A DNA stretch of 64,000 bases from Eubacterium sp. GTDB lineage: Bacteria > Bacillota > Clostridia > Lachnospirales > Lachnospiraceae. The DNA is taken from positions 16,834 through 80,833 of the forward strand of contig JAGBNF010000020.1 of NCBI GenBank assembly GCA_017634555.1, read 5' to 3'. The translations under genes and the position numbers were made by a program. Shown in pieces: positions 1-64,000 of the stretch (within the stretch, counting starts at the first letter, position 1; every line of letters starts with the position of its first letter). The notes under the pieces are model-generated. The model saw only the letters and a list, made by a program, of their open reading frames with translations. It was not told the origin of the DNA and did not search any database.

Positions 1-1733
1 CCCTCGTTCATTCCGCAAAGGAAAATGTACGGGAACTCGAGACCCTTTGCCGCATGAACGGTCATCATCTTCACGCGGTCCTTGGTATCCTCTAAATCCG
101 TATTGGTGTAAAGCGCCACGTGCCTCAGATAATCGGCCAGCGTCGTCTCCTCACCGCAATTAGTTTCAAACTCATATATAGACTGCTTCAGCTCGGCCAA
201 ATTATCAAGTCTGTCCTGGGCACCCTCGGTACGAAGCGCCTCCTCGTAGCCGCTCTTATTCAGAATGTCACTTAGCAGCTCGGAAATAGGTCTTGAATCC
301 ATGCCCTCAGACATTTCATCCATCAGCGCCACAAATTCCCTCGCAGCGGTACCGTTGAAGATATTCTCGTCTATAGTCTCAAGCAGTGCCTGATACAGCG
401 AAACGCCCTTAAGCTCCGCATAATCCTCCAGGAAGCCCATACGACGCTGCCCCATATTTCTCTTCGGTGTATTTATAACCCTTTTGAATGCCATATCATC
501 CCTGAGTGCCAGACACCTGAGATATGAAAGCGCTGTCTTTATCTCTGTACGTTCAAAGAACTGAACGCCGCTGTAGATAGTATACGGGATTTTGTCCTTC
601 AGAAGCTGCTGCTCAACACTTCTTGTCAGGAAATGTGCGCGGTACATTACAGTTATATTTCTGTAATCCACTCCGCTTTCATGAAGCTTTCTGATCTCCG
701 ATGATATCCACTCTGCTTCCTTCTCCTGATTCGGAGCAAACTTCGCAACAACCTTGTCCCCCGACGGAAGTGTCGGGATCAAATCCTTTTCTATTCTGTC
801 TGTATTCTTTGCGATCAGCGAATTTGCCGTAGCTAGAATCTCAGGCGTACTGCGATAATTCTGCATCATCATTATGGTCTTACAGTCACTGTACTGCCTG
901 TCAAAATCCATAAGGAATTTCGTACTCGCACCTCTCCAGGTGTAAATAGTCTGGTCCGAATCACCTACGATAAACAGGTTATGATGATAGCCACAGAGCA
1001 CCTGCATCAGATCATACTGCGGTCTGTCGATATCCTGGAATTCATCGATCATGATGTACTCCAGTCTCTTCTGCCACTTTAGCTTACTCTCCTCGCTCTT
1101 CGAGAAAATGTAGAGCACAAAGCTGATGAGATCATCATAATCCAGGCCGAAGCATTTCTTCTGCTGATAGAGATATCCGTAGAAGATTATATCCTTTACA
1201 TTATCGGCCATGTTGTATTTAACACGAAGCATCTCAAGATCCATCTCGATGAGATCCTGATAATAATGCGGTCTCTCAACAAGCTTTATCATCTCGATCA
1301 TATCGCGGGCGTTGCTGAAGGTCATATCACGAAGTGTAAGATTCCTCTCCTCATAAACCACACGGAGCATCTCATCGATATCTGAAATGTCCAGCACCAA
1401 AAATGACTTCGGATACTGAACCACATGAGATTCCTCCTGCAAAACGCTCACGCAGAAGCCGTGAAATGTATTGATATAGCCTGTGTCATTATCTCCTGTA
1501 AGATTGTGTATTCGGCGGCGCATTTCATTTGCTGCCTTACTCGTAAATGTAACACAAAGGATATTGCCCGGAAGGATTCCGAGATCATTTACGAGATAAG
1601 CGAAACGGGATGAAAGCGCTCTTGTCTTTCCGGAACCCGCTCCCGCCACAACGCGCACGAAGCCCTCGGTGGTAGTCACCGCTTCCTTCTGTGCCTCGTT
1701 CAGATTTTCCAAAATTTCATAGTATTCCTGCAT
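1..1733 (-). CDS. pcrA: UvrD/PcrA-family ATP-dependent DNA helicase (3' end cut by window)
   Basis: Superfamily 1A 3'-5' DNA helicase acting in repair and removal of recombinase or stalled complexes. The first 577 codons are visible. In order I see the Q-motif-like LNEAQKEAV, Walker A GAGSGKT, motif II DEFQDID (family usually DEYQDTN), motif III GDSDQTIYTWRGA, motif IV NYRS and motif V VHAAKGLEF close to the window edge. Family members are about 720-760 residues, so roughly the last 150 residues (motif VI and the C-terminal tail) lie outside. The ATG at 1733 starts right before the Q-motif, as in the family. PcrA rather than RecB/AddA is inferred from size and motif spacing; another UvrD paralogue is possible. 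Confidence 0.9.
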   Translation of the reverse strand, partial: MQEYYEILENLNEAQKEAVTTTEGFVRVVAGAGSGKTRALSSRFAYLVNDLGILPGNILCVTFTSKAANEMRRRIHNLTGDNDTGYINTFHGFCVSVLQEESHVVQYPKSFLVLDISDIDEMLRVVYEERNLTLRDMTFSNARDMIEMIKLVERPHYYQDLIEMDLEMLRVKYNMADNVKDIIFYGYLYQQKKCFGLDYDDLISFVLYIFSKSEESKLKWQKRLEYIMIDEFQDIDRPQYDLMQVLCGYHHNLFIVGDSDQTIYTWRGASTKFLMDFDRQYSDCKTIMMMQNYRSTPEILATANSLIAKNTDRIEKDLIPTLPSGDKVVAKFAPNQEKEAEWISSEIRKLHESGVDYRNITVMYRAHFLTRSVEQQLLKDKIPYTIYSGVQFFERTEIKTALSYLRCLALRDDMAFKRVINTPKRNMGQRRMGFLEDYAELKGVSLYQALLETIDENIFNGTAAREFVALMDEMSEGMDSRPISELLSDILNKSGYEEALRTEGAQDRLDNLAELKQSIYEFETNCGEETTLADYLRHVALYTNTDLEDTKDRVKMMTVHAAKGLEFPYIFLCGMNE

Positions 1734-1810
1734 TGCTACCCCCTGTTATCTAATACCTTTTCATAAAATAAGATTGTCGCTACGCCGAGACGCATCTTTC
1801 GCGAAGCGAT

Positions 1811-1841
1811 ACTTTGTGGGAAACGCAGTTCCCTACAAAGT
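1811..1841. other. Inverted repeat between atpC and the helicase gene
   Basis: ACTTTGTGGGAA pairs with TTCCCTACAAAGT with one bulged base. A second, wider inverted repeat (ACCGGGG at 1847-1853 and CCCCCGGT at 1892-1899) surrounds 38 bases and is followed on the minus strand by ATTTTACT. Either could end the ATP synthase transcript, which stops at 1920, but neither has a strong T-run. Function is inferred only. Confidence 0.4.
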
Positions 1842-1919
1842 AAAATACCGGGGTCAAACTCCATAAATTCAAAATGAATCCTGCAAGTTTTCCCCCGGTT
1901 AAATTACAATGAAAATCGT

Positions 1920-2375
1920 TTATAAGCCTCTCTCTATGATTCGCTGTCTTATGATGGCTCTTCTGAGAGATGCCTCCGCCAAAGCAAATTCTGCAATACT
2001 TCTCTTCTGAAGCATTATCTCTCTTGCTTCCGCTTCTGCCCTGATTGCTCTTTCTTCATCGATCTCATCCGGCCACTCAGCCGAATCGATAAGAATCATG
2101 ACCTCGCCGTCCTCGATCAGCATCATCCCGGTGGAAACGGTTGCAACATATTCGGTATTAGGTTCCATTTCCCTCTTACCTTTAATGCCATTTCCGTAGG
2201 AAATCTCACTGCTCGTGCGGAACTTGATGACACCCTCGGCAATAGCGATTGCCATATTCTGGTGTCCCGCCAAAACTCCGTACTCACCATCGATAGCGGG
2301 AATAACGATAGACTCTATATTCCCTTCAAAGAAAGGATTGTCTGCCTCATATATTTTACAATGAAACGTGTTCAT
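1920..2375 (-). CDS. atpC: ATP synthase F1 subunit epsilon
   Basis: Epsilon subunit of the F1 central stalk, coupling gamma rotation to catalysis and limiting ATP hydrolysis. The N-terminal beta-sandwich shows the family pattern (FHCKIYEADNPFFEG, then PAIDGEYGVLAGHQNMAIAI); the C-terminal part is a helical hairpin rich in Glu/Ala/Arg. About 151 residues, slightly longer than the usual 130-140. Two nearby ATGs exist. I chose the inner one because GGGAG (2383-2387) lies 7 bases before it but only 1 base before the outer one at 2381. Last gene of the ATP synthase operon, 63 bp after atpD. Confidence 0.93.
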   Translation of the reverse strand: MNTFHCKIYEADNPFFEGNIESIVIPAIDGEYGVLAGHQNMAIAIAEGVIKFRTSSEISYGNGIKGKREMEPNTEYVATVSTGMMLIEDGEVMILIDSAEWPDEIDEERAIRAEAEAREIMLQKRSIAEFALAEASLRRAIIRQRIIERGL

Positions 2376-2438
2376 TATCATTCTCCCTTATAAAATGTAT
2401 CCTTAACTCATACATTTCACAAATCATCTACAGTAAAC

Positions 2439-4731
<2,293 letters not shown>

Positions 4732-4762
4732 ACCTGTTACAGCTTTCTTTTATCAGAATGTA

Positions 4763-6568
4763 TTATTTACCGAAGCTCTCCGTAAACTTCTTTGAGATTT
4801 CGATAATATCACTCTTATCTTCATCACTCAGCTGACCTGTTCTGTCAAGCTTCTCACAGAGTGAACCTTCGTTCTCATGATAATGATTAAGCAGTTCTTC
4901 ACGATACTTGTTGATATCATCAAGCGGAATATCCTGCATAAGATGTGCCGTAGCTGTTACAAGCAGGATGATCTGCTCATGCGGCTTGAACGGTTTACTC
5001 TGCGGCTGACGGAGGAGTCTCATAAGTCCCTGTCCGTAAGTCAGCTGCTTTTTGGTCGTCTCGTCCAGATCACTTGAGAACTGTGTGAAGACTTCCATTT
5101 CTCTATACTGAGCAAGATCCAGTCTGATGGTTCCTGCTGCTTTCTTCATAGCCTTTGTCTGTGCGGCACCGCCGACACGCGATACCGAAAGACCTACATT
5201 TACCGCAGGTCTCTGACCTGAGAAGAAGAGGTCTGACTCCAGGAATATCTGTCCGTCTGTAATAGAAATGATATTCGTCGGGATGTATGCCGATACGTCA
5301 CCTGCCTGAGTCTCAACGATAGGAAGTGCTGTTATACTTCCTCCACCGAACTCATCAGAGAGTCTTGCAGATCTCTCAAGAAGTCTTGAATGCAGATAGA
5401 ATACGTCGCCCGGATAAGCCTCACGTCCCGGAGATCTCTCCAGAAGAAGACTCAGAGCTCTGTATGCTATAGCATGCTTTGAGAGGTCATCGTAAACGAT
5501 AAGGACATCCTTACCCTTATACATGAAATACTCACCCAGTGCACAGCCCGCATATGGAGCAATATACTGGATAGGTGCTGTCTCACTGGCAGCAGCGGAT
5601 ACTACGATGGTATAATCCATAGCTCCGTGCTTGGTCAGGTTACCAACGATCTGAGCAACGCTGGATGCCTTCTGACCTATGGCAACATAAATACATATAA
5701 CGCCGTTACCCTTCTGATTAAGAATGGTATCGATAGCGATTGATGTCTTACCTGTCTGTCTGTCACCGATGATAAGCTCTCTCTGTCCGCGTCCGATCGG
5801 GAACATAGAATCGATAGAGAGAATACCTGTATTCATTGGTGTATCTACAGACTGACGCTTAACGATTCCCGGTGCAGGTGTCTCAATAGGACGATAACCG
5901 TCCGCATTTATAGGGTCCTTGCCGTCGATAGGATTTCCCATGGCATCGATAACTCTTCCGAGGAAATCATCACCGACAGGAATACCGGCTGTCTTCTTGG
6001 TACGTCTTACACGGCTTCCCTCAAGAACGTCATCATCCTTACCGAAAAGGATAATACCGACATCATTAGCTCTGAGGTCCTGTACCATTCCCTTAATGCC
6101 CGAATCGAAAATAACTGTCTCACCGTACTCAGCGGAATCAAGACCAGTGGCAACAACGATACCGTCGCCGACAGTCTTAACGTGTCCCTCTTCCTCTGCG
6201 ATTGCACCCAGTGACCACTCTTCAACAGAAGACTTGATAAGAGTTACAAGATCACGTCCATCCTCTGCAGGTCTGTCCAGATCATATCTGCCGTCTCCTG
6301 ATGCAGAACCGCCTGTTCTGATTCCTTCAAGGAGATCTCTAAACTGTCCGAATCTTCCTTCCTCTGTCCAGTCATAGATATCATCATCTACAACGAGCTT
6401 GAAGCCCTTGCTAATGTTGTTATCCGGCAGCCATCTGAGCACTATGTCTTTCTTATATTTCTTAGTAAGGAAATCTGTGAAGCCCTTCTTCTGCTCGGCA
6501 GAAGGTTCTGTCTCAGCATAGATATAGCATTCCAGAGTCTCCTCAACATTCTTAGGCTCCTGTGCCAT
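4763..6568 (-). CDS. atpA: ATP synthase F1 subunit alpha with N-terminal delta-like domain
   Basis: Non-catalytic alpha subunit, but about 601 residues instead of about 505. The alpha core begins near residue 100 ([13 protein letters not shown]) and carries Walker A GDRQTGKT and the arginine-finger block [13 protein letters not shown]. The first ~90 residues resemble the C-terminal domain of the delta subunit (E. coli delta: SEQQLAKISAAMEKRL then GDMVIDGSVRGRL; here [16 protein letters not shown] then [16 protein letters not shown]). No free atpH lies between b and alpha, so the fusion probably replaces it. The start at 6568 has AAAGGAG 8 bases upstream; an ATG at 6589 lies before that site and is less likely. 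Overlaps atpF by 17 bases. Confidence 0.95.
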
Positions 6569-7046
6569 TTCCTGTACTCCTTTCAGCACTCTTCAGAAAA
6601 GCATCATAAACATCGGTGGTCTCACTTGAAAGGATCATCTTGGCAGCTGCCTCTTCAACGATTCTTGTGATATCACCCTTAGCACTCTCAAGAATTTCAG
6701 CCTTCTCGATCTCTGCAGTCTTTCTTGCAGCTGCAAGGATCTCTGCAGCTTCTTCCTTGGCGGCTGCAGCCTGATCGCTGCGCATTCCGTCGATCTCAAC
6801 GGATGCCTTCTTCTTCATATCTGCGATAGTAGCCTCTGCAGCACTGAGCTTTTCCTTGTACTCAGCCTCGAGGTTAGTCGCATTTGCTAACTTCTCTTCA
6901 GCATCCTCATCCATTTTCTTGTACTCTTCAGTACGCTTATCCATGAATTTCTTTACCGGTCCATACAGAAGAACATAGAGACCTGTAAAGAGAATAACGA
7001 AATTAAGAAGATGCAGAAGAATCTGCTGTATATCAATACCTAACAT
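6552..7046 (-). CDS. atpF: ATP synthase F0 subunit b
   Basis: Peripheral-stalk subunit: one N-terminal membrane helix (about residues 8-28, [21 protein letters not shown]) then a long charged, Ala/Glu/Lys-rich coiled coil to about residue 145. 164 residues, typical. AAAGGAGACAAAACC precedes the ATG. Its C-terminus normally binds the delta C-domain; here that domain seems to be carried by alpha, which starts before atpF ends. The last ~20 residues ([20 protein letters not shown]) show no delta N-domain, so b-delta fusion of the mycobacterial kind is not present. Confidence 0.95.
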
Positions 7047-7125
7047 TGGTTTTGTCTCCTTTAATTAAATGTACCAAGCAAGCTTGGACAAATCTTTTTA
7101 TCCCTAAATACTCTGTTGTTCTTCG

Positions 7126-7521
7126 TTACATAACGAAAATTATAAGTATCGCAACGATGAGTGCGTAGATAACTACTGTCTCGATAAGGATAAGACCGAG
7201 CATGAGTGAACCTCTGATATCACCTGTTGCTTCAGGCTGTCTTGCGATAGCTTCTGATGACTTAGCTACTGACATACCCATTGCGATAGCACCTGCAGCT
7301 GCTGCAAGTCCAACAACGAGAGCTGCACCAAATGCCTTACCGCTTACTGCGCTTGCATCTGCTGCTTCGTCTACAACCTCTGCTGCCTCAGCATCTGCTG
7401 TAACTGTGATCTGCTTCTTCTCTTCTGATGCACTAACCTTTGTAGCCTTTGTAAATCCACAAGCAGCTACTACTATAAGAAGAGCTATAAGTAATGTTGA
7501 AAGTTTCTTTGCAAGTTTCAT
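7126..7521 (-). CDS. atpE: ATP synthase F0 subunit c with long N-terminal extension
   Basis: Ring subunit that carries the coupling ion. The mature hairpin starts near residue 60: helix 1 (SGKAFGAALVVGLAAAAGA), polar loop ARQPEATGDI, helix 2 GLILIETVVIYAL with the ion-binding Glu. Most c subunits are 70-90 residues; this one has 131, with a signal-peptide-like start (KKLSTLLIALLIVVAACGF) and an acidic Ala/Glu/Asp stretch. Against the Na+-type ring of Ilyobacter, Glu and Tyr are kept, Ser66 is Thr, and the Gln32 position is Met, which argues for proton coupling (inference). GGAGG precedes the ATG. Confidence 0.95.
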   Translation of the reverse strand: MKLAKKLSTLLIALLIVVAACGFTKATKVSASEEKKQITVTADAEAAEVVDEAADASAVSGKAFGAALVVGLAAAAGAIAMGMSVAKSSEAIARQPEATGDIRGSLMLGLILIETVVIYALIVAILIIFVM

Positions 7522-7577
7522 TTTATTGATCCTCCATGATCTGATTTATATGTATATTTTTAAATTAATAAATATCG

Positions 7578-8408
7578 TTATTTTTTCTTATTCTTCTTTT
7601 CCTTCGGCTTCTTCTCATGCTTCTCGGAAACTTCTCCGTAGAACAGTGACGCCAGCATCGTAAGAACGTATGTCTGAACGAGTGCGTGGATCAGTGTGAA
7701 GAGAACACCTACAACTACAGGAAGCACAAAGCTGAGTGCCATATAATGGTAAACAAGCTCTGTAACAAGGGCTCCCGAAAGGAGGGCACCGAAAAGTCGG
7801 AAACTCATTGATATAGGAAGTGAGAACTCCTTGAGTGTAAGTCCGACACCCTTCAGCTTGTTTGAAATGATACCACCCGAAAGAATTATGAGATATGTTG
7901 TAACACCCATCTGAATAGCTGCATTTATATCAGCGATAGGTGCAGGCATTGCTATCGAATGGCCATGTGTTGTAACTGCCTGAAGTCCCAGCAGCTCGAA
8001 AAGCGTACTGAAACATATATATGATCCCGCAGCAAAAATGTATGCTCCAAGGAACTTATTCAAATGCGGGCTGTTTGACTTTGCAAGATTATCGAAAAAG
8101 CCTACCCAGGCCTCGAGCACCATCTGGAACTTTCCGGGTACCTTCTTAAACTTAGGTATCACAAATATCCTCAGGATAAGTGCAAAGAACAGTAATATTC
8201 CGGTAACAGTAAACGCCGATATCACGGCAGGATTTACTTCCATCCCGAAAAAATTAACCTTATAGCTATCATGGACAACCGCATCTCTCATGACATCCTT
8301 TACAGACCCATGTTCTCCGCCTGTGTTCGTCAGTATGATGCCCACTATCAGCAGCACGCATACTATCGCGGCGATGACGAGAGTCGTCGTCCTTTTTTTC
8401 TTACTCAA
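7578..8408 (-). CDS. atpB: ATP synthase F0 subunit a
   Basis: Stator channel subunit. Several membrane helices are visible (about residues 10-26, 60-85, 120-143, 168-182, 203-265). The essential arginine is in SMSFRLFGALLSG, and the C-terminal helix IHALVQTYVLTML matches the family. The tail after residue 262 is very Lys/Glu-rich. The start is TTG (8408) with AAAGGAG 10 bases upstream. First true ATP synthase gene; the rhomboid gene ends 39 bases before it, in the place often taken by atpI. Confidence 0.95.
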   Translation of the reverse strand: MSKKKRTTTLVIAAIVCVLLIVGIILTNTGGEHGSVKDVMRDAVVHDSYKVNFFGMEVNPAVISAFTVTGILLFFALILRIFVIPKFKKVPGKFQMVLEAWVGFFDNLAKSNSPHLNKFLGAYIFAAGSYICFSTLFELLGLQAVTTHGHSIAMPAPIADINAAIQMGVTTYLIILSGGIISNKLKGVGLTLKEFSLPISMSFRLFGALLSGALVTELVYHYMALSFVLPVVVGVLFTLIHALVQTYVLTMLASLFYGEVSEKHEKKPKEKKNKKK

Positions 8409-8447
8409 TTATGATCGTCTCCTTTCTCAGGAAATGGCTCTACAAAG

Positions 8448-9038
8448 TCACCCCTTTTTTCCTCCTGCTCCCGAAAGCAGACCTCCTATGCCGGCACCGC
8501 AAATACCACCGACGATATGAGTCAGCTGGGAAATATTATCCTTAACTGTAATCATGTTCCAGATTTCAGAACCCAGATAGATTACAATAATAAGAATCAT
8601 AGTGATCGGAATCTCACCTTTCTTGAGATCGACTGCAGAAACAAGAACGATCATCATGAAGACAACTCCGCTTGCCCCGAGAAGTATAACACTCGGGAAG
8701 AAAATAACAGTAACAAGGCCGGATACTACAGCTGTAATTCCTATTGCCTCAAGAAATGTGCTGCTGCCGTAACGGTTCTCAAGTATCGGACCGAGAAGCA
8801 GGAACAGCATCATGTTTCCCGCATAATGCTCGAAGTTTGAATGTCCGAGCACATGTCCGAAAAGTCTGAGGACAGCAAAAAAGCTTATCTTAGACCTGTA
8901 TACGGAAAAAAGCAGATGAGTACTCTGACCTGCGGTAATCCGCGCTAAGATAAGCACTATGAGTGATACCAGTGCGAAAGTAAGTGTCACCGGTGCATTA
9001 TACGAGAAAACTAATTTCTTTTTTCCACCTTCAGCCAT
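8448..9038 (-). CDS. Rhomboid-family intramembrane serine protease
   Basis: Six-helix membrane protease cleaving other membrane proteins within the bilayer. Family signatures: GHSNFEHYAGNM (helix 2 His/Asn oxyanion region), LLGASGVVFMM with the catalytic Ser of GxSG, and QLTHIVGGICGAGIGG with the catalytic His and the helix-6 GxxG. About 196 residues. I chose the ATG at 9038 because AAGGGGGA lies 8 bases before it. A longer frame to 9104 would run into the lon terminator. It is co-directional with and only 39 bases from atpB, so it probably is the first gene of the ATP synthase transcript. Substrate unknown. Confidence 0.9.
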   Translation of the reverse strand: MAEGGKKKLVFSYNAPVTLTFALVSLIVLILARITAGQSTHLLFSVYRSKISFFAVLRLFGHVLGHSNFEHYAGNMMLFLLLGPILENRYGSSTFLEAIGITAVVSGLVTVIFFPSVILLGASGVVFMMIVLVSAVDLKKGEIPITMILIIVIYLGSEIWNMITVKDNISQLTHIVGGICGAGIGGLLSGAGGKKG

Positions 9039-9060
9039 TTCAAAAGTCCCCCTTGTGAAA

Positions 9061-9102
9061 TAATAAAAAGGCATACCGAAAGGTTTCCACTTTCGGCACG
9101 CC
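9061..9102 (-). terminator. Terminator of lon
   Basis: 13-bp stem (9070-9082 with 9090-9102, two G-U pairs, 7-base loop) followed on the minus strand by CTTTTTATTATTT. It lies between the lon stop and the rhomboid start and separates the stress operon from the ATP synthase operon. Confidence 0.85.
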
Positions 9103-9106
9103 ATAT

Positions 9107-9135
9107 ATTATTGCACAATTTATATCAATTGTCTA
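9107..9135 (-). promoter_or_regulatory. Candidate promoter of the rhomboid-ATP synthase operon
   Basis: TAGACA and AATAAT are separated by 17 bases between the lon stop codon and the lon terminator. A start around 9100 would fall inside the hairpin. Both hexamers are imperfect, so this is tentative. Confidence 0.35.
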
Positions 9136-9153
9136 TCATCCATTTTGTTGAGA

Positions 9154-11433
9154 CTAATCGAGGATTCCGCAGCCTTTCAGCACCTCGGAAATCTTCTTAA
9201 CAGGGATAATCTCAAGCTTCTCTCTTACTTCCTCAGGAACCTCCTCAAGGTCCTCCTTATTCTTCTCAGGAATGTATACCTTCTTAACACCTGAACGTTC
9301 AGCCGCCATCAGCTTCTCAGGAAGACCACCGATAGGCATCACATTTCCCCTGAGGGAAACCTCTCCTGTCATTCCAATGGCAGGGTTTACCTTCTTACCT
9401 GTAAGAAGTGAAGCCAGGGCTGTCACCAGTGTGATTCCCGCAGACGGACCGTCCTTCGGTGTTGCACCTTCCGGTACATGAATGTGCAGGTCATGATTCT
9501 GATCCAGCTTATCTGCTTCCTTCGGGAAGAGCAGCTTGATGAGTGAGACTGCGATCTCTGCCGACTCCTTCATAACATCGCCGAGCTGTCCGGTGATGAT
9601 GACCTTTCCTGTTCCCTTAACGAGCTTTGTTTCTATAAAGAGTATCTCGCCGCCGGCTGCGGTCCATGCAAGACCCGTAACTATTCCGGCAGGTGTTCCC
9701 TTCTCAATCATATCGTGCTGGATGCCCTTAGATCCCAGGAACTCCTTCAGCATTGCTGGCGTAACGGAAATCTTATCCTCATCACCCTTAACAAGCTTCA
9801 CCGCTGCATAACGGCAGACACTGTCGATTCTCTTCTTGAGTCCTCTGACTCCGGCCTCCATAGTATAATTAGAAATAATCTTCTTAATAGCTGTATCTGT
9901 TATTGAAAGCTGGCGTCTCTTTATTCCCATGGCCTTCAGAGCCTTAGGGATGAGATGCTTCTTTGCAATTGAGAGCTTATCGTTAGCTGTATAGCCCTGG
10001 AAGTCGATAACCTCCATACGGTTGAGCAGCGGCTCAGGTATCGTATCTATAGTATTTGCTGTGCAGACGAAGAACACATTTGACAGGTCATACGGAACAT
10101 TCATGTAGTGATCTGTAAATGTACCATTCTGCTCAGGATCGAGAACCTCAAGCAGTGCACTTGACGGATCACCCGCAAAGTCGCTTGAAAGCTTATCAAC
10201 CTCATCGAGAACAACAACCGGATTGCTGGAACCGCTTCGCTTGATTCCCTCCATAATACGTCCCGGCATAGCACCGATGTAGGTTCTTCTGTGACCTCTG
10301 ATCTCAGCCTCGTCTCTGACACCACCGAGACTTATTCTTACATATTTGCGTCCGAGTGCTTCCGCGATGCTCTGGCCGATACTTGTCTTACCTGTACCCG
10401 GTGCACCTACGAAGAGCAGGATTGAACCTGCCTGCTTTGGATTGAGTGCCATAACAGCAAGCTGCTGAACTATTCTCTGCTTAACCTTCTTCAGGCCATA
10501 ATGATCTCTGTCGAGGATTTCCTCGGCACGTCTCAGATCTATCTCGCCCTGCTTTGCCGGCTTCCATGAAAGTTGTGTTACGAAATCCAGATAATCGTAA
10601 AGCATACCGTACTCGTGGCTGTTCTGGCCCTCCTGCTTCATACGGTTAAGAACCTTCGAAGCCTCGGCATAGGCCTCCTCATTCATTCCGGACTCTTCTA
10701 TCTTCTTCTCGAACTTTCTGATATCTGAAATGCTTTCCGGATGCATTTCATCAAGCTCCTTCTGAAGGATTTCGATCTGCTTCTTGATCGCATCCTCTCT
10801 GTAAAGGCTCTCGTTCTGCTCCTTCTGCTTCAGCTCAGCACCGTTCGCTACATCTACTATTTCAAAGAATTCGTAGACCATGCTCTCTACGAGCTTATAT
10901 CTTTCTCTTACGGAGTCCTCCTCGAGAACTGCGTACTTCTCTTCCCATGTTACATTATAATATCCTGCCGTTGCGGCAATCATTTCATTGAGATTCTTCC
11001 ACTGAAGGATGGCACCTCTTGCGAAGAGACCCCACTGATAGGAAGAAACGAACTTGAGGAATGAGCCCTTAAGTTCATCGAACTTCTGCTTCTTCTCAGC
11101 ATCGTCCATATCATTCTTCTCAGGACGGATCTCAGTCTCAGACTCGAAGATGCCCTTCCTGTTCTTCTTAAATGAAAGAATATTCACTCTGTCATAGGTA
11201 TGAATCTTAACATTTCCGTCAGAATCGATGGCTTCAACCTTCGCCTGAACACCGATTGGGAAAATGTCCTCATCGGTAATGTTGTCTCTATCTATATCAT
11301 TTGTGAGAAAAGCGAAGACAAGCTTCTCACCTACGGTGAGCTCGTCTATCTCCCAGTTCTCAATTACCTCTTTTCTAAAGTAAAATGTAACATCAGGGAG
11401 CAGTACTGTATCATAAATAGGTATTGTAATCAT
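9154..11433 (-). CDS. lon: ATP-dependent endopeptidase Lon
   Basis: AAA+ serine protease that degrades misfolded and regulatory proteins. N-terminal substrate domain to about residue 200, coiled-coil helical region, AAA+ module with Walker A GAPGTGKT and Walker B PVVVLDEVDKL, sensor 2 region, then the proteolytic domain with the Ser of PKDGPSAGIT and the Lys of GGLPEKLMAAE. About 759 residues, full length. The ATG at 11433 is preceded by AAGGAGGAGAGAT; an upstream ATG at 11457 lies inside the operator. The CIRCE operator 18 bases upstream puts lon under HrcA heat-shock control (inference from the site). Confidence 0.97.
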   Translation of the reverse strand: MITIPIYDTVLLPDVTFYFRKEVIENWEIDELTVGEKLVFAFLTNDIDRDNITDEDIFPIGVQAKVEAIDSDGNVKIHTYDRVNILSFKKNRKGIFESETEIRPEKNDMDDAEKKQKFDELKGSFLKFVSSYQWGLFARGAILQWKNLNEMIAATAGYYNVTWEEKYAVLEEDSVRERYKLVESMVYEFFEIVDVANGAELKQKEQNESLYREDAIKKQIEILQKELDEMHPESISDIRKFEKKIEESGMNEEAYAEASKVLNRMKQEGQNSHEYGMLYDYLDFVTQLSWKPAKQGEIDLRRAEEILDRDHYGLKKVKQRIVQQLAVMALNPKQAGSILLFVGAPGTGKTSIGQSIAEALGRKYVRISLGGVRDEAEIRGHRRTYIGAMPGRIMEGIKRSGSSNPVVVLDEVDKLSSDFAGDPSSALLEVLDPEQNGTFTDHYMNVPYDLSNVFFVCTANTIDTIPEPLLNRMEVIDFQGYTANDKLSIAKKHLIPKALKAMGIKRRQLSITDTAIKKIISNYTMEAGVRGLKKRIDSVCRYAAVKLVKGDEDKISVTPAMLKEFLGSKGIQHDMIEKGTPAGIVTGLAWTAAGGEILFIETKLVKGTGKVIITGQLGDVMKESAEIAVSLIKLLFPKEADKLDQNHDLHIHVPEGATPKDGPSAGITLVTALASLLTGKKVNPAIGMTGEVSLRGNVMPIGGLPEKLMAAERSGVKKVYIPEKNKEDLEEVPEEVREKLEIIPVKKISEVLKGCGILD

Positions 11434-11450
11434 ATCTCTCCTCCTTATTG

Positions 11451-11477
11451 TTAGCACTTCAATATAATGAGTGCTAA
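11451..11477. promoter_or_regulatory. CIRCE operator (HrcA site) upstream of lon
   Basis: TTAGCACTT - 9 bases - GAGTGCTAA. The consensus is TTAGCACTC-N9-GAGTGCTAA, so there is one mismatch and the spacer is exact. It lies between the lon start (11433) and AT-rich sequence that could hold the promoter. CIRCE normally controls hrcA-grpE-dnaK and groESL. Confidence 0.9.
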
Positions 11478-11555
11478 TTAAAAGGATATCATATATTCAC
11501 AAAATTTCAAGTTGTTTTTTTGCATAATTTTAACATTTAACAAGGGGCTAACGGC

Positions 11556-11584
11556 TTTACAAAGAACCCTCTTTACGATAAAAT
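11556..11584 (+). promoter_or_regulatory. Candidate sigma-A promoter of the HD-GYP gene
   Basis: TTTACA, 17 bases, TAAAAT, 33 bases before the proposed TTG start. Good match to consensus and well placed in the divergent gap with lon. Confidence 0.65.
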
Positions 11585-11617
11585 ATATTTTGATTATTTA
11601 TGTCGAGGAGTACCACT

Positions 11618-12925
11618 TTGAAGATTAACATAAACGAAATTTTATATGCAGTCTCAAACGGTCTCGATGCTGTCGAGGTTGAACTGCGTGGTCATGTGAC
11701 CACAGGCCACAGCAAGAGATTGGCTGTACTTTCGATTATTACAGCTAAGGCTATAGGTCTCTCTCAGAAGGATCTTATAGATATAGCTGCATTCTCAATT
11801 CTCCACGACAATGCGCTTACCGAGGTTAATCAGGAGGAGAAGCAGTACCGTCAGTACAATGGTGGCAAGGGCTATTCCGAGACAGATTTCAACGTTCGTC
11901 GTTGTATCATCGGTGAGAACAACGCAAAGTTAATCCCGTTCAGAACTAACTGCCGCGATGTAATAATGCTTCATCACGAGAATGCTGACGGCTCAGGTCC
12001 TTTCGGAAGATCTGCCGGCAACACTCCGATCAAGGCACAGATCATACATCTTGCGGACGTCATAGATCATAAGTTTAATCTCAATGACATTTCAAAGGAT
12101 AATTACAAGGCCATAATCGAGTTCGTTAAGAGCAACACCGATACACTCTTCTCAAGAGAAGTATCTCAGGCCTTCGTTAAGGGCTTCAAGCATAAGCATC
12201 TTAATCACATTTCCTTCGGTGCCATTGATACTACTATCAGAAAAGCTACCAAGACTTTTAATGATGAATATACGATCACTGAGGTTATGAATCTGGCAAC
12301 ACTTTTTGCCAAGATCATCGACTACAAGTCGTTCTACTCCTGCGTACACTCACTCGGAGTTGCACAGAAGGCTATTCATATGGCTGACTACTATAAGTAC
12401 CCTATTGAGAAGGGCGTTCGCTTCTATCTCGCCGGTGCACTTCATGATGTAGGAAAGCTGATGATCAAGAACGAGATCCTTCAGAAGCCGGGCAAGCTGA
12501 CAGATGCTGAGTATGAGCAGATGAGAAATCACGCTTACTACACTCGCGAGATTCTGAGCAAGTTGAAGGGCTTCGACGATATCGTCTTATGGGCATCAAA
12601 TCATCACGAGAAGCTCAACGGAACCGGTTATCCACGCGGACTTCGCGCCGAGGAACTCAGTTCAGAAGAACGTCTCATGACCTGCTGCGATATCTATCAG
12701 GCACTTACAGAGCCTCGTCCATACAAGGAAGGCTTCCCTCACTCCAAGGCAATGGAGATCATGCGTGACATGGTAATCAAGGGTGAGATTGACATGGATA
12801 TTGTCAACGACATGAACTACGAAATGACGATCAACCGTAAGGTCGACAGATCCTCACCTACATCGATACTGTATTCATCAGAAGATGTAATTGTGAGAAA
12901 AGACGAGACAAATCATGTGCTATAA
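11618..12925 (+). CDS. HD-GYP domain phosphodiesterase-like protein
   Basis: Predicted cytoplasmic protein with two HD-type halves. The N-terminal half (about 1-190) has a degenerate HD core (ILHDNAL, then LHHENADGSGPFG). The C-terminal half is a full HD-GYP domain: GALHDVGKL, NHAYYTREIL, SNHHEKLNGTGYPRG and DIYQALTEPRPYKEG. HD-GYP enzymes hydrolyse cyclic-di-GMP or related dinucleotides; no receiver or sensor domain is attached, so the input is unknown. The start is TTG at 11618, chosen because GAGGAG (11605-11610) is 7 bases before it and overlaps the alternative ATG at 11600. Transcribed alone, opposite to lon, and ended by a strong terminator at 13050. Confidence 0.88.
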   Translation: MKININEILYAVSNGLDAVEVELRGHVTTGHSKRLAVLSIITAKAIGLSQKDLIDIAAFSILHDNALTEVNQEEKQYRQYNGGKGYSETDFNVRRCIIGENNAKLIPFRTNCRDVIMLHHENADGSGPFGRSAGNTPIKAQIIHLADVIDHKFNLNDISKDNYKAIIEFVKSNTDTLFSREVSQAFVKGFKHKHLNHISFGAIDTTIRKATKTFNDEYTITEVMNLATLFAKIIDYKSFYSCVHSLGVAQKAIHMADYYKYPIEKGVRFYLAGALHDVGKLMIKNEILQKPGKLTDAEYEQMRNHAYYTREILSKLKGFDDIVLWASNHHEKLNGTGYPRGLRAEELSSEERLMTCCDIYQALTEPRPYKEGFPHSKAMEIMRDMVIKGEIDMDIVNDMNYEMTINRKVDRSSPTSILYSSEDVIVRKDETNHVL

Positions 12926-12992
12926 TTCATGTGATGTAATTCATGTGATGTAATTCATGTGATATGATTCATGTGATGTAATTCATGTGATG
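12923..12992 (+). repeat. Five tandem copies of a 14-bp unit starting at a stop codon
   Basis: Unit TAATTCATGTGATG, copies at 12923, 12937, 12951, 12965 and 12979 with few changes. The first copy begins with the TAA stop of the HD-GYP gene, and a degenerate copy lies in its last codons (12909-12922). The period is not a multiple of three. Confidence 0.9.
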
Positions 12993-13049
12993 AGAAATTT
13001 TTGTATTTCTTTCTGCCTCTGCATGAGGATGCATGAGGATATATGCAGA

Positions 13050-13074
13050 AAAAGCGCCGATCGGCGCTTTTTTT
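13050..13074 (+). terminator. Terminator of the HD-GYP gene
   Basis: Perfect palindrome AAAGCGCCGATCGGCGCTTT followed by TTTTG on the plus strand. It is preceded by A-rich sequence, so it could work in both directions. Confidence 0.9.
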
Positions 13075-13182
13075 GTTGAGCTTTGTTGTACTCTTGCGCT
13101 TTTAGTAGCGGTTTGGCTTTTTTAACGTCCTCGGCTACTCCTCACACTACTATCCACACACTATAAGCCACGTACTGCACAA

Positions 13183-13225
13183 CAAAAAGCCCGCTGCACA
13201 CTCTATAAAGCATGCAACAGGCTTT
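13183..13225 (-). terminator. Terminator of map
   Basis: On the minus strand AGCCTGTTGCATGC pairs with GTGTGCAGCGGGCT across an 8-base loop and runs into TTTTTGTT. Confidence 0.85.
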
Positions 13226-13249
13226 AACCCCAATTATAAAACGTCAATC

Positions 13250-14125
13250 CTAGTATGAAATTATCTCATGTCCGTCTTCGGTTACAAGTACCTGAAGCTC
13301 CCACTGAGCTGACATTGAACCATCTTCTGTGTAGATTGTCCAATCGTTCTCTTCATCAACAAACACTTCAGGACCACCGATATTAACCATCGGCTCGATA
13401 GTGAAGATCATTCCCGGAACCATAAGCATATCGGTTCCTCTCTTTGTACAGTAGCTTACCCATGGATCCTCATGGAACTCAATTCCTACTCCATGACCAC
13501 CGATCTCGCGAACTACCGAGTAGCCGTTTGCTGTTGCATGGTCATGTACTGCCTGACCCATATCTCCGAGGAAGCCCCAAGGCTTAACTTCTTCAAGTCC
13601 CTTGTAGCAGCACTCACGTACAACCTCAACAAGCTTCTTATTCTCTTCGGAAACATTGCCCATCATGAACATTCTTGAAGAATCTGAGAAGTATCCGTCA
13701 AGGATTGTTGAGCAATCTACATTTATTATATCTCCATCACAGAGGATTTCATCCTTTGAAGGAATTCCGTGACATACAGCATCATTGATCGATGTGCAGA
13801 CACTCTTCGGGAATCCGTTGTAATTGAGCGGCGCAGGGATTGCTCCGTACTTCTTACAAACTTCATTGATGATATCATTTATATCTTCTGTGCTCATTCC
13901 GATGCAGATCTTATCAGCCACAACATCAAGACATTCGATATTAACCTTTGCGCTCTCGCGGATCTTCTGGATCTGCTCCGCATTTTTGATAAGCTTTCTC
14001 TGAGGAACTACATGTCCCTGATTTGCTATCGTCTCGATACGTCTGTCAAAATCCTCATGACAAACCTTGTACTTCTTTCCGCTTCCGCACCAGCACGGAT
14101 CATTTCTTCCTATCTTCTTAGCCAC
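13250..14125 (-). CDS. map: Type I methionine aminopeptidase with N-terminal SEC-C zinc motif
   Basis: Removes initiator methionine from nascent proteins. Residues 1-25 form a SEC-C motif (GRNDPCWCGSGKKYKVCH), as in the longer MetAP form of Clostridia; the catalytic pita-bread domain follows from about residue 40. Metal-ligand blocks: NVDCSTILDGYFSD (two Asp), GGHGVGIEFHE (His), FTIEPMV (Glu) and QWELQVLVTEDG (Glu). 291 residues, full length. The start is GTG at 14125 with GAGGAG 9 bases upstream. Single-gene unit with its own terminator. Confidence 0.95.
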   Translation of the reverse strand: MAKKIGRNDPCWCGSGKKYKVCHEDFDRRIETIANQGHVVPQRKLIKNAEQIQKIRESAKVNIECLDVVADKICIGMSTEDINDIINEVCKKYGAIPAPLNYNGFPKSVCTSINDAVCHGIPSKDEILCDGDIINVDCSTILDGYFSDSSRMFMMGNVSEENKKLVEVVRECCYKGLEEVKPWGFLGDMGQAVHDHATANGYSVVREIGGHGVGIEFHEDPWVSYCTKRGTDMLMVPGMIFTIEPMVNIGGPEVFVDEENDWTIYTEDGSMSAQWELQVLVTEDGHEIISY

Positions 14126-14261
14126 GATGTTCTTCTCCTCTTAATTGTGTCAAATGTACCGCCATCAAATATGCTTTGTAAAACATTCTGCAGCATCATT
14201 AACACTCTGTTTATCTGTCGTTGATTTCATTGACATATAATTTCATATTTCATGCTGTTAC

Positions 14262-14295
14262 GCAAAAAAATGAGTGCGCAACACGCACTCATTAT
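14262..14295 (-). terminator. Terminator of the 14350-15462 lipoprotein gene
   Basis: AATGAGTGCG and CGCACTCATT form a 10-bp stem with a short loop; on the minus strand it is followed by seven T. Located between map and the lipoprotein gene. Confidence 0.88.
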
Positions 14296-14349
14296 TATAA
14301 GCATTTTACACTTGCTTTGTAAAGCAGAAGTTAGATAAAACTAACCTCG

Positions 14350-15462
14350 CTAAGGTGTCAAATATTTTTCCCTATAGGTTACGCACTCCTCAGCACATTC
14401 ATCCAGCTTGTCAGAAAACTGCTTTGTATAATCATCCTCGAGCATCTGATACAGCGTATCAAAATAATGATCAAAGTTATCTCCTCCAACCAATTCATAT
14501 CCACCGACCTGAATTTCATTGCCTTCTGCATCATAAAGGATAATATATCTCGAGGTGCTATCCGTTCTGCAGTCTTCTATTCCGACATCCATATCATAAA
14601 CCTTTTCCGGTGAAAAGACTTCCTTTATTGCATTCATCCTATCCTCAGACAACTGCTCTCTGCCGAGTTCAGTATCGTAATATAAAACGATCAAAGTACC
14701 ATCACTTTTTAATGTATAGTGCAGTGACTCATAGAACCAAGGCTCATAGATACGCATAGTAAACATCGTATCATTACTGAACTGAATCGTGTCAGAGCTC
14801 TCCATTCTGGATGGCCTTACATTATATGAAAAAGTCTTATCCTTTATGGCATCCTTGGGAATCGCGGCTACTATGAATTCTCCGTCCATAGCATCACATA
14901 CCACCGAATCTTCACCGGGGCTCTCCATTACATCATAATGAAAATACAGTGCCTCATCCCTATAAACTACACCATCTGCATGACAGTGATGTCCGAGGCT
15001 GCTGTATTCCAGATACTCAAAAAGATAAACATAGCATTCCAAAGGATAGTTTTTCATTATGTTCTGAAGAACATTTATATGCGTTGTATAATACTGTCCG
15101 GTTCCATCCGTATCCTCATGGATTGCTATTCCCAGCTTCGTCTCAGCTGCCTCAAGATCTGCTTCGTCAGTTATAAGATATAAGACATATGGTTCCGGAC
15201 GAGGATCATTACTTATATACCCACAGCTGCTGTTCTCAACATATGCTCCTTCGATTGCAATCTCCTCATCTTTTCCATCAGCACCTGCACTCTTGCCATC
15301 CGCTGAATCCTGATCTGCGCCACCGTTTAAATCAGAACCTGAATTCTGACCTGAACCACCGCCTGAATTCCACGGCGATTTCTTGTTCGCCCCGGCAGAA
15401 CCTCCGCACGCAGTTAACATCAATATCAGTACCGAAACAATTAATAAACGTATCCTCTTCAT
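14350..15462 (-). CDS. Lipoprotein of unknown function
   Basis: Starts with a lipoprotein signal peptide (LLIVSVLILMLTACGG, lipobox LTAC), so it is probably anchored to the outer face of the membrane. A Gly/Ser/Asn/Asp-rich linker (about residues 20-65) precedes a folded region of about 300 residues with no domain I recognise. AGGAGGG lies before the ATG. Single-gene unit with a terminator at 14262. The composition fits an extracellular protein, but no catalytic motif is visible. Confidence 0.8.
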   Translation of the reverse strand: MKRIRLLIVSVLILMLTACGGSAGANKKSPWNSGGGSGQNSGSDLNGGADQDSADGKSAGADGKDEEIAIEGAYVENSSCGYISNDPRPEPYVLYLITDEADLEAAETKLGIAIHEDTDGTGQYYTTHINVLQNIMKNYPLECYVYLFEYLEYSSLGHHCHADGVVYRDEALYFHYDVMESPGEDSVVCDAMDGEFIVAAIPKDAIKDKTFSYNVRPSRMESSDTIQFSNDTMFTMRIYEPWFYESLHYTLKSDGTLIVLYYDTELGREQLSEDRMNAIKEVFSPEKVYDMDVGIEDCRTDSTSRYIILYDAEGNEIQVGGYELVGGDNFDHYFDTLYQMLEDDYTKQFSDKLDECAEECVTYREKYLTP

Positions 15463-15590
15463 AAATCGACCCCCTCCTACTACCCGTCAATCAGCTACAT
15501 GATATATATACGGATAATCGCAGTATATTTATGGGAAATGTGCGAAAACTGTGTGGAAAGACTGTATGGAACAGCGCGGACTGTGCAGAA

Positions 15591-15619
15591 AATAAAAAGG
15601 GCCGTCTTCACGACAGCCC
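15591..15619 (-). terminator. Terminator of thiG
   Basis: 8-bp stem (15599-15606 with 15612-15619, one G-U pair) followed on the minus strand by TTTTTATTTT. Confidence 0.85.
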
Positions 15620-15645
15620 CATTGTGCTCTAAACTGATCCGATCA

Positions 15646-16407
15646 TTAAAGAATCACGCCTCTCGAATCCTGCAGACAATGTCCCTCAGCCTCGCTGAGC
15701 TTCTTTGAAAGATATACCTCACGACCGGCCTGGATTGCATGCTTAAATGCGCTTGCCATCATAGGCAGGTTATTTGCACTTGCGAGGGCCGTGTTGGCCA
15801 TAACCGCGTCGCAGCCCATTTCCATGGCTTCACATGCCTGTGACGGTCTTGCGATTCCGGCATCCACAATGATTGGCAGGTTGATCTCGTTGATCAGCTG
15901 CTCGATGAAATCTCTCGTTGCGAGTCCCTTGTTGGATCCGCTCGGTGATGCCAGCGGCATGATAGCCGCAGCGCCCGCTGCTTCCAGCTGACGTCCGGCC
16001 TTCAGATCCGGATAAATGTACGGCATAACAATAAATCCCTCAGCCGCAAGTCTTTCTGTTGCATTTACCGTCTCCGGATTATTCGGGAGAAGGTATGTTG
16101 TATCATCAATAATTTCAATCTTTATAAAATTTCCCAGGCCACGTGACTGAGCCATATGAGCCATAGTCACAGCTTCCTGGGCATTCCTGGCACCAAGTGT
16201 ATTGGGTAGAATTCTGACATTTTCCGGAATAAACTTAATTCCGTTATCTATATCATCCAGAGTATCAATCGCAACCGATACAAGCTCTGTACCTGCAAAT
16301 TCCACAGCGGAGTTTATCAATTCCGGCGTATATCTGGAAGTCTTACCTGAGCCAAGAATAAATCTGGAGGTGAATTTCACTCCTCCGATCACCAGCTCGT
16401 CGTTCAT
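15646..16407 (-). CDS. thiG: Thiazole synthase ThiG
   Basis: TIM-barrel enzyme forming the thiazole phosphate of thiamine from deoxyxylulose-5-phosphate, ThiS thiocarboxylate and dehydroglycine. Recognisable blocks: SRFILGSGKTSRY near the N-terminus, LPNTLGARNAQEAV, FIKIEII with the Schiff-base lysine region, MPLASPSGSNKGL, and IIVDAGIARPSQACEAMEMG followed by VMANTALASA. 253 residues, normal. GAGGGGATATAGAA precedes the ATG. No thiS, thiF, thiH or thiE is near, and I could not recognise a TPP riboswitch core upstream, so it is an orphan here. Confidence 0.93.
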   Translation of the reverse strand: MNDELVIGGVKFTSRFILGSGKTSRYTPELINSAVEFAGTELVSVAIDTLDDIDNGIKFIPENVRILPNTLGARNAQEAVTMAHMAQSRGLGNFIKIEIIDDTTYLLPNNPETVNATERLAAEGFIVMPYIYPDLKAGRQLEAAGAAAIMPLASPSGSNKGLATRDFIEQLINEINLPIIVDAGIARPSQACEAMEMGCDAVMANTALASANNLPMMASAFKHAIQAGREVYLSKKLSEAEGHCLQDSRGVIL

Positions 16408-16432
16408 TTCTATATCCCCTCGTACTATATTA

Positions 16433-16455
16433 GCCGGAGAGGCAGTCTCTCCGGC
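16433..16455. other. Strong hairpin in the thiG leader
   Basis: GCCGGAGAG and CTCTCCGGC form a 9-bp stem with a 5-base loop. The T-run (ATATTTTTAG) follows on the plus strand, not the minus, so for the minus-strand genes it is a weak terminator at best. It separates the envelope operon from thiG. Confidence 0.55.
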
Positions 16456-16508
16456 ATATTTTTAGTCTATATCTGTTACCACAGAAAGGTTACACGATCT
16501 ATGGTATA

Positions 16509-17216
16509 TTATTCGTTAACTACAAGCACGAACTTAACTTCATTGCTTCTGTTGCCGTCACTATCCCTTACGCTGTATGTAAGTTCATAGGTTCCAGGCT
16601 GACTCATATCATAATCGCCCTCAAGGTCGATTCTGTTAAAAAGTGTATTTCTATCGTCTACATCATCCTTAACATCTTCTATTGCTATCATCGGGTCGAA
16701 ATTATCTCCGACTTTCAGTACAATACCGTCTCCGGCAAGCTTGATATAAGGAAATGTTGTTATCTCTTCTTCGGTTGATGCTGCTTCTGTTGTAGCTTCA
16801 GTAGTTACTTCAGTAGTACTCTTGTTGTCATCATCGATTTCTTCACTTATGATGTCATACATTTCATCTGTCATGTCAACATTCTTGCGTGAAGGCTTGT
16901 ATCCAACTGTTCTAAATCTCTTGCCGAGATTATAGCTGCTGTCATATGCCGCATAAATAATCTGTGCACTACGGCCATCTTCCATAACAGCAATATCGTA
17001 GATTCGCACATTTGCGGTAACATCACCATCTCTGTCATCAGTTGCCGTAACTCCTGCGAGGAGAAGTGCCTTATCGGAACCTTCTTCGTAAGTAATCTTC
17101 TCTGTCGGTACTGAAATCACAGGGGCCTTTGTATCTCTTGTCATCTTTGAAAGAACACATAATGCTCCGGTTGCAAATGTAGTTAATATAAGAAGGATAG
17201 TAATCGCTTTCTTCAT
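16509..17216 (-). CDS. Secreted or membrane-anchored protein with two Ig-like (DUF5011-type) domains
   Basis: An N-terminal hydrophobic helix (ITILLILTTFATGALCVLS) is a signal peptide or anchor. Domain 1 (about residues 30-105) has the pattern APVISVP...YEEGSD...GVTATDDRDGDVTANV; domain 2 (about 155-235) ends PGTYELTYSVRDSDGNRSNEVKFVLVV. Both resemble bacterial Ig-like/DUF5011 repeats of surface proteins. A Thr/Glu-rich linker (TTEVTTEATTEAASTEEE region) separates them. Last gene of the envelope operon, 33 bases after the kinase gene. Role in polymer attachment or surface display is inferred from neighbours only. Confidence 0.8.
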   Translation of the reverse strand: MKKAITILLILTTFATGALCVLSKMTRDTKAPVISVPTEKITYEEGSDKALLLAGVTATDDRDGDVTANVRIYDIAVMEDGRSAQIIYAAYDSSYNLGKRFRTVGYKPSRKNVDMTDEMYDIISEEIDDDNKSTTEVTTEATTEAASTEEEITTFPYIKLAGDGIVLKVGDNFDPMIAIEDVKDDVDDRNTLFNRIDLEGDYDMSQPGTYELTYSVRDSDGNRSNEVKFVLVVNE

Positions 17217-17249
17217 CTCAAACTCTCCCGATCGTCAAATGTTGTAATA

Positions 17250-17963
17250 TTAATCCGTATAGTATTTCGAATACTTGCCGTAATATTTACCGTAATATCT
17301 TCCGTAGTAACTTCCGTAATAGCCGTTTGCATGTTTCTTCTGAACCTTGTTGAGGATCACGCCGAGAATCTTTGCGTTAGCCTTCTCGAGGCGTCCCTTA
17401 ACATCCTGTGCAAACTTGTAACTGATATTGTTCTGTGCGATAACGAGAACCATACCATCACAGTGCTGTGAAACAACGGCTGCATCCGTAACACTTCCGA
17501 TAGGAGGTGTATCGATGACGATATAATCAAATACATCTCTAAGCTTATTTACTGTATCCGCAAAAATATCATCTCCCAGAAGCTCCGATGGATTTGGAGG
17601 AACCTGGCCTGTTGTTATTATATGAAGTCCATCATAATTTGTTGAATAAAGAACATCATCCAGCTCCTTAACTCCCGATAATAAATGTGAGAGTCCGTAG
17701 CTTGCTCCCATGATACGATATCTTCCGACGGTAACCGACTTTCTCATATCCGCATCTATGAAAAGTACCTTCTTATCAGCTTCTGCAAGCTGAATACACA
17801 GATTAAGTGCTATACTTGTCTTTCCTTCATTAGGAATACATGATGTAAGACCGATAACCTTAACATCCTTGCCACAGAACTGAAGATTTGTTCTGAGCTC
17901 TTTATATGCTTCCTCAGATCGATTGCTGAGTTTTCTTGCCTTTGCAATAGTAATCTTCTGCAT
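17250..17963 (-). CDS. CpsD/CapB-type tyrosine kinase (BY-kinase)
   Basis: Cytoplasmic autokinase that works with the CpsC-type membrane activator to control capsule or EPS length. Walker A region SCIPNEGKTS, Walker A' VLFIDADMRKS and Walker B YIVIDTPPIG are all visible. The C-terminus is a Tyr/Gly cluster (about nine Tyr in the last 25 residues), the usual autophosphorylation tail. 237 residues, normal for the Firmicute split system. It follows the Wzz gene by 54 bases and precedes the Ig-like gene. Confidence 0.93.
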   Translation of the reverse strand: MQKITIAKARKLSNRSEEAYKELRTNLQFCGKDVKVIGLTSCIPNEGKTSIALNLCIQLAEADKKVLFIDADMRKSVTVGRYRIMGASYGLSHLLSGVKELDDVLYSTNYDGLHIITTGQVPPNPSELLGDDIFADTVNKLRDVFDYIVIDTPPIGSVTDAAVVSQHCDGMVLVIAQNNISYKFAQDVKGRLEKANAKILGVILNKVQKKHANGYYGSYYGRYYGKYYGKYSKYYTD

Positions 17964-18017
17964 GTCATCTATCTCCCCAATAGGTTTCTGCTTAATTCAT
18001 CTATCTCACACAGTCTG

Positions 18018-18809
18018 TTAATCAACAGCCTCTGGTTTTGGTGTCTCTCTCGGTGTATCATTCTTTCTCTTTTTCTTACGTACAATAGTTGAATCCTCAA
18101 GTTCATCATAAGGAATCATACCAAGTACTGAAAGCTCAAGATACTTCATGATGTCGTCCTGTGTCTTGATAGTATCGTCCATCAGCATATTTATTACAAG
18201 AATAGCTGCTGCAACTACGAATCCGAGCATTGCTCCGACCATAGCGTTCTTCTTTGCATTCGGACTTGATGGTCTGTCAGGAAGATTTGCTTCGTAAACT
18301 ACATTTACAGCGTCGATATCCATGACATTCTTGATATGCTCCGCACCGGCTTTACGTACAGCATTTGCTATATCCTGTGCACGGGTCGGATTAGTGTCTG
18401 TAACCTTTATCTTAAGCACACGGGTGTTAGTCGATGTCTCGATAGAAACCATACTGCTTATCGTGTCAGGCGTTACATTTGCCATCTCCGGATATGTATT
18501 CTGCAGATTCAGATCGGCGATAACTCTGTTCATAACAGTACGGCTCTTAAGCAGCTCCGCATAGTCGTTGGTAAGCTTTGAACCTACATCGAGGTCGCTT
18601 CCCGTAAGAGTATCATTCTCCTTCTGAGCCGCCGAGTTCAGCACATAAATACCTGTCACCGACTCGAACTTTTTACTCATCAATTCATTACTCACGTAAT
18701 ACATGAGGAAACCACCCGTTAACATCGCAAGAATTAAAATGTGCAGGTTTGCGAGCAGCATTCTGAAAATCTGCAATAAATCAATTTCTATATTATCTGA
18801 CCTTTCCAT
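18018..18809 (-). CDS. CpsC/Wzz-type chain-length determinant and kinase activator
   Basis: Membrane protein with two transmembrane helices: about residues 20-38 (LANLHILILAMLTGGFLMYY) and about 188-210 (GAMLGFVVAAAILVINMLM) preceded by the proline-rich P-S-S-P-N segment typical of Wzz. The extracytoplasmic loop includes ITDTNP-like VKVTDTNPTRAQDIANAV. The short basic C-terminal tail would contact the BY-kinase encoded next. GGAGG lies before the ATG. 263 residues, typical. Confidence 0.92.
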   Translation of the reverse strand: MERSDNIEIDLLQIFRMLLANLHILILAMLTGGFLMYYVSNELMSKKFESVTGIYVLNSAAQKENDTLTGSDLDVGSKLTNDYAELLKSRTVMNRVIADLNLQNTYPEMANVTPDTISSMVSIETSTNTRVLKIKVTDTNPTRAQDIANAVRKAGAEHIKNVMDIDAVNVVYEANLPDRPSSPNAKKNAMVGAMLGFVVAAAILVINMLMDDTIKTQDDIMKYLELSVLGMIPYDELEDSTIVRKKKRKNDTPRETPKPEAVD

Positions 18810-18913
18810 GTTGCCTCCATGTATGTTTATGTATGTTTATTTATTTTTATCCGCTCTCTGCCAACAACGCTCACGGCAGTGCTGCGGTAATTTTTCTGAT
18901 GATAATTCAGAAT

Positions 18914-18986
18914 TTACGGATTTTTATTTACACAGCAATTCCGTTCTTACGGATTATCATTTACATTGTAATTCCGCGTTTACGGA
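18914..18986 (-). repeat. 33-bp direct repeat, two copies plus 7 bases, ending on the cpsB stop codon
   Basis: Copies at 18914-18946 and 18947-18979, each beginning TTACGGA and ending AATTCCG plus two or three bases; a third partial TTACGGA (18980-18986) contains the stop codon of the cpsB-like gene. On the minus strand each junction can form a TCCGT...ACGGA mini-hairpin. Confidence 0.8.
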
Positions 18987-19717
18987 AGCTCGTTCCTCAC
19001 GATCATTGCCGGATTGTGAATGAAGATTTCATCCGCGTAATTTTCGGAGCATTTCTTATAAATGTACTCCGCAGCAGCGCCCAGATTCGGAACTCGCCAC
19101 TTTGCATCTCTGTGTGTATCGGTTCCGACGAAATCGACCAGTCTGTTCTTCAGGAGCTTCTTCGCAAAGCTCTTTATCCTGAAACCGTCGCTTCCGATAA
19201 TGGTGGATGCATTTACCTGTATCAAAGCGCCCTCATCCTTTATGAGTGAAACCTTCTCCAGGTCTCCCCTCAGGGCATCAAATCTCTCAATATGTGCCAG
19301 AATCGGAATGTAGCCCGCGCCCTGAGCTTCGCTTACAGCAGACTCGATATAGCTGAATTCCACATTTGTCTGGAACTCAATAAGGATGTATCTGCTCTTC
19401 GCAAGACTTATTACATGACCCTTCAGCATATCCTCGGGTGTCGTGCCCTTATGATAGAAAATCTCGCTGCCCAGCCAGAACTTCATGTCCGGATGCCCCT
19501 CACGTTTCACGAGCTCACGGAACTCTTCGTACCGACTCTTGATGTCGCGTATTCCCATTTTAAATGCCTTGGGATTATAGTGCGGTGTAAGGATCACATT
19601 TCTCACGCCCTGCTGATATGACTGATCCAGCATTCTGAGCGTCATCTCCGGCGACTTCGAACCGTCGTCAACACCGTACAAATAATGACAATGTATATCA
19701 AAAAAACCTTTACTCAT
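18980..19717 (-). CDS. CpsB/CapC-type PHP-family tyrosine-protein phosphatase
   Basis: Manganese-dependent phosphatase removing phosphate from the BY-kinase. Metal-binding blocks: DIHCHYLYGVDDGSK (HxH plus DDG), VILTPHYNP, the GSEIFY region, LAHIERF and FVGTDTHRD. 245 residues, normal. It lies upstream of cpsC and cpsD in the same direction, matching the common cpsBCD order. The gap to cpsC carries the 33-bp repeat and T-rich sequence. Confidence 0.93.
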   Translation of the reverse strand: MSKGFFDIHCHYLYGVDDGSKSPEMTLRMLDQSYQQGVRNVILTPHYNPKAFKMGIRDIKSRYEEFRELVKREGHPDMKFWLGSEIFYHKGTTPEDMLKGHVISLAKSRYILIEFQTNVEFSYIESAVSEAQGAGYIPILAHIERFDALRGDLEKVSLIKDEGALIQVNASTIIGSDGFRIKSFAKKLLKNRLVDFVGTDTHRDAKWRVPNLGAAAEYIYKKCSENYADEIFIHNPAMIVRNELP

Positions 19718-19721
19718 ATAC

Positions 19722-20597
19722 TTAGTGCCTTTTTTTCTTCCTTGCTACGTTCTTCCTGAGTGTCGCAACAATAAAAAGGGATAAGATTGAGAGCACCAGG
19801 AACACTCCTGCCCAAATGAAGAGCTGTCCGAAAATACTCTCTATATATGTAACAATAAAATGATTAAAATAATTCGGTGAAATCTGCAGATTCTTATAGA
19901 ATCCGTTCATATACGCAACAAATGGCGCCGCGAATGTCATAAGCGCAGCCCCACTAAGTGAGTATACCACATATCTGAATCCTCTGTGAAGATAAGAATG
20001 CAACTTGACGCAGAGAAACAGGTTGATCAAAGCGAACAGAACCGCACCTATAATCACATATAAATTATAGCTCTTCAGAAGCTTTGAAAACCTCGGTAGA
20101 TAGTTGATTCCCGGAAGCTTTATCCTGTCTTCGTAAATGCTGCATATTTCATTCACATAGTCTTCAACGGCCTTCGTTTCCGTTGCCGGGTCGATACCCT
20201 GTTCGCGAAGGAACGCGTCCACATTTGTCTTAAGTACATTATGGATATCTGTCGTATCAAGTTCAAATGTACCCTCGTCAAATGTACCCTTAACGTAATT
20301 CTTCACGTCTTCCTGAATTGTATACTCGGTGAAGACGCCTTCGAGAACCGACACATCCACACCTGTCGGCATGGTATAGTCAACGGCCGCATTATACACA
20401 TTTTCGCTGAGCATCCTGAGATAATCCGAATCGATCTTTGAAACAACGTAGTTTCTTGACAGACTGTAGTTTGCCACAAAAAATACGGCAACTACAACGA
20501 GTGTCAGTGAAAGAAGGAAGGAAAAGATAAAGGACGCCAGATTCTTCGTCGATGACGGAGCAGACTGCTTTCTGCTGTTTCTAGTAGTCTTCTTCAT
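19722..20597 (-). CDS. Predicted four-helix membrane protein, unknown function
   Basis: After a basic Ser/Lys/Arg start come a membrane helix at about 22-44, a large extracytoplasmic stretch of about 130 residues, and three more helices at about 176-198, 208-230 and 255-277, ending in RKNVARKKKRH. I recognise no family. It overlaps the sortase gene by 17 bases and is 4 bases from cpsB, so it is tightly coupled to both. An accessory role in sortase-dependent or polysaccharide envelope assembly is inference from position. Confidence 0.8.
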   Translation of the reverse strand: MKKTTRNSRKQSAPSSTKNLASFIFSFLLSLTLVVVAVFFVANYSLSRNYVVSKIDSDYLRMLSENVYNAAVDYTMPTGVDVSVLEGVFTEYTIQEDVKNYVKGTFDEGTFELDTTDIHNVLKTNVDAFLREQGIDPATETKAVEDYVNEICSIYEDRIKLPGINYLPRFSKLLKSYNLYVIIGAVLFALINLFLCVKLHSYLHRGFRYVVYSLSGAALMTFAAPFVAYMNGFYKNLQISPNYFNHFIVTYIESIFGQLFIWAGVFLVLSILSLFIVATLRKNVARKKKRH

Positions 20598-21309
20598 ATG
20601 TCCTCCACTTCACATCATAACCCGATATACGCTTAGCAAATACTGTAAGTCTGTCTGTCTTACGTCCTGCGGAAAACTCAAACGGCCAGCAGGTATACAT
20701 TACGAGTATCTCCTCTTCGTTCAGGAGATTATCGAGAATATACTTTTGAAGTTCTTTTTCATTAAGGACCTTAACCTCAGTCACCTGATATTCGTAATTA
20801 CAATAGTTAGTATTGATCTTAACTATGTCATCCTTCTCAATATCTTTAAGAGGCAGGAAGAAGGAATTGTTATGTCCGGAAAGGACTACCATTCTTCCGA
20901 AGCCCGGCAGAAAACTACCGAGGTACTGTCCTATACCAAGTCTAAGGATATCGGCATTATCGCCCCAGTAAACAGGAACATCCATTCCGATGTCATCACA
21001 AATAAGCTGAGCATAGTGGGAACCTGAAAGAGGGAAGTCGATATTCTCTATGCGAATATACGGTTCCGGTTTCTTTTCATCCTCATAAAGAGGAACAGGA
21101 TCTTCAGTAGCAGCTTTCGGGTCATAGATTGCATCTCTGACAACGTTCGTCTCCTCCATTGGAGCCTCTGCCCCGAGGATAGCTACCGCGTCCCTGGCCA
21201 TTTCCCAATATGGCTTCAGCCCGACATACAGAAAAATATATCCTATTACACTAAAAATTACTGGCATAAAAATATATGCCAGTAATTTTAAAATCCTTGA
21301 CTTATTCAT
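20581..21309 (-). CDS. Sortase (class D-like)
   Basis: Membrane-anchored cysteine transpeptidase linking proteins to the cell wall. N-terminal helix at about residues 8-28, then the sortase barrel: catalytic His in VLSGHNNSFF, catalytic Cys in MYTCWPFEFSAG, and Arg in KTDRLTVFAKR. The TC.PF spacing resembles class D rather than class A or B. 242 residues. It starts 5 bases after the probable substrate gene. A 14-bp hairpin with a T-run lies in its first 20 codons (see 21254-21289). Confidence 0.9.
   Translation of the reverse strand: MNKSRILKLLAYIFMPVIFSVIGYIFLYVGLKPYWEMARDAVAILGAEAPMEETNVVRDAIYDPKAATEDPVPLYEDEKKPEPYIRIENIDFPLSGSHYAQLICDDIGMDVPVYWGDNADILRLGIGQYLGSFLPGFGRMVVLSGHNNSFFLPLKDIEKDDIVKINTNYCNYEYQVTEVKVLNEKELQKYILDNLLNEEEILVMYTCWPFEFSAGRKTDRLTVFAKRISGYDVKWRTYEEDY
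21254..21289 (-). terminator. Terminator-like hairpin inside the 5' end of the sortase gene
   Basis: AAAATTACTGGCAT (21276-21289, read on minus) pairs perfectly with ATGCCAGTAATTTT (21254-21267) across an 8-base loop; the 3' arm ends in TTTTT. It is within codons 6-19 of the sortase, directly downstream of the strongly promoted first gene. Confidence 0.65.
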
Positions 21310-21314
21310 TTAGA

Positions 21315-21902
21315 TTACCTTGTTTTACGGCTATCCTTACGAATCATGAATACACCAAATGCGAATACAAATACAAGTGCTGCAACTACTGCAAGTGTAG
21401 ATGTGAAGTCGATACCAGTCTGGTTAACTGTCTGCTTATTTGAAGCAGCCTCTGTCTTCTCACCCTTCTCTGTTGTAATTGTAACTGTAGCATATCCTGT
21501 AGATGTGTCAACGCTAACTGTCATGCCATACTTCTGTGAAGTAGCATTTACAGTCTGAAGAATCTCAGGCAGTGCATTCTTAAGATCATTTCTTGTCTTA
21601 CATCCGTTCTTCTCAACAATACCAACGACTGCGTCGATAGTTGTGCTGAGATCATTACAAGCATCTGCTGAAAGGTCAACCTGCATAAGAGCGTTTGTTG
21701 CTTCAGCAATATACTGATTAGCTATGTTACCGCCGTCCTTAGGACTAGTTGAAAGAACTGATGCCCAGCTGTTAACAACTCCTGAGAACTTATCGAGCAG
21801 TGCCTGCTCGTCAGCGCTAACTCCGCTAGCTGCAAATACAGTTACAGCAGAACTGAGTACAAGTACAAGTGAGAGCACAAGTGCAAATAACTTCTTCTTC
21901 AT
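21315..21902 (-). CDS. Probable sortase substrate, small secreted protein with wall-anchor-like C-terminus
   Basis: Signal peptide (LFALVLSLVLVLSSAVTVFAA), a mostly helical mature part of about 120 residues with no recognised domain, then the motif VNQTG (about residue 163), a hydrophobic helix (STLAVVAALVFVFAFGVFMI) and the basic tail RKDSRKTR. This is the order of a cell-wall sorting signal, with VNQTG in place of LPXTG. First gene of the envelope operon and immediately before the sortase, so the pairing is a strong inference. The ATG at 21902 has GGGAG 9 bases upstream; an earlier ATG at 21911 is too close to it. Confidence 0.8.
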   Translation of the reverse strand: MKKKLFALVLSLVLVLSSAVTVFAASGVSADEQALLDKFSGVVNSWASVLSTSPKDGGNIANQYIAEATNALMQVDLSADACNDLSTTIDAVVGIVEKNGCKTRNDLKNALPEILQTVNATSQKYGMTVSVDTSTGYATVTITTEKGEKTEAASNKQTVNQTGIDFTSTLAVVAALVFVFAFGVFMIRKDSRKTR

Positions 21903-21963
21903 ACAATACATCTCCCTCTACCAACAATATTTTTAAAAACACATAATATAACAATATACTGTG

Positions 21964-21992
21964 ATTATAACCATATATTTGTGCTATGTCAA
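21964..21992 (-). promoter_or_regulatory. Consensus sigma-A promoter of the envelope operon
   Basis: Perfect TTGACA, 17 bases, perfect TATAAT on the minus strand, about 60 bases upstream of the first gene. It should be a strong promoter for the sortase-substrate gene and, through it, the sortase-cps genes. Confidence 0.88.
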
Positions 21993-22199
21993 CACGGAAA
22001 CTATGAATAATTATCAAATTGACTAAGGTTATTTATAAAAATGTACCAAATACTGTGTATAAAACATAAATTTTTGTGCGTATGTTGGGGTTTGAGCAAA
22101 ATCAAAAATTTTTTCTCAATGCCCTATTTTAGTGCTTTGATACATTTTTCACAAGACCTTTTCTTGTAAAAATCGTACAATTCATTTTGTGAATTATTA

Positions 22200-23540
22200 C
22201 TAGTAAGTGCCGGTAATAATATAGCTATATAACTTATAGGTGTTGTGGCCGTTTCTGCTGAGCGGTCCCAGCACCGCCTCACCCTTGGCAATTTTCCTAA
22301 GAGATGGGTCCATTGCAGCCTGACTGCTGTTCAGATGATAATAGCTTTCATCGATTCCGTCTGAGAAATACTCATCAAGGTTAAGCTCGTAAATCGTGAA
22401 CTTCGCAAAGTAGTCACCGCCGTCAATATCTCCAAGGCTGTTCACTATAACAATTCGATTGTGAGCCTCGCCGTCGGCAGCCTCATAGTAAACCTTACCG
22501 TCGCTGCAGAATGAATACTCACTGTTTTCAAACCACTCTTCCATTTCCTGAACCGTATAATCCAGGTCGAAGAATCGATCCAGATTATCAACCACCCAGC
22601 TGCCATCAAGAACTTCATATTCGCTTTCATAACTTACCCAGCTGTTTGCATTGATCTTTGCATAAATGTGTATGAAATCAACCAGATCGGTTACCTTCGT
22701 ATTCTGATCATAAGTAAAATTTGCATTAGCCTCCGCAAAGTTGCTCAGGAAAATGTTCGCCTCGTATTGAGTTTCCTTGTCGATACCTGAGGATGAGCTG
22801 TCGGTGTCGTTTGAGTCATCGGTGCTTGAGTTGTCATCGTTTGTATTGTCACCATTGTTGGCTGTGCTGTTGTCTTTATTCGCGTTGTCCTTGTTGTCGG
22901 CGGTATTTGTTGAGTCTGTACCGCCATTGTTGTTCGTTGTGTCTGTGCTGCCGCTGTTGTCCTTGTCTGTTGTGTCTGTATCACCGCCGTTCTGAGTGAA
23001 CTGCACTTCACTATCAACCTTGGACCACGAACCGTCGATCACATTCATCTCATATACAGTCTGATCTCTCGAAACCGCAAAATGATATTCCGTCGTAAAC
23101 TTGCCGCCACTGTCCTTACCGATTCCGATAAGTCTGCAGTTATTTCCGTCGATTTTTTCCGTTCCTTCATCGATCATAGAAAGACCGCTTGTGGCGAAGC
23201 CTGCCATCTTATCATTCTTCATAAGCATGTCTGAAGCCTGGTCAAAGGAAAGCGCTTTTGTATTCTTTCCACTTTGTGATGCGGAATTGCTGTTGCCATC
23301 TTTGTTCTGGCCATCTTTGCTGGATGCTTCGGTGTTGCCGGAATTATCAGTGTTATCAGTATTGTTATCTGTATTATTATCAGTATTGTTTCCTGTGTCA
23401 TTTCCGGAAGTCTCATCAGTTGCCGCTTCCGTTGATGTTACTGTTGCAGTTGTATCAGTCTCCGGCTTCTTGTTGCCGCATCCGGATAAAGCAAGTCCAA
23501 GAACAAGCGACATCGCCAGTAAACTCTTCTTTTTAATCAT
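22200..23540 (-). CDS. Lipoprotein with Asn/Asp/Thr-rich linkers
   Basis: Lipoprotein signal with lipobox LSGC. Two low-complexity linkers rich in Asn, Asp, Thr and Ser (about residues 35-95 and 190-255) separate three parts: the N-terminus, a central domain (about 100-188, KALSFDQASDMLMKND...VYEMNVIDGSWSKV) and a C-terminal domain (about 262-446). No known family recognised. The ATG at 23540 is chosen over an upstream TTG at 23549 because AAAGG lies 10 bases before it. The linkers are encoded by imperfect repeats (AACACTGATAAT-like on the minus strand). Confidence 0.8.
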   Translation of the reverse strand: MIKKKSLLAMSLVLGLALSGCGNKKPETDTTATVTSTEAATDETSGNDTGNNTDNNTDNNTDNTDNSGNTEASSKDGQNKDGNSNSASQSGKNTKALSFDQASDMLMKNDKMAGFATSGLSMIDEGTEKIDGNNCRLIGIGKDSGGKFTTEYHFAVSRDQTVYEMNVIDGSWSKVDSEVQFTQNGGDTDTTDKDNSGSTDTTNNNGGTDSTNTADNKDNANKDNSTANNGDNTNDDNSSTDDSNDTDSSSSGIDKETQYEANIFLSNFAEANANFTYDQNTKVTDLVDFIHIYAKINANSWVSYESEYEVLDGSWVVDNLDRFFDLDYTVQEMEEWFENSEYSFCSDGKVYYEAADGEAHNRIVIVNSLGDIDGGDYFAKFTIYELNLDEYFSDGIDESYYHLNSSQAAMDPSLRKIAKGEAVLGPLSRNGHNTYKLYSYIITGTY

Positions 23541-23650
23541 ATATCCCAAACCTTTCTTAATACATGATATCCATGATGATATTAATTATCGAACAATAAA
23601 TGTGTTTATGCATCATGACATTTCATGATATTTCAGAGCTTTATATTGTG

Positions 23651-24616
23651 CTATGCCAGCTCCCAAAAAACGATGGAGCTTGCGGCTGCAACATTCAGTG
23701 AATCAACGTTGTTCTTCATTGGTATCTTTACTACATAATCGGATGACTCTATAACTTCGTCTGAAAGACCGAAGCCCTCGTTGCCCATTATTATGGCAAG
23801 CCGCTCCTCGTTCTTCAGACGTTCGTCACGGATGCTTACCGAGTTATCTGAAAGTGCCATCGCAGCTGTTTTAAATCCAAGCTTATGAAGTGTATCTATA
23901 TAGTTATTCTCTTTTTTGCCAAGCTTTGTCCATGGAACCTGAAATACAGTTCCCACACTGACTCTTGATGCTCGTCTGTAAAGCGGGTCGCTGGATGAAC
24001 CGGTAAGTATGACCGCTTCAATTCCGAGAGCTGCCGCTGATCTGAACATTGCTCCCACATTTGTCGGATTTTCTACATCATCGAAAATTGCAATACGATG
24101 ATAGTCGCGAATAAGTTCAGCCATGTCCGGAAGCGGACGCCTCTTCATCATTGCAAGAACACCACGGGTTATGTTTACGCCTGTGAGGCCGGCAATGGTT
24201 TCGTAGTCAGCAACATATACCGGGATCGGGGTGTCGTCATAAAGTGCAGCCTGTTCTGATTGTTCTGAATGTTCCGGCTGCTCTGATTGTTCTTTCTGAT
24301 TTGCCTGATTCGATTGATTTGTCTGATTCGCCTGTTCTGCCAACTCTGAAAATCTGCGGCACATCTCATCTGCAATGTTGTCGATCATAACAAATGCAGC
24401 CGGCTGATAGCCTGCCATCAATGCACGCTCGATGACCATCGGACTCTCAACAACGAAGAGTCCCAGTTCCGGCTCATAGTAGTGCAGCAGTTGGTTCTCG
24501 TTAGCATCAAAGAACAACTCAAAAAATGTGCTGTCCCCATAAACTGATTCTTTGTTGCTGTCAGATACAGTCGAGCTGCCATGTATGTCATTTATCTGAG
24601 TATATTTAAATTTCAT
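23651..24616 (-). CDS. SpoU/TrmH-family RNA 2'-O-methyltransferase
   Basis: SPOUT-fold methyltransferase. Motif 1 FDDVENPTNVGAMFRSAAALG, motif 2 IIMGNEGFGLS and motif 3 VKIPMKNNVDSLNVAAASSIVF are complete and include the Arg, Glu and Asn of the active site. The N-terminal substrate-binding domain is interrupted at about residues 92-124 by a Gln/Asn/Ser/Glu-rich insert (repeats such as NQTNQSNQANQ). 321 residues against about 250-270 for the family. ACGGAGAATATAA precedes the ATG. Target (rRNA or tRNA) cannot be told from sequence. Confidence 0.9.
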   Translation of the reverse strand: MKFKYTQINDIHGSSTVSDSNKESVYGDSTFFELFFDANENQLLHYYEPELGLFVVESPMVIERALMAGYQPAAFVMIDNIADEMCRRFSELAEQANQTNQSNQANQKEQSEQPEHSEQSEQAALYDDTPIPVYVADYETIAGLTGVNITRGVLAMMKRRPLPDMAELIRDYHRIAIFDDVENPTNVGAMFRSAAALGIEAVILTGSSSDPLYRRASRVSVGTVFQVPWTKLGKKENNYIDTLHKLGFKTAAMALSDNSVSIRDERLKNEERLAIIMGNEGFGLSDEVIESSDYVVKIPMKNNVDSLNVAAASSIVFWELA

Positions 24617-24638
24617 TTATATTCTCCGTAAATTTAGA

Positions 24639-24719
24639 TTAGTTTTTCGCCATCATGATCAGTGCATTCGCCATCATAATCAGTACATTCACAATCATTA
24701 TCAGTGCATTCGCCATCAT
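24639..24719 (-). CDS. Putative 26-residue hydrophobic peptide made of 7-residue repeats
   Basis: Open frame starting ATGATG that overlaps the stop codon of the GH114 gene as ATGA and ends with TAA 22 bases before the SpoU gene. It encodes a 26-residue peptide of the form M-(MANALIM)-(IVNVLIM)-(MANALIM)-MAKN, hydrophobic enough for one membrane helix. It is generated by the 21-bp tandem repeat at 24648-24720. No separate ribosome site; expression would depend on coupling. It may be only a by-product of the repeat. Confidence 0.35.
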   Translation of the reverse strand: MMANALIMIVNVLIMMANALIMMAKN

Positions 24720-24720
24720 T
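24648..24720 (-). repeat. 21-bp tandem repeat, 3.5 copies, overlapping a stop codon
   Basis: Copies at 24648, 24669 and 24690 (plus-strand unit CGCCATCATNATCAGTGCATT) and a partial copy at 24711-24720 that contains the stop of the GH114 gene. The period is a multiple of three, so an open frame is kept. Confidence 0.9.
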
Positions 24721-25630
24721 CAAGATTCAGCTTTGGTGATACATAGTAACGATAGCCCTTCTCGTTACAGAAGGATTCAATCTTTTTGATCAGTTCAGCG
24801 TCAGTCGTATATTCAAGCAGATACACATCCACTCCATGTCTCGACACCTCATCCAGATATTCGGTGAAGTATTCTGTCTCAGACTTCTTCTGGGTTCCGA
24901 AGCTGTCCTTCTTATCCCAGTTGATGCTGGAAAAAACAGTCTCCTGATTTACCGCATCGAAAATGTCATTCACAGCATCAAATCTATTAAAGCACTCAGT
25001 AACATATACATCGCCGCCGTTGATAGAAACATAGAATCCATAATCCTTGAACGCTTTAAGGATTTTTGTTATTGCATCGAATTTCGCATCGGATTTATAG
25101 TGATAATAAACATCAAGATTATCAACAAAGAGGCCATCGAAGTCTTTATCCTTCAGCTCACCTGCCAGATCTATAATAAAGCTCTGCCACTCAGGCTGCG
25201 CGACATCAACCCATCTCTCGTCTTCCCAATTCTTATAAACATCAAGAGTGTACTTCTCATATTCTTTATAGTAGGAACGGTAATTCTCGATAGCTCCCAC
25301 ATTTATATAACTGTAAACTATATGGCCTTCGTTCTTAAGAGCGTCAACCTGTTCCTTGGTGAAGGCCTGACCCTCGATAACGATGGTCTTATACTGCTTC
25401 ATCTTTTCAGTGTCTTCAGGTTCTGCGCCAAGAAAGACACCGTAGTCATGATTGTCAATTACATCAGTGTTACCATCAACACCATTACCATTTACATCAA
25501 TGTTATCATTCGCGTCGTTTGCTTCTATCTTATCAGATGTTTTTTCATCGCCCTGTTCTGTTGAACCACACGCTGTTCCCAGCATCATCAGTGTCATACA
25601 TATAGCGAGCAACATCAATTTCTTTTTCAT
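24716..25630 (-). CDS. Lipoprotein, GH114-like TIM-barrel (alpha-1,4-polygalactosaminidase family)
   Basis: Lipoprotein signal (lipobox GTAC, Cys at about 21), an Asn/Asp-rich linker to about residue 60, then a TIM-barrel of the GH114/TM1410 type: YKTIVIEGQAF, IVYSYINVGAIENYR, WVDVAQPEW, GLFVDNLDVYY and YVSINGG. Asp residues of the VDN.D block are the likely catalytic region. Family members hydrolyse alpha-1,4-galactosaminogalactan-type polymers; true substrate here unknown. It begins directly after the stop of the upstream membrane-protein gene (TAAATG), so the two are coupled. Possibly a polysaccharide-remodelling hydrolase. Confidence 0.85.
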   Translation of the reverse strand: MKKKLMLLAICMTLMMLGTACGSTEQGDEKTSDKIEANDANDNIDVNGNGVDGNTDVIDNHDYGVFLGAEPEDTEKMKQYKTIVIEGQAFTKEQVDALKNEGHIVYSYINVGAIENYRSYYKEYEKYTLDVYKNWEDERWVDVAQPEWQSFIIDLAGELKDKDFDGLFVDNLDVYYHYKSDAKFDAITKILKAFKDYGFYVSINGGDVYVTECFNRFDAVNDIFDAVNQETVFSSINWDKKDSFGTQKKSETEYFTEYLDEVSRHGVDVYLLEYTTDAELIKKIESFCNEKGYRYYVSPKLNLE

Positions 25631-27085
25631 TTATAAATCTCCGGTTTCATTGTTATTATGCCGCACATTTTTATTGCTGCGGCCATCATTCGCCTCCATC
25701 TTCACATCCATCTTCACATCCGCATTCGCGGCATATAAAAGTCCACACATTCCGGCCAGTGCCGTCACGATGCACGCCTTGTTGGTGAACCAATAGTGGA
25801 TTGCCGAATGATTTCTCGCAAATATATACCACACCGCCGGAACAAGTGCAAGAATCACATAAGGTATTGCATGTCTCACAGTGTCGCCAAACGTAACACG
25901 GCGTGACCTTATCGAAGCAATCACTCTGATCACTACATATATGAAATATAAAATCATGATCAGCGTTACAGGCGTCTTGAGAAATGTACCGTAATTCGAC
26001 CTGAGCACTGTATATATTCCAAAGCGTTCCAGACCATCCGCAGATTCCGCTGCAGTACGCTGTTTAAATACATTAGTCGCATTATCGAAAAGATTGATTC
26101 CGGTAAGCAGACTGCCGAGGATCCATTTCGAAATCCACATGCATCCATATCCCACGCACCAAAGAATTCCGTTTCGCGCGAGTCTTATGAAGCGTGGCAT
26201 CAATTCCTCCGTTTCTGTCAGCAACAGATAGATTACTGCAGGCACGCCGAACGTCGCGATAGGATATGTAAGCAGATCAAAGTATGCAGTAAGAATTCCC
26301 ATGTTGAGGAATATGAAGAGTGCGCAAAGTTCATATCTTCTTTCTGTATCAGTACTTCTATATGCACATTCACTTCTTTTTGTATCAGATCTTCCTGCCT
26401 TTGTATCCTTATGATTGCTGTTGCAATGCTTACATGTTGCCAGAAGCAGAATCACACCCAATGACAGGACGTAAAAGCAGACTGAAAACTGCATGCTTTT
26501 TGACATCGCTATCGGCATCAGCATCATATATGAAATTACATACGGAACGATAACATTCTTCAATCCGCATCGATACATCAAAACCGAAATCACGCAGATA
26601 ACCAGGAGCTGCACGATTCCGTTAATGATCCTTATGGTAGAATATCCGAAGAGACTGAGCATAGGTCTCAGTATTATCAGGTAACCGTGCCAATAACGTG
26701 AGTAATCATACTCTCTTGTAAAATCTTTTCCATCTATAAAATGTGCTGCGAGCCCTTCTGCTCTATCCAATCCGTCTATTACTCCATGATAGACGAATAC
26801 CGTTTTTTCTATTGTAGATACCTCCGAAGCATCTGCTGCTTCCAGCATCATTATGGAATCAGTGAAATTATCCAGCTGGCTTGTCGCATATTTTGTGACC
26901 TTCGGATATGTACCTTCATTTCGGATTGTGACTGCAGACTGCCGCACATTTTTCTCGATAGGAGAAAGCGGCAATGAGAATGTGATATCCAGCAACACCA
27001 TTCCAATTATTGCTGCCGCTGCGAGATTAAGAAGAATCATCATCGTGTACAGCATGATTCTTTTTGTCATATTACTTTTCGCCAT
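25631..27085 (-). CDS. Polytopic membrane protein, unknown function
   Basis: 484 residues with an N-terminal helix (about 10-32), an extracytoplasmic loop to about 135, and then about nine further helices. An Arg/Asp/Ser-rich cytoplasmic loop lies at about 222-250, and the C-terminal tail is polar. The layout (one helix, large outer loop, many helices) is like GT-C fold glycosyltransferases, but I see no DXD signature in the first outer loop and do not assign it. Operon with the GH114 gene. ATG at 27085 has a weak ribosome site; an in-frame ATG at 27070 is possible. Confidence 0.75.
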   Translation of the reverse strand: MAKSNMTKRIMLYTMMILLNLAAAAIIGMVLLDITFSLPLSPIEKNVRQSAVTIRNEGTYPKVTKYATSQLDNFTDSIMMLEAADASEVSTIEKTVFVYHGVIDGLDRAEGLAAHFIDGKDFTREYDYSRYWHGYLIILRPMLSLFGYSTIRIINGIVQLLVICVISVLMYRCGLKNVIVPYVISYMMLMPIAMSKSMQFSVCFYVLSLGVILLLATCKHCNSNHKDTKAGRSDTKRSECAYRSTDTERRYELCALFIFLNMGILTAYFDLLTYPIATFGVPAVIYLLLTETEELMPRFIRLARNGILWCVGYGCMWISKWILGSLLTGINLFDNATNVFKQRTAAESADGLERFGIYTVLRSNYGTFLKTPVTLIMILYFIYVVIRVIASIRSRRVTFGDTVRHAIPYVILALVPAVWYIFARNHSAIHYWFTNKACIVTALAGMCGLLYAANADVKMDVKMEANDGRSNKNVRHNNNETGDL

Positions 27086-27171
27086 GTTCTTTCTTAATAT
27101 AATACTTCTTCTGTGAAACGCTACCGGTATGATGCATTACTCTCCCTTCACTTCCAGTAACATCCGACTAA

Positions 27172-27200
27172 AGAATATCATCATAATAATTCATCTTCAA
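27172..27200 (-). promoter_or_regulatory. Candidate promoter of the membrane protein-GH114 operon
   Basis: TTGAAG, 17 bases, TATTCT on the minus strand, 87 bases before the start at 27085 and just downstream of the 27271 repeat array. Confidence 0.4.
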
Positions 27201-27270
27201 TCACTATATTGGTAATCATTTATATGAACTTTCATAGTATCCGATAACATGTAGTGTTTCACTCACATGA

Positions 27271-27560
27271 TTGCGTAAAAACCAAGACGGTACTAACATA
27301 GCCTACCGAAAACCGTAGATGTGGTAGTACATCGAAGCACTGAGAAGCCATAAAAACCGGAAATTACTACCACGACGCCCCAATAACAATAGGCGTGGTA
27401 GTACACCAGAAATCTGATAATCCGAAAAGACCGGAAATATACTACCATATGGTGGCGAATACAGCATAATGTTAGTACTACCGAAAAATCGAGCAATCAC
27501 ATAAACCGAATTTTACTAACACAATGTACCGAAAACCATGGAAGTGGTAGTACCGAGCCG
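27271..27560 (+). repeat. Array 1: four ~74-bp units with eight alternately inverted TACTA[A/C]CA sites
   Basis: Sites: TACTAACA 27291, TGGTAGTA 27322, TACTACCA 27365, TGGTAGTA 27396, TACTACCA 27440, TGTTAGTA 27470, TACTAACA 27514, TGGTAGTA 27545. Start-to-start distances alternate 31, 43, 31, 44, 30, 44, 31. Between units runs a degenerate stretch (ACCGAAAAATCGAG...ATAAACCGGAAAT type). The array begins after TTGCGTAAAA. A paralogous array lies at 44230-44511. It is upstream of the operon starting at 27085. The 600-base gap holds no convincing gene. Confidence 0.9.
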
Positions 27561-27601
27561 TAAGTGAATTGAACTTAGACGAAAATATAGCAGATTCACA
27601 A

Positions 27602-27631
27602 GAAAAAAGGACCGCCACCAGGCGGTCCAGA
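27602..27631 (-). terminator. Terminator of the alpha/beta hydrolase gene
   Basis: GGACCGCC-ACCA-GGCGGTCC, followed on the minus strand by TTTTTT. Confidence 0.9.
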
Positions 27632-27684
27632 AAAATGAAAGTGGAAAAAGTATATGTATTTCCTATTCTTCTATTAATCATCCT

Positions 27685-28758
27685 CTACTTATTATCTTCT
27701 ACTATCTCCTCCAGCACTTCCTTAGCTTTGTCGTACTCTTCGTAGAGCGGGCTATGTGCGGAGTTTTCGAAGATGTAGATTTTCTTCTTCGGAGCTTCCA
27801 GCTCTTCATAATATTTTATCTGCAAATCTGAGAGGCAGGTGTAATCGTACTTGCCGACCATAAAGTACACCGGAATATCCATACTTGGTATATCCTCAAA
27901 GGCATTGAATGTATGCGTATCATCGGACACCGGAAATTCGGAAGACTGCTTCTTGCCCTTCCATATCTCAATCCGTTCCTTCTGCGTATATGCCGTACAG
28001 CGTAGGCTCGGAAAGAAGATTCCCGTTATGACGTTATCCATCTTTCTTGTCGTACCGACTCCAAGGTCATGCATTGCCTTATCGCGAAGACCTGATTTGC
28101 AGTATACATCAAATTCATCACTCGACTCAGAAATGCGGTACTTCTCGAATTCACTGACCATCTTATCATTTCCGGCCTTCCGGTATTCTTCCTTCATATA
28201 ATCAAATGCAATGTTTTCGGATTCTACCTGATCAACGATCTGAGACATTGCGATGTAAGCCGCATATTTCTCCGGATGCTCCTGTACAGTTTTCGCTGCA
28301 ATATACGTTCCGAAGGAATGACCCATGATGTAGATCTTATCCTGTGAGAAACGGGCACGCAGATAATCAGTGACAGCCTGCGTATCCCTCAAATATCTTT
28401 CGGTTGTCATATCGGATGGATTAATTCCCGGATCATAGGAACCCCCTGTTCCCCTATAATCCCAGTAACATACTGTGAATACGCTAGGTATTGGAGATTG
28501 ATTAAAATATTCCAGCAGATACTGAGGAATTCCGGGACCTCCACCGCATACGATTAATACCGGATTGTTGACGTTCTCAGATATAATAAACAGCCCGAGG
28601 CTGTCACCGTCTACTTCAAGCTCCACCCGCTCGGAAAGGCCGTTCGGAGTTTTCGGCTCCGGCAGCCTTCCTCTACTTGGCGGAAGTATAATAAGCACTG
28701 CAGCTGCAACGATGCAAGCTGTTATGCCACATATTTTATAAAGTTTCTTCTTTATCAT
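27685..28758 (-). CDS. Alpha/beta hydrolase, proline iminopeptidase-like
   Basis: One N-terminal hydrophobic helix (about 8-25) suggests membrane anchoring. The alpha/beta fold shows the oxyanion region VCGGGPGIP, nucleophile elbow GHSFGTY, Asp region MVGKYDYTC and His region NSAHSPLYEE. The GGGPG and GHSFG pattern is that of S33 prolyl aminopeptidase-like hydrolases. 357 residues. Real substrate unknown. Single-gene unit with a terminator. Confidence 0.85.
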   Translation of the reverse strand: MIKKKLYKICGITACIVAAAVLIILPPSRGRLPEPKTPNGLSERVELEVDGDSLGLFIISENVNNPVLIVCGGGPGIPQYLLEYFNQSPIPSVFTVCYWDYRGTGGSYDPGINPSDMTTERYLRDTQAVTDYLRARFSQDKIYIMGHSFGTYIAAKTVQEHPEKYAAYIAMSQIVDQVESENIAFDYMKEEYRKAGNDKMVSEFEKYRISESSDEFDVYCKSGLRDKAMHDLGVGTTRKMDNVITGIFFPSLRCTAYTQKERIEIWKGKKQSSEFPVSDDTHTFNAFEDIPSMDIPVYFMVGKYDYTCLSDLQIKYYEELEAPKKKIYIFENSAHSPLYEEYDKAKEVLEEIVEDNK

Positions 28759-28784
28759 ATAAATTGTGTTCCTTTACTAACACA

Positions 28785-28823
28785 TAATAAATGTCCTGAC
28801 GCTAATATATAACATCAGGACAT
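28785..28823 (-). terminator. Terminator of the cell-wall repeat protein gene
   Basis: ATGTCCTGA pairs with TCAGGACAT across about 15 bases and is followed on the minus strand by TTTATTATG. Confidence 0.65.
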
Positions 28824-28869
28824 CTAAAGTCTTTAACTGTATTTTGTCTATTTCTAAACTGTTTCTTAA

Positions 28870-30942
28870 CTACGATACCTTTTTAACGGCTCCGTTCTTT
28901 ATAACATAGATCTTTCCCTTGTATGTAATGGTGCCGTTGAATGTCTTGTCCAGCTTACCATTCCTTACATAGTAAAGCTTGCCGTTGGTTGCTTCGGCAA
29001 TACCCGTGAAGGATTTGTCGATTAATCCCTTTGTTACGTAATACCAGTCACCGTTTGTGCAGTAAGCTATCTTGCCACTGAACTTCAGGTCAACGCGGCC
29101 CTTGGTGCAGTAATACCATGTTTTGTCAGCCGGACAATACGCTATCTTCCGGTCGAAGTTCTTTGTCGGCTTACCGTTCTTTACATAGTACTTATTTCCG
29201 TTTGTACAAGGTGCGATCTTATCGGTAAATGTTCTGTCGATCTTACCCTTCTTGCAATAATACCAGGTACCGTTTGTCGCCTGTGCTATTCCTGTAAAGG
29301 TCTTATCGATCACACCGTTCTTGCAGTAATACCAGTTGCCGAGCCAAGTACCGTTTGTCGCCTGTGCTATTCCTTCAAATGTGTTGTCCGGCTTTCCATC
29401 TCTTACGAAGATCCATTTTCCGCCTTCTTTAACAATACCTGTGAACGGTCCTGTAACCATTCCGTTATCAGCGCGGTACCATATACCTTTTTGTTTGTTC
29501 TTATATACATTTGCGGTCTTATCAGCCGGAGCTATAATAACATCCGTTGCCTGTCCGCTATAGTCAGACTTAAGTATCTCGTTTTCAACAGCAACTGCTC
29601 CGTCAGGCTCGCAGAAAATGTTATGCGTCTTGCCGATCTCAATACCATCTTCAGCATAAAGCACCTGATAGTCGGCCTGCATTCCGGTCACACCTTCACC
29701 CTCAGCAAACAGAGCCTTCTTAGATGCATATATAGCAGTTTTTTCAGCATTAGCGTTTACTATTCCGTCCACATTTTTGAAATTTCCGGTAACTTCTATT
29801 GCACTTTCGGTTCCTCCGACAAGTACATCGCCTCCATTAACGGTCATGTCGCCGTATGTTATAATTCCTGTAAATCCACCATATACTTCAACATTCGCAT
29901 TGTCAAATGTAAGATTCACCTGCGATCCGCCATCATTTTTATACATCAAAATGCCGTAATCGGCACCTTTTATATTTCCTACTCCCGTTATGGTAAGATC
30001 CATACCGTATGACAGAATGCACGCTCCCGACGAATGGTCTCCCTCAGGAATATCCGCATTGTTCAGATTAAGGATACATTTCTCAGGATCAAATGAAACC
30101 GTTCCGTCATTCAAAATGTCATTCTTGTTGTTTGAATTAACCTGCGTGCCCGAAACCCAGAGCTGATAATCTTCATCGTAAACGCATGTTATCGTATAAT
30201 CGTTCTCAGGCGTTCCATCATAAAATGTGTAGCCAGGTATATCATGTGAATATACAGCCCCTGCATAAGCGCGATATGAACATGTATAGTTTCCAATCTC
30301 CAGCGGAAGATCCTCCACTGTCAGCTTCCAGCCGTCGGAAGCCTTTACAGTGTACTCCGTCTCCTCAATATCGCCTATGTGATTCTGAAGTATCACACTC
30401 ATACTATCAGGTCTGGCATTATTGGCATTGTTTCTGTCATCCCAATTAACCTGAAGTGTGATGTCTGTTGTTTCCGATGCAACGATTTCAATCGGTTTAC
30501 TAGATACAACAATCCTCTGTCCACCGTAACCTTGAGTTAAAATATTCCAGACTTCCAATCCTTCATTCAGTGTTGCAGTTACATCTGAAGGAAACTCGTA
30601 TCCGGGATCAACAATTAAAGTCACTTCAACGAAATACTTATGTCCTTCTTGAAATGTCGGCTCTGAAATGCCCCATTCATTATACCAATATGCTGTCTGA
30701 ATCGAAAATCCTTCACCTGCGGTGATCTCGCACATTGCCGGTGACGGCTGACTCTCCTGTACGACCGCAGGGCCTGCCTTCGGAATCTTGATCGATAATC
30801 CGACATTGGTAATCTGCGTTAGCGGACCTCCCGCATGTACCGTAGCTGCATCAAGCGGCAGCAGCACGCAGACCATGATGACCGCCATGATAAGTCCGAT
30901 CAATCGTTTTCGCATTTTTTGCATTTTTTGCTTTTTTCCCAT
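28870..30942 (-). CDS. Secreted protein with C-terminal cell-wall-binding (WYYxxNG) repeats
   Basis: Signal peptide (LIGLIMAVIMVCVLLPLDAATVHA). The N-terminal ~480 residues contain a part resembling Ig-like/adhesin sequence and a segment of short repeats with Asn/Asp turns (about 260-440), as in bacterial carbohydrate-dependent surface proteins. From about residue 485 there are eight repeats of about 22 residues with the pattern WYYCKNGxIDKTFTGIAxATNG, like the choline/glucan-binding repeats of Firmicute wall proteins. It should stick to the cell wall or polysaccharide non-covalently. AAGGAGGAAGTGAT precedes the ATG. Enzymatic function not evident. Confidence 0.85.
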   Translation of the reverse strand: MGKKQKMQKMRKRLIGLIMAVIMVCVLLPLDAATVHAGGPLTQITNVGLSIKIPKAGPAVVQESQPSPAMCEITAGEGFSIQTAYWYNEWGISEPTFQEGHKYFVEVTLIVDPGYEFPSDVTATLNEGLEVWNILTQGYGGQRIVVSSKPIEIVASETTDITLQVNWDDRNNANNARPDSMSVILQNHIGDIEETEYTVKASDGWKLTVEDLPLEIGNYTCSYRAYAGAVYSHDIPGYTFYDGTPENDYTITCVYDEDYQLWVSGTQVNSNNKNDILNDGTVSFDPEKCILNLNNADIPEGDHSSGACILSYGMDLTITGVGNIKGADYGILMYKNDGGSQVNLTFDNANVEVYGGFTGIITYGDMTVNGGDVLVGGTESAIEVTGNFKNVDGIVNANAEKTAIYASKKALFAEGEGVTGMQADYQVLYAEDGIEIGKTHNIFCEPDGAVAVENEILKSDYSGQATDVIIAPADKTANVYKNKQKGIWYRADNGMVTGPFTGIVKEGGKWIFVRDGKPDNTFEGIAQATNGTWLGNWYYCKNGVIDKTFTGIAQATNGTWYYCKKGKIDRTFTDKIAPCTNGNKYYVKNGKPTKNFDRKIAYCPADKTWYYCTKGRVDLKFSGKIAYCTNGDWYYVTKGLIDKSFTGIAEATNGKLYYVRNGKLDKTFNGTITYKGKIYVIKNGAVKKVS

Positions 30943-31131
30943 ATCACTTCCTCCTTCAAAACACTCCCCTAGTTTCCATTACAAAAAACATAGTTTCAGT
31001 ATACAAAGCAGGAAATGTATCCGACACATCAAATCGGACGATATGTTTTCCTTATTTTATACATTAATTCATATTCAATCGCTCGAACCAAATACTGCAC
31101 TTCACGCGTACGCTCATATTCTGTCGTTGAT

Positions 31132-32241
31132 CTAGATATCGTACTTCTCCCACTCGCTGTACAGCTGTTCGATAGCCTTCTTTCGCGGGGCTGCAATTTC
31201 CATCAGATTTTTCTTTATCAGCCTGTCGATTCCTTTCACCGCGTTCTGACCTATGGAGTCCATGGTGCCGTACATTTTATTATCTAAATAGAAGAATTTC
31301 ATATACTCGCCGATATTTGCTGTGCTTCCCTCATCATCATATTTCTGCGCCAGGGTCTTACCCTCTCGGACAGCTTTCTTCATCTGCTTCGTATCGCCAA
31401 GACATGAATAAATGTAGGCCTTAAGTATTATAAACACCGCCTCAAGCTTGCTGTTATATCCGATCGGAACAGCCTTAAACATATCCAGTATATTTATCAT
31501 TATGCCCGTCAGCTCCAGAGCTGAATCCAGATCCTTCGATTTACTGCTCTGGGACAACGCAACAATCATATAAATGCCGGAATTAAACAAATTACTGAGA
31601 TGATCGATAAGTCCGTAGGTGCCGTAATTTAAGGCTGCCTTCACATCACCATCCTTCAGGCTTACCAGAGACAGCATTGTATTATGTATGCCGCCGAAAT
31701 TGATCTTCTTATATGCCTCCAGTGCTTTCTTATTATCGAGTAACATATAATCCGCCGCGATGCCCGAATCTATAACGAATTCGTTGATCTCAGGATTCTC
31801 ATTCTGCGCAATGACCACCTTCGCTCTTTCATATAGATCGATGGATTTCTGTGCCTCTTCCGGATTGTTATGCTCCATGGCCGCCGCCTGATAAAGGATT
31901 GCCGACGAGTAAAGCAGCGCGAAATCATTCGGATAACGGATCAACGCAGTCCTGGACGCCTCCTCAGCTTCCTCGAACTGATGCTGTCCCATAAGCATCC
32001 TTATCTCATCGATTATTTCGTCTTTTCTTTGAGCAGCCGGCTCATAGCCCAGAAGGACATCAACTGAAATATCGAAAAGGTTTGCCATATCAACGAGTAC
32101 CGTAAGATCCGGCATGTTGTGGCCTATCTCCCATTTGGAAACGGCGCCCACCGAAACCCCGAGTCTCTCAGCCATTTTCTCCTGCGTAAGACATTTGGCC
32201 TTTCTGAATTTCTTTATATTCTCCTGCAGTCTTATCTTCAT
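31132..32241 (-). CDS. XRE-family transcriptional regulator with helical-repeat sensor domain
   Basis: Residues 5-60 form a helix-turn-helix of the XRE type (LTQEKMAERLGVSVGAVSKWE). The rest (about 75-369) is all-helical, TPR-like, resembling Rgg/PlcR-type peptide-sensing regulators, although no partner peptide is visible. Its start lies 74 bases inside the 3' end of the MFS gene; AAGGAG 7 bases before the ATG supports that start, so the two are translationally linked. It likely regulates the transporter (inference). Confidence 0.88.
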   Translation of the reverse strand: MKIRLQENIKKFRKAKCLTQEKMAERLGVSVGAVSKWEIGHNMPDLTVLVDMANLFDISVDVLLGYEPAAQRKDEIIDEIRMLMGQHQFEEAEEASRTALIRYPNDFALLYSSAILYQAAAMEHNNPEEAQKSIDLYERAKVVIAQNENPEINEFVIDSGIAADYMLLDNKKALEAYKKINFGGIHNTMLSLVSLKDGDVKAALNYGTYGLIDHLSNLFNSGIYMIVALSQSSKSKDLDSALELTGIMINILDMFKAVPIGYNSKLEAVFIILKAYIYSCLGDTKQMKKAVREGKTLAQKYDDEGSTANIGEYMKFFYLDNKMYGTMDSIGQNAVKGIDRLIKKNLMEIAAPRKKAIEQLYSEWEKYDI

Positions 32242-33601
32242 TTGCAGTCTCCTTATTCATTTCAAGTTCAGGATTGATAATTCTAATCATTATAAAACAT
32301 ACGAGTGTTGCAATTCCTCCCGCCATGATGAGAGTACCGGTTTCAACTCTGAGCTTTGCCCAGCTGATGATTAATGATGCAACAGGCATTGCTGCTGTCA
32401 CAAGCGAACCGAATACAGCTGATACACGTGCAAGATATTTTTCTTCCACATTTGCGATCATCTTTACACTCACCAAACCGCTGAGTATAGCTGATGCGCC
32501 TGCCATAAGAATGCTGCATAGTACAGCAAATGTGCACTTTACCACTACCAGCTCTCCAAGGCCTCCGCCCATTGTTAAAAGCATAACTGTGATGCCAATC
32601 ATGCATCCAAAGATAAATACTACATTTCTCATGCTGAGCTTCCTGTCAATAATCGGCACCAGGATTGATCCGATAATCGAACCGATAGAATATGCCATTC
32701 CGATCAGACTCAGCATTCCGCTTCCCATGTGATAGCATTCGCTTACCAGCGGCGCCTGCAGTGCATTTATCGGAGCGAGCATTGCATTAACCACAACCGC
32801 AATCAGGCAGTAGTTCAGGATAACGCGTCTGCTTCTGATATAGGAAATACCTTCCTTCAGAGTTGAGAAATATGATGGCTTCTTTATCCGCTCGGTGTTC
32901 TGAGCTGTGTTATACTCGATATTCTGCGCATTGTTCTGTTCGCTGTTCTGCTCGATATTCTGCTCTGCGTCAGAAATGATGTTGGCCTCTGCTCCCACAT
33001 TTTCCTGCTCCACCATCTCGCTCTGTCTGATTGAGAATATGATCAGTGCAGATACGAAAAATGTGATGACATCAATAATCATTGCGGTGTAAACGCCCAC
33101 CTTTGCGATTATCACGCCTGCGATACCTGTGCCCACAAGTGTTACCATGCTTGATACAGATGTGTTGAGGCTGAGTGCGTGAGTGATGTGCTCCTTCTTG
33201 ATTATCCTTGGGATAAATGCGGTGCCCGCCGGCATGTTGAAAGCTTCAATCGATGTGATGATAAATGTGAAGCCTGCCATGATCCAGCCGTTAACAAGCC
33301 CTGAAAGATACATTGCCATGAAGGCGATAAGTACGAGGCCTCTCAGTATATGAGTAACAACCATGACCTTCTTCTTGTCGAGTCTCTCAACAGCCGCTCC
33401 TGCGAAAGGCTGCACGATAACATTCGGCAGAATATTCAGCGCAAAGATGATTGCCGACCATGCGCCGCTGTGCGTCACCTGATACACCAGCCATGTAAAC
33501 GCAATGGCATCTATCGAATCACCGAATCTGTTAATGATCGTCGTTGCAAACAGCTTCCTGTAGCCTCTGCCCTTCAAAACTTCTTTATAATTTATAGCCA
33601 T
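32168..33601 (-). CDS. Major facilitator superfamily efflux transporter (MefA-like)
   Basis: Twelve predicted helices in two halves; the N-terminal half has RLDKKKVMVVTHI (loop 2-3 motif) and the WSAIIFALNILPNVIVQPFAG helix of macrolide/drug efflux MFS. The central loop (about 205-245) is unusually Gln/Asn-rich (QNIEQNSEQNNAQN). The C-terminal tail is charged and contains the start of the XRE gene. The ATG at 33601 has GGAGG 8 bases upstream. An exporter of drug or toxic compound is the family expectation. Confidence 0.88.
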   Translation of the reverse strand: MAINYKEVLKGRGYRKLFATTIINRFGDSIDAIAFTWLVYQVTHSGAWSAIIFALNILPNVIVQPFAGAAVERLDKKKVMVVTHILRGLVLIAFMAMYLSGLVNGWIMAGFTFIITSIEAFNMPAGTAFIPRIIKKEHITHALSLNTSVSSMVTLVGTGIAGVIIAKVGVYTAMIIDVITFFVSALIIFSIRQSEMVEQENVGAEANIISDAEQNIEQNSEQNNAQNIEYNTAQNTERIKKPSYFSTLKEGISYIRSRRVILNYCLIAVVVNAMLAPINALQAPLVSECYHMGSGMLSLIGMAYSIGSIIGSILVPIIDRKLSMRNVVFIFGCMIGITVMLLTMGGGLGELVVVKCTFAVLCSILMAGASAILSGLVSVKMIANVEEKYLARVSAVFGSLVTAAMPVASLIISWAKLRVETGTLIMAGGIATLVCFIMIRIINPELEMNKETANEDKTAGEYKEIQKGQMSYAGENG

Positions 33602-33689
33602 ATCTCCGACCTCCATTCATATGATATGGCTATATTCTACCCGTATTCATATTCGATTTTAACATACCAACTATCCATTTTCGATAGAA

Positions 33690-33726
33690 AAAATTTTCCA
33701 GTAGCGATAGTTTTGTGCCAGGCACC
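33690..33726. repeat. Left flank of the RAYT locus: 20-bp repeat plus REP-like palindrome
   Basis: AAAATTTTCCAGTAGCGATA (33690-33709) recurs at 34657-34676. GTGCCAGGCACC (33715-33726) flanked by TTTT on both sides is the inverse of GGTGCCTGGCAC at 34645-34656. The rest of 33727-33918 is AT-rich and holds a 21-bp imperfect tandem repeat (33792-33832, GCTGAGG...CGGGATA) but no gene. Confidence 0.8.
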
Positions 33727-33918
33727 TTTTGGAAAAACGATGGCATAAAATTGATATTGAATATATTTTGTAGCGGTGATATGCTTTGTTTGCTGAGGAT
33801 TTCCCGGGATAAGCTGAGGTTTTCGGGATATATAATTAAAGTAACTATAGAAAAATAATTGATATGAATTTTGTAGCATAAAGAATTTATTTGTAAGATT
33901 TTTTTGGCCAATGAGACT

Positions 33919-34563
33919 ATGCCTAGAAGAAAACGAATATGGTATCCCGGAGCTATTTATCATGTGCTGAGCAGAGGTAACAGGCGCGCACCCATATTTA
34001 TGGACGAACGTGATTACAGACAGTTCCTCAGATATTTGCAGAAGGCGCAGGCTGAAATGCATTTCGAAATTCATACGCTGTGTCTTATGACAAATCATTT
34101 TCATATGTTAGTTAGAACAGGTGATGTTGATCTTTCAGATATCATGCAGTTTGTTCTGTATAAATATGCTCGATATTTCAATAGGAGACATGGATATACA
34201 GGACATTTGTTCGAACGCAGATTCACATCATTTAATATTGAAGATGATCTATATTATCGAGAGGTTAGCAGATACATTCACCTGAATCCCGTAAAAGCGG
34301 GAATCGTAGATGACCCAATAGATTATGCGTATAGCAGCTATTGGATGTTTGTGGATGATAACCGTAACTCCGGTGATGCTGAAAAAGCCGGCGGCAACAA
34401 GATAGATAAAATGATAGAGAAGCTTGTTGATCCGCGTATGGTGCTTCAACAATTTAATAACAATAAGAATCGATATAAAGGATTTGTACAAAGCAGAATA
34501 TCGCACAAGGATCATGAGATAAAGATTCAGAAAGACATAAACGAGGATGCGATAGAAAATTAG
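33919..34563 (+). CDS. REP-associated tyrosine transposase (RAYT, Y1/HUH family)
   Basis: Single-strand transposase of the IS200-related TnpA_REP group. N-terminal PRRKRIWYPGAIYHVLSRGN block, HUH motif NHFHMLV, catalytic-tyrosine helix YREVSRYIHLNPVKAG. 214 residues from the ATG at 33919, which matches the usual MPRRKR start; a TTG at 33904 would add five residues. The C-terminal ~60 residues are Lys/Asn/Asp-rich. AT-rich, on the opposite strand from its neighbours and flanked by REP-like palindromes, as expected for a domesticated RAYT-REP pair. Confidence 0.9.
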   Translation: MPRRKRIWYPGAIYHVLSRGNRRAPIFMDERDYRQFLRYLQKAQAEMHFEIHTLCLMTNHFHMLVRTGDVDLSDIMQFVLYKYARYFNRRHGYTGHLFERRFTSFNIEDDLYYREVSRYIHLNPVKAGIVDDPIDYAYSSYWMFVDDNRNSGDAEKAGGNKIDKMIEKLVDPRMVLQQFNNNKNRYKGFVQSRISHKDHEIKIQKDINEDAIEN

Positions 34564-34587
34564 ATAAAACACAACAAAATAAAAAAC

Positions 34588-34615
34588 AAAATAGGCAGTG
34601 AAAACTGCCTATTTT
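34588..34615 (+). terminator. Terminator of the RAYT gene
   Basis: AAAATAGGCAGT-GAAA-ACTGCCTATTTT, 12-bp stem with A/T flanks; could act in both directions. Confidence 0.85.
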
Positions 34616-34644
34616 ATTGGCCTCAACGGGATTTTTCCCTAAAA

Positions 34645-34700
34645 GGTGCCTGGCACAAAATTTTCCAGTAGCGATAATTTTTTCTATCGCTACCGGAAAA
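34645..34700. repeat. Right flank of the RAYT locus: REP-like palindrome and long hairpin
   Basis: GGTGCCTGGCAC (34645-34656) is followed by the 20-bp repeat (34657-34676) and its inverse, giving a 16-bp stem TTTTCCAGTAGCGATA / TATCGCTACCGGAAAA with one mismatch (34661-34700). On the minus strand the hairpin also follows the hydrogenase gene and ends AAAATTTTG, so it may serve as its terminator. Confidence 0.8.
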
Positions 34701-34722
34701 AAATGAAAATAATGTGGGGTAC

Positions 34723-36147
34723 CTATAGGATTTTTATTGCGTCAAGTATGGTTTTTTCTAATGCTTCACGGCCATACTTGTCGACTTCGGATTTATTCTT
34801 TTCCCCGTGGGTGAGGCAGCCGGCGCCACCGATGCAGCCGCCGATGCAGGCCATACCTTCGATGAAGTTTGCGTCGAGAACATTCTTCGATTTTTTCAGA
34901 AGTGCCACGCGGCATTCCTCGATTCCATCACATGCGACGGCTTTCAGATCAAAGTCAATGTTCTGTTCCTTAAGACCTTCCGCAACGGCATCCGACAGGC
35001 CATCGCTGCGGGCGAAGATTCTTCCATAATATGAGGCGTTATCAAGTACATCTTCGCCAAGTTCTGTTATATCAATATCCTTGCTGTCGAAGAGCGCCTG
35101 CAGCTCCTCGAAGGTTATTACTGAATCCACATACTGCTTCACCTCGTCCTTCATCGCCTCCGCCTTCTTTGCGGTGCACGGTCCGATGAATACGACCTTC
35201 GCCTTCTCATCGGTGGACTTGATGTACTTCGCAAGTGCCGCCATCGGCGACAGGTTGTGTGACACCAGAGGAAGCAGGTCCGGAAATGCGGACTTTATAT
35301 ACTGTACAAACGCCGGGCAGCATGAACTTGTCAGGAATCCCTTTTCTGCAAGTTCCTTCGACTCGGACTCAGCCACCATGTCGGCTCCCAGTGCCGTCTC
35401 GATAACTGTGTGGAATCCCAGCTTCTTGAGACCCGTGATCACCTGTCCCAGCTTCGCATATGCGAACTGACTGGAAATGGACGGCGCAACGATAGCATAT
35501 ACTTTATATTCACTGTTATCCCTACTCTTCTTTATCATATCGATAACATTTAAAATGAATGACTTATCCGTGATTGCACCGAACGGGCACTGGTATACGC
35601 ACGCTCCGCACTGGATACATTTGCTGTTATCGATGGCCGCCGCATTATCCTCATTTATGGAGATTGCCTTAACCTTGCAGGCTACCTGACACGGACGTTT
35701 TCTGTTGATGATTGCAGAATAAGGGCAGACCTTAGCACACTGACCGCACTCGACACATTTCGACTTGTCGATATGTGCCACGTGATTATGGTCAAAGGAT
35801 ATAGCCCCGCGCTTACAAACATCCTCGCATCTGTGTGCCAGGCACCCACGACAGGAATCGGTTACCGAATATCCTGCAGCCGGGCACTCATCACATGCAA
35901 TATCGATGACCTCGATAACGTTCGGATTATCTGTGTCACCGCCCATTGCTATCTTGATACGTTCCCCGACAATCGCACGCTCCTTATAAACACAGCAGCG
36001 AGTCGTCGGAGTTTTTCCGGGAACGATTACATGAGGAATGTCCAAAATATTTTCAAGAAGCGAATCATTCCACGCCTGTCGCGCCACCTCTCTCAAAACC
36101 TTATATTTCAGGTGCTGCACCTTAGTATCGAACTTTCTAACTCCCAT
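34723..36147 (-). CDS. [FeFe] hydrogenase, putative group B
   Basis: Catalytic hydrogenase using ferredoxin. N-terminal part has a Cys-rich segment and two 4Fe-4S cluster motifs (CVECGQCAKVCPYSA and CIQCGACVYQCPFGA). H-cluster domain: L1 TSSCCPAFVQY, L2 FIGPCTAKKAEA, L3 GMACIGGCIGGAGC, with the four cluster-binding Cys. 474 residues, shorter than bifurcating HydA. Assignment to group B rests on the L1 motif and size. It ends the five-gene cluster that includes HydS and the phosphatase; possible role in redox-responsive H2 turnover (inference). Confidence 0.88.
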   Translation of the reverse strand: MGVRKFDTKVQHLKYKVLREVARQAWNDSLLENILDIPHVIVPGKTPTTRCCVYKERAIVGERIKIAMGGDTDNPNVIEVIDIACDECPAAGYSVTDSCRGCLAHRCEDVCKRGAISFDHNHVAHIDKSKCVECGQCAKVCPYSAIINRKRPCQVACKVKAISINEDNAAAIDNSKCIQCGACVYQCPFGAITDKSFILNVIDMIKKSRDNSEYKVYAIVAPSISSQFAYAKLGQVITGLKKLGFHTVIETALGADMVAESESKELAEKGFLTSSCCPAFVQYIKSAFPDLLPLVSHNLSPMAALAKYIKSTDEKAKVVFIGPCTAKKAEAMKDEVKQYVDSVITFEELQALFDSKDIDITELGEDVLDNASYYGRIFARSDGLSDAVAEGLKEQNIDFDLKAVACDGIEECRVALLKKSKNVLDANFIEGMACIGGCIGGAGCLTHGEKNKSEVDKYGREALEKTILDAIKIL

Positions 36148-36274
36148 TTGTCGGACTCCTCATACCATCTATCAAAATCAATGCAAAACATCTATATCAA
36201 ACTCAAATTGATTTTCTCTATCGCAACATCGACAATACAAATCCTGATGTAAAATGCACCGCCAATCACAACAA

Positions 36275-36319
36275 ACATACCATCACAACTTACATACCAT
36301 CACAACTTACATACCATCA
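36275..36319 (-). repeat. 17-bp tandem repeat, 2.6 copies, starting at a stop codon
   Basis: Plus-strand unit ACATACCATCACAACTT (36275, 36292, partial 36309-36319). The last base triplet of the tract is the stop codon of the phosphatase gene. On the minus strand each unit reads TGATGGTATGTAAGTTG, so stop and start codons overlap (TGATG) in every copy. Confidence 0.88.
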
Positions 36320-37489
36320 GAAATAGCTTACCTTAATCTTCTTTCCCATCTGCCTCAGGCATTCGGAAAGCTCCTCCACCAGGTTCATCTTGATGTTATA
36401 TGTTATCGGCAGGTCAGGATTCTGATGCGCCGGATTCACGGCCCTGCCTACGTAGAAATTAATATCCGTAGCTTCCTCGAAAAGAAGCCTGCAAATAAGC
36501 GAAGCACCGTCGCGTTCAAAGCTCCATTTCTCATAGAGCTCGTTGTCGCCCAGAGCGTCCTTCGCATACTCAATAACCTTGTTAATCGTAATGACGCCTT
36601 CCGTCACAAGGTCGACGCCCTCGATCTCCGCAACCGGAGGCACATCTCCTCTCTCAAAATCCAGGCTCACCTTTACCGGCTTACCCAGATACTTCGCAGC
36701 GATGGACGATGTTGTTCCACCGCATATAATGTGCTTGCCCTCCTTCGAGAAGAACAGCGACATCATTCTGTCTCCGTCATCGCGATTGCGCGGCGGTCCG
36801 AACAAAATGTTCATCGGCTCACGGCGTCTCACCTTCACGACACATGCTGTCGCATCGTCACCGGGATGATATCCGTACTCCTTGTCACACTGATCCACAA
36901 GCATGGTGGCCAGCGTCTTCGCAGTGTAGCCGGCAGCAGCAAGCTGCTGCATAAACTGCGCAATATCCTCGACCTTCCAGCCGAAGTTAAATGCGAGGCC
37001 TATTCCCGCATGCGGACATCCGTCGCTCATAGCAACCATGCAGTCATCCTCCTGAAGACTGATGACCGACTTCAAAATCTTCTTATTATCTATAGTGAGC
37101 TCCGTTTTCGGATACTCATAAATCTCGTTGTTGCGCAGGAAAATAACCCGTGGATTGTCGTACTGAATAATCTCAACCGTGGAATTCTCGATAATGTGAA
37201 TTATGGTAAATGTGGAATACGCCACACCTCTCACGGCGCAGATCGGAAGCGTCGCAGCGATAGTCGAAACGCAATCCTCAAGCTTCATTCCCTCTGCCAT
37301 CATCGTCGAAATGATCTTCGATGTTAGCGTAGATAAAATGCTTGCCTTAACACCACTTCCCAGGCCGTCCGCAAGCACAATGACCTGCGAGTTCTCGCCC
37401 TGATTCACGATCTCAACATGATCGCCGCACAGCAGCTCACCTTCATGATTTATACTTTTCCAACCTATGTCTGCACACAGATTATTCAT
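36317..37489 (-). CDS. SpoIIE/PP2C-type serine phosphatase of the hydrogenase cluster
   Basis: PPM-type phosphatase: metal-binding blocks VIVLADGLGSG, VAMSDGCPHAG and HPGDDATACVV contain the expected Asp residues. The core covers about residues 20-225; a C-terminal extension of about 165 residues has no recognised fold. Such phosphatases are common next to group B/C [FeFe] hydrogenases and are thought to act in signalling with a PAS-containing HydS; the target is unknown. The ATG at 37489 follows GGGAG by 10 bases; a TTG at 37495 is an alternative. Confidence 0.88.
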   Translation of the reverse strand: MNNLCADIGWKSINHEGELLCGDHVEIVNQGENSQVIVLADGLGSGVKASILSTLTSKIISTMMAEGMKLEDCVSTIAATLPICAVRGVAYSTFTIIHIIENSTVEIIQYDNPRVIFLRNNEIYEYPKTELTIDNKKILKSVISLQEDDCMVAMSDGCPHAGIGLAFNFGWKVEDIAQFMQQLAAAGYTAKTLATMLVDQCDKEYGYHPGDDATACVVKVRRREPMNILFGPPRNRDDGDRMMSLFFSKEGKHIICGGTTSSIAAKYLGKPVKVSLDFERGDVPPVAEIEGVDLVTEGVITINKVIEYAKDALGDNELYEKWSFERDGASLICRLLFEEATDINFYVGRAVNPAHQNPDLPITYNIKMNLVEELSECLRQMGKKIKVSYF

Positions 37490-37514
37490 TATCAAAAAAC
37501 TCCCTAAATTTTAA

Positions 37515-37631
37515 ATATAGCCGGCAGACAATTCATTAATTACTCAATTACTTAATTCCTTAATTACTTAATTGAATAATCAATATATCCATATATCATT
37601 ATTGCTCAACTTCTTCTATCCGCCGGCTATA
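37515..37631. repeat. Long inverted repeat around five tandem 8-bp units
   Basis: TATAGCCGGC (37515-37524) and GCCGGCTATA (37622-37631) are inverted copies. The loop contains five 8-bp units of the TTAATTAC type (37536-37575). Lies between the HydS and phosphatase genes. Confidence 0.75.
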
Positions 37632-37640
37632 GACTACCCA

Positions 37641-39314
37641 TTACTCATTACTAATTGATTCCTTCAGCTTCGTCAGCGCGATCTTCGTCTCTGCTGCTGT
37701 CTCGCCAAGCAGCGACGCGATTTCCTGAACAATTCTCATCTGCTTATCAACCACCTTGTCCGCAATCTCAACGGTCTGGCGGCTTATCTCTTCATTTCTC
37801 TCACGCTGCGTCTCTTCCTCAGTTACATCACGGAAGATTCCCAGGATCAGATGATATTCCTTATCATAAACAATAGTCTTATCTACATACCTGCCGTATT
37901 CGGCCAGGTACTCACGCTTGTCGCGGATGGTACCTCCGTAGGTAAGTACTCTGTTGAAATCTGCTGGATCCAGCACACGTACAACCTGATCACCTAAAAT
38001 GTCACTTGCATCCCTAAGATTCAAAATCTTAAGTGCCGCATAGTTCACCTGCTGAACCTCCAGCTTCTCATTGAGAACGATAAGACCGTTCGGTGTATTT
38101 CTTGCGATGGTATCTGAGAAATTTTCCGCACGTTCTTTCAAGTACGGGAGGCACATAGATATCTCAGCCTTACCCTGCAGTATAGCAATTGCCTTCTCCC
38201 GACATGTATTGTATCCGCATGAACCGCAATTCAGTTCATCGTCCGGTCTTATCTTACCCATCTGACGGAGAGTCTCTTTGATCTCCGTCTCTCTCGGAGT
38301 CTCGAGCTTACGCTCGATCATTTCAAAATGCTTCTCGAGAGCGCGTGGTTCAGGCTGATCAACTTCGAAGTCCGTCTTTCCTGCATAGGACGAAACAGCG
38401 ATAAAGTCCTTCACAGGTGAGCGATGGAACTTCTCCATGACAGGTCCGCCTACACAACTACCCGAGCAGGCAGACATTTCGATAAAGCATTTATGCAGAT
38501 TTCCCGACTCAATATCCTTAAGTGCCGCGATACAGTTCTCAGTTCCGTCGATTGCCATGTAACTGTAGTCGGGATTTGACTTCTCCATAGTCTTCAGGAT
38601 TCCTCCCGTTGTCGGGAAGAACCTTGCGCGGCCCTTACCGTCGGACTCGGTGCCTTCTTCAATCTCAATCTTCTCTTCCTTCAGCCACGCTGTCAGCTCA
38701 TCAAATGTGAGCACCGCATCAACTATTCCTTCATAATGCTGTGCCTCATCCTTCTTGGCAACGCATGGTCCGATGAAGACTGTCTTCGCATTAGGGATAC
38801 GTTTCTTGATATCCGTGCAATGTGCCTGCATCGGCGAAAGCACATCCGCCAAGAGCGGCAGCAACGCCGGGAACTTCTTCTGGATCAGCAGATTCACCGA
38901 ATGGCAGCTTGAAGAAATTATGATATCTCTCGTTCCCTCATTTACCATGCGGTCGTACTCGCGCTTCACCATTGTGGCGCCAAGGGCCGTCTCCTCAACA
39001 TCATAAAATCCAAGCTTCTTCAGTGCCTTACGCATCGCCTCGATACCGACGCCCTCATAGTTTGCTACAAATGAAGGTGCAAGACTTGCAACAACAGGTG
39101 CCCCGCTCTGCAGCAGCACCTTTGCCTTCTCAGTCTCCTCAACGATTTCCTTTGCGCCCTGCGGACAAACAACAAAACATTGGCCGCACATTATACACTC
39201 ATTTCCTATAATGTACGCCTGATTGCCCGAGAAACGGATGGACTTCACCGGACAATGGCGGATACATTTATAACAATTTTTGCAGTTGGATTTTTTAAGA
39301 GTGAGACATTCCAT
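37641..39314 (-). CDS. hydS: Sensory [FeFe] hydrogenase HydS (group C) with PAS domain
   Basis: N-terminal 2[4Fe-4S] domain (CKNCYKCIRHCPVKSI, CIMCGQCFVVCPQGA), H-cluster domain with divergent L1 SSSCHSVNLL, L2 FIGPCVAKKDEA and L3 MSACSGSCVGGP, then an extra 4Fe-4S motif (NCGSCGYNTCREKA, about residue 372) and a PAS domain (about 400-510, FSDTIARNTPNGLIVLNEKLEV). The Pro/Cys change in L1 together with the PAS domain marks the group C sensory type, thought to detect H2 or redox state. 557 residues. It overlaps the preceding [2Fe-2S] gene by 20 bases. A short duplication AGTAATG sits at its stop. Confidence 0.92.
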   Translation of the reverse strand: MECLTLKKSNCKNCYKCIRHCPVKSIRFSGNQAYIIGNECIMCGQCFVVCPQGAKEIVEETEKAKVLLQSGAPVVASLAPSFVANYEGVGIEAMRKALKKLGFYDVEETALGATMVKREYDRMVNEGTRDIIISSSCHSVNLLIQKKFPALLPLLADVLSPMQAHCTDIKKRIPNAKTVFIGPCVAKKDEAQHYEGIVDAVLTFDELTAWLKEEKIEIEEGTESDGKGRARFFPTTGGILKTMEKSNPDYSYMAIDGTENCIAALKDIESGNLHKCFIEMSACSGSCVGGPVMEKFHRSPVKDFIAVSSYAGKTDFEVDQPEPRALEKHFEMIERKLETPRETEIKETLRQMGKIRPDDELNCGSCGYNTCREKAIAILQGKAEISMCLPYLKERAENFSDTIARNTPNGLIVLNEKLEVQQVNYAALKILNLRDASDILGDQVVRVLDPADFNRVLTYGGTIRDKREYLAEYGRYVDKTIVYDKEYHLILGIFRDVTEEETQRERNEEISRQTVEIADKVVDKQMRIVQEIASLLGETAAETKIALTKLKESISNE

Positions 39315-39579
39315 TAAACTTCGCCCTTTCCTCCTCTAAGGCCTTCACGACCTTGTCATTAAAGAATTCATCGAATCTCTCCGGTATTATGCCGCAGTAC
39401 ACTTCGTCGTTCACCGTAATCGTCACGCCTATGCGGTTGCACTGACCGGTGCAGAAGCAGCCGGCCAATGTTATCTCATTATCAAGTTCGTGCTCCTTGA
39501 TAGCCTGCTGAAACAGCTCAACTATCTTCTCGGATCCTTTCAAATGGCAGGATGAGCCAACACAAATCTGAACTATCAT
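39295..39579 (-). CDS. Thioredoxin-like [2Fe-2S] ferredoxin (NuoE-type)
   Basis: 94 residues with the four cluster Cys in CVGSSCHLKGS and CFCTGQCNRIG, the pattern of thioredoxin-like [2Fe-2S] proteins such as the NuoE/HydC domain. A small electron carrier, probably for the hydrogenase encoded next, with which it overlaps by 20 bases. Its twin at 39581 differs in the second half. Confidence 0.9.
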   Translation of the reverse strand: MIVQICVGSSCHLKGSEKIVELFQQAIKEHELDNEITLAGCFCTGQCNRIGVTITVNDEVYCGIIPERFDEFFNDKVVKALEEERAKFNGMSHS

Positions 39580-39580
39580 A

Positions 39581-39823
39581 TTACTTCACCTTCGGCAGAA
39601 CCGAAGCTTCGAAAAACTCCTTTACATTTTCAGGTGTTACTGAGAAGAACTCCTCGTCCACCTGTACGCAGACGCCCTGCTGACACTTGCCCATGCAAAA
39701 TGTACCAGCCAGCTCTACTTTATCTCCAAGCTGATTTTCTCTTATCAAATACTGCAGCTGTTCTACAACCTGTCTCGATCCTTTAATGTGGCAGGAAGAA
39801 CCGATACATACTGTAATCTTCAT
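39581..39823 (-). CDS. Thioredoxin-like [2Fe-2S] ferredoxin, second copy
   Basis: 80 residues with CIGSSCHIKGS and TFCMGKCQQGV. It ends one base before the next [2Fe-2S] gene begins; the two are probably an old tandem duplication. First gene of the hydrogenase cluster, with GAGGAGATTTAGAA before the ATG. Confidence 0.9.
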   Translation of the reverse strand: MKITVCIGSSCHIKGSRQVVEQLQYLIRENQLGDKVELAGTFCMGKCQQGVCVQVDEEFFSVTPENVKEFFEASVLPKVK

Positions 39824-39870
39824 TTCTAAATCTCCTCGCGTACTAATTCTTCGTGTTTCATCGCGTCAGT

Positions 39871-39934
39871 AAGTCAAAATGCGTTTCTCACAATCGAGAT
39901 TACATTTCCCACAAGTGAGATCACATTTTGACTT
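39871..39934. promoter_or_regulatory. Nested inverted repeat upstream of the hydrogenase cluster
   Basis: Outer arms AAGTCAAAATG (39871-39881) and CATTTTGACTT (39924-39934); inner arms TCTCAC (39886-39891) and GTGAGA (39915-39920). It also contains a direct repeat CACAA..GAGAT.ACATTT. The inner arms resemble Rex half-sites (TTGTGA), but no 18-bp Rex operator is formed. It could be an operator or mRNA leader structure for the hydrogenase genes, or the terminator of adhE-kinase from the other side. Confidence 0.5.
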
Positions 39935-39950
39935 CCGACATTTATATCAT

Positions 39951-40017
39951 TTATTCATAGTCCACAACATTAACTATTGTGACACCTATCATTCTATTCG
40001 TAGTCCACAACATTAAC
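39951..40017 (-). repeat. Duplicated 3' end of the kinase gene
   Basis: A 24-base segment at 39994-40017 (coding VNVVDYE and stop) is repeated at 39951-39974 with three changes, 43 bases apart. The second copy again ends in a stop codon. Confidence 0.8.
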
Positions 40018-40743
40018 CCATGAAAGCAGGAACTCGCGCTCCTTCTCGTTGCCTTTAACAGACTGAGAAGCTGCAACGATCGGCATCCATTTCTGAACGT
40101 ACTGCTTTGCTGTGTTGCTCTTCTTGCAGAAGAGGTCGAGGTACTTCTTGGCACCTTCGATATCACCGTTCAGCCAGAAAAGCAGGTATGTACGAGCAAC
40201 GTCTGCGGATGCATTTCCCTGTGTAGCATGAGACCAGTCGAGGATGTACGGAGTACCGTCTTCAGCAATGATGATGTTTGACGGATTGAAATCTCCGTGG
40301 CAAACCTTGTTATGCTTAGGCATGCCTTCAAGACGTGTGTGAAGATCGTAACGAGTTGTAGCATCAAGCTCTGTAGCGCTGATCTTTCTGTTCATCTTAT
40401 CCTTAAGCTTGTTGAGCAGAGGACATGTCTTTGCATGAACTGTAAGCTGCAGATCAACAAACTGTTCGAGATACTCTTCCTTCTTATCCGGATTCTCTTC
40501 CATAAGCTGCGCGAGGGTCTTTCCCTTTATATATTCGAATACTATAGCCCATTTACCGTCGATCATAGTAACCTCGAGAACCTTAGGAATGCTGAGTCCT
40601 GTCTCCTCGATTCTTGCCTGATTGAGAGCCTCATTCAGAACGTCAGCCTTTGAATAGTCTTCATTAAAAACCTTGATACATCTTCCGCCGTCGCGGTAAA
40701 TAGTCTTATCTTTTCTTACTGCTATTACTCTGTCCAGTTTCAT
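39994..40743 (-). CDS. Aminoglycoside phosphotransferase/choline kinase-like protein
   Basis: Small APH-fold kinase: N-lobe with IKVFNEDYSKADVLNEAL, hinge IVFEYIKGKTLAQLM, catalytic loop VCHGDFNPSNIII and metal Asp YILDWSHA. 249 residues. ATG at 40743 has AAGGAGG upstream; further upstream codons lie in adhE. Lies 13 bases after adhE in the same direction, so it is probably in the rex-adhE operon. Substrate unknown; a sugar, amino alcohol or antibiotic phosphotransferase are all possible. Confidence 0.85.
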   Translation of the reverse strand: MKLDRVIAVRKDKTIYRDGGRCIKVFNEDYSKADVLNEALNQARIEETGLSIPKVLEVTMIDGKWAIVFEYIKGKTLAQLMEENPDKKEEYLEQFVDLQLTVHAKTCPLLNKLKDKMNRKISATELDATTRYDLHTRLEGMPKHNKVCHGDFNPSNIIIAEDGTPYILDWSHATQGNASADVARTYLLFWLNGDIEGAKKYLDLFCKKSNTAKQYVQKWMPIVAASQSVKGNEKEREFLLSWVNVVDYE

Positions 40744-40756
40744 ACCTTCATCCTCC

Positions 40757-43462
40757 TTACGCTTTCTTAGTCTTACGGTAAGCACCCTTAACCTTGTCAG
40801 GCTTTGGAGCTTCAGCAATGTCGGCAGCTGTAGGCTTCTTTGTCTCCTCGAAATGCTTGCCGCCGTAGTATGCATTGAGATACATCTGTTTGATCTCAGA
40901 CATTAACGGATAACGCGGATTTGCGCCTGTGCACTGATCATCGAAGGCCTGCTCAACCATATCATCGAGACGGTCAAGGAAATCCTTCTCATCGATTCCG
41001 TAATCCTTGATTGTATCCTTGATACCAACTCTCGCCTTGAGGTCATTAACAGCCTTGATAAGATTCTCGAGCTTCTCCTCGTCAGTCTTACCGCCAAGGC
41101 CGAGTGCGTCAGCAACCTCAGCATATCTTGCGAGCGTATGAGGATGATCGTACTGTGAAAATGTACCCATCTTCGCAGGTGCTTCCGCAGCATTGAAACG
41201 GAGTACCTCTTCGATCATAAGAGCATTTGCAACTCCGTGTGGCAGATGATGGAATGCACCGAGCTTATGTGCCATTGAATGACATACTCCCAGGAAGGCA
41301 TTGGCAAAGGCCATACCGGCCATAGTAGCGGCATTTGCCATCTTCTCGCGTGCTTCGATATCTGTCTGGCCGTTCTCATAAGCTCGCGGCAGATACTTAA
41401 ATATATTCTTGAGTGCCTGAATAGCAAGGCCATCGGTATAATCCGTTGCAAGCATTGCAGCATAGGCTTCAAGTGCGTGTGTTACGGCGTCGATACCGGA
41501 TGCCGCAGTCAGTCCCTTAGGAGCAGACATGTGGAAATCCGTATCGATGATCGCCATGTTAGGAAGTAACTGATAATCAGCAAGCGGATATTTAACACCT
41601 GACTTCTCATCAGTAATAACTGCGAATGGAGTAACCTCCGAACCTGTACCTGCAGATGTCGGGATAGCGATGAAGTAAGCCTTCTCGCCCATCTTAGGAA
41701 ATGTGTAAATTCTCTTTCTGATATCTATGAATCTCATTGCCATATCCATGAAGTCAGCTTCCGGATGCTCATAGAGAACCCACATGATCTTACCTGCATC
41801 CATAGCTGAACCACCACCGAGTGCGATGATTGTATCAGGCTTAAATGCTCTCATCTGCTCTGCACCGCGGAGTGCACATTCAAGTGTAGGATCCGGAGCA
41901 ACATCATAGAAGCAGCTGTATTCGATGCCCATTTCCTCAAGCTTTTCGAATATCGGCTTAGCATAACCATTTGTATAAAGGAACTGGTCTGTAACGATGA
42001 AGGCACGCTTCTTATTCATTACATTTCTCAGCTCATCAAGTGCAACTGGGAGACATCCCTTCTTGATATATACCTTCTCAGGTGCTCTGAACCAAAGCAT
42101 GTTCTCTCTCCTTTCGGCAACTGTCTTGATATTGATAAGGTGCTTAACTCCCACATTTTCCGAAACGGAGTTTCCGCCCCATGAGCCGCAGCCCAGTGTA
42201 AGTGACGGAGCAAGTTTGAAGTTGTAAAGGTCTCCGATACCACCCTGTGATGAAGGAGTATTAACGAGGATACGGCAGGTCTTCATACGTGATGTGAACT
42301 CTGCAAGCTTATCCTGCTCTGTAACTTCGTTGAGATATACCGATGATGTATGACCATAACCGCCGTCAGCGATAAGGTGCTCTGCCTTGTCAAGAGCATC
42401 AGCGAAGCTCTCTGCCTTGTACATAGCAAGTACAGGACTCAGCTTCTCGTGAGCGAACTCCTCAGAAAGATCAACGCTTTCAACCTCACCGATGAGGATC
42501 TTTGTTCCTTCAGGAACTGTAACTCCTGAAAGCTCTGCAATCTTAGCTGCAGACTGGCCAACGATCTTTGCGTTGAGCGCTCCATTTATGATAATAGTCT
42601 TACGAACCTTTTCTGTCTCAGCCGGGTTAAGGAAATAACAACCGCGTGCCGCAAATTCCTCTTTGACTGCATCGTAAATAGATTTAAGAACGATAACTGA
42701 CTGCTCAGATGCACAGATCATACCGTTATCAAATGTCTTGGAGTGAATGATGGAATTCACTGCAAGAAGGATATCTGCGGTATCATCTATGATCGCCGGT
42801 GTGTTGCCTGCGCCTACGCCTAAGGCAGGCTTTCCGCTGGAGTATGCAGCCTTTACCATTCCCGGACCGCCTGTGGCGAGGATGATGTCAGCTTCTTTCA
42901 TTACAAAATTGGTCATGTCCAGGCTAGGTACATCGATCCAGTCAATGATTCCTTCCGGTGCACCTGCAGCAACCGCAGCCTCAAGGACAAGCTTGGCTGC
43001 TGCAATCGTGCTGTTCTTAGCACGCGGGTGTGGGCTGATAATAATGGCATTACGGGTTTTAAGAGCTATCAGGCATTTGAAGATAGCCGTAGAGGTTGGA
43101 TTTGTCGTTGGGATGACCGCTGCGATAACGCCGATAGGCTCAGCAATCTTCTTCATACCGTATGCCTTATCTTCTTCTATAACTCCACAGGTCTTGGTAT
43201 TCTTGTAAGCATTATAAATGTACTCTGACGCATAGTTGTTCTTGATTACTTTGTCTTCAACAACTCCCATGCCTGTCTCTTCTACTGCCATCTTAGCGAG
43301 AGGGATACGTGCTTTGTTAGCAGCGGAAGCGGCAGCCAAGAATATCTTATCCACCTGTTCCTGTGTGTAAGTTGCAAAAAGCTTCTGAGCTTCTCTTACA
43401 CGCGCGATCGCTTCTTCAAGCTTTTCAACGCTGTCGACAATTTCATACTCCTTTACGTCCAT
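40757..43462 (-). CDS. adhE: Bifunctional aldehyde-alcohol dehydrogenase AdhE
   Basis: Acetyl-CoA to ethanol enzyme. N-terminal CoA-acylating aldehyde dehydrogenase (about 1-440) with NAD site region VPTTNPTSTA-like IPTTNPTSTAIF and catalytic Cys in GMICASEQS; C-terminal iron-dependent alcohol dehydrogenase (about 460-880) with GGGSAMDAGK, and iron ligands of the Fe-ADH family including DAVTHALEAY and CHSMAHKLGAFHH. 901 residues, full length. Overlaps rex by 20 bases, so it is in the same transcript and under Rex control. Confidence 0.97.
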   Translation of the reverse strand: MDVKEYEIVDSVEKLEEAIARVREAQKLFATYTQEQVDKIFLAAASAANKARIPLAKMAVEETGMGVVEDKVIKNNYASEYIYNAYKNTKTCGVIEEDKAYGMKKIAEPIGVIAAVIPTTNPTSTAIFKCLIALKTRNAIIISPHPRAKNSTIAAAKLVLEAAVAAGAPEGIIDWIDVPSLDMTNFVMKEADIILATGGPGMVKAAYSSGKPALGVGAGNTPAIIDDTADILLAVNSIIHSKTFDNGMICASEQSVIVLKSIYDAVKEEFAARGCYFLNPAETEKVRKTIIINGALNAKIVGQSAAKIAELSGVTVPEGTKILIGEVESVDLSEEFAHEKLSPVLAMYKAESFADALDKAEHLIADGGYGHTSSVYLNEVTEQDKLAEFTSRMKTCRILVNTPSSQGGIGDLYNFKLAPSLTLGCGSWGGNSVSENVGVKHLINIKTVAERRENMLWFRAPEKVYIKKGCLPVALDELRNVMNKKRAFIVTDQFLYTNGYAKPIFEKLEEMGIEYSCFYDVAPDPTLECALRGAEQMRAFKPDTIIALGGGSAMDAGKIMWVLYEHPEADFMDMAMRFIDIRKRIYTFPKMGEKAYFIAIPTSAGTGSEVTPFAVITDEKSGVKYPLADYQLLPNMAIIDTDFHMSAPKGLTAASGIDAVTHALEAYAAMLATDYTDGLAIQALKNIFKYLPRAYENGQTDIEAREKMANAATMAGMAFANAFLGVCHSMAHKLGAFHHLPHGVANALMIEEVLRFNAAEAPAKMGTFSQYDHPHTLARYAEVADALGLGGKTDEEKLENLIKAVNDLKARVGIKDTIKDYGIDEKDFLDRLDDMVEQAFDDQCTGANPRYPLMSEIKQMYLNAYYGGKHFEETKKPTAADIAEAPKPDKVKGAYRKTKKA

Positions 43463-44099
43463 TTTTCTCCTCCTGATCCTGATTCTTTAATTGGTTATTT
43501 AAATGTGCCAGAGATAGTGCCAGATTTTCATTCTGAAGCATTATTCCTTCGGGAACCTCCAACTTACATGGCGCGAAATTCCATATAGCGGCTATTCCCG
43601 CCTGCACCATCAGGTCGCATACGACCTGGGCTGAGCCTTCACCCACGGTGATGATCCCGAGCCTTATTGAATGAGTTTTGCAGTAAGCTTCGAAACGATT
43701 CATCGGAAGTATTTCCGTTTTACCGTTCAGGCTGATCACCTGTTCGTTGCAGTCAAATGCGGCCGAAATCATTACTCCGTATTTGCGAAATTCGTCATAC
43801 TCCAGCAGCGCTCTTCCGAGCCTTCCGGCTCCAACCAGCACAGCTTCTGTAAGACTTTTAATGCCTAAGGCTTCCTCAAGTTTTTCGATAAGTTCCTGCG
43901 TCACATATCCGAGCTTAGGTTTTCCCGCTCCGCTCACGGCGGCAAGATCTTTTCTCACCTGTACTTCCCCAAGACTGAGCTTCTTCGATATCGTCGTTGC
44001 CGATATATAGGAATACTCATCCGGCGGAAGTTCCCGCAGCATTCCGAGATAAACCGGAAGCCTGCCGAGGGTTGCCTTCGAAACAGATAATCTCTCCAT
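43443..44099 (-). CDS. rex: Redox-sensing transcriptional repressor Rex
   Basis: NADH-sensing repressor of fermentation genes. N-terminal winged helix (about 1-75: ISATTISKKLSLGEVQVRKDL, with AVSGAGKPKLGYVT) and C-terminal Rossmann domain with AVLVGAGRLGRALLEY, and a C-terminal swap helix. About 218 residues. ATG at 44099 has AAAGGAGG 7 bases upstream; an ATG at 44120 lies before the ribosome site. It directly precedes adhE (20-base overlap) and has two inverted repeats of operator size upstream, so it is probably autoregulated. Confidence 0.95.
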   Translation of the reverse strand: MERLSVSKATLGRLPVYLGMLRELPPDEYSYISATTISKKLSLGEVQVRKDLAAVSGAGKPKLGYVTQELIEKLEEALGIKSLTEAVLVGAGRLGRALLEYDEFRKYGVMISAAFDCNEQVISLNGKTEILPMNRFEAYCKTHSIRLGIITVGEGSAQVVCDLMVQAGIAAIWNFAPCKLEVPEGIMLQNENLALSLAHLNNQLKNQDQEEKNGRKGV

Positions 44100-44168
44100 A
44101 CCCCTGCCTCCTTTCCTCATTTCGGTTACATTGTAATTTCAGGAAGCGTGATTGAAAATTCTTAAAAA

Positions 44169-44186
44169 TGATAATCGGTATTATCA
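44169..44186. promoter_or_regulatory. Candidate Rex operator 1
   Basis: TGATAAT-CGGT-ATTATCA, a perfect 7-4-7 inverted repeat of 18 bp, the size of Rex operators (TTGTTAA-N4-TTAACAA type). 70 bases upstream of the rex start. Confidence 0.6.
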
Positions 44187-44189
44187 ATA

Positions 44190-44208
44190 TCGATAACTCC
44201 TTTATCGA
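44190..44208. promoter_or_regulatory. Candidate Rex operator 2
   Basis: TCGATAA-CTCCT-TTATCGA, a perfect 7-5-7 inverted repeat just 3 bases from the first one. Two side-by-side palindromes suggest binding of a dimeric repressor such as Rex. Confidence 0.5.
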
Positions 44209-44229
44209 GTAGGGAAATTTTTCCGTCCA

Positions 44230-44511
44230 AATACTAACATTCACTCTTTATCAGCTTGATATGGTAGTATTTTCCGATTCCTGTAATTGCTCAATTTTTC
44301 GGGTGTACTAACATTCTTTGACTATCGGCACGAATTGGTAGTAAATTTCCGGTTATTCTGGCTTCTCAATTTTTTGGCATACTACCACTTCAGCGGTTTT
44401 CAGTACGTCTTGTTAGTAATTTCCGGTTTTTCCGGCTACTGAAAGCATCTACATACTACCACCACTATGGTTTTCGGCAGGTTATGTTAGTAATGCCCCG
44501 GTTTTACGCAA
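44230..44511 (-). repeat. Array 2: paralogous four-unit TACTA[A/C]CA array upstream of rex
   Basis: Sites: TACTAACA 44232, TGGTAGTA 44262, TACTAACA 44306, TGGTAGTA 44336, TACTACCA 44380, TGTTAGTA 44411, TACTACCA 44454, TGTTAGTA 44485. Distances 30, 44, 30, 44, 31, 43, 31. In reverse complement the units align with array 1, including spacers such as CGAAAAATTGAGCAATTAC and the TTGCGTAAAA end. Upstream of the rex-adhE operon in a 540-base gap with no convincing gene. Confidence 0.9.
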
Positions 44512-44512
44512 A

Positions 44513-44562
44513 TAACAGACCCATGAATGTCAGAATTAATTCTGACATTCATGGGTCTGTTA
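44513..44562. other. 50-bp perfect palindrome
   Basis: TAACAGACCCATGAATGTC... is symmetric to the base about 44537/44538, with no loop. It abuts array 2 (1 base apart) and follows the LysR gene by 76 bases. No T-run follows on the minus strand, so a simple terminator is uncertain. Confidence 0.9.
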
Positions 44563-44638
44563 ATACTTTATGTATTATGTCGATACATGTTCTATATCAA
44601 AATATCAAATTTTCATATACCAATATAAGCAATCAGCT

Positions 44639-45559
44639 CTAGATATACTTCCTCCTGGATTCACACAGCTCCGTTATGAACTGCTGATCAAGCTTAGTAA
44701 GCTTATAGCCATCCTTGTAGATCAGGACGTCCTTGTAAATCTTCTTGTTATCCGCACATTTCCTGAGGACAAGATTGTAACGTTCAAGCAGCTTCTTCGG
44801 TGCCGGTGAAACCCACATAAAGGTTTCAGGATTCATGGACAGAAGATCGAACTGACTTGCTCTCTCGAAGATAAAAATTCTTCGGTCGATGTTATCAGGA
44901 AGCTCCTCCTTCACAACCTTCGAAAGCGGCATCGACGGAACGTATGGATCCGCATGAGCGATCTCAATATAATCCGTCAGATCCTCGAATGTAATCTCCT
45001 CTTTCTTTGCAAGTGGATTCTCAGCACTCATGATGAGTGAATAAGTAAACTCCGTGACCAGCTCATACTGGAAGCCCTTCTCCTCAAGCATGGTTTTGAA
45101 GTATTTATCATAATTCTCAGCATAACGGATAATACCCAGCTTATAATCATGATTCAGCATGTTGTGGATCGTACGCTGAGAATTGGTCTCCTTATAGAAG
45201 ACTTCAGTAGGCTCCTTTGTGAGTGACTTTGAGAACTCAGCAAATGCCTCAGATATATAACAAGCACGCGGTACAGATATGGAAAACTTCTGCTTCGGAG
45301 TTGCGGCAGACTTATAGAACTTCTCGAGATCATCAATCTGATTCAGAATCCCCTTCGCGAAGTTAATGAACTCATCCCCCTCCGGTGTCAGCTTCATACC
45401 GTTCTGGGTACGTTCAAAAATCGTAATTCCGAGATCACTTTCCAGCTCCTTTATGGAACGGCTGATATTCGGTGCCGCGATCATAAGTGACTCCGAAGCC
45501 TTATTCAGCGAGCCGGCCTTCGCAACCTCCAGCGCATGCTTCATATGTAGTAAATTCAT
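44639..45559 (-). CDS. LysR-family transcriptional regulator
   Basis: N-terminal winged helix (about 1-65: ALEVAKAGSLNKASESLMIAAPNISRSIKELE), linker helix and an effector-binding domain of about 220 residues with the two lobes typical of LysR proteins. 306 residues, normal. RBS AGGTGA precedes the ATG. It lies 116 bases after the alanine dehydrogenase gene in the same direction, so it may regulate it; LysR genes usually are divergent from their targets, so this is only a guess. Confidence 0.92.
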   Translation of the reverse strand: MNLLHMKHALEVAKAGSLNKASESLMIAAPNISRSIKELESDLGITIFERTQNGMKLTPEGDEFINFAKGILNQIDDLEKFYKSAATPKQKFSISVPRACYISEAFAEFSKSLTKEPTEVFYKETNSQRTIHNMLNHDYKLGIIRYAENYDKYFKTMLEEKGFQYELVTEFTYSLIMSAENPLAKKEEITFEDLTDYIEIAHADPYVPSMPLSKVVKEELPDNIDRRIFIFERASQFDLLSMNPETFMWVSPAPKKLLERYNLVLRKCADNKKIYKDVLIYKDGYKLTKLDQQFITELCESRRKYI

Positions 45560-45583
45560 ACGATTTCACCTCACTAACGGTGC

Positions 45584-45607
45584 CAGCCACCGGTCTCCCG
45601 GTGGCTG
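45584..45607 (-). terminator. Hairpin between ald and the LysR gene
   Basis: CAGCCACCGG pairs perfectly with CCGGTGGCTG across 4 bases. Nearly the same hairpin with neighbouring GATAAATCTCAT follows the epimerase gene at 47038. No T-run here, so its role as terminator is weak. Confidence 0.5.
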
Positions 45608-45675
45608 ATCAATCTCATCCATTATGTTTCACAATCTACAAATACCGGTACCAAGTACCACCATTCAGTATAACT

Positions 45676-46779
45676 TTAGATCATATCCCCAAGTGATGTA
45701 TATTCATATCCATGAGCTTCAGCTACATTCTTGTTTGTAAGCTTACCCAGGTAACAGTTTACACCTGTGCTGATTGCTCTATTCTCACATGCCTTCTCAA
45801 GTCCCTGATTAGCGATCATGAGACCGTACTTAAGTGTTGCATTTGTAAGTGCGATAGTACTTGTTCTCGGAACTGCACCCGGCATGTTACCTACGCAGTA
45901 ATGAACTACGCCATCAACTATATAAACAGGATCATCATGAGTAGTAACACGGCTGCTCTCTCCGCATCCGCCCTGATCGATAGCTACATCTACAAATACA
46001 GCACCGTCCTTCATTTCAGGCAGATACTTCTTCTTGAAAAGCTTCGGAGTTGAAGCACCCGGAATAAGAACCGATCCGATAACCAGGTCTGCATCCTTAA
46101 GTACTCTCTCGATATTACTGTCTGTAGAAACGAGTGTCTGGATATGTGCACCAAACATGTTATCAAGCTCTTCAAGTCTCTTCAGATTAACATCAAGTAT
46201 AGTAACGTTAGCACCCATACCTACAGCGATCTTGCAGGCATTCATACCAACAGTACCGCCACCGAGAATAACAACATTTGCCTTCGGAGTTCCCGGAACA
46301 CCGGCAAGAAGAATACCCTCACCGCCGAACTTCTTCTCGAGATACTTAGCGCCTTCCTGAATAGAGAGACGACCTGCGATCTGAGACATCGGTGCAAGAC
46401 ACGGAAGTCCGTTATCTTCGATAGTCTCATAAGCTACTGCCTTTACCTTTCCTGCAAGGAGAGCATCTGTCTGCTCCTTATCAGCAGCAAGATGAAGATA
46501 TGTATAAAGAATAAGACCTTCACGGAAGAATTTATACTCGCTCTCCAGAGGCTCCTTAACCTTGATCATCATATCAACAAGGCTCCAAACCTCTGCCGCA
46601 TTATCGATAATGCTTGCGCCCGCATCAACATACTCATTATCCGTAAAGCCCGAACCGATTCCGGCTCCTCTTTCCATATAGACATGATGTCCTGCAGCCA
46701 CATAAGTCTTAACATTATCCGGTGTAAGTCCTACACGGAATTCGTTATTCTTAATCTCCTTAACGCAACCAATTTTCAT
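45676..46779 (-). CDS. ald: Alanine dehydrogenase
   Basis: Reversible NAD-dependent oxidation of L-alanine to pyruvate and ammonia. N-terminal domain with MKIGCVKEIKNNEFRVGLTP and catalytic region MIKVKEPLESEY; HLAADKEQT contains the catalytic His; Rossmann block VVILGGGTVGMNACKIAVGMGANVTI-like with the NAD site; DVAIDQGGCGESSR and C-terminal NMPGAVPRTST. 367 residues, typical. AAGGAGAAGGGTAAA precedes the ATG. Monocistronic or with the LysR gene. Confidence 0.97.
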   Translation of the reverse strand: MKIGCVKEIKNNEFRVGLTPDNVKTYVAAGHHVYMERGAGIGSGFTDNEYVDAGASIIDNAAEVWSLVDMMIKVKEPLESEYKFFREGLILYTYLHLAADKEQTDALLAGKVKAVAYETIEDNGLPCLAPMSQIAGRLSIQEGAKYLEKKFGGEGILLAGVPGTPKANVVILGGGTVGMNACKIAVGMGANVTILDVNLKRLEELDNMFGAHIQTLVSTDSNIERVLKDADLVIGSVLIPGASTPKLFKKKYLPEMKDGAVFVDVAIDQGGCGESSRVTTHDDPVYIVDGVVHYCVGNMPGAVPRTSTIALTNATLKYGLMIANQGLEKACENRAISTGVNCYLGKLTNKNVAEAHGYEYTSLGDMI

Positions 46780-46815
46780 TTTACCCTTCTCCTTTATATT
46801 AATAAGATAACGTAT

Positions 46816-46844
46816 ATTCTACTAGATTGGGGCTTATGGCACAA
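46816..46844 (-). promoter_or_regulatory. Candidate promoter of ald
   Basis: TTGTGC, 17 bases, TAGAAT on the minus strand, 37 bases before the ald start. The -10 is good, the -35 weak. Confidence 0.45.
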
Positions 46845-46899
46845 GGAAAGATTAATAATTTAATGTATTCTCAATATCTGTTATGTTACTAGATATATT

Positions 46900-47008
46900 A
46901 TCAGTTTTTTCTCAACCCTTTACATCACATCCTGTGCCTTGTCACGAAAAAGCTGATAAATTTCAGTTTTTTCTCAATTTTTTCATGATCAATTTCAGTT
47001 TTTTCTCT
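46900..47008. repeat. Three dispersed copies of TTTCAGTTTTTTCTCAA
   Basis: Copies at 46900-46915, 46961-46977 and 46993-47008 in the gap between ald and the epimerase gene, otherwise non-coding. T-rich, no known element. Confidence 0.6.
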
Positions 47009-47030
47009 ATCTATCATAATTCCCTCAATT

Positions 47031-47062
47031 TAAAAATCAGCCGCTGGTCTTCCCGGCGGCTG
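47031..47062 (-). terminator. Terminator of the epimerase gene
   Basis: CAGCCGCTGG pairs with CCGGCGGCTG (one G-U) across 4-5 bases; followed on the minus strand by ATTTTTA. Sequence-related to the hairpin at 45584. Confidence 0.75.
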
Positions 47063-47069
47063 ATAAATC

Positions 47070-48149
47070 TCATTTATTATACTCCGCATACCACTCTGCG
47101 AATTTTCTTAGTCCTTCTCTGATTCCAATCTTAGGAGTAAAACCGTAGTCTCTCTCCAATGCATCTGAATCAGCATAAGTTACAGGTACATCCCCCGGCT
47201 GCATACCTACAAGCTCACGATGTCCCTCAAAGTCATAATCTTCAGGAAGCACACCTGCACGAACAAGCTCCTCCTGCAATGTACTTACATAGTCCAGCAG
47301 ATTCTCCGGCTGACCACCACCGATATTATAAATCGCATACGGTGGAAGCGGAAGTCCATCAGGACCATTCTCTCTTGAAGGTGCGCCCTGCATAACACGA
47401 TATACACCCTCGACAATATCATCGATATAAGTAAAATCTCTCCTCATATCGCCGTAATTAAATATCTGAATATTCTTACCTGCCACAAGCTTCTCAGTAG
47501 CACTGAAGTAAAACATATCCGGACGTCCTGCCGGCCCATATACAGTAAAGAATCTAAGCCCCGTAGACGGAATGTTATAAATCTTCGAATACGCATGAGC
47601 GATAAGCTCATCACTCTTCTTAGTAGCAGCATAAAGACTAACCGGATTATCAACCTTATCATCAGTTGAGAAAGGCACCTTCTTGTTACCACCGTATACA
47701 GAAGAGCTTGATGCATAAATCAGATGCTCAACGCCCTTTGCACCATTGTCATACGAATGACGGCACGCCTCAAGAATATTGTAAAAACCGATTATATTAC
47801 TCTCAATATATACATCCAGAAGATCATCAGACGGTCTGACACCACCCTGAGCAGCAAGATTTACAACGACATCAAACTTATACTCATCAAAAGTTTTCTC
47901 AACCAGCGTTTTATCGCCGATAGAGCCCTTTACAAATACATGTTTTACATCCGACTTTTCAGCTGCAGCTTCTATCAATCCTAAACGGTATTCCTTAAGC
48001 TTCGGATCATAATATGAATTCATGTTATCAAAGCTAACTACAGTTCCCGAAGTCATTTCCTTCAGTAATCTGATAACAAGATTCGCTCCGATAAATCCCG
48101 GGCTTCCTGTGACAAGTATATTCTTGCCATTTAAATCTATTGCTTGCAT
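47070..48149 (-). CDS. NAD-dependent epimerase, UDP-glucuronate 4-epimerase-like
   Basis: Extended SDR enzyme: Rossmann TGSPGFIGANL, NMNSYYDPKLKEYR (the region conserved in UDP-GlcA 4-epimerases), Ser/Tyr/Lys catalytic centre SSSSVYGG and YAATKK, RFFTVYGPAGRPDM and FNYGDMRRDFTYIDD. Would make UDP-galacturonate from the UDP-glucuronate produced by the UGD encoded upstream. 359 residues. The ATG at 48149 is 7 bases after AGGGG; a TTG two codons earlier is less likely. Precursor enzyme for acidic EPS. Confidence 0.9.
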   Translation of the reverse strand: MQAIDLNGKNILVTGSPGFIGANLVIRLLKEMTSGTVVSFDNMNSYYDPKLKEYRLGLIEAAAEKSDVKHVFVKGSIGDKTLVEKTFDEYKFDVVVNLAAQGGVRPSDDLLDVYIESNIIGFYNILEACRHSYDNGAKGVEHLIYASSSSVYGGNKKVPFSTDDKVDNPVSLYAATKKSDELIAHAYSKIYNIPSTGLRFFTVYGPAGRPDMFYFSATEKLVAGKNIQIFNYGDMRRDFTYIDDIVEGVYRVMQGAPSRENGPDGLPLPPYAIYNIGGGQPENLLDYVSTLQEELVRAGVLPEDYDFEGHRELVGMQPGDVPVTYADSDALERDYGFTPKIGIREGLRKFAEWYAEYNK

Positions 48150-48167
48150 TTCCAATCCCCTAATTAA

Positions 48168-48195
48168 TACCTGGCACCTATCTAGGTGCCAGGTA
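48168..48195. repeat. REP-like hairpin between UGD and the epimerase gene
   Basis: TACCTGGCACCTA-TC-TAGGTGCCAGGTA, a 13-bp stem. It is built of two inverted CTGGCACC half-sites like those flanking the RAYT gene. No T-run, so a simple terminator is unlikely. Confidence 0.8.
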
Positions 48196-48216
48196 CCGTT
48201 TACAAATCGTTCATAA

Positions 48217-49716
48217 TTAATCTCTGCGGAATAAGTCTCTTGTGTAAACCTTCTCTTCTACATCATCAAGCACACTGTCATAACGGTTAGCGATGATGCA
48301 TCCACACATCTTCTTGAACTTCTTAAGGTTATTTACAACTGTAGAACCGAAGAATGTTGAACCATCCTCAAGTGTCGGCTCATATATAACAACCTTAGCG
48401 CCCTTAGCCTTGATACGCTTCATTACGCCCTGTATCGAAGACTGTCGGAAGTTATCACTGTTACTCTTCATAGTAAGACGATAAACACCTACTATAACTT
48501 CCTTCTGCTTATTCTCACGATCAACATTGTACTGAGTATCCTCTGAATAAGAATATGCACCGGCAATCTCAAGTACTCTGTCTGCGATGAAGTCTTTTCT
48601 TGTTCTGTTACTTTCAACGATAGCCTGGATAAGATTCTCCGGAACATTCTGATAGTTAGCAAGAAGCTGCTTTGTATCCTTTGGAAGGCAATAACCACCG
48701 TATCCGAATGAAGGGTTATTGTAGTAATCACCTACTCTCGGATCGAAGCAAACACCCTTGATAATGTCTGCAGTATTAAGTCCCTTTACCTCTGCATAAG
48801 TATCAAGCTCGTTGAAGTAACTTACACGAAGTGCAAGATATGTATTAACGAAAAGCTTTGTAGCTTCTGCTTCTGTTGTAGCCATACGAAGTACAGGAAT
48901 ATCAGTCTTGATAGCACCCTGCTGAAGAAGCTTGGCAAATCCGTCAGCTGCTTCCTGATTCTTCTCATCAGAACCAACAATGATTCTTGCAGGATAAAGA
49001 TTATCATAGAGTGCCTTACTCTCACGTAAGAACTCAGGACTGAAGATGATGTTATCCATACCCAGCTTCTCTCTAACCTGAACTGTATATCCAACCGGAA
49101 TAGTTGACTTAATAACTATTGTCGGCTTTTTCTTCTTTTTAGCTGTAGCTGACTTGATAAGTGAAAGCACCGACTCAACAGCACTGCAATCGAAATAGTT
49201 AGTCTTTGGATCATAATTTGTCGGTGCAGCTACGATAATATAATCTGCTGAGCTGTATGCCTTATCTCCATCAAGTGTAGCAGTAAGGCTGAGACCACGA
49301 GCCTCATGCTCTGCCAGATACATCTCAATATAATCATCCTGAATTGGGCTGATCCAGTTATTCAGTTTCTCTACCTTCTCAGGTACAACGTCTACAGCAG
49401 TAACATCATTATGCTGTGACAGAAGAACTGCAAGTGAAAGACCTACGTAGCCCGTACCTGCTACAGCGATCTTCTTTTTCTTTACTTCAATCTTTTCAGC
49501 TTCATCATCAACCAAAACATCCTGCATAGAAAAGCCAAGCTCTTCCATAAGTACAAGAAGCTGATCAACAGACGGAGTATAATCCTCCGATTCAAGTCTC
49601 GATAAAATAGAACGATTAATACCTGTTTTCTTTGCAAGCTCTGCCTGCGAAATCTTAAGCGCTTTTCTCTTTCCAACTACTGTGTCTGCAAGCAGACCTA
49701 ATGATAATTGCTTCAT
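48217..49716 (-). CDS. UDP-glucose 6-dehydrogenase with N-terminal XRE-type HTH domain
   Basis: Makes UDP-glucuronate from UDP-glucose using NAD. The dehydrogenase starts at about residue 80 ([19 protein letters not shown]) and includes [10 protein letters not shown], the [12 protein letters not shown] block, and catalytic Cys in [15 protein letters not shown], with the C-terminal NAD/UDP-binding domain. Residues 1-70 are an XRE-like helix-turn-helix ([22 protein letters not shown]), not normally part of this enzyme; the two are in one uninterrupted frame. 499 residues. Own promoter at 49785 and hairpin in the leader. Next gene downstream is the UDP-GlcA 4-epimerase. Confidence 0.93.
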
Positions 49717-49729
49717 GGCACCTCCCCTA

Positions 49730-49760
49730 ATAAAAAGACGCTCATGTTGTCAAGAGCGTC
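49730..49760 (-). terminator. Terminator-like hairpin in the leader of the HTH-UGD gene
   Basis: GACGCTC pairs with GAGCGTC across 10 bases and is followed by TTTTTATTA, then AGGGGAGG and the start codon. It lies downstream of the candidate promoter, so it must be passed by transcripts from it: an attenuator is possible. An alternative pairing TGTTG...CAACA overlaps the stem. It may also terminate the sugar-transferase transcript. Confidence 0.7.
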
Positions 49761-49784
49761 AACAGCCGTACAACCATGTACATA

Positions 49785-49813
49785 ATTATAACAATCTTGT
49801 TACTATATAGCAA
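49785..49813 (-). promoter_or_regulatory. Candidate promoter of the HTH-UGD gene
   Basis: TTGCTA, 17 bases, perfect TATAAT on the minus strand, in the 109-base gap after the sugar-transferase gene. Confidence 0.65.
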
Positions 49814-49825
49814 CATTATTCTTTA

Positions 49826-50512
49826 TTATTTGCTTAAAACCGCCACCACTGTTTTTATCAACGTCACAAAATCTCTGAACAGATTAAACTTTCTAATATA
49901 TTCCAGATTAAACTTCATCTTCTGCGGAAGTATTTTCTTAACATATACCTCATCTACATTTGAGACTCCACTCAGAAGCTTTGCCTCATCCTTGAAACGT
50001 ATACTCGCCTCGCTTGTAATCCCCGATGGAAGAAGCAGCGTCGCAAAATATTCCGGCTCATAGCATCTGACATACTTAAGTACTTCCGGACGTTTACCAA
50101 CAAAGCTCATGTTTCCCGATACAACATCAAACAGCTGCGGCAGCTCATCTATCCTGTACTTGCGCAGCTTACTTCCGATTTTCGTAATTCTTTTATCATT
50201 ACCAACTGTTACTGCGCTGCCAAGCTTATCCGCTCCAACCACCATAGTCCTGAACTTATGGATTCTGAATCTTTTACCATAAGCCGTTACACGTTCCTGA
50301 AGGTAGAATACAGGTCCCTTAGAATCCTTCTTGATCATCACGGCGATCACAATCATAGGAACCGCAAGCAGTATAAGTAATACCGATGCTGCAGCAAAAT
50401 CAAAGCCTCGCTTCAGCATCAGCTGTACACGTTTTCTATTCAGTTTCTCCCAATAAGGCCGCACTTCCGGAATCCTCATAAACTCCGGCAGATCATCCCA
50501 GTCTCTCAACAT
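49826..50512 (-). CDS. Undecaprenyl-phosphate sugar phosphotransferase (priming transferase)
   Basis: Bacterial sugar transferase family (WcaJ/PglC-like): membrane re-entrant region FDFAAASVLLILLAVPMIVIAV (about 37-60), KFRTM, the RKYRIDELPQL catalytic block and SFVGKRPEV. It puts the first sugar phosphate on undecaprenyl phosphate, starting repeat-unit synthesis. 228 residues, i.e. the short form without extra membrane helices. Starts 7 bases after the aminotransferase gene; last gene of the EPS synthesis run before the UGD unit. Confidence 0.93.
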   Translation of the reverse strand: MLRDWDDLPEFMRIPEVRPYWEKLNRKRVQLMLKRGFDFAAASVLLILLAVPMIVIAVMIKKDSKGPVFYLQERVTAYGKRFRIHKFRTMVVGADKLGSAVTVGNDKRITKIGSKLRKYRIDELPQLFDVVSGNMSFVGKRPEVLKYVRCYEPEYFATLLLPSGITSEASIRFKDEAKLLSGVSNVDEVYVKKILPQKMKFNLEYIRKFNLFRDFVTLIKTVVAVLSK

Positions 50513-50519
50513 GTCTAAT

Positions 50520-51911
50520 CTAACTTATCCTCTTCATCCATCTTTCTCTAATCTCGCTCACAACCTCTTTAAAGTTTGCGCATACATAATCCACATCCTC
50601 ATCAGAAAGGAGTGTATGTACCGGCAGCGTGATCAGGTTATGATAATAATCATATGCACACGGATAATTATCTATTCCGCCCGACATTTCCTTATATGCT
50701 GTCATCATCGGCATCGGTTTAAAATGTACATTAACAGGAATGCCTAGCTTCGACATACCCTTAATTATATCATTTCTCTCACCCTCAGTTATATCCGGGA
50801 TACGTACCAGAAACAGATGATTTGATCCGTCCATTGTTTCTGTATGATGTATGAGATGCGATAATCCAAATTCTTCACACATCGCCTCATACTTCTTCAT
50901 AATCCTAACTCTTCTCGAAAGCAGTGACAGATATCTATCCAGCTGTCCGTGTCCGATTGCGGCCGTAATGTCTGTCATATTGCACTTATACCATGGGCCT
51001 ATAACATCGTACTCCCAAGTTCCAGCCTTCGACTTTGCCAAAGCATCCGAGCTCTGACCATGCAGCGACAGCAACTGATAGAAACGATAAATCTCCTTAT
51101 CGGTCAAGCCCTCATCATATACCGACTGTGGCAGGCACCATGTTGCAGCACCGCCCTCACCGGTTGTAAAATTCTTTACCGCATGGAATGAGAAGCTTGA
51201 AAAATGTGCAAGTGCTCCACAATAACGACGTTCCGGACTACTAAGTCTTCCCTTACCTGTATGGGATACAATACGGCTTGCACCAAGACTGTGAGCACAG
51301 TCACTTACGACCGCTACACAGCCGAGTCCGCGCTGTATACGTGCCGAAAGCTCTGACAACGGACTTCCGTCTGACGCAACAGGTTTAAACAATCCTCTCT
51401 TCTTTTCTACAATCTCAAATATGCGATCATAATCACATACTACACCGCCAAGATCTACAGGTACGATAGCCTTCGTCTTTTCAGTGATCATCTGCTCCAG
51501 AGCATCATAATCTATTTCCGGAGCATTCGTATCAGAGCTTCCATCCTTTTGAATATCCACAAACTTTACAGTAGCTCCGCAGTGGATAGCTGCCGATGCT
51601 GTTGCTGTATATGAATATGCCGGAACTATAACTTCATCTCCCGGTTTAATACCAAGGATTCTGAAATTTAATTCCTCTGCAGCCGTTCCCGAACTAAGTC
51701 CGACAACTTTGCTGCTATAGTATTCCCTTGCTTCATCCTCCTCACAATCAACATCTGTCCTGCCGGTTTCAATATACGCGGCCAGCCTGCATTCCAGACT
51801 CTTCGTACGTGGTCCCGTTGTGATCCATCCCGAACGAAGTGTCTTTACAACCTCCTCAATTTCAATCTCCGAGATATCCGGAGAGCAAAAATTGATCTTT
51901 CTCATTTCCAT
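50520..51911 (-). CDS. DegT/DnrJ/EryC1-family sugar aminotransferase
   Basis: PLP enzyme aminating a keto sugar nucleotide. VVGLSSGTAAEEL, IVPAYSYTATASA, VDLGGVVCD, and the Schiff-base Lys in FSFHAVKNFTTGEGG, are clear. Two inserts (about residues 50-65 and 175-215) make it longer (463) than the usual 370-400. Located between a GT2 gene and the priming transferase gene, consistent with an amino-sugar such as a 4-amino-4,6-dideoxy sugar in the repeat unit. No matching dehydratase is seen in the window. Confidence 0.92.
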   Translation of the reverse strand: MEMRKINFCSPDISEIEIEEVVKTLRSGWITTGPRTKSLECRLAAYIETGRTDVDCEEDEAREYYSSKVVGLSSGTAAEELNFRILGIKPGDEVIVPAYSYTATASAAIHCGATVKFVDIQKDGSSDTNAPEIDYDALEQMITEKTKAIVPVDLGGVVCDYDRIFEIVEKKRGLFKPVASDGSPLSELSARIQRGLGCVAVVSDCAHSLGASRIVSHTGKGRLSSPERRYCGALAHFSSFSFHAVKNFTTGEGGAATWCLPQSVYDEGLTDKEIYRFYQLLSLHGQSSDALAKSKAGTWEYDVIGPWYKCNMTDITAAIGHGQLDRYLSLLSRRVRIMKKYEAMCEEFGLSHLIHHTETMDGSNHLFLVRIPDITEGERNDIIKGMSKLGIPVNVHFKPMPMMTAYKEMSGGIDNYPCAYDYYHNLITLPVHTLLSDEDVDYVCANFKEVVSEIRERWMKRIS

Positions 51912-51926
51912 ACCTATTTCCTACTC

Positions 51927-52979
51927 TTATCTCTTATTACTTATTGAGCGATACCCGGTTATCGCCCTATAAAGTACCGGGTAAAAAAGCTTAAAAAACC
52001 ACGGACAGTATCTGACCACTCTGTAGCCGATCCTCGTCATCCTTCCATAACATTTGATTCCCGTCTTCTTTCCAAGCTTTACTATGTAATCCCTCTGATA
52101 TCTCGCAAACCTTTTATCTTCACATTGTCCGGCACAAGAGTACCTGACATAAAATTCAATTAACTGATCGATACGAGTCTCATAGCTTCGCCTCAGCTGT
52201 TCTTTACCGAAAACCGTATTCATATTCTTCATGATAAACGTCTGATATTTAACATATGATTTACGCCAATCACAAATGTTCCGTTTAGTAAAAGTATCGA
52301 TTATACTTCCCTTACGTTTTCTATGAAAATATAAAACTTCATCGACAACACAGACATTTTCACATTTATCTATAATGCGAAATGTGGTCGCCAGATCCTC
52401 ATACACATCCCCTTCGGGAAACCTCACTCGTCTGAAAAGCTCTTTCCTGTAAAGCTTGTTCCAGACTGACTGATTGATCATACCATCCGGTAAGGCTCTT
52501 AGTGCCTTTACTCTGTCATACCTTCCTGCAATGATAGGCGGCTTTATCTTTGCCTGTTCCATTCCACCATCATCATCCGTGATAGCAAACCTGCACACAG
52601 CCATATCTATCCGACTGCTCGCATCATCAATCAAATCCTGCTTTGTTGGCTGCATCGTATTTACTAGCGTTTCCACAAAGCGCACATCATACACATCATC
52701 AGAATCAAAGAACGCAACATAATCCCCCTTCATCATATCCAATCCCCTGTTGCGCGCAGCACTGAGTCCCCTGTTCTCCTGATGAATAAGTCTTATACGC
52801 GGATCCGACTCTGCATACTTGTCGCAGATTTCACCCGACTTATCTGTCGACCCGTCATCAATAATGATGATCTCGAGCTTCTTATAAGATTGCCCGATCA
52901 CACTGTCCAACGCTTCGGGAAGATACGATGCGACATTATAGACAGGCACTATAATACTGACTAAACCCTTGTCACTCAT
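51927..52979 (-). CDS. Family 2 glycosyltransferase
   Basis: GT-A fold: LVSIIVPVYNVASYLPEALDSV, IIIDDGSTDKSGEIC, and GLSAARNRGLDMMKGDYVAFFDSDD with the metal-binding DSDD. ATG at 52979 overlaps the end of the WecB gene as ATGA and has GGAGAAGG upstream; a longer frame from 53015 is not supported. 350 residues. Adds one sugar of the repeat unit; acceptor and donor cannot be told from sequence. Confidence 0.92.
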   Translation of the reverse strand: MSDKGLVSIIVPVYNVASYLPEALDSVIGQSYKKLEIIIIDDGSTDKSGEICDKYAESDPRIRLIHQENRGLSAARNRGLDMMKGDYVAFFDSDDVYDVRFVETLVNTMQPTKQDLIDDASSRIDMAVCRFAITDDDGGMEQAKIKPPIIAGRYDRVKALRALPDGMINQSVWNKLYRKELFRRVRFPEGDVYEDLATTFRIIDKCENVCVVDEVLYFHRKRKGSIIDTFTKRNICDWRKSYVKYQTFIMKNMNTVFGKEQLRRSYETRIDQLIEFYVRYSCAGQCEDKRFARYQRDYIVKLGKKTGIKCYGRMTRIGYRVVRYCPWFFKLFYPVLYRAITGYRSISNKR

Positions 52980-54076
52980 ATTCCCTTCTCCAGTATATCC
53001 GCAATCCTCTCGCACGCATGTCCGTCTCCGTACGGATTGCAGGCATGCGACATTTTACTATATTCTTCAGAATTCTCAAGCAGTTCTTTAAATGCACCGT
53101 AGATCACCTCTTCATCGGTTCCGACAAGTCTGAGTGTTCCGGCATTTATCCCCTCTGTTCTTTCAGTCGTATCACGCATCACAAGAACGGGAACCCCATA
53201 ACTCGGACATTCTTCCTGTATTCCACCCGAATCGGTCAGACAGAGATACGCCCTCGCTTCAAAATTATGGCAATCAAAGACATCCAGAGGTTCTATGATA
53301 TGGATAGACTTGCAGTCTCCTAGTTCCTCATCCGCAGCCTTTCTGACAACAGGATTCATATGAACAGGATATACCGCTCTGCAGTCAGGATGTTCATCAA
53401 GTACTCTTCTTATAGCTCTGAACATACGGTGCATCGGCTCGCCGAGATTCTCCCTACGATGAGCGGTAACGAAGATCATCTTCTTATCTCCGACCCAATC
53501 AAGCTCCGGATGAGTATAATCCTCTTTCACGGTATACTGCATCGCATCAATGACTGTATTGCCTGTAACATATATCGTATCGGCATCCTTGCCTTCCTTA
53601 AGAAGATTCTCCTTCGCAAGCGCTGTCGGAGCAAAGTTATATCTGCTCACGATACTTACCGCCTGACGATTAAATTCCTCAGGGTAAGGTCGGTATATAT
53701 TATAAGTCCTGAGTCCCGCCTCAACATGTCCGACAGGAATCTGCAGATAATAACACGCAAGCGCTGTCGCAAATGTAGTCGTTGTATCCCCATGAACAAG
53801 AACGGTGTCCGGCCTTTCCTTCTCAAGTACAGCCTTGATACTACTTAAAACATTCACCGTTATATCAAAAAGGTCCTGCTGTTCCTTCATGATATTTAAA
53901 TCATAATCGGGAACAATATCAAATACACGCAGCACCTGATCCAGCATCTGACGATGTTGAGCAGTCACGCATACAACAACTTCAAGTCCTTCCCTTTTCT
54001 TCATTTCAAGTATCAGCGGACAGATCTTAATTGCTTCAGGTCTTGTCCCAAATACTGTCATTATTTTCTTCTTCAT
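52976..54076 (-). CDS. wecB: UDP-GlcNAc 2-epimerase (non-hydrolysing)
   Basis: Converts UDP-GlcNAc to UDP-ManNAc. MTVFGTRPEAIKICPLI, VHGDTTTTFATALACYY, VEAGLRTYNIYRPYPEE, and the C-terminal DSGGIQEECP block are diagnostic. 366 residues. Overlaps the Wzx gene by 4 bases and the GT2 gene by 4. Together with the UDP-ManNAc dehydrogenase at 56620 it gives UDP-ManNAcA. Confidence 0.96.
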   Translation of the reverse strand: MKKKIMTVFGTRPEAIKICPLILEMKKREGLEVVVCVTAQHRQMLDQVLRVFDIVPDYDLNIMKEQQDLFDITVNVLSSIKAVLEKERPDTVLVHGDTTTTFATALACYYLQIPVGHVEAGLRTYNIYRPYPEEFNRQAVSIVSRYNFAPTALAKENLLKEGKDADTIYVTGNTVIDAMQYTVKEDYTHPELDWVGDKKMIFVTAHRRENLGEPMHRMFRAIRRVLDEHPDCRAVYPVHMNPVVRKAADEELGDCKSIHIIEPLDVFDCHNFEARAYLCLTDSGGIQEECPSYGVPVLVMRDTTERTEGINAGTLRLVGTDEEVIYGAFKELLENSEEYSKMSHACNPYGDGHACERIADILEKGI

Positions 54077-55353
54077 TTTATTCCTCTGTATAACTTATGC
54101 CATGCCTTGATTGTCATTCCGAGGCCTGAAACGAAGTATGCGACGATAAGTCCTGCCCCGATAAAATCTCCTCCCAGATTATTAAAGATAAAATAATCCG
54201 TTACGGCATGTACAACACATGTAAGTATATGAACTACAACCAGATATTTTTCTTCTCCAACAAATGCCAGAACATGCATCGGGATTGCCCTGAGCGCCGT
54301 CTGACACCAGGCTGCTATAAGCAGCATCCTTACCATTTTTACACCTGACAGATAGTTTTCTCCCCAAACCAGAAGCACGATCCATTTCGACGTCAGCATA
54401 AGGAATAGTATCACTACTGTCATAAATATCATTATATAAAAATATATCTTCTTGAAATTCGTATAAAGCCACTTAGGATTATTAGAATTCTTTGCAAAGT
54501 ACGGAATTATAAATACCGCCACCGCATCAACAAAGAACACACATATCTGTATAAAGCAGGTTGCAACCTTGAAGTTAGCCACAACCTCGGAATCCTTGAA
54601 ATATCTTCCGATAAAGAGTGATTCGTTGTTGAGTACCATCTGAGAAAAGAAGCTTCCCATAAGCAGCGCAATAGAAAAGACTATAATCTTTTTTATCATC
54701 GCCTTAGACGGCCACTTGAACTTTATCGACACAAATTCTCTCGCGAAGTAGATGCATAATCCGATACATATCGGATAAGCAAAGTATCTGGCAAATACTA
54801 CTCCGTAAACTCCGACCAGAATTGCAAGCAGAATCTGTGCACTGACATACAGGATCGTATAAACCAGCGATACTATAGAGTACTTCCTGTTCATAAAATG
54901 TGCTCTTAAGTAAAACTGAAAATCCTGAAAGATAAAGCTAAAGAACGGAATACCTACCATGCTGAACGTCAGCCTTCTGCTGTCAGGTATATCGAATCTT
55001 GTAAAGTATATAATGACTATAAATACAGCTGCAGCTACAAGATTAAACAGCGTTCCGATAGCCAGAGTAGCTCCGAAGATTCCCTTCTTCTTTTCAGGAT
55101 CCTTCTCTGCAACGCAGAACTTGAGTGCCGCCTGATTCATTCCCAACCCCGAAAGCAACAGATAATAATTCACCATCGTTTCGGCATAAGACAACGATCC
55201 ATAATCCGGCTTAGTCAGGAAGCGTGGTAAAAACATCGCCGAAAGAAACATTATTGCCTTAACAAGAGTTGTACTGAATATTATCTCGACGAACCCTTTA
55301 CCTTTAAGTTTTGTGATAAGCTCATTCTTTATCGAGCCGAGCTTGTCTGCCAT
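54073..55353 (-). CDS. Wzx-type polysaccharide flippase
   Basis: Polytopic protein (MATE/MOP-like polysaccharide transporter) with about 12 helices; FSTTLVKAIMFLSAMFLPRFLTKPDYG at the N-terminus is the family opening. 426 residues. Flips the lipid-linked repeat unit. Starts within the last 32 bases of the Wzy gene (GAAGGAGACTTAT before the ATG), and shares 4 bases with wecB downstream, so the genes are strongly coupled. Confidence 0.92.
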   Translation of the reverse strand: MADKLGSIKNELITKLKGKGFVEIIFSTTLVKAIMFLSAMFLPRFLTKPDYGSLSYAETMVNYYLLLSGLGMNQAALKFCVAEKDPEKKKGIFGATLAIGTLFNLVAAAVFIVIIYFTRFDIPDSRRLTFSMVGIPFFSFIFQDFQFYLRAHFMNRKYSIVSLVYTILYVSAQILLAILVGVYGVVFARYFAYPICIGLCIYFAREFVSIKFKWPSKAMIKKIIVFSIALLMGSFFSQMVLNNESLFIGRYFKDSEVVANFKVATCFIQICVFFVDAVAVFIIPYFAKNSNNPKWLYTNFKKIYFYIMIFMTVVILFLMLTSKWIVLLVWGENYLSGVKMVRMLLIAAWCQTALRAIPMHVLAFVGEEKYLVVVHILTCVVHAVTDYFIFNNLGGDFIGAGLIVAYFVSGLGMTIKAWHKLYRGIK

Positions 55354-56548
55354 ATAAGTCTCCTTCTATAATAACCGGTTCGGATATAGATTCCGGTTTC
55401 TCCTCCACATTTATCCGCGCATAATAATGCTCCAGACATATCATCGCGAGCAGCATCCATACAAGTGTATTTCTGATTCCGTTATGTGTAACATTATAAA
55501 ATAGTATTCCGGACAGTGCCGTTATACTCTTCTTTATCTGAATAAACGACTTACCGACTGTCTTCTTAAAGATATAGCAATATCCGATCAATCCTATCAG
55601 ACCGTAAGATAACAGGATTGTGACATAAGCCGAATGAGTCTCGATTCCTTTCAGCGTTGTAAATCTGTCAAATCCGCCTTCACCCATTCCCCACAGAAAA
55701 TGATATCCTATCTCAGTTATTCTCTCATATCCTCTTCCTGTCCAGAGATTATCATCCGCTTCAAGATTTGAAAATCTTACTCTAAGATTGATTATCTCAC
55801 TATTCCTTGCAATGAATCCGATATCCGAATACATGATAAGATATAATCCCACACTGAGAAGTATAAGAACTATCATCTTCCATACGATGGTTTGTTTTTT
55901 CGTATTCTCAGATGTGATGATCACCAAAAAGAAGAAAATGAAAAGTCCCGCAAAGGATGCCTTTGATCCCGACAGGATTATCATGACAACCGACAACGTA
56001 TAAACTAGATACTTCTTCCAATCATTCTTAAAAATGCAAAACGCAAAGGCCACAAGCACAATACTGAAATATCCCAGCTGATTCGGATTATTGAAGAATC
56101 CATTCTTTCTGAATGCCTGTCCGCTCAGCAGCATAACTCCACCAAAGGATACAACAGCTGAAGCAATACATCCACTGATTGTAGTCTTTACTACCGACTC
56201 ATAGCCATAATATTTACACAAGATAAAAATATAAACGTAGGCTATAAAATTAAAAACATAATACATCGACCGGCTGATAAACTGCGTGTTGCCCAACGCA
56301 ATTGCCCATATAAAATTCACGACCATCTGATATACAACGATCATGGAACATATCTTTATATGCTTACTATGCTCAGCCGGAATATATATAACACCCCTGT
56401 TGGAATAAATGATTATCACAATTCCCAATATCAGAAGGATGTCTGCTATCTGCGGCATACCTGAAGGGAAAACATTTATGGATTTTGTCGCAAAGTACAA
56501 GAACAAAATGTTCATCGGTATGCTGATTCTGATCTGAATCGCCTTCAT
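55322..56548 (-). CDS. Wzy-type O-antigen/EPS polymerase
   Basis: About ten helices with a large extracytoplasmic loop (about residues 240-300). The Wzy_C-family block FFNNPNQLGYFSIVLVAF and GSKASFAGLFIFFF is present. 408 residues. AAGGAT and an upstream GGGAGGG precede the ATG. Polymerises repeat units on the outer face. Overlaps the flippase gene by 32 bases. Confidence 0.9.
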   Translation of the reverse strand: MKAIQIRISIPMNILFLYFATKSINVFPSGMPQIADILLILGIVIIIYSNRGVIYIPAEHSKHIKICSMIVVYQMVVNFIWAIALGNTQFISRSMYYVFNFIAYVYIFILCKYYGYESVVKTTISGCIASAVVSFGGVMLLSGQAFRKNGFFNNPNQLGYFSIVLVAFAFCIFKNDWKKYLVYTLSVVMIILSGSKASFAGLFIFFFLVIITSENTKKQTIVWKMIVLILLSVGLYLIMYSDIGFIARNSEIINLRVRFSNLEADDNLWTGRGYERITEIGYHFLWGMGEGGFDRFTTLKGIETHSAYVTILLSYGLIGLIGYCYIFKKTVGKSFIQIKKSITALSGILFYNVTHNGIRNTLVWMLLAMICLEHYYARINVEEKPESISEPVIIEGDLYGRQARLDKE

Positions 56549-56619
56549 ATCCTTACGGACACCCTCCCATAGAAATCAATAAAACAACTCATCATAAAAC
56601 ATCTACAAAAACTCAATTA

Positions 56620-57840
56620 CTATATATGATAAACTCCCGGAAGATTACAGATATTATGGCAGTCAAGTATGACCTTTCCTGCAAGCTTATCCATATTCTC
56701 TTTAATCTCATCATGCTTTACCATGATGACCACAAAATCAACATCCGCTAAAAAACTATCCAGATCATGGTACTGATTCTTTACAACATCATCAGTAATA
56801 AAAGGATCATAAACCTTAAGTCCCGGCGCGAGATGGCGTTCCTGAGACTCCAGAAGCTGTAATGTCGGGCTTTCTCTCATGTCATCGACATTTTCCTTGT
56901 ATGTAAGTCCATAAAGCCCTACACGGCCTATATCGGTCATCCCCCGCTCCTTCATGATCTCGTATATACGATTGAGCACGAAGTCAGGCATTCCGTCATT
57001 CGTCTTCATAGCCTCATCGATAACCTTCGCAAGTGAAGGATAATCTCCTACGAGGAACCACGGATCAACTGATATACAGTGTCCTCCAACACCAGGTCCC
57101 GGCTGAAGAATATTTACACGCGGATGCATGTTGCAGATCTTTATGATCTCGTAAACATCCATATCATCATAACGACATATCTTTGCCAGTTCATTTGCGA
57201 AAGCTATATTTACAGCACGGAAAGTATTTTCTACAACCTTTGTCATTTCCGCAGTTTTAATATCGGTAACAACTATCTCACCCTGACAGAATGAGGAATA
57301 GAGTTCTTTGATTTTCTCTCCTACAGCCCTATCATCCGCTCCGATGGTACGGTTGTTATGAAGGAGCTCATATACCATATTTCCCGGTATTATTCTTTCC
57401 GGTGCATGTACCAGATTGATATCTTCACCAATCTTCAGTCCGGCCGCAACAATCTCCGAACGAACATATCTCTCTATGGTTCCCGGAGAAACTGTAGACT
57501 CTATAACAAGTGTTGCGCCCTTTTCGGCAACCTCAAGAACATTTCTTACAGCCTCAACAACATAACAGGCATCAACTTTCTTACTGAACTTATCATACGG
57601 TGTAGGAACAGATACGATATATGTATCAGTAACCTTATACTCTGTCGTAAACTCTATACCTGCAGCAACTGCATCACGGAAAAGATCATCTATACCCTTT
57701 TCCTTAAATGTAGTCTTTCCTGACTTCAGAGTATCCACGAGCGACTTATTATAATCCGTACCGACAACCTCTACTCCATGCGATGCAAGCATGAGCGCTG
57801 TCGGAAGTCCTATATATCCTAAACCGATCACATTAACCAT
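56620..57840 (-). CDS. wecC: UDP-N-acetyl-D-mannosamine dehydrogenase
   Basis: Oxidises UDP-ManNAc to UDP-ManNAcA. MVNVIGLGYIGLPTALMLA, IVSVPTPYDK, IESTVSPGTIE, VHAPERIIPG, and the catalytic GPGVGGHCISVDPWFL with the Cys of GGHC. 406 residues. GAGGTTACACAA before the ATG. Paired with wecB at 52976. WecC rather than another UDP-sugar dehydrogenase is inferred from the GGHCISVDPWF signature. Confidence 0.93.
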   Translation of the reverse strand: MVNVIGLGYIGLPTALMLASHGVEVVGTDYNKSLVDTLKSGKTTFKEKGIDDLFRDAVAAGIEFTTEYKVTDTYIVSVPTPYDKFSKKVDACYVVEAVRNVLEVAEKGATLVIESTVSPGTIERYVRSEIVAAGLKIGEDINLVHAPERIIPGNMVYELLHNNRTIGADDRAVGEKIKELYSSFCQGEIVVTDIKTAEMTKVVENTFRAVNIAFANELAKICRYDDMDVYEIIKICNMHPRVNILQPGPGVGGHCISVDPWFLVGDYPSLAKVIDEAMKTNDGMPDFVLNRIYEIMKERGMTDIGRVGLYGLTYKENVDDMRESPTLQLLESQERHLAPGLKVYDPFITDDVVKNQYHDLDSFLADVDFVVIMVKHDEIKENMDKLAGKVILDCHNICNLPGVYHI

Positions 57841-57873
57841 TTGTGTAACCTCAAATCTAATAATAAAAACTTA

Positions 57874-59019
57874 TCATCCGAGTTCCGCGAATAGCTTCGC
57901 AAACTCTATATCCCAGGAATAATACTGCCTTGCAAATTCTCTCATTTCTTCCCGATAGTTACTATCTTCAATTCCATGATAAAACTTCAGTACTTCCTCT
58001 ATATCTATCGGATCCTCGCACAACTCAAATCTATGTGCATAAGGATATGTATCATCAAAGGCAGGTTCCTTCCAACCGTATATGAACGGTAGTCCCTTCG
58101 CGAAGTATTCCTTCGTCTTAAGACTGGAGCCTTCATACATTCCGATCCTATGATGTGCCAGTGCACCTATTCCGATCTCCGCACGGTCATAGTATCGGTC
58201 AAGCTCCTCACCGCTCTTACTGCCCACAAAACGGCACCTGTCCCGGAGTCCCGAGGAAAGTACAAGTTTCTTCGTTGAATCCATATATTTACCAACAAAG
58301 TATACTCTTATATCTTCCGTTCCGCCATTATCATAGTATGCTTTCAAACCATTTATAAATCTGTCGATTCCATGATAGTTTCTCTCTATAGCAACACTCA
58401 GGAATCTGATTGCCTTGTTGCGGTTCGGAACATAGTGCCTCTCGGAAATATCATCCAGATCTATCGCATTATCTATATTCACCGTCTTAATGCCCCAGAT
58501 ATCAGTATAATTATTCATAGCCGCGACCAGATCTATATACCGTGCCGCCTTTGGAGAATATCTCTTATCCATAAAAAGCTGATATCTCGATATCAGTGTC
58601 GTCGGGATAAAATCCGGCGAATATGCATGAGCCTCAACTACAACCTTCGTATTCTTATTCTTCAGTTCACGGAGCATGCTGAGAAACTTCCTGTCAAATG
58701 TGTGCCATCTCAGATATGCATAATCAAATCCCGCCTTATCACTTTTCAGATATTCCGTAACAGTATTGATAAGATGGAATCGGCGATAATAGCGGTTAAA
58801 CTTCTCACATTTGACAGCGAACGGCTTTCTATATATCACCTCTTCATTATTATCTATGATGACCGCTCCACCCGAATAATACGCACAGTAAGTAACTTCC
58901 AACCCCATATTTCTGAAAGTTTTTATCTGTGCACGAATCTTCTTCGTGATACCTATCGAAGGATCATCACAGAAGAAATTCATATACATAAAAATTCTTT
59001 TTCCTGTCAGTTCATTCAA
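57874..59019 (-). CDS. Glycosyltransferase, GT4-like
   Basis: GT-B type protein. N-terminal part KRIFMYMNFFCDDPSIGITKKIRAQIKTF; C-terminal half has IRVYFVGKY, CRFVGSKSGEEL and GIGALAHHRIGMYEGSSLKTKEYFAKGLPFIYG, which is the GT4-like donor-binding region with an E-x-x-x-x-K-x-x-E-Y arrangement. 381 residues. The start is set at a TTG (59019) because GGAGG lies 9 bases upstream; an ATG at 59055 overlaps the acyltransferase gene and has no ribosome site. Confidence 0.85.
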   Translation of the reverse strand: MNELTGKRIFMYMNFFCDDPSIGITKKIRAQIKTFRNMGLEVTYCAYYSGGAVIIDNNEEVIYRKPFAVKCEKFNRYYRRFHLINTVTEYLKSDKAGFDYAYLRWHTFDRKFLSMLRELKNKNTKVVVEAHAYSPDFIPTTLISRYQLFMDKRYSPKAARYIDLVAAMNNYTDIWGIKTVNIDNAIDLDDISERHYVPNRNKAIRFLSVAIERNYHGIDRFINGLKAYYDNGGTEDIRVYFVGKYMDSTKKLVLSSGLRDRCRFVGSKSGEELDRYYDRAEIGIGALAHHRIGMYEGSSLKTKEYFAKGLPFIYGWKEPAFDDTYPYAHRFELCEDPIDIEEVLKFYHGIEDSNYREEMREFARQYYSWDIEFAKLFAELG

Positions 59020-59038
59020 TGATGTATTCCTCCAATCA

Positions 59039-60031
59039 TCAGCTTTTCTTCGCATTAAGAAGATTCTGAAGTTTTAAATCAACTATGTAAATCACGGCCG
59101 CCAGAAGCGCCGTTATAATAAACGCCATAATACATGCAGCATCATACGAAATACCCTTATCTATAGATAAAAGTATTATGATATATCCTATATTCTGATG
59201 CACCAGATATACATTATAAGATCTGTCACCCAGCCATGTAAGACGATAATGCTCAGCATTCTCAGTAAAACCATTTGTCGGATTTCGTAACAGTATAAAT
59301 ACTATACTGATCATAGCAGCCATAAGAATACATGCCGAAAGAAGTCCGCTGCAGAACACCGTTCCGATAAACTGAACCACCGCTGCTGCTCCACTCAGTC
59401 CCTTCTTAATTCCGCCCTTACGGATATATGCCCCCAAAAAACTCATGGAATAATAAAGCAGATACAAGGTTACCGTCTCGTAGTACCTTTTCGACACAAA
59501 AATCACCGCTGTCGCACAAACAAAAAACAGCATCCAAAGAATATCATTATCATATAATTTCTTTAGTCTATGAATTACCGCAAGCGATAAATATACGATC
59601 AGTATAAACGGAAGATACCAGTGAGCACCGTCTACCCATTTCCGTCCGGGCAGAAAACCAAGAAGCAGAATATTCAGCATATACTCAGAAAACGGTACCT
59701 CTCTCCCTAAAGAATATTCCGGCAAAATGCTCATCATGATAAAAATAACAGTTATAGATATCACGTAGCTCGGATAGAGTCTTTTTATTCTTCTCGCCAT
59801 TACCCGAAATATCGACTCATCCTTGTCAGGGTTCACTGCATAATATCCACTGATCAGACAAAATCCGCACATTCCGATCAGCACAGTAACCGAAGCAACA
59901 GACTTAATGCCCTTACTTATCGCATAACCTGAAAGAGCAGAAAAACGAGATGTATAGTGAAAGAACACTACACATATACATAACGCCCCACGAACAAGCT
60001 GTATAAGGATATTCTTTCTTCTTTCATCCAT
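59039..60031 (-). CDS. Acyltransferase family 3 membrane protein
   Basis: About ten membrane helices. LVRGALCICVVFFHYTSRFS contains the catalytic His region of acyltransferase-3 enzymes, and GAHWYLPFILIVYL and a late LGDRSYNVYLVHQNIGYI match the family. 330 residues. Probably O-acetylates a sugar of the polymer. 4 bases after the upstream GT4 gene. Confidence 0.9.
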   Translation of the reverse strand: MDERRKNILIQLVRGALCICVVFFHYTSRFSALSGYAISKGIKSVASVTVLIGMCGFCLISGYYAVNPDKDESIFRVMARRIKRLYPSYVISITVIFIMMSILPEYSLGREVPFSEYMLNILLLGFLPGRKWVDGAHWYLPFILIVYLSLAVIHRLKKLYDNDILWMLFFVCATAVIFVSKRYYETVTLYLLYYSMSFLGAYIRKGGIKKGLSGAAAVVQFIGTVFCSGLLSACILMAAMISIVFILLRNPTNGFTENAEHYRLTWLGDRSYNVYLVHQNIGYIIILLSIDKGISYDAACIMAFIITALLAAVIYIVDLKLQNLLNAKKS

Positions 60032-60035
60032 AACA

Positions 60036-61187
60036 CTATCCTTCTTTTATCGCTGACAATTCATCAAGATATGCCTTGATAACTACATCACGGCTGAACT
60101 CATTTTCAACCTTCGCCCTGCCTTCAAGTCCCATTTTGCGGCGATCATCATTATTCATAGCTATAAATTTCTCTATACTTTCAACCAATGCATCAACATC
60201 ACCGCCGTGATATATAAATCCACTGACCTTATCATTCACAGTCTCCTGACAACCCGGATTATCGGTTGTTATAAGCGGACGTCCACTGGCCGCATTTTCA
60301 AGAAGGACATTGCTCATTCCTTCACCATATGTACTCGGATGAATGATTGCATGAGATCTTTTGATCCATGGTTTAACATCAACCACCGAGCCTCTATAGT
60401 AAACAATCTTTTCCTTCTTCAGTTCCTTCAATTCACTTACATAATGCTTTTCTGTCGGCTCTATAAAGCCAAGCATATTGAACTCAACTTTCGGATACTT
60501 CGCCTTAATCCTCTTAGCTGCTTCAATATAATCATCGACACCCTTATCATGTAAGATTCTTCCTATGTAGTTAAAAACTATAGGTTCTCCTTCAACACCA
60601 TTTTCACCCTCAGGATAATCCTGCAATGGAAATCTCTCGAGTGCAACTCCGGATCCCGGGATCAGTTTTGATTTACCTTTGATCCATCCGAGTTTTCTCG
60701 CAAGTTCCATATTCGTACTATTCTGAAACATGATACAGTGCGAACGACGGTATGCAGCTTTATACAGCTTCATTATAAGCTGCTTCTTTATTCCTTTTAC
60801 ATTGAGAACCGAACCCAGTCCCGTCACATTATTTATAACCGGAATCCCAAGTCTGGACGCAACAAGACCAGCGTATACATTTGGCTTAGCTGTATACGCA
60901 AGAATAAAGGAAGGTTTATACTTCATCAAAAGTCTTCTGTAGTGAAGTATAAGCTTCCCGTCTTTTATAATACTTGTTCCTCGTCTGTCTATAGGTGGAT
61001 TATCGTAGATATAAGACTTACCCTTGATCAAACCGAAGTCTTCCATTGCCTTAAACTTCGGTCCATCCGGACAAGATATAAGAACTCGATATCCTGCTTT
61101 TCGGATTGCCTGAATCAGCTCTAATCTAAAGCAGTAAATATCATCATCATTGTTTGTTAGAATTGCTATTAAAGGTCTTTTCGACAT
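60036..61187 (-). CDS. Family 4 glycosyltransferase
   Basis: GT-B fold: N-terminal LIAILTNNDDDIYCFRLELIQAIRKAGYRVLISCP, donor domain with FNYIGRILHDKGVDDYIEAAKR, MLGFIEP, and HPSTYGEGMSNVLLENAASGRPLITT with the EX7E motif. First gene after the hairpin at 61207. 383 residues. Similar to CapM/WcaK-like transferases. Confidence 0.92.
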   Translation of the reverse strand: MSKRPLIAILTNNDDDIYCFRLELIQAIRKAGYRVLISCPDGPKFKAMEDFGLIKGKSYIYDNPPIDRRGTSIIKDGKLILHYRRLLMKYKPSFILAYTAKPNVYAGLVASRLGIPVINNVTGLGSVLNVKGIKKQLIMKLYKAAYRRSHCIMFQNSTNMELARKLGWIKGKSKLIPGSGVALERFPLQDYPEGENGVEGEPIVFNYIGRILHDKGVDDYIEAAKRIKAKYPKVEFNMLGFIEPTEKHYVSELKELKKEKIVYYRGSVVDVKPWIKRSHAIIHPSTYGEGMSNVLLENAASGRPLITTDNPGCQETVNDKVSGFIYHGGDVDALVESIEKFIAMNNDDRRKMGLEGRAKVENEFSRDVVIKAYLDELSAIKEG

Positions 61188-61206
61188 CTCTGTATATCCC
61201 TGTACC

Positions 61207-61252
61207 CAAAAATATAAGGCTCAACCAAGCCACACATATGGCGTGTTGAGCC
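61207..61252 (-). terminator. Hairpin with T-run between the agrB-like gene and the EPS operon
   Basis: GGCTCAAC pairs with GTTGAGCC, with an inner GCCA/TGGC stem; followed on the minus strand by TTATATTTTT. Only about 20 bases separate it from the first glycosyltransferase, and I see no promoter between, so it may be an attenuator passed by transcripts from upstream. Confidence 0.7.
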
Positions 61253-61297
61253 CTATCAAGGATATTATATATTCAATTGTTAAATTCCTCAACTATT

Positions 61298-61888
61298 TCA
61301 ATCCCAATCCTGTGAAATATGCTTCTGCCTTGTACGCTCTATCATTACAGATACAGCATTGCAGAAAAGTCCCGATGCGATATGAAATGCAAGTCCGTGA
61401 ATAAAGAATACTGAAATGATGCTTACTGCGGATGCAAAACAGTATACCAGCAGTGCATTTGATCTCAGTCTGAATTTTTCTTTTTTGAAAAGAGGATTAT
61501 CAAGCTGATTAACCAGTACTCTGAAGCAGATAACCGGTGCCGTAAATACCAGGAACCATAACCCAAAGACGGCCTGAACATCTGCAGACAGAAATTCCAG
61601 TCCGGTTATAAAGAGTAACAGCATGATTGAAAGAATGAGTGTACATCCAAGATGTGACTTTGGTGTATAGCCGCCGGCATACTTACGCATCCAAAGGAAC
61701 ATGCCTATAAAGACACCTATCGGAATATACTGCTTTGATAAGACTGCAGCAGCGACAATCAAAAGGAAGTTGAGAATCTGTGCAAACAGAATCTCAAACG
61801 AAATTGAATAAACGTCGGTTAGTTCCCGGCTGATCCTGCCTCTCTTGGCATAAAACAGCGCGGTCTTAGACGCTAAGACATGTAACAT
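61298..61888 (-). CDS. AgrB-like membrane protein (accessory gene regulator B family)
   Basis: Five or six membrane helices and the AgrB core RKYAGGYTPKSHLGC. In S. aureus AgrB the peptidase uses His77 and Cys84; aligned on Arg and Cys, the His position is Thr here, while a His lies four residues later. 196 residues. GGGGGA lies before the ATG. No agrD-like peptide gene is visible on either side, nor agrC/agrA. It may act on a peptide encoded elsewhere, or its enzymatic role may differ. Confidence 0.85.
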   Translation of the reverse strand: MLHVLASKTALFYAKRGRISRELTDVYSISFEILFAQILNFLLIVAAAVLSKQYIPIGVFIGMFLWMRKYAGGYTPKSHLGCTLILSIMLLLFITGLEFLSADVQAVFGLWFLVFTAPVICFRVLVNQLDNPLFKKEKFRLRSNALLVYCFASAVSIISVFFIHGLAFHIASGLFCNAVSVMIERTRQKHISQDWD

Positions 61889-61916
61889 ATTCAGTTTCCC
61901 CCACGGTTTTAGATTA

Positions 61917-61970
61917 AATAGTGTTAATAGTGTTAAATAGTGTAAATATTTTATAGATTAATAATAGTGT
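61917..61970 (-). promoter_or_regulatory. Direct repeats of AATAGTGT upstream of the agrB-like gene
   Basis: Four copies at 61917, 61926, 61936 and 61963 (spacing 9, 10 and 27). On the minus strand they read ACACTATT. The arrangement could be a binding site of a response regulator such as an AgrA/LytTR protein; this is inference. They lie 29-82 bases before the start. Confidence 0.5.
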
Positions 61971-62078
61971 AACTTCATAGTATCAGATTCAGTTTCCTCT
62001 GTCTATCCGAAATAGTTCACAAAATTTTCAACATTTAACCACCGTTAAGCAATAAAAAATCAGCAAAAAATCACAGAA

Positions 62079-62128
62079 AAATCACAGTGCCTGGCACCTT
62101 GTATCATTGTATCCCGACACTGTGATTT
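62079..62128 (-). terminator. Terminator with a REP-like palindrome in its loop
   Basis: AAATCACAGTG pairs with CACTGTGATTT; followed on the minus strand by TTTCTGTGATTTTTTG. The 28-base loop holds most of GTGCCTGGCACC (62087-62098), the same palindrome that flanks the RAYT gene. Confidence 0.75.
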
Positions 62129-62141
62129 CATTTTCATTATA

Positions 62142-63905
62142 TTATCTCACTTTAACCTTTTTAGCCGCACTCCACTCAGAGAATATAGTCTTCCCATCAA
62201 CTTTTTTATATGTTCTGACACGAACATATGCATATCTACCCGCTTTTGCATATTTTTTTCCGGAAACCGAAGAACCACAATTCTTATATCCCTTTATATT
62301 CTTCTTGTAAAGATTCTTTGAAAACTTCGCATCTGATGCAATCTGTATCTGATATCCATCTATATAACCATTACTCATCTTATCAGATAACTTGTTCCAT
62401 TTGATTGTAAGCTTTCCGGTCTTTGTATTATATTGGGCGCTAGATATTTTTGTCTTTTTCGGGGTAATCGTGAATGTCTTTATTGCGGTTCCTGAATAAT
62501 TTCCCTTAAGCGTAACCTTTACTATATACTGTCCTACATTCTTCCTTCCGGATTGATATGAAACGTTATAATCCGCTTTATGCAATATCTCAGAGCCCGC
62601 GTAAACCTTAACTCCCGGAGTTCTCACTTTTCCATTATATGTACACGAATCACTGGAAAGTACAATCCTAGGATTAAGCACCATCTTTACTTTTATCTTA
62701 AATCGAACAACCTTCTTATCTTTATACTTTCCTTTTCCTCTCACAATAACACGTGAGTCAGCTCCCACATTTATATTATCCTTATATTCCAAAGTATAGT
62801 CTGTATTCTCCGTAAGGATATCTCCGTTGATTGAAACTTTAACTTTCGGTTTACATGCCAATCCCGAATATGTATACTCCTTTTGACTCAGCTTAACCTC
62901 TGCATTTTCAAGTGAGATTGTTTCTTCAACCACCTCACCCGTAAATGTTTTACCAACGCTGTCAGCCGTCAGCGCAAAGCTTATCGCATTTGATCGATCA
63001 GTCTCATAATAGAGTGATTCGGTATTTATACATCCGGTAGCTGTGATTGTAAGAGTATCGCCCTCAGCGCCGCCGTTAATATAACATTCTCCACCTTCGT
63101 CAATAACAGACTGCTCACTTCCTGTTCCGAGGGTTGCGAAATGTACCGTATAAGCCCATCCACCGTTTCCGTCATCTACCCAGAGAACATTTTCCGGATA
63201 TTCCGATGTGGCCTCTGATGGTCTGCTGGTTGTAGCCGGACCCACCAGCTCAGCACCGGTCCATTTTCCGTCTGAAGTATTGATACCGCCGTAAAACTCA
63301 GCTTCACTCACCCTTGAATCCACGGTGAAAAATACTGTCGCAGTACCCTCTCCTTCAGTAACCTTACCATTAGAATCGAGCGGGATAGAATCAACACGCA
63401 CACCTGTAATAGTCGGAATCGCCCAGGTACAAGGATCCACTATATAAAATGTATCGCTTTTTGATCCGGTATATTTTCCGGCTCCTGTTACGATAAATGT
63501 AGCCGTTCCGATATTCAAATTATCCGTATAGGATACTGTAAAATCCGTATCCTTAACGAGTGCTTCCGAGTCCTGTGTATACACCTCAACCTCAGGCTCT
63601 ATTACGGAACCTGTATACTTAAACACCGAACCGGCCGTAAGACAAATCGAACAATTTGCTATAGTAAAGCCCGATGTATCTTCACCTATCTCGATAGCAT
63701 CTCCCTGTGTGCTCTTATCGACCGCCTGCACATTTTCCTCAACTACACTTATTACCGCTTCGACTTCCTCCGCCTCCTCACCGGAAGCTTCTTCCCCTGT
63801 CGATATTTCCTCACCGGAAATATCGTCTGCGAAAACCACACTGTTCATCGACAGTATGAGCACCACTGTGAGAAGCAATGATATAAGCCTTCTACTCTTC
63901 TTCAT
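62142..63905 (-). CDS. Secreted protein with Ig-like and C-terminal Fn3-like repeats
   Basis: Signal peptide (LISLLLTVVLILSMNSVVFA). An acidic Glu/Ser-rich stretch (about 28-70) precedes at least three related beta domains with the pattern YTG/YSG/YNG...P.V.V...DTDFTVSYTDNLNIGTATFIVTGAGKYTG (near residues 95, 345 and 425), like MBG/bacterial Ig-like modules. A final module (about 490-587: GKLTIKWNKLSDKMSNGYIDGYQIQ) is Fn3-like. AAGGAGG before the ATG. No sortase or wall motif at the C-terminus, so it is probably released or non-covalently bound. Confidence 0.85.
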   Translation of the reverse strand: MKKSRRLISLLLTVVLILSMNSVVFADDISGEEISTGEEASGEEAEEVEAVISVVEENVQAVDKSTQGDAIEIGEDTSGFTIANCSICLTAGSVFKYTGSVIEPEVEVYTQDSEALVKDTDFTVSYTDNLNIGTATFIVTGAGKYTGSKSDTFYIVDPCTWAIPTITGVRVDSIPLDSNGKVTEGEGTATVFFTVDSRVSEAEFYGGINTSDGKWTGAELVGPATTSRPSEATSEYPENVLWVDDGNGGWAYTVHFATLGTGSEQSVIDEGGECYINGGAEGDTLTITATGCINTESLYYETDRSNAISFALTADSVGKTFTGEVVEETISLENAEVKLSQKEYTYSGLACKPKVKVSINGDILTENTDYTLEYKDNINVGADSRVIVRGKGKYKDKKVVRFKIKVKMVLNPRIVLSSDSCTYNGKVRTPGVKVYAGSEILHKADYNVSYQSGRKNVGQYIVKVTLKGNYSGTAIKTFTITPKKTKISSAQYNTKTGKLTIKWNKLSDKMSNGYIDGYQIQIASDAKFSKNLYKKNIKGYKNCGSSVSGKKYAKAGRYAYVRVRTYKKVDGKTIFSEWSAAKKVKVR

Positions 63906-64000
63906 GCAACAAAACCTCCTTCCTCAATCCCCTTAAATTATAGTAAATATCACCCCACTAAAGCGCATATCACTATAGATTTTATTTTATCACAGCAGCA

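Follow-up and report, generated by a model that had tools for sequence, protein, structure and literature searches.

A phased array of inverted sites in a Eubacterium genome belongs to a dispersed family associated with a putative nuclease gene beside comEC

What could a row of 8 alternately inverted sites, spaced in a fixed rhythm between 2 genes of a Eubacterium sp., be for? We analyzed the stretch of 64,000 nt of contig JAGBNF010000020.1 in which it lies (hereafter the window; its own genome is labelled G000), and a recount matched exactly the 8 TACTAMCA sites and the spacing of 31/43/31/44/30/44/31 bp given in the initial annotation, with sites at 27291+, 27322-, 27365+, 27396-, 27440+, 27470-, 27514+, and 27545- (array A1; Table 1). 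TACTAMCA occurred 17 times in the window, whereas 100 dinucleotide shuffles averaged 2.85 copies and never exceeded 7; 8 copies lie in A1, 8 in a second array (A2), and 1, at 28775, that is an isolated TACTAACA (28775-28782) with no array around it. A1 was confirmed as real, far beyond chance expectation. It is flanked by 2 minus-strand genes, lying beyond the hairpin that follows the first of them and ahead of the next (25631-27085), and A2 lies beyond a hairpin of its own, ahead of a rex-like gene (43443-44120), with its purine-rich strand opposite to that of A1. Two 67-aa open reading frames overlap A1, and the one scanned had no Pfam match. Elsewhere in the window, a single minus-strand open reading frame (48217-49716), surrounded by polysaccharide-type genes, carries an HTH_3 domain at its N-terminus followed by a UDP-glucose/GDP-mannose dehydrogenase, a fusion that seems unusual.

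Table 1. Arrays, array units, and neighboring hairpins in the window
Feature	Coordinates	Strand	Description
Array 1 (A1)	27291..27552	.	4 palindromic units, 8 alternating TACTAMCA sites
A1 unit 1	27291..27329	.	TACTAACA-N23-TGGTAGTA
A1 unit 2	27365..27403	.	TACTACCA-N23-TGGTAGTA
A1 unit 3	27440..27477	.	TACTACCA-N22-TGTTAGTA
A1 unit 4	27514..27552	.	TACTAACA-N23-TGGTAGTA
Terminator-like hairpin	27609..27628	-	Follows minus-strand gene 27685-28758; own scan
Array 2 (A2)	44232..44492	.	4 units, 8 sites, spacing 30/44/30/44/31/43/31
Terminator-like hairpin	44520..44555	-	Between lysR-type gene (44639-45559) and A2; own scan

We identified 6 known arrays in G000 (2.33 Mb, 72% complete), with those outside the window on contigs C1 (19408-19668), C16 (7010-7342), C22 (32449-32707), and C23 (4627-4886); by the chain search, 5 of them have 4 units and 1 has 5 units. 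The initial annotation had treated A1 singly, and its membership in a dispersed family, with a core that differs between lineages, had been missed. A pattern of 2 TACTAMCA pairs was found in 1 of 397 family genomes sampled, namely the own genome, and in 3 of 61 genus genomes (G000, G402, and G447). The possibility, allowed for in the initial annotation, that no second genome shows the geometry is thereby removed: it is present in these 3, the own genome included, and the same period occurs under other cores in more. A plain pair pattern run over genome contigs was discarded as too loose, matching at least 116 stretches, and among the matches listed just L045 (= G447) had 2 pairs at the right period.

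The units are palindromes of 37-39 bp separated by gaps of 35-36 bp, with a period of 73-75 bp that would correspond to about 7 helical turns. We collected 30 chains from the 3 genomes, and those uncut by a contig end have a plus site first and a minus site last, the exceptions being L193-T, with 2 mismatches in its closing arm, and L201, with a first arm that is not recognizable. The inner distance was 30 in 16 and 31 in 9 of the 25 units of G000, 29 in 52 of 53 TACTAMCA-type units of G402, and 29 in 4 and 30 in 2 of the 6 units of G447, and the outer distance was 43-44 in every chain collected from these genomes. A further array class in G402 keeps this geometry and is built on the core GCTAACC (e.g., L195:9262-9668 and L291:2350-2906). 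Of its units, 47 of 48 have an inner distance of 30; the outer distance is 44 in 39 of 40 cases and the period is 74 in 73 of 77. The exact pattern of this class was found in 1 of 61 genus genomes. The 11 chains collected per class in G402 were located by 2 exact patterns and are not a full census; the 2 classes (TACTAACA and GCTAACC) are adjacent at 4 places (L193, L195, L198, and L200).

An 11-unit array on contig C27 of G402 (L198:9561-10327) consists of repeating 146-bp dimers, a higher-order arrangement like that of eukaryotic satellites. Contigs C3, C4, C13, C27, and C37 of this genome start or stop within or right beside arrays, so that array numbers from such assemblies are likely underestimated. 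A short minisatellite of CTTCATGACATCA-like units (L199:6250-6600) is unrelated to the arrays, and a group II intron (L196:10110-12050) lies right past a terminator-like hairpin that follows an array. Neither array class matched viral contigs, A1 matched no plasmid, and viral contigs queried with the partner protein described below (P0001), A1, and L381 yielded none that was confirmed; the single phage match to the composite array of G402 (E 0.3) was taken as chance. A plasmid or phage array was rejected, since these searches gave no accepted match. Spread through a tyrosine integrase near L203, which adjoins a tRNA gene, or through the group II intron near L196, which comes after the terminator, was not favored.

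For 4 of the 6 G000 arrays, the orthologous position in G402 is likewise occupied by an array (C1/C27, C16 [7010]/start of C37, C22/C15, and C23/C62, the second supported by 1 flank at a contig end), a proportion that gives no rate for intergenic regions generally because the G402 stretches were mostly fetched for their arrays. The G402 counterparts of C1 and C16 are of the GCTAACC class, and that of C22 has both classes. Neither A1 nor A2 could be assigned an orthologous position in G402; the gene right of A1 has merely a 35% relative there, and the rex-like gene beside A2 has no G402 match at E<=1e-40. Mean spacer identity in 3 orthologous pairs was 0.27-0.41 versus 0.30-0.38 after shuffling, and fourfold sites in 8 flanking genes of the compared pairs were 0.32-0.67 identical. 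Spacers in G402 were 0.68-0.84 identical within an array (T 0.80, G 0.76), 0.32-0.53 between arrays, and 0.28-0.34 when shuffled, and the high within-array identity points to recent tandem duplication in place. In G000, identity was 0.44-0.48 within arrays versus 0.40-0.43 between them (within arrays, 0.48 for outer spacers, shuffled 0.31, and 0.44 for inner parts), and the G000 arrays look older than those of G402. The detector found no array at the orthologous loci upstream of GH120 in G439, G421, and G417, or upstream of the HD-domain gene in G439 and G417. The GH120-type gene has arrays of 3 different cores in 3 species, as if it were a preferred place, upstream in G000 (L144:7450-7708) and G402 (L195:9262-10116) and on the 3' side in G422 (L248, ~1090-1350).

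A likely partner of the arrays, which the initial annotation had missed, is a nuclease-type gene at another locus. In G000, 70 bp separate the end of the C1 array from the stop codon of the gene that encodes P0001 (272 aa) and directly follows comEC (Competence domain plus metallo-beta-lactamase). Among 61 genus genomes, 21 gave a total of 23 homolog matches to P0001 (E<=1e-6), with a single one in G402 (P0002) and none in G447 at this threshold. A ComEC-type C-terminus (GHP motif) lies upstream at 18 of the 19 loci holding an open reading frame of >100 aa there, and of 7 upstream proteins scanned (2 being the same G000 gene), 6 matched lactamase or competence families.

With 1300-bp flanks, chains of at least 4 alternating sites were found at 19 of 23 homolog loci versus 2 of 49 control loci, and chains of at least 6 at 13 of 23 versus 1 of 49, the controls being flanks, some of them short, of 2 unrelated genes in congeners. 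A core-blind detector was positive at 15 of 23 homolog loci and 1 of 60 other congener loci. The long control match (L248 in G422, core GCAACA, 3' of GH120) is a genuine array in its own right, yet G422 is without a homolog at E<=1e-6. No chain was found at L335, L337, L339, and L340 (3 of these 4 being distant homologs, and L339 having a short flank), although L335 gave a doubtful chain of 5 in a separate core and distance search. The chain of 5 at L336, counted among the 19, is doubtful and looks like chance, as does a downstream chain of 5 at L326, where the true array is the 4-site one upstream. Downstream of the distant homolog at L336 (G403) we also observed tandemly repeated units bounded by GTGCC...GGCAC, of a period that differs and is shorter, which may be another form of site array. 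We accepted 18 loci (L318-L334 and L338), with a period of 72-75 at 17 and 83 at L323, in a core and distance search open to periods of 63-83. That the nuclease gene and the site array are associated is, on these counts, close to certain.

Cores at the homolog loci differ between genomes: GGCTAATC in G427; GGTAACA in G415 and G160; GGCTAAG/GGCTATG in G449 and G424; GGCAGAC in G413; GGCTATA in G436 and G442; GGCAACA/GGCATCA in G445; GCAACA in G400 (with GCCACA), G421, G452, and G455; GCTAACC in G402; and TACTAMCA in G000, with short and less certain arrays in G440 and G418. Cores resemble each other more where the proteins are more identical (Mantel r=0.58 over 17 loci, a value reached in 0 of 20000 permutations; L339, L335, and L381 left out), with the core register set by hand and 2 of the proteins 97% identical, and linked descent could add to the correlation. 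Common descent of the linked DNA could even account for it alone.

P0001 had no Pfam match at E<=10 and 1 NCBIfam match at E 0.07, and a search of the PDB by sequence gave a best E of 0.25, to a chain that is not a nuclease. An alignment of 20 members revealed invariant RSKSE, YE, PDFT, EHFG, and K228, with E166, D196, E211, and K228 as invariant residues, motifs that we take to be the PD-(D/E)XK pattern. All 20 members matched the C-terminal part of PDC-S68, a group of candidate phage-defense proteins in PADLOC; unlike these, whose models span ~1200 residues, P0001 matches just the last ~120 positions. The HEAT_CxxC_PD-DEXK model was matched by 4 of 20 members. The P0001-type C-terminal part was also found in AAA ATPase, RecD-like, RecQ helicase, and unannotated proteins on 9 plasmids, and 3 "Bacteriophage sp." records from human feces matched the family, 1 of them over most of its length. 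Downstream of a 33% identical homolog in one "Bacteriophage sp." sequence (MT839528.1; L381:3840-4150), several GCAAC/GTTGC and TTGCC/GGCAA words were seen. From the motifs and profile matches, the C-terminal half of P0001 is a PD-(D/E)XK-like putative nuclease domain; the N-terminal half had no specific match in the libraries searched.

We analyzed whether the sites are read as DNA or as RNA from the variation of their 2 arms. Core position 6 (A/C) was equal in both arms in 9 of 25 G000 units, with 12.4 expected, and no clear excess of arm agreement appeared at the other variable core positions of this genome (lowest P 0.125); the 2 arms thus vary independently, and a conserved hairpin is not favored. 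Pairing beyond the core at depths 1-8 was mostly no higher within units than across arrays, the exceptions being G000 (depth 1), the GCTAACC class (depths 7-8), and the 2 G447 arrays (depths 4-7). Over 16 nuclease loci (L323, L329, and distant homologs left out), 59 of 102 units had a non-pairing position in the 7-bp core. It was present in every unit at 5 loci (L320, L324, L330, L331, and L334), often as the edge position of the core at L331-L334, and in no unit at L319 and L325-L328, where perfect pairing fits a hairpin too. In 78 of 102 units, AAA fell within the 9 nt at the center, against a purine-rich background that was uncontrolled.

These data bear on a reading in which the array is transcribed as structured or guide RNA and the nuclease uses its hairpin RNAs, as other RNA-guided nucleases do. 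In its favor, the array stands next to comEC and the nuclease gene or in between; all 18 accepted loci have the purine-rich strand as the sense strand of the nuclease, a bias not demanded of a site read purely as duplex; and cores change on both arms between lineages, with all units pairing at the 5 loci named last. For 26 of 30 chains, both strands fold with an energy beyond -2 standard deviations of 30 shuffles, which favors an RNA array too and is expected of an inverted repeat. Further, PMC10910872 reports non-CRISPR repeat arrays with nucleic-acid-binding proteins, 1 of them PD-(D/E)XK, and small RNAs. Against the RNA reading stand the arms without covariation in G000, the loci with a non-pairing position in every unit, and the G402 spacers, which inside an array are near copies and not variable as guides would be. 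Dispersed arrays also occur in both gene orientations: of 22 chains between co-directional genes, 17 have the purine-rich strand in the sense and 4, among them A1 and the C16 array, in the antisense orientation, and 1 is even. They occur on both sides of terminators as well. In a scan of 26 intergenic regions, in which "strong" was our own choice and the rest had none or weak hairpins, arrays followed a stronger terminator-like hairpin in 7 (A1, A2, L143, L193, L200, L202, and L203) and preceded one in 4 (L196, L197, L199, and L291). A series of terminators was rejected on the same grounds. Rfam had no match in the window, and in 7 array loci it matched tRNA, a group II intron, and c-di-GMP-I, none inside an array. 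The structured RNA proposed in the initial annotation, or a cruciform stem, is disfavored by the missing covariation in G000, yet 5 of 16 nuclease loci pair perfectly. An RNA array thus seems unlikely, and it is quite likely that the arrays are read as DNA sites.

If the arrays are read as DNA, their reader could be a transcription factor unrelated to the nuclease, with A1 and A2 regulating their neighbors and the nuclease gene merely one target. Consistent with such operators, of the 24 chains whose neighboring genes are both known, 23 are located upstream of one or both (the next gene start is 206 bp from A1 and 112 bp from A2), positions are kept between species, and the period is near 7 helical turns. 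However, the array stands beside the nuclease gene under different cores, and the regulator would have to change each time with that one gene; in 2 samples (G445 and G160) it was found only there. The target genes are unrelated to one another, and all exact pairs listed for G000 and G402 lie inside chains, with no solitary operator seen. We therefore regard operators of an unrelated factor as improbable. The initial annotation's alternative of an operator-like array for an unknown DNA-binding protein held in part: it fits best as to how the sites are read, and independent arms, fixed geometry, and unconserved spacers agree with it, but the likely partner is encoded elsewhere and, as arrays stand before and after terminators and beside unrelated genes, is likely not a regulator of the neighboring operon. 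Passive satellite DNA, in which slippage-prone tandem repeats are kept by copying alone and the nuclease locus is a mere hot spot, would explain the homogeneity within arrays, the dimer repeat on C27, the contig breaks, and the near copies (judged by eye) of one composite block on C15 and C55 of G402, but it is very unlikely, given that arrays persist in 3 orthologous pairs while their spacers drop to the shuffled level, that the outer spacing of 43-44 holds across unrelated spacers, and that cores track the protein.

At the locus shared by G000 and G402, pyruvate kinase is 97% identical versus 58% for the nuclease (P0001/P0002), the 147-aa gene across the array from the nuclease is 64% identical, and the array cores are TACTAMCA (G000) and GCTAACC (G402). 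Cores of the GCTAACC class in G402 were intact at 98 of 99 sites versus 82 of 109 for TACTAACA (P=8e-8), and in G447, which has no homolog, TACTAACA cores were intact at 8 of 12. Such decay in G402 and G447 is expected if old arrays have lost their reader. This reading is not secure, since in G000, which has the reader, TACTAMCA was intact at 43 of 50 sites, not significantly different from 82 of 109 in G402 (P=0.15). In 368 kb sampled from G445 and 346 kb from G160, the detector picked up arrays at the nuclease locus alone, and in 201 kb from G422 only the one at GH120; 2 isolated GCAACA pairs were seen in G445. Arrays are clearly dispersed in G000 and G402, these 3 samples show little or no dispersal, and the lack of dispersed arrays in the G445 and G160 samples indicates that spreading is not a constant property. 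That the nuclease drives array spread has, in our judgement, a little less than an even chance.

On balance we lean towards a pairing of a chromosomal nuclease-type gene with cognate site arrays, of which A1 would be one dispersed copy. The parent locus in G000 would be that on contig C1, with its array beside the P0001 gene. It is likely that a P0001-type protein is the reader of the sites, and its N-terminal half would bind the cognate pair as double-stranded DNA, the half-sites being inverted and 29-31 bp apart, with the next pair at 43-44 bp and a repeat of about 7 helical turns. Each protein lineage would have its own core, protein and core evolving together, and arrays would be copied to other intergenic places and lengthened through tandem duplication, probably via breaks and repair at or by the nuclease, which is presumed to cut. 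A changed protein allele would then let a new core class spread, with the old arrays left behind.

The arrays would work in outline like the REP-BIME-RAYT (TnpA-REP) systems, although 2 defining features of that family fail. Those systems (PMC2817692) share with G000 and G402 the dispersed, extragenic, regular, and alternating repeats, a chromosomal gene flanked by its own repeats, and a repeat sequence that varies with protein lineage. The protein here is PD-(D/E)XK-like, unlike RAYT, which is a Y1 (IS200/IS605-type tyrosine) transposase; the unit consists of two 7-8 bp half-sites with a poorly conserved and mostly unpaired interior, and the REP feature of a GT(A/G)G head by a conserved self-complementary palindrome, given in the same source, is absent. 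Further, tens of units are known here versus over 100 REP elements, and the array lies on 1 side of the gene only. The description of A1 in the initial annotation as neither CRISPR nor REP therefore holds for membership, but the alternating orientation and regular spacing are as in BIMEs (PMC2817692).

Period, unit, and gap lengths are also like those of CRISPR, unlike which the unit interiors vary and the gaps are not unique in G402. No cas families were found among 60 proteins Pfam-scanned beside arrays and near them in the window. We rejected a CRISPR array because the G402 spacers are copies, and for G000 the rejection rests on the variable interior. The 6 systems of non-CRISPR interspaced repeat arrays in PMC10910872 (1 with an AddB-like PD-(D/E)XK nuclease/helicase) are described with hypervariable spacers, and array transcripts were seen for 2. 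The nuclease-linked one is alike in joining a nuclease-domain protein to a regular repeat array without cas genes; in our arrays, spacers within an array resemble one another in G402, alternating inverted half-sites are what is conserved, and the protein has 272 aa. In mainly non-subscription, non-bioRxiv literature, as far as its accessible parts go, we recognized no description of the nuclease-array pair.

Tentatively, and at somewhat less than even odds, we propose an undescribed two-part system, in which a solo PD-(D/E)XK nuclease with a DNA-reading N-terminus, encoded beside comEC, would read and spread phased arrays of inverted sites with lineage-specific cores, a change of allele starting a new wave of arrays on or beside the last. 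Bacterial repeats with a dedicated chromosomal enzyme are, to our knowledge, chiefly those of REP and RAYT. If the proposal is true, the arrays and their nuclease would be a second, unrelated repeat-enzyme pair, with a nuclease replacing the transposase, and such a lifestyle would have arisen more than once. The protein-core pairs, including the natural allele change, would form a series for reading a new DNA-recognition code. The location beside comEC raises a possible link to natural transformation, and the nuclease-array system may tie DNA uptake through ComEC to the marking of the cell's own chromosome.
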